Translations under genes and position numbers: made by a program
Shown here: in pieces, positions 1 to 64,000 of the stretch
How the letters are laid out: every line of letters begins with the position of its first letter
How positions within the stretch are numbered: the first letter of the stretch is position 1
Origin: Brachycybe producta
Lineage: Eukaryota; Arthropoda; Diplopoda; Playtdesmida; Andrognathidae
Length of the DNA: 64,000 nucleotides
Direction: 5' to 3'
Assembly: GCA_036925085.1 (NCBI GenBank)
Contig: JAUPFP010000221.1
Span: forward strand, 1-64,000
Notes under the pieces: generated by a model
What the model saw: only the letters and a program-made list of their open reading frames with translations
The model's database searches: none
Told to the model about the DNA's origin: nothing

Positions 1-3000
1 CTTCAATTTCAACTTCAATTTCAACTTCGATTTCAACTTCAATTTCAACTTCAATTTCAACTTCAATTTCAACTTCAATATCAACTTCAATTTCAACTTC
101 AATTTCAATGTCAATTTCAACTTCAATTTCAACTTCAATTTTAACTTCAATTTCAACTTCAATTTCAACTTCAATTTTAACTTAAATTTCAACTTCAATT
201 TTAACTTGAATTTCAATTTCAATTTCAACTTCAATTTAAACTTCAACTTCAATTTCAAACTTAACTTCAACTTCAACTTAACTTCAATTAAACTTCAACT
301 TCAGTTTTAATTTCAATTTCAACTTCAATTTTAACTTCAATTTCAACTTCAATTTCAACTTCAATTTCAACTTCATTTTTAACTTCAATTTCAACTTCAA
401 TTTCAACTTCAATTTCAACTTCAATTTCAACTTCAATTTTAACTTCAATTTCAACTTCAATTTCAACTTCAATTTCAACTTCAATTTCAACTTCAATTTC
501 ATCTTCAATTTCAACTTCACTTTCAACTTCAATTTCAACTTCAATTTCAATTTCAATTTCAACTTCAGTTTCAACTTCAATTTCAACTTCAATTTCAACT
601 TCAATTTCAACTTCAATTACTTCAATTTCAACTTCAATTGCAACTTCAATTTCAACTTCAAATTCAACTTCAATTTCAACTTCAATTTCAACTTCAATTT
701 CAACTTCAATTTCAACTTCAATTTCAACTTCAATTTCAACTTCAATTTCAACTTCAATTTCAACTTCAATTTCAACTTTAATTTCAACTTCAATATCAAC
801 TTCAATTTCAACTTCAATTTTAACTTCAATTTCAACTTCAATTTCAACTTCAATTTCAACTTCAATTTCAACTTCAATTTCATCTTCAATTTCAACTTCA
901 CTTTCAACTTCAATTTCAACTTCAATTTCAATTTCAATTTCAACTTCAGTTTCAACTTCAATTTCAACTTCAATTTCAACTTCAATTTCAACTTCAATTT
1001 CAACTTCAATTTTAACTTCAATTGCAACTTCAATTTCAACTTCAATTTCAACTTCAATTTCAACTTCGATTTCACTTCAATTTCAACTTCAATTTCAACT
1101 TCAATTTCAACTTCAATTCAACTTCAATTTCAACTTCAATTTCAACTTCAATTCAACTTCAATTTCAACTTCAATTTCAACTTCAATTTCAACTTCAATT
1201 TCAATGTCAATTTCAACTTCAATTTCAACTTCAATTTTAACTTCAATTTCAACTTCAATTTCAACTTCAATTTCAACTTCAATTTTAACTTCAATTTCAA
1301 CTTCAATTTTAACTTGAATTTCAATTTCAATTTCAACTTCAATTTAACTTCAACTTCAATTTCAAACTTAACTTCAACCTTCAACTTAACTTCAATTAAA
1401 CTTCAACTTCAGTTTTAATTTCAATTTCAACTTCAATTTTAACTTCACTTTCAACTTCAATTCAACTTCAATTTCACTTCATTTTTAACTTCAATTTCAA
1501 CTTCAATTTCAACTTCAATTTCAACTTCAATTTCAACTCAATTCAACTTCAATTGCAACTTCAATTTCAACTTCAATTTCAACTTCAATTTCAACTTCGA
1601 TTTCAACTTCAATTTCAACTTCAATTTCAACTTCAATTTCAACTTCAATTTCAACTTCAATTTCAACTTCAATTTCACTTCAATTTCAACTTCAATTTCA
1701 ACTTCAATTTCAACTTCAATTTCAACTTCAATTTCAACTTCAATTTCACTTCAATTTCACTTCAATTTCAACTTCAATTTCAACTTCAAATTCAACTTCA
1801 ATTTCAACTTCAATTTCAACTTCAATTTCAACTTCAATTTCAACTTCAATTTCAACTTCAATTTCACTTCAATTTTAACTTCAAATTCAACTTAAACTTC
1901 AATTTCAAACTTAACTTCAACTTCAACTTAACTTCAATTAAACTTCAACTTCAGTTTTAATTTCAATTTCAACTTCAATTTCAACTTCAATTTCAACTTC
2001 AATTTCAACTTCAATTTCAACTTCAATTTCAACTTCAAATTCAACTTCAATTTCAACTTCAATTTCAACTTCAATTTCAACTTCAATTTCAACTTCATTT
2101 TTAACTTTAATTTCAACTTCAATTTCAACTTCAATTTCAACTTCAATTTCAACTTCAATTTCAACTTCAATTTCAACTTCAATTTTAACTTCAATTTCAA
2201 CTTCAATTTCAACTTCAATTTCAACTTCAATTTCACTTCAATTTCAACTTCAACATCAACTTCAAATTCAACTTCAATTTTAACTTTAATTTCAACTTCA
2301 ATTTCAACTTCATTTTAACTTCAATTTCACTTCAATTTCAACTTCAATTTCAACTTCAATTTCAACTTCAATATCAACTTCAATTTCAACTTCAATTTCA
2401 ATGTCAATTTCAACTTCAATTTCAACTTCAATTTTAACTTCAATTTCAACTTCAATTTCAACTTCAATTTTAACTTAAATTTCAACTTCAATTTTAACTT
2501 GAATTTCAATTTCAATTTCAACTTCAATTTAAACTTCAACTTCAATTTCAAACTTAACTTCAACTTCAACTTAACTTCAATTAAACTTCAACTTCAGTTT
2601 TAATTTCAATTTCAACTTCAATTTAACTTCAATTTCAACTTCAATTTCAACTTCAATTTCAACTTCATTTTTAACTTCAATTCAACTTCAATTTCAACTT
2701 CAATTCAACTTCAATTTCACTTCAATTTTAACTTCAATTTCAACTTCAATTTCAACTTCAATTTCAACTTCAATTTCAACTCAATTCAAACTTCAACTTC
2801 ACTTTCAACTTTCAACTTCAATTTCAATTTCAATTTCAACTTCAGTTTCAACTTCAATTTCAACTTCAATTTCAACTTCAATTTCAACTTCAATTTCAAC
2901 TTCAATTTCAACTTCAATTGCAACTTCAATTTCAACTTCAATCACTTCAATCACTTCAATTTCAACTTCATTTCAACTTCAATTCAACTTCAATTTCAAC

Positions 3001-6000
3001 TTCAATTTCAACTCAATTTCAACTTCAATTTCAACTTCAATTTCAACTTCAATTCAACTTTAATTTCAACTTCAATATCAACTTCAATTCAACTTCAATT
3101 TTAACTTCAATTCAACTTCAATTTCAACTTCAATTTCAACTTCAATTTCAACTTCAATTTCATCTTCAATTTCAACTTCACTTTCAACTTCAATTTCAAC
3201 TTCATTTTAATTTCAATTTCAACTTCAGTTTCAACTTCAATTTCAACTTCAATTTCAACTTCAATTTCAACTTCAATTTCAACTTCAATTTAACTTCAAT
3301 TGCAACTTCAATTTCAACTTCAATTTCAACTTCAATTTCAACTTCGATTTCAACTTCAATTTCAACTTCAATTTCAACTTCAATTTCAACTTCAATTTCA
3401 ACTTCAATTTCAACTTCAATTTCAACTTCAATTTCAACTTGCAATTTCAACTTCAATTTCAACTTCAATTTCAACTTCAATTTCAATGTCAATTTCAACT
3501 TCAATTTCAACTTCAATTTTAACTTCAATTTCAACTTCAATTTCAACTTCAATTTCAACTTCAATTTTAACTTCAATTTCAACTTCAATTTCATCTTCAA
3601 TTTCAACTTCACTTTCAACTTCAATTTCAACTTCAATTTCAATTTCAATTTCAACTTCAGTTTCAACTTCAATTTCAACTTCAATTTCAACTTCAGTTTT
3701 AATTTCAATTTCAACTTCAATTTTAACTTCACTTTCAACTTCAATTTCAACTTCAATTTCAACTTCATTTTTAACTTCAATTTCAACTTCAATTTCAACT
3801 TCAATTTCAACTTCAATTTCAACTTCAATTTTAACTTCAATTTCAACTTCAATTTCAACTTCAATTTCAACTTCAATTTCAACTTCATTTCAACTTCAAT
3901 TTCAACTTCAATTTCAACTTCAATTTCAACTTCAAATTCAACTTCAATTTCAACTTCAATTTCAACTTCAATTTTAACTTCAATTGCAACTTCAATTTCA
4001 ACTTCAATTTCAACTTCATTTCAACTTCAATTTCAACTTCAATTTCAACTTCAATTTCATCTTCAATTTCAACTTCACTTTCAACTTCAATTTCAACTTC
4101 AATTTCAATTTCAATTTCAACTTCAGTTTCAACTTCAATTTCAACTTCAATTTCAACTTCAATTTCAACTTCAATTTCAACTTCAATTTCAACTTCAATT
4201 GCAACTTCAATTTCACTTCAATTTCAACTTCAATTTCAACTTCGATTTCAACTTCAATTTCAACTTCAATTTCAACTTCAATTTCAACTTCAATATCAAC
4301 TTCAATTTCAACTTCAATTTCAATGTCAATTTCAACTTCAATTTCAACTTCAATTTTAACTTCAATTTCAACTTCAATTTCAACTTCAATTTTAACTTAA
4401 ATTTCAACTTCAATTTTAACTTGAATTTCAATTTCAATTTCAACTTCAATTTAAACTTCAACTTCAATTTCAAACTTAACTTCAACTTCAACTTAACTTC
4501 AATTAAACTTCAACTTCAGTTTTAATTTCAATTTCAACTTCATTTTAACTTCAATTTCAACTTCAATTTCAACTTCAATTCAACTTCATTTTTAACTTCA
4601 ATTTCAACTTCAATTTCAACTTCAATTTCAACTTCAATTTCAACTTCAATTTTAACTTCAATTTCAACTTCAATTTCAACTTCAATTTCAACTTCAATTT
4701 CAACTTCAAATTCAACTTCAATTTCAACTTCAATTTCACTTCAACTTCAACTTCAATTTCAACTTCAATTCAACTTCAATTTCAACTTCAATTCAACTTC
4801 AATTTCAACTTCAATTTCAACTTCAATTTCAACTTCAATTTCACTTCAATTGCAACTTCAATTTCAACTTCAATTTCAACTTCAATTTCAACTTCATTTT
4901 AACTTAATTTCAACTTCAATTTCAACTTCAATTTCAACTTCAATTTCACTTCAATTTCAACTTCAATTTTAACTTCAATTTCAACTTCAATTTCAACTTC
5001 AATTTCAACTTCAATTTCAACTTCAATTTCAACTTCAATTTCAACTTCAATTTCAACTTAAATTTCAACTTCAATTTCAACTTCAATTTCAACTTCAATT
5101 TCAACTTCAATTTCAACTTCAAATTCAACTTCAATTTCAACTTCAATTTCAACTTCAATTTCAACTTAAACTTCAATTTCAAACTTAACTTCAACTTCAA
5201 CTTAACTTCAATTAAACTTCAACTTCAGTTTTAATTTCAATTTCAACTTCAATTTCAACTTCAATTTCAACTTCAATTTCAACTTCAATTCAACTTCAAT
5301 TTCAACTTCAATTTCAACTTCAATTTCAACTTCAAATTCAACTTCAATTTCAACTTCAATTCAACTTCAATTCAACTTCAATTTCAACTTCAATTTCAAC
5401 TTCATTTTTAACTTTAATTTCAACTTCAATTTCAACTTCAATTTCAACTTCTATTTCAACTTCAATTTCAACTTCAAATTTAACTTCAATTTCAACTTCA
5501 ATTTCAACTTCAATTTCAACTTCAATTTCAACTTCAATTTCAACTTCAATTTCAACTTCAATTTCAACTTCAATTTCAACTTCAATTTCAACTTCAATTT
5601 CAACTTCAATTTCAACTTTAATTTCAACTTCAATATCAACTTCAATTTCAACTTCAATTTTAACTTCAATTTCAACTTCAATTTCAACTTCAATTTCAAC
5701 TTCAATTTCAACTTCAATTTCATCTTCAATTTCAACTTCACTTTCAACTTCAATTTCAACTTCAATTTCAACTTCAATTTCAATTTCAATTTCAACTTCA
5801 GTTTCAACTTCAATTTCAACTTCAATTTCAACTTCAATTTCAACTTCAATTTCAACTTCAATTTCAACTTCAATTGCAACTTCAATTTCAACTTCAATTT
5901 CAACTTCAATTTCAACTTCGATTTCAACTTCAATTTCAACTTCAATTTCAACTTCAATTCAACTTCGATTTCAACTTCAATTTCAACTTCAATTTCAACT

Positions 6001-9000
6001 TCAATTTCAACTTCAATATCAACTTCAATTTCAACTTCAATTTCAATGTCAATTTCAACTTCAATTTCAACTTCAATTTAACTTCAATTTCAACTTCAAT
6101 TTCAACTTCAATTTAACTTAAATTTCAACTTCAATTTAAACTTCAACTTCAATTTCAAACTTAACTTCAACTTCAACTTAACTTCAATTAAACTTCAACT
6201 TCATTTTAATTTCAATTTCAACTTCAATTTTAACTTCAATTTCAACTTCAATTTCAACTTCAATTCAACTTCATTTTAACTTCAATTCAACTTCAATTTC
6301 AACTTCAATTTCAACTTCAATTCAACTTCAATTTTAACTTCAATTTCAACTTCAATTTCAACTTCAATTTCAACTTCAATTTCAACTTCAAATTCAACTT
6401 CAATTTCAACTTCAATTTCAACTTCAACTTCAACTTCAATTTCAACTTCAATTTCAACTTCAATTTCAACTTCAATTCAACTTCAATTTCAACTTCAATT
6501 TCAACTTCAATTTCAACTTCAATTGCAACTTCAATTTCAACTTCAATTTCAACTTCAATTTCAACTTCATTTTTAACTTTAATTTCAACTTCAATTTCAA
6601 CTTCAATTTCAACTTCAATTTCAACTTCAATTTCAACTTCAATTTTAACTTCAATTTCAACTTCAATTCAACTTCAATTTCAACTTCAATTTCAACTTCA
6701 ATTCAACTTCAATTTCAACTTCAATTTCAACTTAAATTTCAACTTAAATTTCAACTTCAATTTCAACTTCAATTTCAACTTCAATTTCAACTTCAATTTC
6801 AACTTCAATTCAACTTCAATTCAACTTCAATTTCAACTTCAAATTCAACTTCAATTTCAACTTCAATTTCAACTTCAATTCAACTTCAATTTCAACTTCA
6901 ATTTCAACTTCAATTTCAACTTCAATTTCAACTTAAATTCAACTTCAATTTTAACTTCAAATTCAACTTAAACTTCAATTTCAAACTTAACTTCAACTTC
7001 AACTTAACTTCAATTAAACTTCAACTTCAGTTTTAATTTCAATTTCAACTTCAATTTCAACTTCAATTTCAACTTCAATTTCAACTTCAATTTCAACTTC
7101 AATTTCAACTTCAATTTCAACTTCAAATTCAACTTCAATTTCAACTTCAATTTCAACTTCAATTTCAACTTCAATTTCAACTTCATTTTTAACTTTAATT
7201 TCAACTTCAATTTCAACTTCAATTTCAACTTCTATTTCAACTTCAATTTCAACTTCAAATTTAACTTCAATTTCAACTTCAATTTCAACTTCAATTTCAA
7301 CTTCAATTTCAACTTCAATTTCAACTTCAATTTCAACTTCAATTTCAACTTCAATTTCAACTTCAATTTCAACTTCAATTTCAACTTCAATTTCAACTTC
7401 AATTTCAACTTTAATTTCAACTTCAATATCAACTTCAATTTCAACTTCAATTTTAACTTCAATTTCAACTTCAATTTCAACTTCAATTTCAACTTCAATT
7501 TCAACTTCAATTTCATCTTCAATTTCAACTTCACTTTCAACTTCAATTTCAACTTCAATTTCAACTTCAATTTCAATTTCAATTTCAACTTCAGTTTCAA
7601 CTTCAATTTCAACTTCAATTTCAACTTCAATTTCAACTTCAATTTCAACTTCAATTTCAACTTCAATTGCAACTTCAATTTCAACTTCAATTTCAACTTC
7701 AATTTCAACTTCGATTTCAACTTCAATTTCAACTTCAATTTCAACTTCAATTCAACTTCAATTTCAACTTCAATTTCAACTTCAATTTCAACTTCAATTT
7801 CAACTTCAATTTTAACTTCAATTTCAACTTCAATTTCAATGTCAATTTCAACTTCAATTTCAACTTCAATTTTAACTTCAATTTCAACTTCAATTTCAAC
7901 TTCAATTTCAACTTCATTTTTAACTTCAATTTCAACTTCAATTTCAACTTCAATTTCAACTTCAATTTCAACTTCAATTGCAACTTCAATTTCAACTTCA
8001 ATTTCAACTTCAATTTCAACTTCGATTTCAACTTCAATTTCAACTTCAATTTCAACTTCAATTTCAACTTCAATTTCAACTTCAATTTCAACTTCAATTT
8101 CCACTTCAATTTCAACTTCAATTTCAACTTCAGTTTCAACTTCAATTTCAACTTCAATTTCAACTTCAATTTCAACTTCAATTTCAATTTCAAACTTAAC
8201 TTCAACTTCAACTTAACTTCAACTTAACTTCAACTTTAACTTCAACTTCACGTTCAAGTTCAACTTCAATTTTAACTTCAATTTCAACTTCAATTTCAAC
8301 TTCAATTTCAACTTCAATTTCAACTTCAATTTCAACTTCAATTTCAACTTCAATTCAACTTCAATTTCAACTTCAATTTCAACTTCAATTTCAACTTCAA
8401 TTTCAACTTCAATTTCAACTTCAATTTCAACTTCAATTTCAACTTCAATTTCAACTTCAATTTCAACTTCAATTTCAACTTCAAATTCAACTTCAATTTT
8501 AACTTCAATTTCAACTTCAATTTCAACTTCAATTTCAACTTCATTTTTAATTTCAATTTCAACTTCAATTTCAACTTCAATTTCAACTTCAATTTCAACT
8601 TCAATTTCAACTTCAATTTTAACTTCAATTTTCACTTCAATTTCCACTTCAATTTCAACTTCAATTTCAACTTCAGTTTCAACTTCAATTTCAACTTCAA
8701 TTTCAACTTCAATTCAACTTCAATTTCAACTTCATTTTTAATTTCAATTTCAACTTCAATTTCAACTTCAATTTCAACTTCAATTTCAACTTCAATTTTA
8801 ACTTCAATTTCAACTTCAATTCATTCCACTTCAATTTCAACTTCAATTTCAACTTCAGTTTCAACTTCAATTTCAACTTCAATTTCAACTTCAATTTCAA
8901 CTTCAATTTCAACTTCAATTTCAACTTCAATTTCAACTTCAATTTCAACTTAAATTTCAACTTCAATTTAACTTCAAATTCAACTTAAACTTCAATTCAA

Positions 9001-12000
9001 ACTTAACTTCAACTTCAACTTAACTTCAATTAAACTTCAACTTCAGTTTTAATTTCAATTTCAACTTCAATTTCAACTTCAATTTCAACTTCAATTTCAA
9101 CTTCAATTCAACTTCAATTTCAACTTCAATTTCAACTTCAATTTCAACTTCAAATTCAACTTCAATTCAACTTCAATTTCAACTTCAATTTCAACTTCAA
9201 TTTCAACTTCAATTTCAACTTCATTTTAACTTAATTTCAACTTCAATTTCAACTTCAATTTCAACTTCTATTTCAACTTCAATTTCAACTTCAAATTTAA
9301 CTTCAATTTCAACTTCAATTTCAACTTCAATTTCAACTTCAATTTCAACTTCAATTTCAACTTCAATTTCAACTTCAATTTCAACTTCAATTTCAACTTC
9401 AATTTCAACTTCAATTTCAACTTCAATTTCAACTTTAATTTCAACTTCAATATCAACTTCAATTTCAACTTCAATTTTAACTTCAATTTCAACTTCAATT
9501 TCAACTTCAATTTCAACTTCAATTTCAACTTCAATTTCATCTTCAATTTCAACTTCACTTTCAACTTCAATTTCAACTTCAATTTCAACTTCAATTTCAA
9601 TTTCAATTTCAACTTCAGTTTCAACTTCAATTTCAACTTCAATTTCAACTTCAATTTCAACTTCAATTTCAACTTCAATTTCAACTTCAATTGCAACTTC
9701 AATTTCAACTTCAATTTCAACTTCAATTTCAACTTCGATTTCAACTTCAATTTCAACTTCAATTTCAACTTCAATTTCAACTTCGATTTCAACTTCAATT
9801 TCAACTTCAATTTCAACTTCAATTTCAACTTCAATATCAACTTCAATTTCAACTTCAATTTCAATGTCAATTTCAACTTCAATTTCAACTTCAATTTTAA
9901 CTTCAATTTCAACTTCAATTTCAACTTCAATTTAACTTAAATTTCAACTTCAATTTTAACTTGAATTTCAATTTCAATTTCAACTTCAATTTAAACTTCA
10001 ACTTCAATTCAAACTTAACTTCAACTTCAACTTAACTTCAATTAAACTTCAACTTCAGTTTAATTTCAATTTCAACTTCAATTTTAACTTCAATTTCAAC
10101 TTCAATTTCAACTTCAATTCAACTTCATTTTAACTTCAATTCAACTTCAATTTCAACTTCAATTTCAACTTCAATTTCAACTTCAATTTAACTTCAATTT
10201 CAACTTCAATTCAACTTCAATTTCAACTTCAATTTCAACTTCAAATTCAACTTCAATTTCAACTTCAATTCAACTTCAACTTCAACTTCAATTTCAACTT
10301 CAATTTCAACTTCAATTTCAACTTCAATTTCAACTTCAATTTCAACTTCAATTTCAACTTCAATTTCAACTTCAATTGCAACTTCAATTTCAACTTCAAT
10401 TTCACTTCAATTTCAACTTCATTTTTAACTTTAATTTCAACTTCAATTTCAACTTCAATTTCAACTTCAATTCAAACTTCAATTCAACTTCAATTTAACT
10501 TCAATTTCAACTTCAATTTCAACTTCAATTCAACTTCAATTCAACTTCAATTTCAACTTCAATTTCAACTTCAATTCAACTTAAATTTCAACTTAAATTC
10601 AACTTCAATTTCAACTTCAATTCAACTTCAATTTCAACTTCAATTTCAACTTCAATTTCAACTTCAATTTCAACTTCAATTCAACTTCAAATCAACTTCA
10701 ATTTCAACTTCAATTTCAACTTCAATTTCAACTTCAATTTCAACTTCAATTCAACTTCAATTTCAACTTCAATTTCAACTTAAATTTCAACTTCAATTTT
10801 AACTTCAAATTCAACTTAAACTTCAATTTCAAACTTAACTTCAACTTCAACTTAACTTCAATTAAACTTCAACTTCAGTTTTAATTTCAATTTCAACTTC
10901 AATTCAACTTCAATTTCAACTTCAATTTCAACTTCAATTTCAACTTCAATTTCAACTTCAATTTCAACTTCAAATTCAACTTCAATTTCAACTTCAATTC
11001 AACTTCAATTTCAACTTCAATTTCAACTTCATTTTTAACTTTAATTTCAACTTCAATTTCAACTTCAATTTCAACTTCTATTTCAACTTCAATTTCAACT
11101 TCAAATTTAACTTCAATTTCAACTTCAATTTCAACTTCAATTTCAACTTCAATTTCAACTTCAATTTCAACTTCAATTTCAACTTCAATTCAACTTCAAT
11201 TTCAACTTCAATTTCAACTTCAATTTCAACTTCAATTTCAACTTCAATTTCAACTTTAATTTCAACTTCAATATCAACTTCAATTTCAACTTCAATTTTA
11301 ACTTCAATTCAACTTCAATTTCAACTTCAATTTCAACTTCAATTTCAACTTCAATTTCATCTTCAATTTCAACTTCACTTTCAACTTCAATTTCAACTTC
11401 AATTTCAACTTCAATTTCAATTTCAATTTCAACTTCAGTTTCAACTTCAATTTCAACTTCAATTTCAACTTCAATTTCAACTTCAATTTCAACTTCAATT
11501 TCAACTTCAATTGCAACTTCAATTTCAACTTCAATTTCAACTTCAATTTCAACTTCGATTTCAACTTCAATTTCAACTTCAATTTCAACTTCAATTTCAA
11601 CTTCAATTTCAACTTCAATTTCAACTTCAATTTCAACTTCAATTTCAACTTCAATTTTAACTTCAATTTCAACTTCAATTTCAATGTCAATTTCAACTTC
11701 AATTTCAACTTCAATTTTAACTTCAATTTCAACTTCAATTTCAACTTCAATTTCAACTTCATTTTTAACTTCAATTTCAACTTCAATTTCAACTTCAATT
11801 TCAACTTCAATTTCAACTTCAATTGCAACTTCAATTTCAACTTCAATTTCAACTTCAATTTCAACTTCGATTTCAACTTCAATTTCAACTTCAATTTCAA
11901 CTTCAATTTCAACTTCAATTTCAACTTCAATTTCAACTTCAATTTCCACTTCAATTTCAACTTCAATTCAACTTCAGTTTCAACTTCAATTTCAACTTCA

Positions 12001-12046
12001 ATTTCAACTTCAATTTCAACTTCAATTTCAATTTCAAACTTAACTT
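1..12046 (+). repeat. 12-bp satellite array, A-type, indel-rich segment
   Basis: Head-to-tail CTTCAATTTCAA monomers fill the segment, with substitution variants such as ATTTTAA, AATTCAA, TTGCAA and CTTCGATTT. The A landmark (CAATTAAACTTC) occurs at about 285, 1393, 1935, 2578, 4500, 5209, 6185, 7011, 9028, 10039 and 10859, so unit lengths vary from about 540 to 2020 bp. A second marker, CAAATTTAACTTC preceded by CTTCTATTTC, recurs near 5476, 7255, 9293 and 11102. One C landmark lies at 8249. Many monomers are 11 bp (CAATTCAAC or TTTCACTTC), mostly at different places in different units. No gene is visible. Confidence 0.95.
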
Positions 12047-12790
12047 CAACTTCAACTTAACTTCAACTTAACTTCAACTTTAACTTCAACTTCACGTTCA
12101 AGTTCAACTTCAATTTTAACTTCAATTTCAACTTCAATTTCAACTTCAATTTCAACTTCAATTTCAACTTCAATTTCAACTTCAATTTCAACTTCAATTT
12201 CAACTTCAATTTCAACTTCAATTTCAACTTCAATTTCAACTTCAATTTCAACTTCAATTTCAACTTCAATTTCAACTTCAATTTCAACTTCAATTTCAAC
12301 TTCAATTTCAACTTCAATTTCAACTTCAAATTCAACTTCAATTTTAACTTCAATTTCAACTTCAATTTCAACTTCAATTTCAACTTCATTTTTAATTTCA
12401 ATTTCAACTTCAATTTCAACTTCAATTTCAACTTCAATTTCAACTTCAATTTCAACTTCAATTTTAACTTCAATTTTTACTTCAATTTCCACTTCAATTT
12501 CAACTTCAATTTCAACTTCAGTTTCAACTTCAATTTCAACTTCAATTTCAACTTCAATTTCAACTTCAATTTCAACTTCATTTTTAATTTCAATTTCAAC
12601 TTCAATTTCAACTTCAATTTCAACTTCAATTTCAACTTCAATTTTAACTTCAATTTCAACTTCAATTTCCACTTCAATTTCAACTTCAATTTCAACTTCA
12701 GTTTCAACTTCAATTTCAACTTTAATTTCAACTTCAAGTTTAACTTCAAATTCAACTTAAACTTCAATTTCAAACTTAACTTCAACTTCA

Positions 12791-12920
12791 ACTTAACTTC
12801 AACTTAACTTCAACTTTAACTTCAACTTCACGTTCAAGTTCAACTTCAAATTCATCTTCAACTTAACTTCTACTTCAACTTCAACTTCACTTTCAAGTTC
12901 AAGTTCAAATTCATTTTTAA
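12791..12920 (+). repeat. C landmark module (representative copy)
   Basis: This is a stretch of about 130 bp of TTCAAC-rich sequence that departs from the plain 12-mer. Its key points are CTTAACTTCAACTTTAAC, then CACGTTCAAG, then TCATCTTC, CTTCTACTTC, CACTTTCAAG and CATTTTTAAC. The CACG core recurs at 8249, 12093, 12829, 14269, 19737, 20829, 28335, 29047, 30487, 40786, 43444, 47432, 48120 and 63279 (14 copies). It follows two downstream contexts: AAATTCATC (as here) or a return to plain monomers (as at 12093). Confidence 0.85.
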
Positions 12921-14268
12921 CTTCAATTTCAACTTCAATTTCAACTTCAATTTCAACTTCAATTTCTACTTCAATTTTAACTTCAATTTCAACTTCAATT
13001 TCAACTTCAATTTCAACTTCAATTTTAACTTGAATTTCAACTTCAATTTCAACTTCAATTTCAACTTCAATTTCAACTTCAACTTCAACTTAATTTCAAC
13101 TTCAATTTCAACTTCAATTTCAACTTCAATTTCAACTCCAATTTCAACTTCAATTTTAACTTCAATTTCAACTTCAATTTCAACTTCAATTTCAACTTCA
13201 ATTTCAACTTCAATTTCAACTTCAATTTCAACTTCAATTTTAACTTCAAATTCAACTTAAACTTCAATTTCAAACTTATCTTCAACTTCAACTTAATTTC
13301 AACTTCAACTTCAACTTGACTTTCAAGTTCAACTTCAAATTCATCTTCAACTTAACTTCAACTTCAACTTCAACTTCACTTTCAAGTTCAATTTCAAATT
13401 CAACTTCAACATCAACTTCAAATTCAACTTCAATTTTAACTTTAATTTCAACTTCAATATCAACTTCAATTTCAACTTCAATTTTAACTTCAATTTCAAC
13501 TTCAATTTCAACTTCAATTTCAACTTCAATTTCAACTTCAATTTCATCTTCAATTTCAACTTCACTTTCAACTTCAATTTCAACTTCAATTTCAATTTCA
13601 ATTTCAACTTCAGTTTCAACTTCAATTTCAACTTCAATTTCAACTTCAATTTCAACTTCAATTTCAACTTCAATTGCAACTTCAATTTCAACTTCAATTT
13701 CAACTTCAATTTCAACTTCAATTTCAACTTCAATTTCAACTTCAATTTCAACTTCAATTTCAACTTCAAATTCAACTTCAATTTTAACTTCAATTTCAAC
13801 TTCAATTTCAACTTCAATTTCAACTTCATTTTTAATTTCAATTTCAACTTCAATTTCAACTTCAATTTCAACTTCAATTTCAACTTCAATTTCAACTTCA
13901 ATTTTAACTTCAATTTTCACTTCAATTTCCACTTCAATTTCAACTTCAATTTCAACTTCAGTTTCAACTTCAATTTCAACTTCAATTTCAACTTCAATTT
14001 CAACTTCAATTTCAACTTCATTTTTAATTTCACTTTCAACTTCAATTTCAACTTCAATTTCAACTTCAATTTCAACTTCAATTTTAACTTCAATTTCAAC
14101 TTCAATTTCCACTTCAATTTCAACTTCAATTTCAACTTCAGTTTCAACTTCAATTTCAACTTCAATTTCAACTTCAAGTTTAACTTCAAATTCAACTTAA
14201 ACTTCAATTTCAAACTTAACTTCAACTTCAACTTAACTTCAACTTAACTTCAACTTTAACTTCAACTT
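12829..14268 (+). repeat. 1440-bp higher-order unit (first of a tandem pair)
   Basis: C landmark to C landmark is 1440 bp (12829 to 14269). The next B landmark is also 1440 bp on once the foldback element and one TAA are subtracted (13316 to 18952 minus 4196). The same 1440-bp C-to-C spacing is found at 29047 to 30487, so the pair was itself copied. Confidence 0.75.
13275..13430 (+). repeat. B landmark module (representative copy)
   Basis: A conserved run starting CTTATCTTC and passing through TTGACTTTCAAG, AAATTCATC, CACTTTCAAG and CAACATCAAC. The core TTGACTTTCAAG recurs at 13316, 18952, 20248, 21340, 29534, 30998, 35836, 39079, 41377, 44047, 44891, 48511, 54224, 56259, 61370 and 62869 (16 copies). 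Several copies in 39079-44891 carry AAATTTATC instead of AAATTCATC, which marks a sub-family. Confidence 0.85.
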
Positions 14269-14417
14269 CACGTTCAAGTTCAACTTCAAATTCATCTTCA
14301 ACTTAACTTCTACTTCAACTTCAACTTCACTTTCAAGTTCAAGTTCAAATTCATTTTTAACTTCAATTTCAACTTCAATTTCAACTTCAATTTCAACTTC
14401 AATTTCTACTTCAATTT

Positions 14418-14420
14418 TAA
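14418..14420. other. Target site duplication TAA, left copy
   Basis: The last three satellite bases before the element are TAA, matching TAA at 18614-18616 after it. Uninterrupted copies of this unit read CTACTTCAATTTTAACTTC with a single TAA at this point (12978-12980 and 30636-30638). Confidence 0.8.
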
Positions 14421-14427
14421 GAGGGTT
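14421..14427 (+). repeat. Terminal inverted repeat, left
   Basis: GAGGGTT is the exact reverse complement of 18607-18613 (AACCCTC). Similarity fades immediately inward (ACAGAGC against GTGAAGT), so the terminal repeat is only 7 bp. Confidence 0.65.
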
Positions 14428-14969
14428 ACAGAGCGCCACGGACGTTTTTTTGACAGACGACATTATGATTGCAGTGTCTGACATCAGAGGCGCCACTTGT
14501 ATTGAATTAGCATAGACATAATGCTAATTTAAATTTCAAACATACAGTTAGGTTTGGTAGTCATTATCTGGAGACATATAAGTTTTTAAAATGTGATTAA
14601 AACTGTAATAAATATTAGATTGTTTAATGAAACAGATTAAAAAATTTTCAGACTTTAAATCTGCCTCTAAATATTTTTAATTAAATATTTAATAAGGTGT
14701 TTTTTTTTTTCTATGCAAAATCTCATAGAAGAAAAAAAGCTACATATTTGGTATCCATTATCTTTGTTTTACAAAAGAGATAATAGTAAAATAAAAAAAT
14801 GTGGTGGTAGATTTATTTCTTTTCTATAAGAACAATTAAATTTCATTACCTAATTGCATGTGTATATTTTTATATTGAAGTAAAAGTCGTAATGGGCGAA
14901 TTTTTTCAGATCAATAAAAATCTGATTGAGTCAAGGCCTGGTTAGAGAGTACATGACGTCACATTACAC
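14428..14969. other. Left sub-terminal single-copy segment of the element
   Basis: About 540 bp with no clear partner in the right half and no open frame of note. It holds two near-identical direct motifs, CAGAGCGCCAC (14429-14439) and CAGAGGCGCCAC (14485-14496), an AT-rich middle, and a TGACGTCA palindrome. The right end has only about 155 bp outside its arm, so the two ends are asymmetric. Confidence 0.6.
14954..14961. promoter_or_regulatory. CRE-like palindrome TGACGTCA
   Basis: A perfect match to the cAMP-response/ATF palindrome just outside the left arm. It is a chance-sized 8-bp motif in a non-coding element, so function is speculative. Confidence 0.2.
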
Positions 14970-15574
14970 ATAATATTCTATTATGTAAACTATGTGTATG
15001 TTTTGTTTTAGATAGAAAATGTTGACCGCCATGATTGTTTTTGCTGGGTGTAAGTGATGTCTAAAAATTCATTTACTCTACTTACATGCATGCTAGAAGA
15101 AATTTGATGAATTCCTCTAAAAGATCTGGTGGAGTTTTATAAACATATAAAATTTCATGCAGAAATATGTATTTATAACCTTAGATGATTACCTTGAAGT
15201 TCATGAAAAACCCCATCGGCATCAAATAATTACAGCTATGTCCTGTACTATAGAGCATAGCAAGAGCACCCAATTTCAAATTGTACAGTTACTATAGAGT
15301 TATTATGGAGTCTATAGTATCTCAATGGCAACTGTCAAATTTGAAATGGGCGTGCTCATTCTTCTAAAAGGTGGGATGGGTAAATTTAAAAATAAGAAAA
15401 CAAGAGCAAGAAAAGAAGACATGGCATAAAATTTTAGATTGTGTTCCTCTCAACCAAAGCCTCTATGGCACCTTATAGAAGGTTATGTCTAACCTAGGTT
15501 TATAGGTTGCCATGGAAACAGACAGCCTATATTTTATAAAAAAAAGGCATTACAACAAAAAAAAATAATGTATT

Positions 15575-15577
<3 letters not shown>

Positions 15578-15618
<41 letters not shown>
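15578..15618. repeat. (AT)n microsatellite
   Basis: Uninterrupted alternating T and A over about 41 bp. The matching place in the right arm (about 17750-17810) is AT/AC-rich but has no long pure run, so the expansion is specific to the left arm. Confidence 0.9.
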
Positions 15619-15624
<6 letters not shown>

Positions 15625-15732
15625 TTTACCACCTATGTATAAAATGCCTAGGCAATATGCAAATCCACACTTTTTTTGCTAGTAAATATGCAAAATTCAG
15701 CAATTTAGGTCATGGACAAACAGAAATGTTTC

Positions 15733-15844
15733 AGGCAATTTTCAAAATCACTAACATTTCAGGCAATTTGCAAAATCACTATCATTTCAGGCAATTTGCA
15801 AAATCACTAACATTTCAGGCAATTTGCAAAATAACTAATGTTCT
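15733..15844 (+). repeat. 28-bp tandem repeats (four clean copies)
   Basis: Copies start at 15733, 15761, 15789 and 15817, each beginning AGGCAATTT(T/G)CAAAAT and ending in ACTAACATTTC-like sequence. More diverged copies with the AGGCAA(T/C) core continue to about 16015, up to the 23-bp array. The inverted counterpart, built on TTGCACATTGCCTGAAAAG, occupies 17121-17740. Confidence 0.85.
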
Positions 15845-16035
15845 ATGCAGTGCCAATTTTTTTAACTTTAAGGCAATGTGTTAAATACTCAGGCAATAGA
15901 CAAAATTTAGGGCGTTTTAGGCAATGTGCAAAATTCGTAACTTATTTCAGAGAATATCTAAAATCACAAACTTTCCAGGCAACACACAAAATGACAACTT
16001 TTCAGGAAATTTGCAAATGATTTGCAAACCTTCGC

Positions 16036-16584
16036 GGGACAGATTTGCGAACCTTCGCGGGACGGATTTGCGAACGCGCGCGGGACGGATTTGCGAACGC
16101 ACGCGGGACGGATTTGCGAACGCGCGCGGGACGGATTTGCGAACGCGCGCGGGACGGATTTGCGAACGCGCGCGGGACGGATTTGCGAACGCGCGCGGGA
16201 CGGATTTGCGAACGCGCGCGGGACGGATTTGCGAACGCGCGTGGGACGGATTTGCGAACGCGCGCGGGACGGATTTGCGAACGCGCGCGGGACGGATTTG
16301 CGAACGCGCGCGGGACGGATTTGCGAACGCGCGCGGGACGGATTTGCGAACGCGCGCGGGACGGATTTGCGAACGCGCGCGGGACGGATTTGCGAACGCG
16401 CGCGGGACGGATTTGCGAACGCGCGCGGGACGGATTTGCGAACGCGCGCGGGACGGATTTGCGAACGCGCGCGGGACGGATTTGCGAACGCGCGCGGGAC
16501 GGATTTGCGAACGCGCGCGGGACGGATTTGCGAAGCGCGCGGGACGGATTTGCGAAGCGCGCGGGACGGCTTGCGAAGCGTGCA
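16036..16584 (+). repeat. Left 23-bp tandem array, CpG-rich
   Basis: About 24 units of GGGACGGATTTGCGAACGCGCGC run at a 23-bp period from 16036. The last units shorten to 22 bp (from 16519 and 16541). The first unit instead ends GAACCTTCGC, resembling the opposite arm. A typical unit carries six CpG steps, giving a local GC-rich island inside 25% GC satellite. Because 23 is not a multiple of 3 and the unit has no stop codons, several plus frames stay open and spell 23-residue repeats. This is not evidence of coding. Confidence 0.95.
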
Positions 16585-16617
16585 AAAAGGCTTGCAAACT
16601 ACAGAAAGGCTCTATAA
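16585..16617. other. Hinge between the two inverted arms
   Basis: About 33 bp (AAAAGGCTTGCAAACTACAG and following bases) separate the left array from the oppositely oriented right array. It is the loop of the potential foldback hairpin. AAGGCT occurs twice within it. Confidence 0.7.
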
Positions 16618-17110
16618 GGTTCGCAAATCTGTCCCGCAAAGGTTCGCAAATCCGTCCCGCAAAGGTTCGCAAATCCGTCCCGCAAAGGTTCGCAAATCCG
16701 TCCCGCAAAGGTTCGCAAATCCGTCCCGCAAAGGTTCGCAAATCCGTCCCGCAAAGGTTCGCAAATCCGTCCCGCAAAGGTTCGCAAATCCGTCCCGCAA
16801 AGGTTCGCAAATCCGTCCCGCAAAGGTTCGCAAATCCGTCCCGCAAAGGTTCGCAAATCCGTCCCGCAAAGGTTCGCAAATCCGTCCCGCAAAGGTTCGC
16901 AAATCCGTCCCGCAAAGGTTCGCAAATCCGTCCCGCAAAGGTTCGCAAATCCGTCCCGCAAAGGTTCGCAAATCCGTCCCGCAAAGGTTCGCAAATCCGT
17001 CCCGCAAAGGTTCGCAAATCCGTCCCGCAAAGGTTCGCAAATCCGTCCCGCAAAGGTTCGCAAATCCGTCCCGCAAAGGTTCGCAAATCCGTCCCGTAAG
17101 GTTCGCAAAC
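16618..17110 (-). repeat. Right 23-bp tandem array, inverted relative to the left
   Basis: About 21 units of GGTTCGCAAATCCGTCCCGCAAA start at 16618. The last full unit is 22 bp and a half unit follows at 17100-17110. The reverse complement, GGGACGGATTTGCGAACCTTTGC, shares its first 17 bases with the left-arm unit but has a different tail (CTTTGC rather than GCGCGC), with three CpG per unit. Units within the array are nearly identical to each other. Confidence 0.95.
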
Positions 17111-17120
17111 AATTTGCAAA

Positions 17121-17651
17121 TTGCCTGAAGTAAGAATTTTGCACATTGCCTAAAACACTGAATTTTGTCTATTGTCTGAGAAATTCTGGATTTAACACAT
17201 TGCCTGAAAAGTTAAAAAAAATTGGCACACTGCCTAGAAAATTAATTATTTTGCACATTGCCTGAAAAGTTAGGAATTTTAAAGATTGCCTGGAAAGTTT
17301 GTGATTTTACACATTTTATGAAAAGTCGATAATTTTGCACATTGCCTGAAGTTAGGAATTTTGCACAATGCCTAAAACTCTGAATTTTGTCTATTGCCTG
17401 AGAAATTCTGGATTTAACACATTGCCTGAAAAGTTAAAAAAAATTGGCACACTGCCTAGAAAATTAATTATTTTGCACATTGCCTGAAAAGGTAGTCATT
17501 TTAAAGATTGCCTGAAAAGTTTGTGATTTTACACATTTTATGAAAAGTCGATAATTTTGCACATTGCCTGAAGTTAGGAATTTTGCACATTGCCTAAAAC
17601 TCTGAATTTTGTCTATTGCCTGGGAAATTCCGGATTTAACACATTGCCTGA
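17121..17651. repeat. Direct tandem repeat of about 221 bp (2.4 copies)
   Basis: Copies begin TTGCCTGAAG at 17121, 17342 and 17564. The third runs only to about 17651. Each copy contains smaller GCACATTGCCTGAAAAGTT-type subrepeats and a TTAAAAAAAATTGGCACAC segment. The left arm has no matching 221-bp duplication. Confidence 0.9.
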
Positions 17652-18450
17652 TGATTAGTATGCACATGACCTAAATTGCTGAATTTTGATTATTTACTAG
17701 CAAAAGAGTGATTTTGCAGATTGCCTAGGCATTTTATACATTGGCCGTAACATACATATTTATTCATATATACACACACAGATACATATAAATAATAGTG
17801 AATATGACATCATGTTCAAAAATAGCATTTGAATGTGACACTACATACATCCTTGGATAGATTAGATGGCTTGATGTTTCTCTATATAGAAAATACATTA
17901 TTATTCTTTTTGTAATGTCTCCCTTGTTTATAAAATGTAGGCTGTCTGTTTCCATGGCAACCTACCAACTATGTTGAGACATAGCCTCCTATCAGGAGTT
18001 ATGAGAGGCTATAGTTGAGAGGAATACAATCGAAATTTTATGCTGTCTCTTCTTTTCCTTCTTGCTGTTTTCTAATTTTTAAATTTACCCATCCCACCTT
18101 TTAGCAGAAACATGGCTCCAATTTTAAATTTGACAGTTACTATTGCATACTATAGACTATAGTAACTCTATAGCAAATGCCTACAACTTGAAATTTGATG
18201 CCAACGGTTTTTTTCATGAACTTGAAGGTAAGTTTCTAAGGTTATATATGAATATTTCAGCATAAAATTTTAGATATTTATAAAACCCCACCAGATCTTT
18301 TAGTTGGATTGAACAGATTTTTTCTAGCATGCATGGAAATAGAGAAAATTAAGTTTTTGTCAGCACTTAAACCCACCAAAAACAAATATGGCGGGTCAAC
18401 ATTTTTCAGGTAAAACATACAGTTTTCATAACAAAATATAATAAGAGAAT

Positions 18451-18606
18451 ATACATCCATTGTAGCCTCTAATGCATCCCCCACAAAAATTTACCATTTA
18501 TACATAAGCTGCATATCATATTAGAGAATAACCATAACGTCCTATATACATAATAAACGATGCGAGCACCCTCTATGAATATTTTTCAGAAATTCACCTA
18601 CTTCAC
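18451..18606. other. Right sub-terminal segment of the element
   Basis: About 155 bp outside the right arm without a left partner. It includes a second ACCCTC at 18568-18573, 34 bp inside the terminal copy, which could be an older or alternative end. Confidence 0.5.
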
Positions 18607-18613
18607 AACCCTC
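18607..18613 (-). repeat. Terminal inverted repeat, right
   Basis: AACCCTC, the exact reverse complement of the left terminus at 14421-14427, is followed at once by the TAA duplication and the resumed satellite. Confidence 0.65.
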
Positions 18614-18616
18614 TAA
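18614..18616. other. Target site duplication TAA, right copy
   Basis: TAA precedes CTTCAATTTCAA at 18617. From here to the B landmark (18952) is 335 bp, the same as 12981-13316 in the uninterrupted copy. Confidence 0.8.
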
Positions 18617-21600
18617 CTTCAATTTCAACTTCAATTTCAACTTCAATTTCAACTTCAATTTCAACTTCAATTTTAACTTGAATTTCAACTTCAATTTCAA
18701 CTTCAATTTCAACTTCAATTTCAACTTCAACTTCAACTTAATTTCAACTTCAATTTCAACTTCAATTTCAACTTCAATTTCAACTCCAATTTCAACTTCA
18801 ATTTTAACTTCAATTTCAACTTCAATTTCAACTTCAATTTCAACTTCAATTTCAACTTCAATTTCAACTTCAATTTTAACTTCAAATTCAACTTAAACTT
18901 CAATTTCAAACTTATATTCAACTTCAACTTAATTTCAACTTCAACTTCAACTTGACTTTCAAGTTCAACTTCAAATTCATCTTCAACTTAACTTCAACTT
19001 CAACTTCAACTTCACTTTCAAGTTCAATTTCAAATTCAACTTCAACATCAACTTCAAATTCAACTTCAATTTTAACTTTAATTTCAACTTCAATATCAAC
19101 TTCAATTTCAACTTCAATTGCAACTTCAATTTCAACTTCAATTTCAACTTCAATTTCAACTTCAATTTCAACTTCAATTTCAACTTCAATTTCAACTTCA
19201 ATTTCAACTTCAATTTCAACTTCAATTTCAACTTCAAATTCAACTTCAATTTTAACTTCAATTTCAACTTCAATTTCAACTTCAATTTCAACTTCATTTT
19301 TAATTTCAATTTCAACTTCAATTTCAACTTCAATTTCAACTTCAATTTCAACTTCAATTTCAACTTCAATTTTCACTTCAATTTTCACTTCAATTTCCAC
19401 TTCAATTTCAACTTCAATTTCAACTTCAGTTTCAACTTCAATTTCAACTTCAATTTCAACTTCAATTTCAACTTTAATTTCAACTTCATTTTTAATTTCA
19501 ATTTCAACTTCAATTTCAACTTCAATTTCAACTTCAATTTCAACTTCAATTTTAACTTCAATTTCAACTTCAATTTCCACTTCAATTTCAACTTCAATTT
19601 CAACTTCAGTTTCAACTTCAATTTCAACTTCAATTTCAACTTCAAGTTTAACTTCAAATTCAACTTAAACTTCAATTTCAAACTTAACTTCAACTTCAAC
19701 TTAACTTCAACTTAACTTCAACTTTAACTTCAACTTCACGTTCAAGTTCAACTTCAAATTCATCTTCAACTTAACTTCTACTTCAACTTCAACTTCACTT
19801 TCAAGTTCAAGTTCAAATTCATTTTTAACTTCAATTTCAACTTCAATTTCAACTTCAATTTCAACTTCAATTTCAACTTCAATTTCTACTTCAATTTTAA
19901 CTTCAATTTCAACTTCAATTTCAACTTCAATTTCAACTTCAATTTTAACTTGAATTTCAACTTCAATTTCAACTTCAATTTCAACTTCAATTTCAACTTC
20001 AACTTCAACTTAATTTCAACTTCAATTTCAACTTCAATTTCAACTTCAATTTCAACTCCAATTTCAACTTCAATTTTAACTTCAATTTCAACTTCAATTT
20101 CAACTTCAATTTCAACTTCAATTTCAACTTCAATTTCAACTTCAATTTCAACTTCAATTTCAACTTCAATTTTAACTTCAAATTCAACTTAAACTTCAAT
20201 TTCAAACTTATCTTTAACTTCAACTTAATTTCAACTTCAACTTCAACTTGACTTTCAAGTTCAACTTCAAATTCATCTTCAACTTAACTTCAACTTCAAC
20301 TTCAACTTCACTTTCAAGTTCAATTTCAAATTCAACTTCAACATCAACTTCAAATTCAACTTCAATTTTAACTTTAATTTCAACTTCAATATCAACTTCA
20401 ATTTCAACTTCAATTTTAACTTCAATTTCAACTTCAATTTCAACTTCAATTTCAACTTCAATTTCAACTTCAATTTCATCTTCAATTTCAACTTCACTTT
20501 CAACTTCAATTTCAACTTCAATTTCAATTTCAATTTCAACTTCAGTTTCAACTTCAATTTCAACTTTAATTTCAACTTCATTTTTAATTTCAATTTCAAC
20601 TTCAATTTCAACTTCAATTTCAACTTCAATTTCAACTTCAATTTTAACTTCAATTTCAACTTCAATTTCCACTTCAATTTCAACTTCAATTTCAACTTCA
20701 GTTTCAACTTCAATTTCAACTTCAATTTCAACTTCAAGTTTAACTTCAAATTCAACTTAAACTTCAATTTCAAACTTAACTTCAACTTCAACTTAACTTC
20801 AACTTAACTTCAACTTTAACTTCAACTTCACGTTCAAGTTCAACTTCAAATTCATCTTCAACTTAACTTCTACTTCAACTTCAACTTCACTTTCAAGTTC
20901 AAGTTCAAATTCATTTTTAACTTCAATTTCAACTTCAATTTCAACTTCAATTTCAACTTCAATTTCAACTTCAATTTCTACTTCAATTTTAACTTCAATT
21001 TCAACTTCAATTTCAACTTCAATTTCAACTTCAATTTTAACTTGAATTTCAACTTCAATTTCAACTTCAATTTCAACTTCAATTTCAACTTCAACTTCAA
21101 CTTAATTTCAACTTCAATTTCAACTTCAATTTCAACTTCAATTTCAACTCCAATTTCAACTTCAATTTTAACTTCAATTTCAACTTCAATTTCAACTTCA
21201 ATTTCAACTTCAATTTCAACTTCAATTTCAACTTCAATTTCAACTTCAATTTCAACTTCAATTTTAACTTCAAATTCAACTTAAACTTCAATTTCAAACT
21301 TATCTTTAACTTCAACTTAATTTCAACTTCAACTTCAACTTGACTTTCAAGTTCAACTTCAAATTCATCTTCAACTTAACTTCAACTTCAACTTCAACTT
21401 CACTTTCAAGTTCAATTTCAAATTCAACTTCAACATCAACTTCAAATTCAACTTCAATTTTAACTTTAATTTCAACTTCAATATCAACTTCAATTTCAAC
21501 TTCAATTTTAACTTCAATTTCAACTTCAATTTCAACTTCAATTTCAACTTCAATTTCAACTTCAATTTCATCTTCAATTTCAACTTCACTTTCAACTTCA

Positions 21601-22011
21601 ATTTCAACTTCAATTTCAATTTCAATTTCAACTTCAGTTTCAACTTCAATTTCAACTTCAATTTCAACTTCAATTTCAACTTCAATTTCAACTTCAATTG
21701 CAACTTCAATTTCAACTTCAATTTCAACTTCAATTTCAACTTCAATTTCAAATTCAATTTCAACTTCAATTTCAACTTCAATTTCAACTTCAATTTCAAC
21801 TTCAATTTCAACTTCAATTTCAACTTCAATTTCAATGTCAATTTCAACTTCAATTTCAACTTCAATTTTAACTTCAATTTCAACTTCAATTTCAACTTCA
21901 ATTTTAACTTCAATTTCAACTTCAATTTTAACTTGAATTTCAATTTCAATTTCAACTTCAATTTAAACTTCAACTTCAATTTCAAACTTAACTTCAACTT
22001 CAACTTAACTT
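18617..22011 (+). repeat. 12-bp satellite array, C/B-type segment after the element
   Basis: The satellite resumes in the same orientation. B landmarks lie at 18952, 20248 and 21340, C landmarks at 19737 and 20829. C-to-C and the last B-to-B spacings are both 1092 bp, so 19737-20828 and 20829 onward are tandem copies. The 12-bp register has essentially no indels. Confidence 0.93.
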
Positions 22012-22040
22012 CAATTAAACTTCAACTTCAGTTTTAATTT
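21931..22040 (+). repeat. A landmark module (representative copy)
   Basis: An ordered run of variants: CTTGAATTTC, AATTTAAAC, TTTCAAACTTAAC, CTTAACTTCAATTAAAC, CAGTTTTAATTTC. About 52 copies occur in the window. After the first 12 kb they lie at 22012, 22430, 23376, 23974, 24716, 25134, 26092, 26930, 27924, 31682, 32100, 33242, 33952, 35070, 36502, 36920, 38051, 39331, 39533, 41629, 41831, 43009, 45563, 45993, 47009, 49183, 49745, 50472, 51352, 51638, 52468, 53324, 55538, 56931, 57253, 58059, 59081, 59655, 60772, 62268 and 63799 (position of CAATTAAAC). Confidence 0.85.
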
Positions 22041-25000
22041 CAATTTCAACTTCAATTTCAACTTCAATTTTAACTTCAATTTTAACTTCAATTTCAACTT
22101 CAATTTCAACTTCAATTTCAACTTCATTTTTAACTTTAATTTCAACTTCAATTTCAACTTCAATTTCAACTTCAATTTCAACTTCAATTTCAACTTCAAT
22201 TTCAACTTCAACTTCAACTTCAATTTCAACTTCAATTTCAACTTCAATTTCAACTTCAATTTTAACTTCAATTTCAACTTCAATTTCAACTTCAATTTCA
22301 ACTTCAATTTCAACTTCAATTTTAACTTCAATTTCAACTTCAATTTTAACTTGAATTTCAATTTCAATTTCAACTTCAATTTAAACTTCAACTTCAATTT
22401 CAAACTTAACTTCAACTTCAACTTAACTTCAATTAAACTTCAACTTCAGTTTTAATTTCAATTTCAACTTCAATTTCAACTTCAAATTCAACTTCAATTT
22501 CAACTTCAATTTCAACTTCAATTTCAACTTCAATTTCAACTTCAATTTCAACTTCAATTTCAACTTCATTTTTAACTTTAATTTCAACTTCAATTTCAAC
22601 TTCAATTTCAACTTCTATTTCAACTTCAATTTCAACTTCAAATTTAACTTCAATTTCAACTTCAATTTCAACTTCAATTTCAACTTCAATTTCAACTTCA
22701 ATTTCAACTTCAATTTCAACTTCAATTTCAACTTCAATTTCAACTTCAATTTCAACTTCAATTTCAACTTTAATTTCAACTTCAATATCAACTTCAATTT
22801 CAACTTCAATTTTAACTTCAATTTCAACTTCAATTTCAACTTCAATTTCAACTTCAATTTCAACTTCAATTTCATCTTCAAATTCAACTTCACTTTCAAC
22901 TTCAATTTCAACTTCAATTTCAACTTCAATTTCAATTTCAATTTCAACTTCAGTTTCAACTTCAATTTCAACTTCAATTTCAACTTCAATTTCAACTTCA
23001 ATTTCAACTTCAATTTCAACTTCAATTGCAACTTCAATTTCAACTTCAATTTCAACTTCAATTTCAACTTCGATTTCAACTTCAATTTCAACTTCAATTT
23101 CAACTTCAATTTCAACTTCGATTTCAACTTCAATTTCAACTTCAATTTCAACATCAATTTCAACTTCAATATCAACTTCAATTTCAACTTCAATTTCAAT
23201 GTCAATTTCAACTTCAATTTCAACTTCAATTTTAACTTCAATTTCAACTTCAATTTCAACTTCAATTTTAACTTAAATTTCAACTTCAATTTTAACTTGA
23301 ATTTCAATTTCAATTTCAACTTCAATTTAAACTTCAACTTCAATTTCAAACTTAACTTCAACTTCAACTTAACTGCAATTAAACTTCAACTTCAGTTTTA
23401 ATTTCAATTTCAACTTCAATTTTAACTTCAATTTCAACTTCAATTTCAACTTCAATTTCAACTTCATTTTTAACTTCAATTTCAACTTCAATTTCAACTT
23501 CAATTTCAACTTCAATTTCAACTTCAATTTTAACTTCAATTTCAACTTCAATTTCAACTTCAATTTCAACTTCAATTTCAACTTCAAATTCAACTTCAAT
23601 TTCAACTTCAATTTTAACTTCAACTTCAACTTCAATTTCAACTTCAATTTCAACTTCAATTTCAACTTCAATTTCAACTTCAATTTCAACTTCAATTTCA
23701 ACTTCAATTTCAACTTCAATTGCAACTTCAATTTCAACTTCAATTTCAACTTCAATTTCAACTTCATTTTTAACTTTAATTTCAACTTCAATTTCAACTT
23801 CAATTGCAACTTCAATTTCAACTTCAATTTCAACTTCAATTTCAACTTCAATTTCAAATTCAATTTCAACTTCAATTTCAACTTCAATTTCAACTTAAAT
23901 TTCAACTTCAATTTCAACTTCAATTTAAACTTCAACTTCAATTTCAAACTTAACTTCAACTTCAACTTAACTGCAATTAAACTTCAACTTCAGTTTTAAT
24001 TTCAATTTCAACTTCAATTTTAACTTCAATTTCAACTTCAATTTCAACTTCAATTTCAACTTCATTTTTAACTTCAATTTCAACTTCAATTTCAACTTCA
24101 ATTTCAACTTCAATTTCAACTTCAATTTTAACTTCAATTTCAACTTCAATTTCAACTTCAATTTCAACTTCAATTTCAACTTCAAATTCAACTTCAATTT
24201 CAACTTCAATTTTAACTTCAACTTCAACTTCAATTTCAACTTCAATTTCAACTTCAATTTCAACTTCAATTTCAACTTCAATTTCAACTTCAATTTCAAC
24301 TTCAATTTCAACTTCAATTGCAACTTCAATTTCAACTTCAATTTCAACTTCAATTTCAACTTCAATTTCAACTTCAATTTCAACTTCAATTTCAACTTCA
24401 ATTGCAACTTCAATTTCAACTTCAATTTCAACTTCAATTTCAACTTCAATTTCAAATTCAATTTCAACTTCAATTTCAACTTCAATTTCAACTTCAATTT
24501 CAACTTCAATTTCAACTTCAATTTCAACTTCAATTTCAATGTCAATTTCAACTTCAATTTCAACTTCAATTTTAACTTCAATTTCAACTTCAATTTCAAC
24601 TTCAATTTTAACTTCAATTTCAACTTCAATTTTAACTTGAATTTCAATTTCAATTTCAACTTCAATTTAAACTTCAACTTCAATTTCAAACTTAACTTCA
24701 ACTTCAACTTAACTTCAATTAAACTTCAACTTCAGTTTTAATTTCAATTTCAACTTCAATTTCAACTTCAATTTTAACTTCAATTTTAACTTCAATTTCA
24801 ACTTCAATTTCAACTTCAATTTCAACTTCATTTTTAACTTTAATTTCAACTTCAATTTCAACTTCAATTTCAACTTCAATTTCAACTTCAATTTCAACTT
24901 CAATTTCAACTTCAACTTCAACTTCAATTTCAACTTCAATTTCAACTTCAATTTCAACTTCAATTTTAACTTCAATTTCAACTTCAATTTCAACTTCAAT

Positions 25001-28000
25001 TTCAACTTCAATTTCAACTTCAATTTTAACTTCAATTTCAACTTCAATTTTAACTTGAATTTCAATTTCAATTTCAACTTCAATTTAAACTTCAACTTCA
25101 ATTTCAAACTTAACTTCAACTTCAACTTAACTTCAATTAAACTTCAACTTCAGTTTTAATTTCAATTTCAACTTCAATTTCAACTTCAAATTCAACTTCA
25201 ATTTCAACTTCAATTTCAACTTCAATTTCAACTTCAATTTCAACTTCAATTTCAACTTCAATTTCAACTTCATTTTTAACTTTAATTTCAACTTCAATTT
25301 CAACTTCAATTTCAACTTCTATTTCAACTTCAATTTCAACTTCAAATTTAACTTCAATTTCAACTTCAATTTCAACTTCAATTTCAACTTCAATTTCAAC
25401 TTCAATTTCAACTTCAATTTCAACTTCAATTTCAACTTCAATTTCAACTTCAATTTCAACTTCAATTTCAACTTCAATTTCAACTTTAATTTCAACTTCA
25501 ATATCAACTTCAATTTCAACTTCAATTTTAACTTCAATTTCAACTTCAATTTCAACTTCAATTTCAACTTCAATTTCAACTTCAATTTCATCTTCAAATT
25601 CAACTTCACTTTCAACTTCAATTTCAACTTCAATTTCAACTTCAATTTCAATTTCAATTTCAACTTCAGTTTCAACTTCAATTTCAACTTCAATTTCAAC
25701 TTCAATTTCAACTTCAATTTCAACTTCAATTTCAACTTCAATTGCAACTTCAATTTCAACTTCAATTTCAACTTCAATTTCAACTTCGATTTCAACTTCA
25801 ATTTCAACTTCAATTTCAACTTCAATTTCAACTTCGATTTCAACTTCAATTTCAACTTCAATTTCAACATCAATTTCAACTTCAATATCAACTTCAATTT
25901 CAACTTCAATTTCAATGTCAATTTCAACTTCAATTTCAACTTCAATTTTAACTTCAATTTCAACTTCAATTTCAACTTCAATTTTAACTTAAATTTCAAC
26001 TTCAATTTTAACTTGAATTTCAATTTCAATTTCAACTTCAATTTAAACTTCAACTTCAATTTCAAACTTAACTTCAACTTCAACTTAACTGCAATTAAAC
26101 TTCAACTTCAGTTTTAATTTCAATTTCAACTTCAATTTTAACTTCAATTTCAACTTCAATTTCAACTTCAATTTCAACTTCATTTTTAACTTCAATTTCA
26201 ACTTCAATTTCAACTTCAATTTCAACTTCAATTTCAACTTCAATTTTAACTTCAATTTCAACTTCAATTTCAACTTCAATTTCAACTTCAATTTCAACTT
26301 CAAATTCAACTTCAATTTCAACTTCAATTTTAACTTCAACTTCAACTTCAATTTCAACTTCAATTTCAACTTCAATTTCAACTTCAATTTCAACTTCAAT
26401 TTCAACTTCAATTTCAACTTCAATTTCAACTTCAATTGCAACTTCAATTTCAACTTCAATTTCAACTTCAATTTCAACTTCATTTTTAACTTTAATTTCA
26501 ACTTCAATTTCAACTTCAATTTCAACTTCAATTTCAACTTCAATTTCAACTTCAATTTTAACTTCAATTTCAACTTCAATTTCAACTTCAATTTCAACTT
26601 CAATTTCAACTTCAATTTCAACTTCAATTTCAACTTCAATTTCAACTTAAATTTCAACTTCAATTTCAACTTCAATTTCAACTTCAATTTCAACTTCAAT
26701 TTCAACTTCAATTTCAACTTCAATTTCAACTTCAATTTCAACTTCAATTTCAACTTCAAATTCAACTTCAATTTCAACTTCAATTTCAACTTCAATTTCA
26801 ACTTCAATTTCAACTTCAATTTCAACTTCAATTTCAACTTAAATTTCAACTTAAATTTCAACTTCAATTTTAACTTCAAATTCAACTTAAACTTCAATTT
26901 CAAACTTAACTTCAACTTCAACTTAACTTCAATTAAACTTCAACTTCAGTTTTAATTTCAATTTCAACTTCAATTTCAACTTCAATTTCAACTTCAATTT
27001 CAACTTCAATTTCAACTTCAATTTCAACTTCAATTTCAACTTCAAATTCAACTTCAATTTCAACTTCAATTTCAACTTCAATTTCAACTTCAATTTCAAC
27101 TTCATTTTTAACTTTAATTTCAACTTCAATTTCAACTTCAATTTCAACTTCTATTTCAACTTCAATTTCAACTTCAAATTTAACTTCAATTTCAACTTCA
27201 ATTTCAACTTCAATTTCAACTTCAATTTCAACTTCAATTTCAACTTCAATTTCAACTTCAATTTCAACTTCAATTTCAACTTCAATTTCAACTTCAATTT
27301 CAACTTCAATTTCAACTTTAATTTCAACTTCAATATCAACTTCAATTTCAACTTCAATTTTAACTTCAATTTCAACTTCAATTTCAACTTCAATTTCAAC
27401 TTCAATTTCAACTTCAATTTCATCTTCAATTTCAACTTCACTTTCAACTTCAATTTCAACTTCAATTTCAACTTCAATTTCAATTTCAATTTCAACTTCA
27501 GTTTCAACTTCAATTTCAACTTCAATTTCAACTTCAATTTCAACTTCAATTTCAACTTCAATTTCAACTTCAATTGCAACTTCAATTTCAACTTCAATTT
27601 CAACTTCAATTTCAACTTCGATTTCAACTTCAATTTCAACTTCAATTTCAACTTCAATTTCAACTTCAATTTCAACTTCAATTTCAACTTCAATTTCAAC
27701 TTCAATTTCAACTTCAATTTTAACTTCAATTTCAACTTCAATTTCAATGTCAATTTCAACTTCAATTTCAACTTCAATTTTAACTTCAATTTCAACTTCA
27801 ATTTCAACTTCAATTTTAACTTCAATTTCAACTTCAATTTTAACTTGAATTTCAATTTCAATTTCAACTTCAATTTAAACTTCAACTTCAATTTCAAACT
27901 TAACTTCAACTTCAACTTAACTTCAATTAAACTTCAACTTCAGTTTTAATTTCAATTTCAACTTCAATTTTAACTTCAATTTCAACTTCAATTTCAACTT

Positions 28001-28290
28001 CAATTTCAACTTCATTTTTAACTTCAATTTCAACTTCAATTTCAACTTCAATTTCAACTTCAATTGCAACTTCAATTTCAACTTCAATTTCAACTTCAAT
28101 TTCAACTTCGATTTCAACTTCAATTTCAACTTCAATTTCAACTTCAATTTCAACTTCAATTTCAACTTCAATTTCAACTTCAATTTCCACTTCAATTTCA
28201 ACTTCAATTTCAACTTCAGTTTCAACTTCAATTTCAACTTCAATTTCAACTTCAATTTCAACTTCAATTTCAATTTCAAACTTAACTTCA
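22012..28290 (+). repeat. 12-bp satellite array, A-type block with 2.7-kb duplication
   Basis: A landmarks at 22012, 22430 and 23376 recur at 24716, 25134 and 26092 (offsets 2704, 2704, 2716), which shows a tandem duplication of about 2.7 kb. The CAAATTTAAC marker near 22638 recurs near 25342 (offset 2704) and again near 27176. Three landmarks (23376, 23974, 26092) carry CTGCAATTAAAC in place of CTTCAATTAAAC, a private variant that tracks this duplication. Confidence 0.92.
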
Positions 28291-31200
28291 ACTTCAACTT
28301 AACTTCAACTTAACTTCAACTTTAACTTCAACTTCACGTTCAAGTTCAACTTCAATTTTAACTTCAATTTCAACTTCAATTTCAACTTCAATTTCAACTT
28401 CAATTTCAACTTCAATTTCAACTTCAATTTCAACTTCAATTTCAACTTCAATTTCAACTTCAATTTCAACTTCAATTTCAACTTCAATTTCAACTTCAAT
28501 TTCAACTTCAATTTCAACTTCAATTTCAACTTCAATTTCAACTTCAAATTCAACTTCAATTTTAACTTCAATTTCAACTTCAATTTCAACTTCAATTTCA
28601 ACTTCATTTTTAATTTCAATTTCAACTTCAATTTCAACTTCAATTTCAACTTCAATTTCAACTTCAATTTCAACTTCAATTTTAACTTCAATTTTCACTT
28701 CAATTTCCACTTCAATTTCAACTTCAATTTCAACTTCAGTTTCAACTTCAATTTCAACTTCAATTTCAACTTCAATTTCAACTTCAATTTCAACTTCATT
28801 TTTAATTTCAATTTCAACTTCAATTTCAACTTCAATTTCAACTTCAATTTCAACTTCAATTTTAACTTCAATTTCAACTTCAATTTCCACTTCAATTTCA
28901 ACTTCAATTTCAACTTCAGTTTCAACTTCAATTTCAACTTCAATTTCAACTTCAAGTTTAACTTCAAATTCAACTTAAACTTCAATTTCAAACTTAACTT
29001 CAACTTCAACTTAACTTCAACTTAACTTCAACTTTAACTTCAACTTCACGTTCAAGTTCAACTTCAAATTCATCTTCAACTTAACTTCTACTTCAACTTC
29101 AACTTCACTTTCAAGTTCAAGTTCAAATTCATTTTTAACTTCAATTTCAACTTCAATTTCAACTTCAATTTCAACTTCAATTTCTACTTCAATTTTAACT
29201 TCAATTTCAACTTCAATTTCAACTTCAATTTCAACTTCAATTTTAACTTGAATTTCAACTTCAATTTCAACTTCAATTTCAACTTCAATTTCAACTTCAA
29301 CTTCAACTTAATTTCAACTTCAATTTCAACTTCAATTTCAACTTCAATTTCAACTCCAATTTCAACTTCAATTTTAACTTCAATTTCAACTTCAATTTCA
29401 ACTTCAATTTCAACTTCAATTTCAACTTCAATTTCAACTTCAATTTCAACTTCAATTTTAACTTCAAATTCAACTTAAACTTCAATTTCAAACTTATCTT
29501 CAACTTCAACTTAATTTCAACTTCAACTTCAACTTGACTTTCAAGTTCAACTTCAAATTCATCTTCAACTTAACTTCAACTTCAACTTCAACTTCACTTT
29601 CAAGTTCAATTTCAAATTCAACTTCAACATCAACTTCAAATTCAACTTCAATTTTAACTTTAATTTCAACTTCAATATCAACTTCAATTTCAACTTCAAT
29701 TTTAACTTCAATTTCAACTTCAATTTCAACTTCAATTTCAACTTCAATTTCAACTTCAATTTCATCTTCAATTTCAACTTCACTTTCAACTTCAATTTCA
29801 ACTTCAATTTCAATTTCAATTTCAACTTCAGTTTCAACTTCAATTTCAACTTCAATTTCAACTTCAATTTCAACTTCAATTTCAACTTCAATTGCAACTT
29901 CAATTTCAACTTCAATTTCAACTTCAATTTCAACTTCAATTTCAACTTCAATTTCAACTTCAATTTCAACTTCAATTTCAACTTCAAATTCAACTTCAAT
30001 TTTAACTTCAATTTCAACTTCAATTTCAACTTCAATTTCAACTTCATTTTTAATTTCAATTTCAACTTCAATTTCAACTTCAATTTCAACTTCAATTTCA
30101 ACTTCAATTTCAACTTCAATTTTAACTTCAATTTTCACTTCAATTTCCACTTCAATTTCAACTTCAATTTCAACTTCAGTTTCAACTTCAATTTCAACTT
30201 CAATTTCAACTTCAATTTCAACTTTAATTTCAACTTCATTTTTAATTTCAATTTCAACTTCAATTTCAACTTCAATTTCAACTTCAATTTCAACTTCAAT
30301 TTTAACTTCAATTTCAACTTCAATTTCCACTTCAATTTCAACTTCAATTTCAACTTCAGTTTCAACTTCAATTTCAACTTCAATTTCAACTTCAAGTTTA
30401 ACTTCAAATTCAACTTAAACTTCAATTTCAAACTTAACTTCAACTTCAACTTAACTTCAACTTAACTTCAACTTTAACTTCAACTTCACGTTCAAGTTCA
30501 ACTTCAAATTCATCTTCAACTTAACTTCTACTTCAACTTCAACTTCACTTTCAAGTTCAAGTTCAAATTCATTTTTAACTTCAATTTCAACTTCAATTTC
30601 AACTTCAATTTCAACTTCAATTTCTACTTCAATTTTAACTTCAATTTCAACTTCAATTTCAACTTCAATTTCAACTTCAATTTTAACTTGAATTTCAACT
30701 TCAATTTCAACTTCAATTTCAACTTCAATTTCAACTTCAACTTCAACTTAATTTCAACTTCAATTTCAACTTCAATTTCAACTTCAATTTCAACTCCAAT
30801 TTCAACTTCAATTTTAACTTCAATTTCAACTTCAATTTCAACTTCAATTTCAACTTCAATTTCAACTTCAATTTCAACTTCAATTTCAACTTCAATTTCA
30901 ACTTCAATTTTAACTTCAAATTCAACTTAAACTTCAATTTCAAACTTATCTTCAACTTCAACTTAATTTCAACTTCAACTTCAACTTCAACTTCAACTTG
31001 ACTTTCAAGTTCAACTTCAAATTCATCTTCAACTTAACTTCAACTTCAACTTCAACTTCACTTTCAAGTTCAATTTCAAATTCAACTTCAACATCAACTT
31101 CAAATTCAACTTCAATTTTAACTTTAATTTCAACTTCAATATCAACTTCAATTTCAACTTCAATTTTAACTTCAATTTCAACTTCAATTTCAACTTCAAT

Positions 31201-31681
31201 TTCAACTTCAATTTCAACTTCAATTTCATCTTCAATTTCAACTTCACTTTCAACTTCAATTTCAACTTCAATTTCAATTTCAATTTCAACTTCAGTTTCA
31301 ACTTCAATTTCAACTTCAATTTCAACTTCAATTTCAACTTCAATTTCAACTTCAATTGCAACTTCAATTTCAACTTCAATTTCAACTTCAATTTCAACTT
31401 CAATTTCAAATTCAATTTCAACTTCAATTTCAACTTCAATTTCAACTTCAATTTCAACTTCAATTTCAACTTCAATTTCAACTTCAATTTCAACTTCAAT
31501 TTCAATGTCAATTTCAACTTCAATTTCAACTTCAATTTTAACTTCAATTTCAACTTCAATTTCAACTTCAATTTTAACTTCAATTTCAACTTCAATTTTA
31601 ACTTGAATTTCAATTTCAATTTCAACTTCAATTTAAACTTCAACTTCAATTTCAAACTTAACTTCAACTTCAACTTAACTT
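28291..31681 (+). repeat. 12-bp satellite array, C/B block, dispersed copy of 12 kb region
   Basis: C landmarks at 28335, 29047 and 30487 and B landmarks at 29534 and 30998 mirror 12093, 12829, 14269, 13316 and the B at 18952. The offset is 16218 bp for 12477-14420. Beyond the insertion point it becomes 12022 bp, the difference being the 4196 bp of element plus TAA. This block holds the uninterrupted target site at 30638/30639. Confidence 0.9.
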
Positions 31682-34600
31682 CAATTAAACTTCAACTTCA
31701 GTTTTAATTTCAATTTCAACTTCAATTTCAACTTCAATTTTAACTTCAATTTTAACTTCAATTTCAACTTCAATTTCAACTTCAATTTCAACTTCATTTT
31801 TAACTTTAATTTCAACTTCAATTTCAACTTCAATTTCAACTTCAATTTCAACTTCAATTTCAACTTCAATTTCAACTTCAACTTCAACTTCAATTTCAAC
31901 TTCAATTTCAACTTCAATTTCAACTTCAATTTTAACTTCAATTTCAACTTCAATTTCAACTTCAATTTCAACTTCAATTTCAACTTCAATTTTAACTTCA
32001 ATTTCAACTTCAATTTTAACTTGAATTTCAATTTCAATTTCAACTTCAATTTAAACTTCAACTTCAATTTCAAACTTAACTTCAACTTCAACTTAACTTC
32101 AATTAAACTTCAACTTCAGTTTTAATTTCAATTTCAACTTCAATTTCAACTTCAAATTCAACTTCAATTTCAACTTCAATTTCAACTTCAATTTCAACTT
32201 CAATTTCAACTTCAATTTCAACTTCAATTTCAACTTCAATTTCAACTTCAATTTTAACTTCAAATTCAACTTAAACTTCAATTTCAAACTTAACTTCAAC
32301 TTCAACTTAACTTCAACTTAACTTCAACTTTAACTTCAACTTCATGTTCAAGTTCAACTTCAATTTCAACTTCAATTTCAACTTCAATTTTAACTTCAAT
32401 TTTAACTTCAATTTCAACTTCAATTTCAACTTCAATTTCAACTTCAATTTCAACTTCAATTTTAACTTCAATTTCAACTTCAATTTTAACTTCAATTTCA
32501 ACTTCAATTTCAACTTCAATTTTAACTTCAATTTCAACTTCAATTTCAACTTCAATTTCAACTTCAATTTCAACTTCAATTTCAACTTCAATTTCAACTT
32601 CAATTTCAACTTCAATTTCAACTTCAATTTCAACTTCAATTTCAACTTCAATTTCAACTTTAATTTCAACTTCAATATCAACTTCAATTTCAACTTCAAT
32701 TTTAACTTCAATTTCAACTTCAATTTCAACTTCAATTTCAACTTCAATTTCAACTTCAATTTCATCTTCAATTTCAACTTCACTTTCAACTTCAATTTCA
32801 ACTTCAATTTCAACTTCAATTTCAATTTCAATTTCAACTTTAGTTTCAACTTCAATTTCAACTTCAATTTCAACTTCAATTTCAACTTCAATTTCAACTT
32901 CAATTGCAACTTCAATTTCAACTTCAATTTCAACTTCAATTTCAACTTCGATTTCAACTTCAATTTCAACTTCAATTTCAACTTCAATTTCAACTTCAAT
33001 TTCAACTTCAATTTCAACTTCAATTTCAACTTCAATTTCAACTTCAATTTCAACTTCAATTTCAATGTCAATTTCAACTTCAATTTCAACTTCAATTTTA
33101 ACTTCAATTTCAACTTCAATTTCAACTTCAATTTTAACTTCAATTTCAACTTCAATTTTAACTTGAATTTCAATTTCAATTTCAACTTCAATTTAAACTT
33201 CAACTTCAATTTCAAACTTAACTTCAACTTCAACTTAACTTCAATTAAACTTCAACTTCAGTTTTAATTTCAATTTCAACTTCAATTTTAACTTCAATTT
33301 CAACTTCAATTTCAACTTCAATTTCAACTTCAATTTCAACTTCAATTTTAACTTCAAATTCAACTTAAACTTCAATTTCAAACTTAACTTCAACTTCAAC
33401 TTAACTTCAACTTAACTTCAACTTTAACTTCAACTTCATGTTCAAGTTCAACTTCAATTTCAACTTCAATTTCAACTTCAATTTTAACTTCAATTTTAAC
33501 TTCAATTTCAACTTCAATTTTAACTTCAATTTCAATTTCAATTTCAACTTTAGTTTCAACTTCAATTTCAACTTCAATTTCAACTTCAATTTCAACTTCA
33601 ATTTCAACTTCAATTGCAACTTCAATTTCAACTTCAATTTCAACTTCAATTTCAACTTCGATTTCAACTTCAATTTCAACTTCAATTTCAACTTCAATTT
33701 CAACTTCAATTTCAACTTCAATTTCAACTTCAATTTCAACTTCAATTTCAACTTCAATTTCAACTTCAATTTCAATGTCAATTTCAACTTCAATTTCAAC
33801 TTCAATTTTAACTTCAATTTCAACTTCAATTTCAACTTCAATTTTAACTTCAATTTCAACTTCAATTTTAACTTGAATTTCAATTTCAATTTCAACTTCA
33901 ATTTAAACTTCAACTTCAATTTCAAACTTAACTTCAACTTCAACTTAACTTCAATTAAACTTCAACTTCAGTTTTAATTTCAATTTCAACTTCAATTTTA
34001 ACTTCAATTTCAACTTCAATTTCAACTTCAATTTCAACTTCAATTTCAACTTCAATTTTAACTTCAAATTCAACTTAAACTTCAATTTCAAACTTAACTT
34101 CAACTTCAACTTAACTTCAACTTAACTTCAACTTTAACTTCAACTTCATGTTCAAGTTCAACTTCAATTTCAACTTCAATTTCAACTTCAATTTTAACTT
34201 CAATTTTAACTTCAATTTCAACTTCAATTTCAACTTCAATTTCAACTTCAATTTCAACTTCAATTTTAACTTCAATTTCAACTTCAATTTTAACTTCAAT
34301 TTCAACTTCAATTTCAACTTCAATTTTAACTTCAATTTCAACTTCAATTTCAACTTCAATTTCAACTTCAATTTCAACTTCAATTTCAACTTCAATTTCA
34401 ACTTCAATTTCAACTTCAATTTCAACTTCAATTTCAACTTCAATTTCAACTTCAATTTCAACTTTAATTTCAACTTCAATATCAACTTCAATTTCAACTT
34501 CAATTTTAACTTCAATTTCAACTTCAATTTCAACTTCAATTTCAACTTCAATTTCAACTTCAATTTCAACTTCAATTTCATCTTCAATTTCAACTTCACT

Positions 34601-35069
34601 TTCAACTTCAATTTCAACTTCAATTTCAACTTCAATTTCAATTTCAATTTCAACTTTAGTTTCAACTTCAATTTCAACTTCAATTTCAACTTCAATTTCA
34701 ACTTCAATTTCAACTTCAATTTCAACTTCAATTGCAACTTCAATTTCAACTTCAATTTCAACTTCAATTTCAACTTCGATTTCAACTTCAATTTCAACTT
34801 CAATTTCAACTTCAATTTCAACTTCAATTTCAACTTCAATTTCAACTTCAATTTCAACTTCAATTTCAACTTCAATTTCAACTTCAATTTCAATGTCAAT
34901 TTCAACTTCAATTTCAACTTCAATTTTAACTTCAATTTCAACTTCAATTTCAACTTCAATTTTAACTTCAATTTCAACTTCAATTTTAACTTGAATTTCA
35001 ATTTCAATTTCAACTTCAATTTAAACTTCAACTTCAATTTCAAACTTAACTTCAACTTCAACTTAACTT
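31682..35069 (+). repeat. 12-bp satellite array, A/C' block
   Basis: C' landmarks (CATGTTCAAG) at 32343, 33437 and 34147 alternate with A landmarks. 33242-33951 and the following unit show the same 710-bp spacing for both A and C' markers. The unit at 33437 lacks about 400 bp present in its neighbours, consistent with an internal deletion of plain monomers and part of the ordered variants. Confidence 0.9.
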
Positions 35070-36501
35070 CAATTAAACTTCAACTTCAGTTTTAATTTCA
35101 ATTTCAACTTCAATTTCAACTTCAATTTCAACTTCAATTTCAACTTCAATTTTAACTTCAATTTCAACTTCAATTTCCACTTCAATTTCAACTTCAATTT
35201 CAACTTCAGTTTCAACTTCAATTTCAACTTCAATTTCAACTTCAAGTTTAACTTCAAATTCAACTTAAACTTCAATTTCAAACTTAACTTCAACTTCAAC
35301 TTAACTTCAACTTAACTTCAACTTTAACTTCAACTTCACATTCAAGTTCAACTTCAAATTCATCTTCAACTTAACTTCTACTTCAACTTCAACTTCACTT
35401 TCAAGTTCAAGTTCAAATTCATTTTTAACTTCAATTTCAACTTCAATTTCAACTTCAATTTCAACTTCAATTTCTACTTCAATTTTAACTTCAATTTCAA
35501 CTTCAATTTCAACTTCAATTTCAACTTCAATTTTAACTTGAATTTCAACTTCAATTTCAACTTCAATTTCAACTTCAATTTCAACTTCAACTTCAACTTA
35601 ATTTCAACTTCAATTTCAACTTCAATTTCAACTTCAATTTCAACTCCAATTTCAACTTCAATTTTAACTTCAATTTCAACTTCAATTTCAACTTCAATTT
35701 CAACTTCAATTTCAACTTCAATTTCAACTTCAATTTCAACTTCAATTTCAACTTCAATTTTAACTTCAAATTCAACTTAAACTTCAATTTCAAACTTATC
35801 TTCAACTTCAACTTAATTTCAACTTCAACTTCAACTTGACTTTCAAGTTCAACTTCAAATTCATCTTCAACTTAACTTCAACTTCAACTTCAACTTCACT
35901 TTCAAGTTCAATTTCAAATTCAACTTCAACATCAACTTCAAATTCAACTTCAATTTTAACTTTAATTTCAACTTCAATATCAACTTCAATTTCAACTTCA
36001 ATTTTAACTTCAATTTCAACTTCAATTTCAACTTCAATTTCAACTTCAATTTCAACTTCAATTTCATCTTCAATTTCAACTTCACTTTCAACTTCAATTT
36101 CAACTTCAATTTCAATTTCAACTTCAGTTTCAACTTCAATTTCAACTTCAATTTCAACTTCAATTTCAACTTCAATTTCAACTTCAATTGCAACTTCAAT
36201 TTCAACTTCAATTTCAACTTCAATTTCAACTTCAATTTCAAATTCAATTTCAACTTCAATTTCAACTTCAATTTCAACTTCAATTTCAACTTCAATTTCA
36301 ACTTCAATTTCAACTTCAATTTCAATGTCAATTTCAACTTCAATTTCAACTTCAATTTTAACTTCAATTTCAACTTCAATTTCAACTTCAATTTTAACTT
36401 CAATTTCAACTTCAATTTTAACTTGAATTTCAATTTCAATTTCAACTTCAATTTAAACTTCAACTTCAATTTCAAACTTAACTTCAACTTCAACTTAACT
36501 T
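35070..36501 (+). repeat. 12-bp satellite array, C/B block
   Basis: One C-like landmark at 35337 reads CACATTCAAG, the only such copy. One B landmark lies at 35836. B-to-A spacing is 666 bp (35836 to 36502), close to the 672 bp at 21340, 44891 and 48511. Confidence 0.9.
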
Positions 36502-39050
36502 CAATTAAACTTCAACTTCAGTTTTAATTTCAATTTCAACTTCAATTTCAACTTCAATTTTAACTTCAATTTTAACTTCAATTTCAACTTCAATTTCAAC
36601 TTCAATTTCAACTTCATTTTTAACTTTAATTTCAACTTCAATTTCAACTTCAATTTCAACTTCAATTTCAACTTCAATTTCAACTTCAATTTCAACTTCA
36701 ACTTCAACTTCAATTTCAACTTCAATTTCAACTTCAATTTCAACTTCAATTTTAACTTCAATTTCAACTTCAATTTCAACTTCAATTTCAACTTCAATTT
36801 CAACTTCAATTTTAACTTCAATTTCAACTTCAATTTTAACTTGAATTTCAATTTCAATTTCAACTTCAATTTAAACTTCAACTTCAATTTCAAACTTAAC
36901 TTCAACTTCAACTTAACTTCAATTAAACTTCAACTTCAGTTTTAATTTCAATTTCAACTTCAATTTCAACTTCAAATTCAACTTCAATTTCAACTTCAAT
37001 TTCAACTTCAATTTCAACTTCAATTTCAACTTCAATTTCAACTTCAATTTCAACTTCTATTTTAACTTCAAATTCAACTTAAACTTCAATTTCAAACTTA
37101 ACTTCAACTTCAACTTAACTTCAACTTTAACTTCAACTTCATGTTCAAGTTCAACTTCAATTTCAACTTCAATTTCAACTTCAATTTTAACTTCAATTTT
37201 AACTTCAATTTCAACTTCAATTTCAACTTCAATTTCAACTTCAATTTCAACTTCAATTTTAACTTCAATTTCAACTTCAATTTTAACTTCAATTTCAACT
37301 TCAATTTCAACTTCAATTTTAACTTCAATTTCAACTTCAATTTCAACTTCAATTTCAACTTCAATTTCAACTTCAATTTCAACTTCAATTTCAACTTCAA
37401 TTTCAACTTCAATTTCAACTTCAATTTCAACTTCAATTTCAACTTCAATTTCAACTTTAATTTCAACTTCAATATCAACTTCAATTTCAACTTCAATTTT
37501 AACTTCAATTTCAACTTCAATTTCAACTTCAATTTCAACTTCAATTTCAACTTCAATTTCATCTTCAATTTCAACTTCACTTTCAACTTCAATTTCAACT
37601 TCAATTTCAACTTCAATTTCAATTTCAATTTCAACTTTAGTTTCAACTTCAATTTCAACTTCAATTTCAACTTCAATTTCAACTTCAATTTCAACTTCAA
37701 TTTCAACTTCAATTGCAACTTCAATTTCAACTTCAATTTCAACTTCAATTTCAACTTCGATTTCAACTTCAATTTCAACTTCAATTTCAACTTCAATTTC
37801 AACTTCAATTTCAACTTCAATTTCAACTTCAATTTCAACTTCAATTTCAACTTCAATTTCAACTTCAATTTCAATGTCAATTTCAACTTCAATTTCAACT
37901 TCAATTTTAACTTCAATTTCAACTTCAATTTCAACTTCAATTTTAACTTCAATTTCAACTTCAATTTTAACTTGAATTTCAATTTCAATTTCAACTTCAA
38001 TTTAAACTTCAACTTCAATTTCAAACTTAACTTCAACTTCAACTTAACTTCAATTAAACTTCAACTTCAGTTTTAATTTCAATTTCAACTTCAATTTTAA
38101 CTTCAATTTCAACTTCAATTTCAACTTCAATTTCAACTTCATTTTTAACTTCAATTTCAACTTCAATTTCAACTTCAATTTCAACTTAAATTGCAACTTC
38201 AATTTCAACTTCAATTTCAACTTCAATTTCAACTTCGATTTCAACTTCAATTTCAACTTCAATTTCAACTTCAATTTCAACTTCAATTTCAACTTCAATT
38301 TCAACTTCAATTTCCACTTCAATTTCAACTTCAATTTCAACTTCAGTTTCAACTTCAATTTCAACTTCAATTTCAACTTCAATTTCAACTTCAATTTCAA
38401 CTTCATTTTTAACTTCAATTTCAACTTCAATTTCAACTTCAATTTCAACTTAAATTGCAACTTCAATTTCAACTTCAATTTCAACTTCAATTTCAACTTC
38501 GATTTCAACTTCAATTTCAACTTCAATTTCAACTTCAATTTCAACTTCAATTTCAACTTCAATTTCCACTTCAACTTCAATTTCAACTTCAATTTCAACT
38601 TCAATTTCAACTTCAATTTCAACTTCAATTTCAACTTCAATTTCAACTTCAATTTCAACTTCAATTTCAACTTAAATTTCAACTTCAATTTCAACTTCAA
38701 TTTCAACTTCAAATTCAACTTCAATTTTAACTTCAATTTCAACTTCAATTTCAACTTCAATTTCAACTTCATTTTTAATTTCAATTTCAACTTCAATTTC
38801 AACTTCAATTTCAACTTCAATTTCAACTTCAATTTCAACTTCAATTTTAACTTCAATTTCAACTTCAATTTCCACTTCAATTTCAACTTCAATTTCAACT
38901 TCAGTTTCAACTTCAATTTCAACTTCAATTTCAACTTCAATTTCAACTTCAATTTCAACTTCAATTTCAATTTCAATTTCAACTTCAATTTCAACTTCAA
39001 TTTTAACTTCAAATTCAACTTAAACTTCAATTTCAAACTTATCTTCAACT
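36502..39050 (+). repeat. 12-bp satellite array, A/C' block
   Basis: A landmarks at 36502, 36920 and 38051 and C' at 37140. The 36502-36920 interval (418 bp) equals 22012-22430, 24716-25134 and 31682-32100. The 38200-38560 stretch carries a local duplication with two TTGCAAC then CTTCGATTTC runs (38191 and 38455). Confidence 0.9.
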
Positions 39051-42000
39051 TCAACTTAATTTCAACTTCAACTTCAACTTGACTTTCAAGTTCAACTTCA
39101 AATTTATCTTCAACTTAACTTCAACTTCAACTTCAACTTCACTTTCAAGTTCAATTTCAAATTCAACTTCAACATCAACTTCAAATTCAACTTCAATTTT
39201 AACTTTAATTTCAACTTCAATATCAACTTCAATTTCAACTTCAATTTTAACTTCAATTTCAATTTCAATTTCAACTTCAATTTAAACTTCAACTTCAATT
39301 TCAAACTTAACTTCAACTTCAACTTAACTTCAATTAAACTTCAACTTCAGTTTTAATTTCAATTTCAACTTCAATTTCAACTTCAAATTCAACTTCAATT
39401 TCAACTTCAATTTCAACTTCAATTTTAACTTCAATTTCAACTTCAATTTTAACTTGAATTTCAATTTCAATTTCAACTTCAATTTAAACTTCAACTTCAA
39501 TTTCAAACTTAACTTCAACTTCAACTTAACTTCAATTAAACTTCAACTTCAGTTTTAATTTCAATTTCAACTTCAATTTCAACTTCAAATTCAACTTCAA
39601 TTTCAACTTCAATTTCAACTTCAATTTCAACTTCAATTTCAACTTCAATTTCAACTTCAATTTCAACTTCAATTTCAACTTCAATTTTAACTTCAAATTC
39701 AACTTAAACTTCAATTTCAAACTTAACTTCAACTTCAACTTAACTTCAACTTAACTTCAACTTAACTTCAACTTTAACTTCAACTTCATGTTCAAGTTCA
39801 ACTTCAATTTCAACTTCAATTTCAACTTCAATTTTAACTTCAATTTTAACTTCAATTTCAACTTCAATTTCAACTTCAATTTCAACTTCAATTTCAACTT
39901 CAATTTCAACTTCAATTTCAACTTCAATTTTAACTTCAATTTCAACTTCAATTTTAACTTCAATTTCAACTTCAATTTCAACTTCAATTTTAACTTCAAT
40001 TTCAACTTCAATTTCAACTTCAATTTCAACTTCAATTTCAACTTCAATTTCAACTTCAATTTCAACTTCAATTTCAACTTCAATTTCAACTTCAATTTCA
40101 ACTTCAATTTCAACTTCAATTTCAACTTTAATTTCAACTTCAATTTCAACTTCAATATCAACTTCAATTTCAACTTCAATTTTAACTTCAATTTCAACTT
40201 CAATTTCAACTTCAATTTCAACTTCAATTTCAACTTCAATTTCATCTTCAATTTCAACTTCACTTTCAACTTCAATTTCAACTTCAATTTCAACTTCAAT
40301 TTCAATTTCAATTTCAACTTTAGTTTCAACTTCAATTTCAACTTCAATTTCAACTTCAATTTCAACTTCAATTTCAACTTCAATTTCAACTTCAATTGCA
40401 ACTTCAATTTCAACTTCAATTTCAACTTCAATTTCAACTTCGATTTCAACTTCAATTTCAACTTCAATTTCAACTTCAATTTCAACTTCAATTTCAACTT
40501 CAATTTCAACTTCAATTTCAACTTCAATTTCAACTTCAATTTCAACTTCAATTTCAACTTCAATTTCAATGTCAATTTCAACTTCAATTTCAACTTCAAT
40601 TTTAACTTCAATTTCAACTTCAATTTCAACTTCAATTTTAACTTCAATTTCAACTTCAATTTTAACTTGAATTTCAATTTCAATTTCAACTTCAATTTAA
40701 ACTTCAACTTCAATTTCAAACTTAACTTCAACTTCAACTTAACTTCAACTTAACTTCAACTTAACTTCAACTTTAACTTCAACTTCACGTTCAAGTTCAA
40801 CTTCAATTTTAACTTCAATTTCAACTTCAATTTCAACTTCAATTTCAACTTCAATTTCAACTTCAATTTCAACTTCAATTTCAACTTCAATTTCAACTTC
40901 AATTTCAACTTCAATTTCAACTTCAATTTCAACTTCAATTTCAACTTCAATTTCAACTTCAATTTCAACTTCAATTTCAACTTCAATTTCAACTTCAATT
41001 TCAACTTCAAATTCAACTTCAATTTTAACTTCAATTTCAACTTCAATTTCAACTTCAATTTCAACTTCATTTTTAATTTCAATTTCAACTTCAATTTCAA
41101 CTTCAATTTCAACTTCAATTTCAACTTCAATTTCAACTTCAATTTTAACTTCAATTTCAACTTCAATTTCCACTTCAATTTCAACTTCAATTTCAACTTC
41201 AGTTTCAACTTCAATTTCAACTTCAATTTCAACTTCAATTTCAACTTCAATTTCAACTTCAATTTCAATTTCAATTTCAACTTCAATTTCAACTTCAATT
41301 TTAACTTCAAATTCAACTTAAACTTCAATTTCAAACTTATCTTCAACTTCAACTTAATTTCAACTTCAACTTCAACTTGACTTTCAAGTTCAACTTCAAA
41401 TTTATCTTCAACTTAACTTCAACTTCAACTTCAACTTCACTTTCAAGTTCAATTTCAAATTCAACTTCAACATCAACTTCAAATTCAACTTCAATTTTAA
41501 CTTTAATTTCAACTTCAATATCAACTTCAATTTCAACTTCAATTTTAACTTCAATTTCAATTTCAATTTCAACTTCAATTTAAACTTCAACTTCAATTTC
41601 AAACTTAACTTCAACTTCAACTTAACTTCAATTAAACTTCAACTTCAGTTTTAATTTCAATTTCAACTTCAATTTCAACTTCAAATTCAACTTCAATTTC
41701 AACTTCAATTTCAACTTCAATTTTAACTTCAATTTCAACTTCAATTTTAACTTGAATTTCAATTTCAATTTCAACTTCAATTTAAACTTCAACTTCAATT
41801 TCAAACTTAACTTCAACTTCAACTTAACTTCAATTAAACTTCAACTTCAGTTTTAATTTCAATTTCAACTTCAATTTCAACTTCAAATTCAACTTCAATT
41901 TCAACTTCAATTTCAACTTCAATTTCAACTTCAATTTCAACTTCAATTTCAACTTCAATTTCAACTTCAATTTCAACTTCAATTTTAACTTCAAATTCAA

Positions 42001-45000
42001 CTTAAACTTCAATTTCAAACTTAACTTCAACTTCAACTTAACTTCAACTTAACTTCAACTTTAACTTCAACTTCATGTTCAAGTTCAACTTCAATTTCAA
42101 CTTCAATTTCAACTTCAATTTTAACTTCAATTTTAACTTCAATTTCAACTTCAATTTCAACTTCAATTTCAACTTCAATTTCAACTTCAATTTCAACTTC
42201 AATTTCAACTTCAATTTTAACTTCAATTTCAACTTCAATTTTAACTTCAATTTCAACTTCAATTTCAACTTCAATTTTAACTTCAATTTCAACTTCAATT
42301 TCAACTTCAATTTCAACTTCAATTTCAACTTCAATTTCAACTTCAATTTCAACTTCAATTTCAACTTCAATTTCAACTTCAATTTCAACTTCAATTTCAA
42401 CTTCAATTTCAACTTTAATTTCAACTTCAATATCAACTTCAATTTCAACTTCAATTTTAACTTCAATTTCAACTTCAATTTCAACTTCAATTTCAACTTC
42501 AATTTCAACTTCAATTTCATCTTCAATTTCAACTTCACTTTCAACTTCAATTTCAACTTCAATTTCAACTTCAATTTCAATTTCAATTTCAACTTTAGTT
42601 TCAACTTCAATTTCAACTTCAATTTCAACTTCAATTTCAACTTCAATTTCAACTTCAATTTCAACTTCAGTTGCAACTTCAATTTCAACTTCAATTTCAA
42701 CTTCAATTTCAACTTCGATTTCAACTTCAATTTCAACTTCAATTTCAACTTCAATTTCAACTTCAATTTCAACTTCAATTTCAACTTCAATTTCAACTTC
42801 AATTTCAACTTCAATTTCAACTTCAATTTCAATGTCAATTTCAACTTCAATTTCAACTTCAATTTTAACTTCAATTTCAACTTCAATTTCAACTTCAATT
42901 TTAACTTCAATTTCAACTTCAATTTTAACTTGAATTTCAATTTCAATTTCAACTTCAATTTAAACTTCAACTTCAATTTCAAACTTAACTTCAACTTCAA
43001 CTTAACTTCAATTAAACTTCAACTTCAGTTTTAATTTCAATTTCAACTTCAATTTTAACTTCAATTTCAACTTCAATTTCAACTTCAATTTCAACTTCAT
43101 TTTTAACTTCAATTTCAACTTCAATTTCAACTTCAATTTCAACTTAAATTGCAACTTCAATTTCAACTTCAATTTCAACTTCAATTTCAACTTCGATTTC
43201 AACTTCAATTTCAACTTCAATTTCAACTTCAATTTCAACTTCAATTTCAACTTCAATTTCAACTTCAATTTCCACTTCAATTTCAACTTCAATTTCAACT
43301 TCAGTTTCAACTTCAATTTCAACTTCAATTTCAACTTCAATTTCAACTTCAATTTCAACTTCAATTTCAACTTCAATTTCAATTTCAAACTTAACTTCAA
43401 CTTCAACTTAACTTCAACTTAACTTCAACTTTAACTTCAACTTCACGTTCAAGTTCAACTTCAATTTTAACTTCAATTTCAACTTCAATTTCAACTTCAA
43501 TTTCAACTTCAATTTCAACTTCAATTTCAACTTCAATTTCAACTTCAATTTCAACTTCAATTTCAACTTCAATTTCAACTTCAATTTCAACTTCAATTTC
43601 AACTTCAATTTCAACTTCAATTTCAACTTCAATTTCAACTTCAATTTCAACTTCAATTTCAACTTCAATTTCAACTTCAAATTCAACTTCAATTTTAACT
43701 TCAATTTCAACTTCAATTTCAACTTCAATTTCAACTTCATTTTTAATTTCAATTTCAACTTCAATTTCAACTTCAATTTCAACTTCAATTTCAACTTCAA
43801 TTTCAACTTCAATTTTAACTTCAATTTCAACTTCAATTTCCACTTCAATTTCAACTTCAATTTCAACTTCAGTTTCAACTTCAATTTCAACTTCAATTTC
43901 AACTTCAATTTCAACTTCAATTTCAACTTCAATTTCAATTTCAATTTCAACTTCAATTTCAACTTCAATTTTAACTTCAAATTCAACTTAAACTTCAATT
44001 TCAAACTTATCTTCAACTTCAACTTAATTTCAACTTCAACTTCAACTTGACTTTCAAGTTCAACTTCAAATTTATCTTCAACTTAACTTCAACTTCAACT
44101 TCAACTTCACTTTCAAGTTCAATTTCAAATTCAACTTCAACATCAACTTCAAATTCAACTTCAATTTTAACTTTAATTTCAACTTCAATATCAACTTCAA
44201 TTTCAACTTCAATTTTAACTTCAATTTCAACTTCAATTTCAACTTCAATTTCAACTTCAATTTCAACTTCAATTTCATCTTCAATTTCAACTTCACTTTC
44301 AACTTCAATTTCAACTTCAATTTCAATTTCAATTTCAACTTCAGTTTCAACTTCAATTTCAACTTCAATTTCAACTTCAATTTCAACTTCAATTTCAACT
44401 TCAATTGCAACTTCAATTTCAACTTCAATTTCAACTTCAATTTCAACTTCAATTTCAAATTCAATTTCAACTTCAATTTCAACTTCAATTTCAACTTCAA
44501 TTTCAACTTCAATTTCAACTTCAATTTCAACTTCAATTTCAACTTCAATTTCAACTTCAATTTCAACTTCAATTTCAACTTCATTTTTAATTTCAATTTC
44601 AACTTCAATTTCAACTTCAATTTCAACTTCAATTTCAACTTCAATTTCAACTTCAATTTTAACTTCAATTTCAACTTCAATTTCCACTTCAATTTCAACT
44701 TCAATTTCAACTTCAGTTTCAACTTCAATTTCAACTTCAATTTCAACTTCAATTTCAACTTCAATTTCAATTTCAATTTCAATTTCAATTTCAACTTCAA
44801 TTTCAACTTCAATTTTAACTTCAAATTCAACTTAAACTTCAATTTCAAACTTATCTTCAACTTCAACTTAATTTCAACTTCAACTTCAACTTGACTTTCA
44901 AGTTCAACTTCAAATTTATCTTCAACTTAACTTCAACTTCAACTTCAACTTCACTTTCAAGTTCAATTTCAAATTCAACTTCAACATCAACTTCAAATTC

Positions 45001-48000
45001 AACTTCAATTTTAACTTTAATTTCAACTTCAATATCAACTTCAATTTCAACTTCAATTTTAACTTCAATTTCAACTTCAATTTCAACTTCAATTTCAACT
45101 TCAATTTCAACTTCAATTTCATCTTCAATTTCAACTTCACTTTCAACTTCAATTTCAACTTCAATTTCAATTTCAATTTCAACTTCAGTTTCAACTTCAA
45201 TTTCAACTTCAATTTCAACTTCAATTTCAACTTCAATTTCAACTTCAATTGCAACTTCAATTTCAACTTCAATTTCAACTTCAATTTCAACTTCAATTTC
45301 AAATTCAATTTCAACTTCAATTTCAACTTCAATTTCAACTTCAATTTCAACTTCAATTTCAACTTCAATTTCAACTTCAATTTCAATGTCAATTTCAACT
45401 TCAATTTCAACTTCAATTTTAACTTCAATTTCAACTTCAATTTCAACTTCAATTTTAACTTCAATTTCAACTTCAATTTTAACTTGAATTTCAATTTCAA
45501 TTTCAACTTCAATTTAAACTTCAACTTCAATTTCAAACTTAACTTCAACTTCAACTTAACTTCAATTAAACTTCAACTTCAGTTTTAATTTCAATTTCAA
45601 CTTCAATTTCAACTTCAATTTTAACTTCAATTTTAACTTCAATTTCAACTTCAATTTCAACTTCAATTTCAACTTCATTTTTAACTTTAATTTCAACTTC
45701 AATTTCAACTTCAATTTCAACTTCAATTTCAACTTCAATTTCAACTTCAATTTCAACTTCAATTTCAACTTCAATTTCAACTTCAATTTCAACTTCAATT
45801 TCAACTTCAATTTCAACTTCAATTTTAACTTCAATTTCAACTTCAATTTCAACTTCAATTTCAACTTCAATTTCAACTTCAATTTTAACTTCAATTTCAA
45901 CTTCAATTTTAACTTGAATTTCAATTTCAATTTCAACTTCAATTTAAACTTCAACTTCAATTTCAAACTTAACTTCAACTTCAACTTAACTTCAATTAAA
46001 CTTCAACTTCAGTTTTAATTTCAATTTCAACTTCAATTTCAACTTCAAATTCAACTTCAATTTCAACTTCAATTTCAAACTTAACTTCAACTTCAACTTA
46101 ACTTCAACTTAACTTCAACTTTAACTTCAACTTCATGTTCAAGTTCAACTTCAATTTCAACTTCAATTTCAACTTCAATTTTAACTTCAATTTTAACTTC
46201 AATTTCAACTTCAATTTCAACTTCAATTTCAACTTCAATTTCAACTTCAATTTTAACTTCAATTTCAACTTCAATTTTAACTTCAATTTCAACTTCAATT
46301 TCAACTTCAATTTTAACTTCAATTTCAACTTCAATTTCAACTTCAATTTCAACTTCAATTTCAACTTCAATTTCAACTTCAATTTCAACTTCAATTTCAA
46401 CTTCAATTTCAACTTCAATTTCAACTTCAATTTCAACTTTAATTTCAACTTCAATATCAACTTCAATTTCAACTTCAATTTTAACTTCAATTTCAACTTC
46501 AATTTCAACTTCAATTTCAACTTCAATTTCAACTTCAATTTCATCTTCAATTTCAACTTCACTTTCAACTTCAATTTCAACTTCAATTTCAACTTCAATT
46601 TCAATTTCAATTTCAACTTTAGTTTCAACTTCAATTTCAACTTCAATTTCAACTTCAATTTCAACTTCAATTTCAACTTCAATTTCAACTTCAATTGCAA
46701 CTTCAATTTCAACTTCAATTTCAACTTCAATTTTAACTTCGATTTCAACTTCAATTTCAACTTCAATTTCAACTTCAATTTCAACTTCAATTTCAACTTC
46801 AATTTCAACTTCAATTTCAACTTCAATTTCAATGTCAATTTCAACTTTAATTTCAACTTCAATTTTAACTTCAATTTCAACTTCAATTTCAACTTCAATT
46901 TTAACTTCAATTTCAACTTCAATTTTAACTTGAATTTCAATTTCAATTTCAACTTCAATTTAAACTTCAACTTCAATTTCAAACTTAACTTCAACTTCAA
47001 CTTAACTTCAATTAAACTTCAACTTCAGTTTTAATTTCAATTTCAACTTCAATTTTAACTTCAATTTCAACTTCAATTTCAACTTCAATTTCAACTTCAT
47101 TTTTAACTTCAATTTCAACTTCAATTTCAACTTCAATTTCAACTTAAATTGCAACTTCAATTTCAACTTCAATTTCAACTTCAATTTCAACTTCGATTTC
47201 AACTTCAATTTCAACTTCAATTTCAACTTCAATTTCAACTTCAATTTCAACTTCAATTTCAACTTCAATTTCCACTTCAATTTCAACTTCAATTTCAACT
47301 TCAGTTTCAACTTCAATTTCAACTTCAATTTCAACTTCAATTTCAACTTCAATTTCAACTTCAATTTCAATTTCAAACTTAACTTCAACTTCAACTTAAC
47401 TTCAACTTAACTTCAACTTTAACTTCAACTTCACGTTCAAGTTCAACTTCAATTTTAACTTCAATTTCAACTTCAATTTCAACTTCAATTTCAACTTCAA
47501 TTTCAACTTCAATTTCAACTTCAATTTCAACTTCAATTTCAACTTCAATTTCAACTTCAAATTCAACTTCAATTTTAACTTCAATTTCAACTTCAATTTC
47601 AACTTCAATTTCAACTTCATTTTTAATTTCAATTTCAACTTCAATTTCAACTTCAATTTCAACTTCAATTTCAACTTCAATTTCAACTTCAATTTTAACT
47701 TCAATTTCAACTTCAATTTCCACTTCAATTTCAACTTCAATTTCAACTTCAGTTTCAACTTCAATTTCAACTTCAATTTCAACTTCAATTTCAACTTCAA
47801 TTTCAACTTCAAATTCAACTTCAATTTTAACTTCAATTTCAACTTCAATTTCAACTTCAATTTCAACTTCATTTTTAATTTCAATTTCAACTTCAATTTC
47901 AACTTCAATTTCAACTTCAATTTCAACTTCAATTTTAACTTCAATTTCAACTTCAATTTCCACTTCAATTTCAACTTCAATTTCAACTTCAGTTTCAACT

Positions 48001-49182
48001 TCAATTTCAACTTCAATTTCAACTTCAAGTTTAACTTCAAATTCAACTTAAACTTCAATTTCAAGTTTAACTTCAACTTCAACTTAACTTCAACTTAACT
48101 TCAACTTTAACTTCAACTTCACGTTCAAGTTCAACTTCAAATTCATCTTCAACTTAACTTCTACTTCAACTTCAACTTCACTTTCAAGTTCAAGTTCAAA
48201 TTCATTTTTAACTTCAATTTCAACTTCAATTTCAACTTCAATTTCAACTTCAATTTCTACTTCAATTTTAACTTCAATTTCAACTTCAATTTCAACTTCA
48301 ATTTCAACTTCAATTTTAACTTGAATTTCAACTTCAATTTCAACTTCAATTTCAACTTCAATTTCAACTTCAACTTCAACTTAATTTCAACTTCAATTTC
48401 AACTTCAATTTCAACTTCAATTTCAACTTTAATTTTAACTTCAAATTCAACTTAAACTTCAATTTCAAACTTATCTTCAACTTCAACTTAATTTCAACTT
48501 CAACTTCAACTTGACTTTCAAGTTCAACTTCAAATTCATCTTCAACTTAACTTCAACTTCAACTTCAACTTCACTTTCAAGTTCAATTTCAAATTCAACT
48601 TCAACATCAACTTCAAATTCAACTTCAATTTTAACTTTAATTTCAACTTCAATATCAACTTCAATTTCAACTTCAATTTTAACTTCAATTTCAACTTCAA
48701 TTTCAACTTCAATTTCAACTTCAATTTCAACTTCAATTTCATCTTCAATTTCAACTTCACTTTCAACTTCAATTTCAACTTCAATTTCAATTTCAATTTC
48801 AACTTCAGTTTCAACTTCAATTTCAACTTCAATTTCAACTTCAATTTCAACTTCAATTTCAACTTCAATTGCAACTTCAATTTCAACTTCAATTTCAACT
48901 TCAATTTCAACTTCAATTTCAAATTCAATTTCAACTTCAATTTCAACTTCAATTTCAACTTCAATTTCAACTTCAATTTCAACTTCAATTTCAACTTCAA
49001 TTTCAATGTCAATTTCAACTTCAATTTCAACTTCAATTTTAACTTCAATTTCAACTTCAATTTCAACTTCAATTTTAACTTCAATTTCAACTTCAATTTT
49101 AACTTGAATTTCAATTTCAATTTCAACTTCAATTTAAACTTCAACTTCAATTTCAAACTTAACTTCAACTTCAACTTAACTT
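39051..49182 (+). repeat. 12-bp satellite array, mixed B/A/C'/C block with 2.3-2.7 kb tandem units
   Basis: B landmarks at 39079 and 41377 and A landmarks at 39331/41629 and 39533/41831 all have a 2298-bp offset, which marks a recent tandem duplication. The next B is at 44047 (2670 bp on) and its C landmark offset is 2658 bp (40786 to 43444). B at 44891 and 48511 begin units with an identical 672-bp B-to-A spacing. The register is almost indel-free over these 10 kb. Confidence 0.92.
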
Positions 49183-52100
49183 CAATTAAACTTCAACTTC
49201 AGTTTTAATTTCAATTTCAACTTCAATTTCAACTTCAATTTTAACTTCAATTTCAACTTCAATTTCAACTTCATTTTTAACTTTAATTTCAACTTCAATT
49301 TCAACTTCAATTTCAACTTCAATTTCAACTTCAATTTCAACTTCAATTTCAACTTCAATTTCAACTTCAATTTCAACTTCAATTTCAACTTCAATTTTAA
49401 CTTCAATTTCAACTTCAATTTCAACTTCAATTTCAACTTCAATTTCAACTTCAATTTCAACTTCAATTTCAACTTCAATTTCAACTTCAATTTCAACTTC
49501 AATATCAACTTCAATTTCAACTTCAATTTCAACTTCAATTTCAACTTCAATTTCAACTTCAATTTCAATGTCAATTTCAACTTCAATTTCAACTTCAATT
49601 TTAACTTCAATTTCAACTTCAATTTCAACTTCAATTTTAACTTCAATTTCAACTTCAATTTTAACTTGAATTTCAATTTCAATTTCAACTTCAATTTAAA
49701 CTTCAACTTCAATTTCAAACTTAACTTCAACTTCAACTTAACTTCAATTAAACTTCAACTTCAGTTTTAATTTCAATTTCAACTTCAATTTCAACTTCAA
49801 TTTTAACTTCAATTTCAACTTCAATTTCAACTTCATTTTTAACTTTAATTTCAACTTCAATTTCAACTTCAATTTCAACTTCAATTTCAACTTCAATTCA
49901 ACTTCAATTTCAACTTCAATTTCAACTTCAATTTCAACTTCAATTTCAACTTCAATTTAACTTCAATTTCAACTTCAATTTCAACTTCAATTTCAACTTC
50001 AATTTCAACTTCAATTTCAACTTCAATTTCAACTTCAATTCAACTTCAATTTCAACTTCAATATCAACTTCAATTTCAACTTCAATTTCAACTTCAATTT
50101 CAACTTCAATTTCAACTTCAATTTCAACTTCAATTTCAACTTCAATTTCAACTTCAATTTCAACTTCAATTTCAACTTCAATTTCAACTTCAATTTCAAC
50201 TTCAATTTCAACTTCAATTTCAACTTCAAATTCAACTTCAATTTCAACTTCAATTTCAACTTCAATTTCAACTTCAATTTCAACTTCAATTTTAACTTCA
50301 ATTTCAACTTCAATTTCAACTTCAATTTCAACTTCAATTTCAACTTCAATTTCAACTTCAATTTTAACTTCAATTTCAACTTCAATTTTAACTTGAATTT
50401 CAATTTCAATTTCAACTTCAATTTTAACTTCAACTTCAATTTCAAACTTAACTTCAACTTCAACTTAACTTCAATTAAACTTCAACTTCAGTTTTAATTT
50501 CAATTTCAACTTCAATTTTAACTTCAATTTCAACTTCAATTTCAACTTCAATTTCAACTTCAATTTCAACTTCATTTTTAACTTCAATTTCAACTTCAAT
50601 TTCAACTTCAATTTCAACTTCAATTTCAACTTAAATTTTAACTTCAATTTCAACTTCAATTTCAACTTCAATTTCAACTTCAATTTCAACTTCAATTTCA
50701 ACTTCAATTTCAACTTCAATTTCAACTTCAATTTCAACTTCAATTTCAACTTCAATTTCAACTTCAATTTCAACTTCAATTTCAACTTCAATTTCAACTT
50801 CAACTTCACTTTCAAGTTCAATTTCAAATTCAACTTCAACATCAACTTCAAATTCAACTTCAATTTTAACTTTAATTTCAACTTCAATATCAACTTCAAT
50901 TTCATCTACAATTTCAACTTCACTTTCAACTTCAATTTCAACTTCAATTTCAATTTCAACTTCAGTTTCAACTTCAATTTCAACTTCAATTTCAACTTCA
51001 ATTTCAACTTCAATTTCAACTTCAATTGCAACTTCAATTTCAACTTCAATTTCAACTTCAATTTCAACTTCGATTTCAACTTCAATTTCAACTTCAATTT
51101 CAACTTCAATTTCAACTTCAATTTCAACTTCAATTTCAACTTCAATATCAACTTCAATTTCAACTTCAATTTCAATGTCAATTTCAACTTCAATTTCAAC
51201 TTCAATTTTAACTTCAATTTCAACTTCAATTTCAACTTCAATTTTAACTTCAATTTCAACTTCAATTTTAACTTGAATTTCAATTTCAATTTCAACTTCA
51301 ATTTAAACTTCAACTTCAATTTCAAACTTAACTTCAACTTCAACTTAACTTCAATTAAACTTCAACTTCAGTTTTAATTTCAATTTCAACTTCAATTTTA
51401 ACTTCAATTTCAACTTCAATTTCAACTTCAATTTCAACTTCAATTTCAACTTCAATTTCAATGTCAATTTCAACTTCAATTTCAACTTCAATTTTAACTT
51501 CAATTTCAACTTCAATTTCAACTTCAATTTTAACTTCAATTTCAACTTCAATTTTAACTTGAATTTCAATTTCAATTTCAACTTCAATTTAAACTTCAAC
51601 TTCAATTTCAAACTTAACTTCAACTTCAACTTAACTTCAATTAAACTTCAACTTCAGTTTTAATTTCAATTTCAACTTCAATTTCAACTTCAATTTCAAC
51701 TTCAATTTCAACTTCAATTTCAACTTCAATTTCAACTTCAATTTCAACTTCAATTTCAACTTCAATTTCAACTTCAATTTTAACTTCAATTTCAACTTCA
51801 ATTTCAACTTCAATTTCAACTTCAATTTCAACTTCAATTTCAACTTCAATTTCAACTTCAAATTCAACTTCAATTTCAACTTCAATATCAACTTCAATTT
51901 CAACTTCAATTTCAACTTCAATTTCAACTTCAATTTCAACTTCAATTTCAACTTCAATTTCAACTTCAATTTCAACTTCAATTTCAACTTCAATTTCAAC
52001 TTCAATTTCAACTTCAATTTCAACTTCAATTTCAACTTCAATTTCAACTTCAAATTCAACTTCAATTTCAACTTCAATTTCAACTTCAATTTCAACTTCA

Positions 52101-53815
52101 ATTTCAACTTCAATTTCAACTTCAATTTCAACTTCAATTTTAACTTCAAATTCAACTTAAACTTCAATTTCAAACTTAACTTCAACTTCAACTTAACTTC
52201 AACTTAACTTCAACTTTAACTTCAACTTCATGTTCAAGTTCAACTTCAATTTCAACTTCAATTTCAACTTCAATTTTAACTTCAATTTTAACTTCAATTT
52301 CAACTTCAATTTCAACTTCAATTTCAACTTCAATTTCAACTTCAATTTCAACTTCAATTTTAACTTCAATTTCAACTTCAATTTTAACTTGAATTTCAAT
52401 TTCAATTTCAACTTCAATTTTAACTTCAACTTCAATTTCAAACTTAACTTCAACTTCAACTTAACTTCAATTAAACTTCAACTTCAGTTTTAATTTCAAT
52501 TTCAACTTCAATTTTAACTTCAATTTCAACTTCAATTTCAACTTCAATTTCAACTTCAATTTCAACTTCATTTTTAACTTCAATTTCAACTTCAATTTCA
52601 ACTTCAATTTCAACTTAAATTTTAACTTCAATTTCAACTTCAATTTCAACTTCAATTTCAACTTCAATTTCAACTTCAATTTCAACTTCAATTTCAACTT
52701 CAATTTCAACTTCAATTTCAACTTCAATTTCAACTTCAATTTCAACTTCAATTTCAACTTCAACTTCACTTTCAAGTTCAATTTCAAATTCAACTTCAAC
52801 ATCAACTTCAAATTCAACTTCAATTTTAACTTTAATTTCAACTTCAATATCAACTTCAATTTCATCTACAATTTCAACTTCACTTTCAACTTCAATTTCA
52901 ACTTCAATTTCAATTTCAACTTCAGTTTCAACTTCAATTTCAACTTCAATTTCAACTTCAATTTCAACTTCAATTTCAACTTCAATTTCAACTTCAATTG
53001 CAACTTCAATTTCAACTTCAATTTCAACTTCAATTTCAACTTCGATTTCAACTTCAATTTCAACTTCAATTTCAACTTCAATTTCAACTTCAATTTCAAC
53101 TTCAATTTCAACTTCAATATCAACTTCAATTTCAACTTCAATTTCAATGTCAATTTCAACTTCAATTTCAACTTCAATTTTAACTTCAATTTCAACTTCA
53201 ATTTCAACTTCAATTTTAACTTCAATTTCAACTTCAATTTTAACTTGAATTTCAATTTCAATTTCAACTTCAATTTAAACTTCAACTTCAATTTCAAACT
53301 TAACTTCAACTTCAACTTAACTTCAATTAAACTTCAACTTCAGTTTTAATTTCAATTTCAACTTCAATTTTAACTTCAATTTCAACTTCAATTTCAACTT
53401 CAATTTCAACTTCATTTTTAACTTCAATTTCAACTTCAATTTAAACTTCAATTTCAACTTCAATTTCAACTTCAATTTTAACTTCAATTTCAACTTCAAT
53501 TTCAACTTCAATTTCAACTTCAATTTCAACTTCAATTTCAACTTCAATTTCAACTTCAATTTCAACTTCAACTTCAACTTCAATTTCAACTTCAATTTCA
53601 ACTTCAATTTCAACTTCAATTTCAACTTCAATTTCAACTTCAATTTCAACTTCAATTTCAACTTCAATTTCAACTTCAATTTTAACTTCAATTTCAACTT
53701 CAATTTCAACTTCAATTTCAACTTCAATTGCAACTTCAATTTTAACTTCAATTTCAACTTCAATTTTAACTTCAAATTCAACTTAAACTTCAATTTCAAA
53801 CTTAACTTCAACTTC
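49183..53815 (+). repeat. 12-bp satellite array, A-type block with 2-kb tandem unit
   Basis: A landmarks at 50472/52468 (offset 1996) and 51352/53324 (offset 1972) define a tandem duplication. A private variant, TTCATCTACAAT at 50901 and 52861 (offset 1960), is confined to these two units. A small cluster of 11-bp monomers lies at about 49896-50041, the only obvious indel cluster between 12 kb and 60.7 kb. Confidence 0.9.
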
Positions 53816-56800
53816 AACTTAATTTCAACTTCAATTTCAACTTCAATTTCAACTTCAATTTCAACTTCAATTTCAACTTCAATTTCAACTTCAATTTCAA
53901 CTTCAATTTCAACTTCAATTGCAACTTCAATTTTAACTTCAATTTCAACTTCAATTTTAACTTCAAATTCAACTTAAACTTCAATTTCAAACTTAACTTC
54001 AACTTCAACTTAATTTCAACTTCAATTTCAACTTCAATTTCAACTTCAATTTCAACTCCAATTTCAACTTCAATTTCAACTTCAATTTCAACTTCAATTT
54101 CAACTTCAATTTCAACTTCAATTTCAACTTCAATTTCAACTTCAATTTTAACTTCAAATTCAACTTAAACTTCAATTTCAAACTTATCTTCAACTTCAAC
54201 TTAATTTCAACTTCAACTTCAACTTGACTTTCAAGTTCAACTTCAAATTCATCTTCAACTTAACTTCAACTTCAACTTCAACTTCACTTTCAAGTTCAAT
54301 TTCAAATTCAACTTCAACATCAACTTCAAATTCAACTTCAATTTTAACTTTAATTTCATCTTCAATATCAACTTCAATTTCAACTTCAATTTTAACTTCA
54401 ATTTCAACTTCAATTTCAACTTCAATTTCAACTTCAATTTCAACTTCAATTTCATCTTCAATTTCAACTTCACTTTCAACTTCAATTTCAATTTCAATTT
54501 CAACTTCAGTTTCAACTTCAATTTCAACTTCAATTTCAACTTCAATTTCAACTTCAATTTCAACTTCAATTTTAACTTCAATTGCAACTTCAATTTCAAC
54601 TTCAATTTCAACTTCAATTTCAACTTCGATTTCAACTTCAATTTCAACTTCAATTTCAACTTCAATTTCAACTTCAATTTCAACTTCAATTTCAACTTTA
54701 ATTTCAACTTCAATTTCAATGTCAATTTCAACTTCAATTTCAACTTCAATTTTAACTTCTATTTCAACTTCAATTTCAACTTCAATTTTAACTTCAATTT
54801 CAACTTCAATTTTAACTTGAATTTCAATTTCAATTTCAACTTCAATTTCAACTTCAATTTCAACTTCAATTTCAACTTCAATTTCAACTTCAATTTCAAC
54901 TTCAATTTCAACTTCAATTTCAACTTCAATTTCAACTTCAATTTCAACTTCAATTTCAACTTCAATTTCAACTTCAACTTCACTTTCAAGTTCAATTTCA
55001 AATTCAACTTCAACATCAACTTCAAATTCAACTTCAATTTTAACTTTAATTTCAACTTCAATATCAACTTCAATTTCATCTTCAATTTCAACTTCACTTT
55101 CAACTTCAATTTCAACTTCAATTTCAATTTCAACTTCAGTTTCAACTTCAATTTCAACTTCAATTTCAACTTCAATTTCAACTTCAATTTCAACTTCAAT
55201 TTCAACTTCAATTGCAACTTCAATTTCAACTTCAATTTCAACTTCAATTTCAACTTCGATTTCAACTTCAATTTCAACTTCAATTTCAACTTCAATTTCA
55301 ACTTCAATTTCAACTTCAATTTCAACTTCAATATCAACTTCAATTTCAACTTCAATTTCAATGTCAATTTCAACTTCAATTTCAACTTCAATTTTAACTT
55401 CAATTTCAACTTCAATTTCAACTTCAATTTTAACTTCAATTTCAACTTCAATTTTAACTTGAATTTCAATTTCAATTTCAACTTCAATTTAAACTTCAAC
55501 TTCAATTTCAAACTTAACTTCAACTTCAACTTAACTTCAATTAAACTTCAACTTCAGTTTTAATTTCAATTTCAACTTCAATTTTAACTTCAATTTCAAC
55601 TTCAATTTCAACTTCAATTTCAACTTCATTTTTAACTTCAATTTCAACTTCAATTTCAACTTCAATTTCAACTTCAATTTCAACTTCAATTTTAACTTCA
55701 ATTTCAACTTCAATTTCAACTTCAATTTCAACTTCAATTTCAACTTCAATTTCAACTTCAATTTCAACTTCAATTTCAACTTCAACTTCAACTTCAATTT
55801 CAACTTCAATTTCAACTTCAATTTCAACTTCAATTTCAACTTCAATTTCAACTTCAATTTCAACTTCAATTTCAACTTCAATTTCAACTTCAATTTCAAC
55901 TTCAATTTCAACTTCAATTTCAACTTCAATTTCAACTTCAATTTCAACTTCAATTGCAACTTCAATTTTAACTTCAATTTCAACTTCAATTTTAACTTCA
56001 AATTCAACTTAAACTTCAATTTCAAACTTAACTTCAACTTCAACTTAATTTCAACTTCAATTTCAACTTCAATTTCAACTTCAATTTCAACTCCAATTTC
56101 AACTTCAATTTCAACTTCAATTTCAACTTCAATTTCAACTTCAATTTCAACTTCAATTTCAACTTCAATTTCAACTTCAATTTTAACTTCAAATTCAACT
56201 TAAACTTCAATTTCAAACTTATCTTCAACTTCAACTTAATTTCAACTTCAACTTCAACTTGACTTTCAAGTTCAACTTCAAATTCATCTTCAACTTAACT
56301 TCAACTTCAACTTCAACTTCACTTTCAAGTTCAATTTCAAATTCAACTTCAACATCAACTTCAAATTCAACTTCAATTTTAACTTTAATTTCATCTTCAA
56401 TATCAACTTCAATTTCAACTTCAATTTTAACTTCAATTTCAACTTCAATTTCAACTTCAATTTCAACTTCAATTTCAACTTCAATTTCATCTTCAATTTC
56501 AACTTCACTTTCAACTTCAATTTCAATTTCAATTTCAACTTCAGTTTCAACTTCAATTTCAACTTCAATTTCAACTTCAATTTCAACTTCAATTTCAACT
56601 TCAATTTTAACTTCAATTGCAACTTCAATTTCAACTTCAATTTCAACTTCAATTTCAACTTCGATTTCAACTTCAATTTCAACTTCAATTTCAACTTCAA
56701 TTTCAACTTCAATTTCAACTTCAATTTCAACTTTAATTTCAACTTCAATTTCAATGTCAATTTCAACTTCAATTTCAACTTCAATTTTAACTTCTATTTC

Positions 56801-56930
56801 AACTTCAATTTCAACTTCAATTTTAACTTCAATTTCAACTTCAATTTTAACTTGAATTTCAATTTCAATTTCAACTTCAATTTAAACTTCAACTTCAATT
56901 TCAAACTTAACTTCAACTTCAACTTAACTT
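53816..56930 (+). repeat. 12-bp satellite array, B block with 2035-bp tandem unit
   Basis: B landmarks at 54224 and 56259 are 2035 bp apart. The several hundred bases after each appear identical, including a shared TTTCATCTTCAATATC variant. Between them is a partial B module (CACTTTCAAG through CAACATCAAC, about 54977) joined directly to plain monomers. Confidence 0.9.
55071..55370 (+). repeat. Ordered variant-monomer run (representative 'barcode')
   Basis: Single-base variants appear in a fixed order: TCATCTTC, CTTCACTTTC, ATTTCAATTTC, CAGTTTC, ATTGCAAC, CTTCGATTTC, AATATCAAC, CAATGTCAAT. They are separated by variable numbers of plain CTTCAATTTCAA. The same order recurs, for example, in 2.8-4.4 kb, 5.7-6.1 kb, 9.5-9.9 kb, 22.9-23.3 kb, 32.8-33.1 kb and 52.9-53.2 kb. 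Confidence 0.8.
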
Positions 56931-59900
56931 CAATTAAACTTCAACTTCAGTTTTAATTTCAATTTCAACTTCAATTTTAACTTCGATTTCAACTTCAATT
57001 TCAACTTCAATTTCAACTTCAATTTCAACTTCAATTTCAACTTCAATTTCAACTTTAATTTCAACTTCAATTTCAATGTCAATTTCAACTTCAATTTCAA
57101 CTTCAATTTTAACTTCTATTTCAACTTCAATTTCAACTTCAATTTTAACTTCAATTTCAACTTCAATTTTAACTTGAATTTCAATTTCAATTTCAACTTC
57201 AATTTAAACTTCAACTTCAATTTCAAACTTAACTTCAACTTCAACTTAACTTCAATTAAACTTCAACTTCAGTTTTAATTTCAATTTCAACTTCAATTTT
57301 AACTTCAATTTCAACTTCAATTTCAACTTCAATTTCAACTTCATTTTTAACTTTAATTTCAACTTCAATTTCAACTTCAATTTCAACTTCAATTTCAACT
57401 TCAATTTCAACTTCAATTTTAACTTCAATTTCAACTTCAATTTCAACTTCAATTTCAACTTCAATTTCAACTTCAATTTCAACTTCAATTTCAACTTCAA
57501 TTTCAACTTCAATTTCAACTTCAATTTCAACTTCATTTTCAACTTCAATTTCAACTTCAATTTCAACTTCAATTTCAACTTCAATTTCAACTTCAATTTC
57601 AACTTCAATTTCAACTTCAATTTCAACTTCAAATTCAACTTCAATTTCAACTTCAATTACAACTTCAATTTCAACTTCAATTTCAACTTCAATTTCAACT
57701 TCAATTTCAACTTCAATTTCAACTTCAATTTTAACTTCAAATTCAACTTAAACTTCAATTTCAAAATTAACTTCAACTTCAACTTAACTTCAACTTAACT
57801 TCAACTTTAACTTTAACTTCATGTTCAAGTTCAACTTCAATTTCAACTTCAATTTCAACTTCAATTTTAACTTCAATTTTAACTTCAATTTCAACTTCAA
57901 TTTCAACTTCAATTTCAACTTCAATTTCAACTTCAATTTCAACTTCAATTTTAACTTCAATTTCAACTTCAATTTTAACTTGAATTTCAATTTCAATTTC
58001 AACTTCAATTTAAACTTCAACTTCAATTTCAAACTTAACTTCAACTTCAACTTAACTTCAATTAAACTTCAACTTCAGTTTTAATTTCAATTTCAACTTC
58101 AATTTTAACTTCAATTTCAACTTCAATTTCAACTTCAATTTCAACTTCATTTTTAACTTCAATTTCAACTTCAATTTCAACTTCAAATTCAACTTCAATT
58201 TCAACTTCAATTTTAACTTCAATTTCAACATCAATTTCAACTTCAATTTCAACTTCAATTTCAACTTCAATTTCAACTTTAATTTCAACTTCAATTTCAA
58301 CTTCAATTTCAACTTCAATTTCAACTTCAATTTCAACTTCTATTTCAACTTCAATTTCAACTTCAATTTCAACTTCAATTTCAACTTCAATTTCAACTTC
58401 AATTTCAACTTCAATTTCAACTTCAATTTCAACTTCAATTTCAATGTCAATTTCAACTTCAATTTCAACTTCAATTTTAACTTCAATTTCAACTTCAATT
58501 TCAACTTCAATTTTAACTTCAATTTCAACTTCAATTTCAACTTCAATTTTAACTTCAATTTCAACTTCAATTTCAACTTCAATTTCAACTTCAATTTCAA
58601 CTTCAATTTCAACTTCAATTTCAACTTCAATTTCAACTTCAATTTCAACTTCAATTTCAACTTCAATTTCAACTTCAATTACAACTTCAATTTCAACTTC
58701 AATTTCAACTTCAATTTCAACTTCAATTTCAACTTCAATTTCAACTTCAATTTTAACTTCAAATTCAACTTAAACTTCAAATCCAAACTTAACTTCAACT
58801 TCAACTTAACTTCAACTTAACTTCAACTTTAACTTCAACTTCATGTTCAAGTTCAACTTCAATTTCAACTTCAATTTCAACTTCAATTTTAACTACAATT
58901 TTAACTTCAATTTCAACTTCAATTTCAACTTCAATTTCAACTTCAATTTCAACTTCAATTTCAACTTCAATTTTAACTTCAATTTCAACTTCAATTTTAA
59001 CTTGAATTTCAATTTCAATTTCAACTTCAATTTAAACTTCAACTTCAATTTCAAACTTAACTTCAACTTCAACTTAACTTCAATTAAACTTCAACTTCAG
59101 TTTTAATTTCAATTTCAACTTCAATTTTAACTTCAATTTCAACTTCAATTTCAACTTCAATTTCAACTTCATTTTTAACTTCAATTTCAACTTCAATTTC
59201 AACTTCAAATTCAACTTCAATTTCAACTTCAATTTTAACTTCAATTTCAACTTCAATTTCAACTTCAATTTCAACTTCAATTTCAACTTCAATTTCAACT
59301 TCAATTTCAACTTCAATTTCAACTTCAATTTCAACTTCAATTTCAACTTCAATTTCAACTTCTATTTCAACTTCAATTTCAACTTCAATTTCAACTTCAA
59401 TTTCAACTTCAATTTCAACTTCAATTTCAAATTCAATTTCAACTTCAATTTCAACTTCAATTTCAACTTCAATTTCAATGTCAATTTCAACTTCAATTTC
59501 AACTTCAATTTTAACTTCAATTTCAACTTCAATTTCAACTTCAATTTTAACTTCAATTTCAACTTCAATTTTAACTTGAATTTCAATTTCAATTTCAACT
59601 TCAATTTAAACTTCAACTTCAATTTCAAACTTAACTTCAACTTCAACTTAACTTCAATTAAACTTCAACTACAGTTTTAATTTCAATTTCAACTTCAATT
59701 TTAACTTCAATTTCAACTTCAATTTCAACTTCAATTTCAACTTCATTTTTAACTTTAATTTCAACTTCAATTTCAACTTCAATTTCAACTTCAATTTCAA
59801 CTTCAATTTCAACTTCAATTTTAACTTCAATTTAAACTTCAATTTCAACTTCAATTTCAACTTCAATTTCAACTTCAATTTCAACTTCAATTTCAACTTC

Positions 59901-61130
59901 AATTTCAACTTCAAATTCAACTTCAATTTCAACTTCAATTTCAACTTCAATTTCAACTTCAATTTCAACTTCAATTTCAACTTCAATTTCAACTTCAATT
60001 TCAACTTCAAATTCAACTTCAATTTCAACTTCAATTTCAACTTCAATTTCAACTTCAATTTCAACTTCAATTTCAACTTCAATTTCAACTTCAATTTCAA
60101 CTTCAATTTCAACTTCAATTTTAACTTCAAATTCAACTTAAACTTCAATTTCAAACTTAACTTCAACTTCAACTTAACTTCAACTTAACTTCAACTTTAA
60201 CTTCAACTTCATGTTCAAGTTCAACTTCAATTTCAACTTCAATTTCAACTTCAATTTTAACTTCAATTTTAACTTCAATTTTAACTTGAATTTCAATTTC
60301 AATTTCAACTTCAATTTCAACTTCAATTTCAACTTCAATTTCAACTTCAATTTCAACTTCAATTTCATCTTCAATTTCAACTTCACTTTCAACTTCAATT
60401 TCAATTTCAATTTCAACTTCAGTTTCAACTTCAATTTCAACTTCAATTTCAACTTCAATTTCAACTTCAATTTCAACTTCAATTTCAACTTCAATTGCAA
60501 CTTCAATTTCAACTTCAATTTCAACTTCAATTTCAACTTCGATTTCAACTTCAATTTCAACTTCAATTTCAACTTCAATTTCAACTTCAATTTCAACTTC
60601 AATATCAACTTCAATTTCAACTTCAATTTCAATGTCAATTTCAACTTCAATTTCAACTTCAATTTTAACTTCAATTTCAACTTCAATTTTAACTTGAATT
60701 TCAATTTCAATTTCAACTTCAATTTCAACTTCAACTTCAATTTCAAACTTAACTTCAACTTCACTTAACTTCAATTAAACTTCAACTTCAGTTTTAATTT
60801 CAATTTCAACTTCAATTTTAACTTCAATTTCAACTTCAATTTCAACTTCAATTTCAACTTCATTTTTAACTTCAATTTCAACTTCAATTTCAACTTCAAT
60901 TTCAACTTCAATTTCAACTTCAATTTTAACTTCAATTTCAACATCAATTTCAACTTCAATTTCAACTTCAATTTCAACTTCAATTTCAACTTCAATTTCA
61001 ACTTCAACTTCAACTTCAATTTCAACTTCAATTTCAACTTCAATTGCAACTTCAATTTTAACTTCAATTTCAACTTCAATTTTAACTTCAAATTCAACTT
61101 AAACTTCAATTTCAAACTTAACTTCAACTT
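56931..61130 (+). repeat. 12-bp satellite array, A/C' block with 1022-bp tandem unit
   Basis: C' landmarks at 57820 and 58842 and A landmarks at 58059 and 59081 both have a 1022-bp offset, so this is a tandem duplication. A further C' is at 60210. Indels reappear from about 60763 (CTTCACTTAAC). Confidence 0.9.
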
Positions 61131-64000
61131 CAACTTAATTTCAACTTCAATTTCAACTTCAATTTCACTTCAATTTCAACTCCAATTTCAAATTCAATTT
61201 CAACTTCAATTTCAACTTCAATTTCAACTTCAATTTCAACTTCAATTTCAACTTCAATTTCAACTTCAATTTCAACTTCAATTTCAACTTCAATTTTAAC
61301 TTCAAATTCAACTTAAACTTCAATTTCAAACTTATCTTCAACTCAACTTAATTTCAACTTCAACTTCACTTGACTTTCAAGTTCAACTTCAAATTCATCT
61401 TCAACTTAACTTCAACTTCAACTTCAACTTCACTTTCAAGTTCAATTTCAAATTCAACTTCAACATCAACTTCAAATTCAACTTCAATTTTAACTTCAAT
61501 TTCAACTTCAATTTCAACTTCAATTTCAACTTCAATTTCAACTTCAATTTCAATGTCAATTCAACTTCAAATTCAACTTCAATTTTAACTTCAATTTCAA
61601 CTTCAATTTCAACTTCAATTTCAACTTCAACTTAAACTTCAATTTCAAACTTAACTTCAACTTCAACTTAACTTCAACTTAACTTCAACTTTAACTTCAA
61701 CTTCATGTTCAAGGTTCAACTTCAATTTCAACTTCAATTTCAACTTCAATTTTAACTTCAATTTTAACTTCAATTTTAACTTGAATTTCAATTTCAATTT
61801 CAACTTCAATTTCAACTTCAATTTCAACTTCAATTTCAACTTCAATTTCAACTTCAATTTCATCTTCAATTTCAACTTCACTTTCAACTTCAATTTCAAT
61901 TTCATTTCAACTTCAGTTTCAACTTCAATTTCAACTTCAATTTCAACTTCAATTTCAACTTCAATTTCAACTTCAATTTCAACTTCAATTGCAACTTCAA
62001 TTTCAACTTCAATTTCAACTTCAATTTCAACTTCGATTTCAACTTCAATTTCAACTTCAATTTCAACTTCAATTTCAACTTCAATTTCAACTTCAATATC
62101 AACTTCAATTTCAACTTCAATTTCAATGTCAATTTTCAACTTCAATTTCAACTTCAATTTTAACTTCAATTTCAACTTCAATTTTAACTTGAATTTCAAT
62201 TTCAATTTCAACTTCAATTTCAACTTCAACTTCAATTTCAAACTTAACTTCAACTTCAACTTAACTTCAATTAAACTTCAACTTCAGTTTTAATTTCAAT
62301 TTCAACTTCAATTTTAACTTCAATTTCAACTTCAATTTCAACTTCAATTTCAACTTCATTTTTAACTTCAATTTCAACTTCAATTTCAACTTCAATTTCA
62401 ACTTCAATTTCAACTTCAATTTTAACTTCAATTCAACATCAATTTCAACTTCAATTTCAACTTCAATTTCAACTTCAATTTCAACTTCAATTTCAACTTC
62501 AACTTCAATCTTCAATTTCAACTTCAATTTCAACTTCAATTGGCAACTTCAATTTTAACTTCAATTTCAACTTCAATTTTAACTTCAAATTCAACTTAAA
62601 CTTCAATTTCAAACTTAACTTCAACTTCAACTTAATTTCAACTTCAATTTCAACTTCAATTTCAACTTCAATTTCAACTCCAATTTCAAATTCAATTTCA
62701 ACTTCAATTTCAACTCAATTTCAACTTCAATTTCAACTTCAATTTCAACTTCAATTTCAACTTCAATTTCAACTTCAATTTCAACTTCAATTTTAACTTC
62801 AAATTCAACTTAAACTTCAATTTCAAACTTATCTTCAACTTCAACTTAATTTCAACTTCAACTTCAACTTGACTTTCAAGTTCAACTTCAAATTCATCTT
62901 CAACTTAACTTCAACTTCAACTTCAACTTCACTTTCAAGTTCAATTTCAATTCAACTTCAACATCAACTTCAAATTCAACTTCAATTTTAACTTCAATTT
63001 CAACTTCAATTTCAACTTCAATTTCAACTTCAATTTCAACTTCAATTTCAATGTCAATTCAACTTCAATTTCAACTTCAATTTCAACTTCAATTTTAACT
63101 TCAATTTCAACTTCAATTTCCACTTCAATTTCAACTTCAATTTCAACTTCAGTTTCAACTTCAATTTCAACTTCAATTTCAACTTCAAGTTTAACTTCAA
63201 ATTCACTTAAACTTCAATTTTAAACTTAACTTCAACTTCAACTTAACTTCAACTTAACTTCAACTTTAACTTCAACTTCACGTTCAAGTTCAACTTCAAA
63301 TTCATCTTCAACTTAACTTCTACTTCAACTTCAACTTCACTTTCAAGTTCAAGTTCAAATTCATTTTTAACTTCAATTTCAACTTCAATTTCAACTTCAA
63401 TTTCAACTTCAATTTCTACTTCAATTTTAACTTCAATTTCAACTTCAATTTCAACTTCAATTTCAACTTCAATTTTAACTTGAATTTCAACTTCAATTTC
63501 AACTTCAATTTCAACTTCAATTTCAACTTCAATTTCAACTTCAATTTCAACTTCAATTTCGACTTCAATTTCAACTTCAATTTCAACTTCAATTTCAACT
63601 TCAATTTCAACTTCAATTTCAATGTCAATTTCAACTTCAATTTCAACTTCAATTTTAACTTCAATTTCAACTTCAATTTCAACTTCAATTTTAACTTCAA
63701 TTTCAACTTCAATTTTAACTTGAATTTCAATTTCAATTTCAACTTCAATTTAAACTTCAACTTCAATTTCAAACTTAACTTCAACTTCAACTTAACTTCA
63801 ATTAAACTTCAACTACAGTTTTAATTTCAATTTCAACTTCAATTTTAACTTCAATTTCAACTTCAATTTCAACTTCAATTTCAACTTCATTTTTAACTTT
63901 AATTTCAACTTCAATTTCAACTTCAATTTCAACTTCAATTTCAACTTCAATTTTAACTTCAATTTAAACTTCAATTTAAACTTCAATTTAAACTTCAATT
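61131..64000 (+). repeat. 12-bp satellite array, indel-bearing right segment
   Basis: B landmarks at 61370 and 62869, C' at 61704, C at 63279, A at 62268 and 63799. One-base gains and losses return: for example TTTCACTTC near 61165, CAAGGTTCAAC near 61711, TTGGCAAC near 62541, and CAATCTTCAATTT near 62508. The array runs off the window edge. Confidence 0.92.

Follow-up and report, generated by a model that had tools for sequence, protein, structure and literature searches.

The element and its empty sites

Positions 14421-18613 of the window (the whole stretch of DNA analyzed here, 64,000 nucleotides of a Brachycybe producta contig) form a single insertion of 4193 bp (~4.2 kb) within a unit of a 12-bp satellite. 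The element starts with GAGGGTT at 14421 and closes with AACCCTC at 18607, each motif occurring once in the window; these ends and this length are those given by an earlier reading of the letters alone (hereafter, the sequence-only reading). The insertion site and its empty counterparts are as follows.

14417..14420, no strand: left target-site copy, TTAA (read from the sequence and compared with the tips in fetched loci)
18614..18616, no strand: right target-site copy, TAA (TTAA short of one T in the window copy)
about 12833..13322, no strand: empty-site satellite unit, landmark to landmark, aligned to the filled unit
about 29051..29540, no strand: second empty-site satellite unit, with the same identity and gap counts as the unit at 12833

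Removing 4193 + 3 bp from the filled unit leaves 489 bp with the landmark used here, equal to both empty-site units. When aligned to each of them, the filled unit gives 476 identities, one mismatch, and 24 gap positions, the latter being two compensating 12-bp unit differences of which one adjoins the insertion point. The two empty units bear out that one element went into a single satellite unit; the 487-bp spacing first proposed for them (12829-13316 and 29047-29534) depends on the landmarks of the sequence-only reading. Similarly, TAA had been seen on both flanks; this holds on the right, whereas the left side reads TTAA, which is the duplication of the family.

Architecture

From tip to tip, the element is built as follows.

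14421..14974, plus strand: left end, starting GAGGGTTACAGAGCGCC, common to the autonomous parent and to MITEs of 0.9-1.1 kb
14975..15585, plus strand: outer left inverted arm, of unique sequence, pairing with the right arm at 86% of aligned bases
15578-15618: TA run closing the outer left arm
15730..16020, plus strand: left-arm zone of a degenerate 28-bp minisatellite of the TTTCAGGCAATTTGCAAAATCACTAACA type (Tandem Repeats Finder, which gives 15729-15837 with period 56, and sequence)
16041..16577, plus strand: left-arm array of 23-bp units, commonest unit TTGCGAACGCGCGCGGGACGGAT (24 anchors; GC 68%)
16578..16619, no strand: hinge separating the two 23-bp arrays, from the array boundaries
16620..17110, minus strand: right-arm 23-bp array, commonest unit on the minus strand CCTTTGCGGGACGGATTTGCGAA (22 anchors)
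17113..17651, minus strand: right-arm zone of the 28-bp minisatellite (Tandem Repeats Finder: period 28, 19.6 copies, 65% matches)
17883..18442, minus strand: outer right inverted arm, aligned with the left arm
18443..18613, plus strand: right end, terminating in AACCCTC, from right-end matches in the genome

The interior forms an imperfect palindrome that contains 28-bp and 23-bp minisatellites; either strand can therefore fold back. Segments of its arms (element positions 550-1163 and 3463-4022) share 470 identical positions when aligned, with 76 mismatches and 82 gap positions, and the best BLAST match between the arms runs through the minisatellite zones (E 2e-176). Folded as DNA, the central 966 nt (16130-17095) reach -507 kcal/mol, while 20 shuffles average -259 (z -32.6). 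Long arms with tandem repeats around a short hinge make the build foldback-like, but, unlike in classical foldbacks, the arms end before the tips: the terminal inverted repeat (TIR) measures 7 bp, the outer ends further in are unlike (52 of the first 170 positions match), and the inverted arms begin ~550 bp (left) and 171 bp (right) inside the tips. The mirrored arms described earlier are hence present, though not in terminal position, and the hinge between them spans 42 bp by our boundaries instead of the 33 bp read before. Ten open reading frames of at least 80 codons are listed within the element; they were judged to be repeat translation, and no transposase domain was found in the element. 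The earlier picture of a foldback-like single element that is probably mobilized in trans agrees with this.

A transposase-bearing relative and its derivatives

The sequence-only reading had called for an autonomous relative with the same terminus, and contig C259 supplies a candidate of ~12.1 kb (left tip 31709, right tip 43833). Its ends match those of the 4.2-kb element, with 96% identity on the left and 77% on the right (over the last 149 bp of the parent). Similarity on the left ends at element base 554; ~554 bp of the left end and 171 bp of the right end are retained. With no more than 77% identity to C259 on the right, the element may have a closer helper, or drift may have altered its right end. 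At the left tip of C259 a pattern search allowing up to two mismatches gives a match (the control gave one), and the right tip is followed by TTAA and then by the same 12-bp satellite as in the window.

Between these tips, a 980-aa frame without a stop (L059:4622-7561) matches the DDE transposase PF20700 (E 9e-87) and YqaJ (E 5e-17). The latter, a lambda-exonuclease-like domain (PF09588), occupies residues 728-878, with an exonuclease match in the PDB (E 2e-5). Among 11 aligned proteins, D330, D424, C446xxH449, D814, E824, and K826 are invariant and E576 is nearly so. The three small open reading frames of the parent that were tested gave no Pfam match.

Further relatives are present in the genome. 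Left ends 96% identical to that of the element belong to the parents on C259, C107, and C184, and PF20700 matches are found on all three of these contigs. Seven loci join the transposase region (93-100%) to the parent right end (98-100%), and three of these seven occur among the left-end matches listed. One of the seven, C333, has stops in the transposase domain, and in another, C184, the PF20700 match begins only at profile position 98. A degraded older copy lies on C1, with its transposase region at 9440550-9442654 and its right end at 9445329; of the 27 bases in the pattern built on the right tip of the 4.2-kb element, the right tip of this copy differs at one. The MITEs complete the group: all six that were fetched (L052-L057) have TTAA on both sides, and the four of them that were compared with the parent consist of its left ~516-535 bp joined to its right ~400 bp. 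These four are internal-deletion derivatives of the parent.

Origin of the palindromic core

In blastn and nhmmer comparisons of the core with the C259 interior, similarity was confined to the TA run. A reversed (not complemented) control reached 74 against 85 bits with blastn and scored better with nhmmer; as this control scored similarly or better, we claim no derivation of the core from sequence. The interior is thus replaced between shared ends and resembles the C259 interior in nothing beyond TA runs, as would be expected if unrelated host or other repeat DNA had been captured between two ends of the family (KolobokE, see below). We consider such a capture possible but less likely than not. 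Against it, 3 of 14 genome matches to a 5' fragment of the transposase gene lie near older right ends or arms of the family. These three (C86:308512, C12:1887446, and C12:1592250) are antisense and ~0.9-3.4 kb inward of the older right ends or arms; their coordinates suggest that older relatives bore an inverted piece of the gene. The palindromic core may accordingly have descended from a rearranged older KolobokE, which is the origin we prefer.

Copies, boundaries, and age

At least 34 copies in the genome have both ends paired, with lengths of 3,189-5,250 bp. The GAGGGTT and AACCCTC boundaries recur in them, as 32 of the 34 match from the first left base and 33 of the 34 to the last right base. 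Out of 61 distinct tips in the fetched loci, 57 carry TTAA and an intact GAGGG (27 of 28 on the left, 30 of 33 on the right), and the window's right tip is one of the four exceptions. The sequence-only reading had staked its boundaries on other copies not ending elsewhere and not lacking a TAA duplication. It came through this comparison, TAA being part of TTAA; the boundary view consequently stands, while the family assignment changes.

The element is very young. Over the first 530 bp of the left end, 35 of the best 40 genome matches (the window's own included) are at least 98% identical. Across the 171 bp of the right end, 30 of 41 listed matches, again with the window, are identical (40 of 145 candidates scored), and the 584 bp of the outer right-arm region match in the best 40 of 136 candidate places, window included. 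High identity over many copies, with many small contigs involved, might also stem from gene conversion or assembly duplication in place of a recent transposition burst. We regard this as unlikely: two 4,258-bp copies on C27, ~14 kb apart and in opposite orientation, are identical at every base, yet they have different flanks with TTAA on both sides, and array lengths vary strongly among copies. Neither differing flanks nor unequal arrays are predicted by wholesale conversion or simple assembly duplication. The recent spread of the element therefore remains our reading of the near-identity. The left-arm unit comes in three types as well as mixtures, whereas the right-arm unit is nearly constant, and the arrays may have grown through slippage or unequal exchange.

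Family assignment

The TTAA duplication, the 5'-GA...TC-3' ends (5'-RR and YY-3'), and the 7-bp TIR suit Kolobok, unlike PIF/Harbinger. Within this superfamily, KolobokE is described as encoding a DDE transposase and, downstream of it, a lambda-exonuclease-like nuclease (PMC9587614). The PD-(D/E)xK nuclease that follows the transposase and the catalytic residues D330, D424, C446xxH449, and (nearly invariant) E576 are seen in the autonomous relative only, and PF20700 plus YqaJ, the only transposase found with the element's ends, would by its domains be KolobokE. An N-terminal THAP domain is usual in Kolobok (PMC6004289); a Pfam scan of the 980-aa frame found none at E up to 1, and the background section of PMC9587614 does not list THAP as a requirement.

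TTAA is likewise the duplication of piggyBac, and the element could in principle be a piggyBac-type passenger with a piggyBac transposase as its mover; RR/YY ends, however, separate Kolobok from piggyBac (PMC9587614). The transposase read between element-type ends is not piggyBac either, which leaves this reading very improbable. PIF/Harbinger elements make a 3-bp duplication, TAA or TTA, and the earlier hint at them arose where TAA borders both sides, in the window alone, but since 57 of the 61 tips carry TTAA next to an intact GAGGG and the only transposase found with these ends is PF20700 plus YqaJ, it lacks support and is practically untenable.

Very probably, then, the element is a non-autonomous KolobokE passenger that kept the parental ends around a palindromic core and would be moved by a related transposase-nuclease. 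An autonomous KolobokE would have kept ~554 bp of its left and 171 bp of its right end while losing the transposase gene, and its interior would have become an imperfect palindrome whose arms hold the 28-bp and 23-bp minisatellites. The transposase-nuclease of open-frame relatives (the ~12.1-kb copy on C259 and related copies on C107, C119, C134, and others) would then recognize the ends and move the passenger into TTAA sites, in the window a TTAA of a satellite unit. The mover is presumably a protein of the C259 type, and the 4.2-kb element plausibly represents an undescribed family.

Comparison with known elements

Foldbacks are known, as are Kolobok MITEs with amplified repeats. With KolobokE as described in PMC9587614, the window element shares the TTAA duplication, the RR...YY termini, and an autonomous relative with a DDE transposase and downstream nuclease, but it contains neither domain itself and its interior is palindromic and filled with minisatellites. 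Tetris/DAIBAM of Drosophila virilis likewise combines a foldback without genes, tandem repeats in its arms, and tips common to a MITE family; according to the account in PMC4079207, Tetris was assigned to Mutator by 8-10 bp duplications, and its authors sought an autonomous partner and found none. The window element, in contrast, has a TTAA duplication and a candidate autonomous partner, and its arms are not terminal, whereas the Tetris repeats sit in terminal inverted repeats. Galileo of Drosophila is equally foldback-like, with arm tandem repeats that vary independently per arm, but it belongs to the P superfamily and its repeats lie within terminal inverted repeats (as presented in PMC3573991). 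Xmix/T2-MITE of Xenopus is a non-autonomous presumed Kolobok element at TTAA with an amplified internal tandem repeat, Xstir; as PMC6004289 depicts it, an internal segment is amplified, in place of a pair of long inverted arms flanking a hinge. A full-text literature search found no Kolobok foldback, which does not establish its absence in print.

Significance

We tentatively propose a Kolobok foldback with an open-frame candidate helper, whose arms may act as minisatellite factories, with each wave of copies newly expanding a left-arm unit. If true, it would be the first foldback placed in Kolobok with its transposase identified, and it would extend the foldback build from the Mutator and P superfamilies, where the cited papers place it, to a TTAA-targeting one. 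The origin and mover of foldbacks are hard to test without an autonomous partner. Here, one genome holds the passenger, deletion-derivative MITEs, and a relative with matching ends whose transposase-nuclease frame is uninterrupted, many copies being nearly identical, so that cross-mobilization and arm growth become directly testable.

Lastly, a strict satellite-flank pattern occurs at three places in the genome, including the right end on C259; as the pattern is built such that the window copy does not fit it, we claim no insertion preference for the satellite. A candidate helper and a passenger are nonetheless both found in satellite arrays of one type.

Insertion in satellite DNA and target site

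A single 12-bp satellite, CTTCAATTTCAA, covers the whole window (Tandem Repeats Finder) and is broken by the 4.2-kb element at 14421-18613. This element begins with GAGGGTT and ends with AACCCTC, each motif occurring once in the window; its arms are mirror images, with outer segments 86% identical over aligned bases, and its middle folds much more strongly than shuffled versions (n = 20). The sequence-only reading of an insertion into a satellite unit with empty sites was borne out by near-identical units at 12833-13322 and 29051-29540, each aligning to the filled unit with 476 identities, one mismatch, and two compensating 12-bp differences. By this alignment, both represent the filled unit without the insertion. 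Beside the insertion, the filled unit has gained one 12-bp unit relative to its two empty relatives (18617-18640), and a compensating 12-bp loss lies about 190 bp beyond, at about 18806.

The same reading had taken TAA as the target-site duplication. Among the fetched loci, however, 57 of 61 distinct tips show TTAA followed by an intact GAGGG; the target sequence duplicated is thus TTAA, from which one T is missing in the window copy. The exceptions are the window right tip, a C1 right tip (L017), a C10 left tip (L042), and the second member of a C21 pair (L043). In this pair (C21:3410747-3418844), two foldback copies stand tail to tail with one TTAA in common, the second being devoid of its first G.

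Copies and age of the family

A whole-element search of the genome yielded at least 275 matches (best 33 of 287 candidates scored). Pairing 40 left-end with 41 right-end matches gave at least 34 elements of 3,189-5,250 bp, leaving six left and seven right ends unpaired among the matches listed. The left match starts at base 1 in 32 of the 34 (exceptions: C10, base 2, and one C2 copy, base 23), and the right match reaches the last base in all but one C21 copy, which is 1 bp short. As only the best 40 of 154 left-end, 145 right-end, and 136 right-arm candidates were scored, older copies are under-counted. Another tandem repeat (GGTTGAACGTTTAA-like) adjoins family copies in L020 and L036 (both on C309) and in L050 (C273), so the family's satellite surroundings are not restricted to that of the window.

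Judging from sequence identity, the family is in part very young. The 171-bp right end is identical in 30 of the 41 matches listed, and along a right-side stretch of 1,493 bp, L012, L017, and L018 are identical to the window copy, with L010, L011, L014, L019, and L023 one base apart. C27 carries two oppositely oriented copies, separated by about 14 kb and unlike in their flanks, that show no difference along 4,258 bp. Older members, with arms or ends at 93-96%, are also present.

The candidate autonomous partner and its derivatives

A Pfam family search located PF20700 at 53 places in this genome versus none in 14 control genomes. The three contigs with 96% left ends (C107, C259, and C184) carry the two best matches and one lower match.

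Features of the autonomous element on C259
31709 to 43833: autonomous element
Residues 180-527 of its 980-aa frame: PF20700
Residues 728-878 of the same frame: YqaJ

The right tip of the C259 element reads AACCCTC, followed by TTAA and the window's 12-bp satellite. Its type of transposase region and right end occur together at seven loci, five of them stop-free over domain positions 1-350 (C259, C107, C119, and two on C134); the C184 match begins only at domain position 98, and C333 contains stops. Scoring of 7,991 candidates in a protein search brought up 25 relatives, at 30-37% identity, and both domains are present in 20 of these; catalytic positions are conserved across 11 aligned sequences (the query and 10 of the 25). 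Further PF20700 frames of 798-924 aa, stop-free in the matched stretch and more distant from the C259 gene, lie on C47, C148, C385, C3, and C49. Within the C259 element (locus L059), we also observed a palindrome, about 1.5 kb long and nested in it (L059:2337-3808; several arm pieces 95-100% complementary), and a small inverted repeat around a 31-bp GC-rich minisatellite (L059:831-1262), which resembles the foldback core in style.

All six fetched 0.9-1.1 kb elements (L052-L057) have TTAA on either side. The four compared with the C259 parent retain about 516-535 bp of its left and about 400 bp of its right sequence, and are thus ordinary MITEs formed by internal deletion. The 4.2-kb element shares the parent's left end up to base 554 and its last ~155 bp at 77%, the interior being replaced.

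Core and arm arrays

The core does not match the C259 interior except for a TA run. Descent from a rearranged KolobokE is plausible because, by coordinates, 3 of 14 transposase-gene fragment matches lie antisense near older relatives of the foldback family.

The 23-bp unit of the left arm, compared in 20 copies, varies by group: six carry the window type, eight a second, one a third (L044), four mixtures, and L051 none. In the right arm, 17 of the 20 have the same commonest unit (exceptions: L031, L048, and L051), and array lengths differ widely. The arms therefore appear to grow and become homogenised independently of each other, as is also reported for Galileo (PMC3573991). L051 (C2:1108080-1111268) is a 3,189-bp copy without 23-bp arrays, and L044 (C128) spans 5,250 bp.

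Mechanism and place among known systems

By target and ends, the 4.2-kb element qualifies as a Kolobok passenger; it is foldback-like rather than a classical foldback, since its arms are internal. Shared ends and duplication suggest that the KolobokE protein most likely mobilises it: the protein would bind the ends common to helper and passenger and carry the latter into TTAA sites. Palindrome and arrays would be by-products of inverted duplication and repeat slippage, as the array variation suggests. Full-text literature searches returned no Kolobok foldback among the matches listed. In its mode of action, the element resembles Tetris (PMC4079207), Galileo (PMC3573991), and Xmix (PMC6004289).
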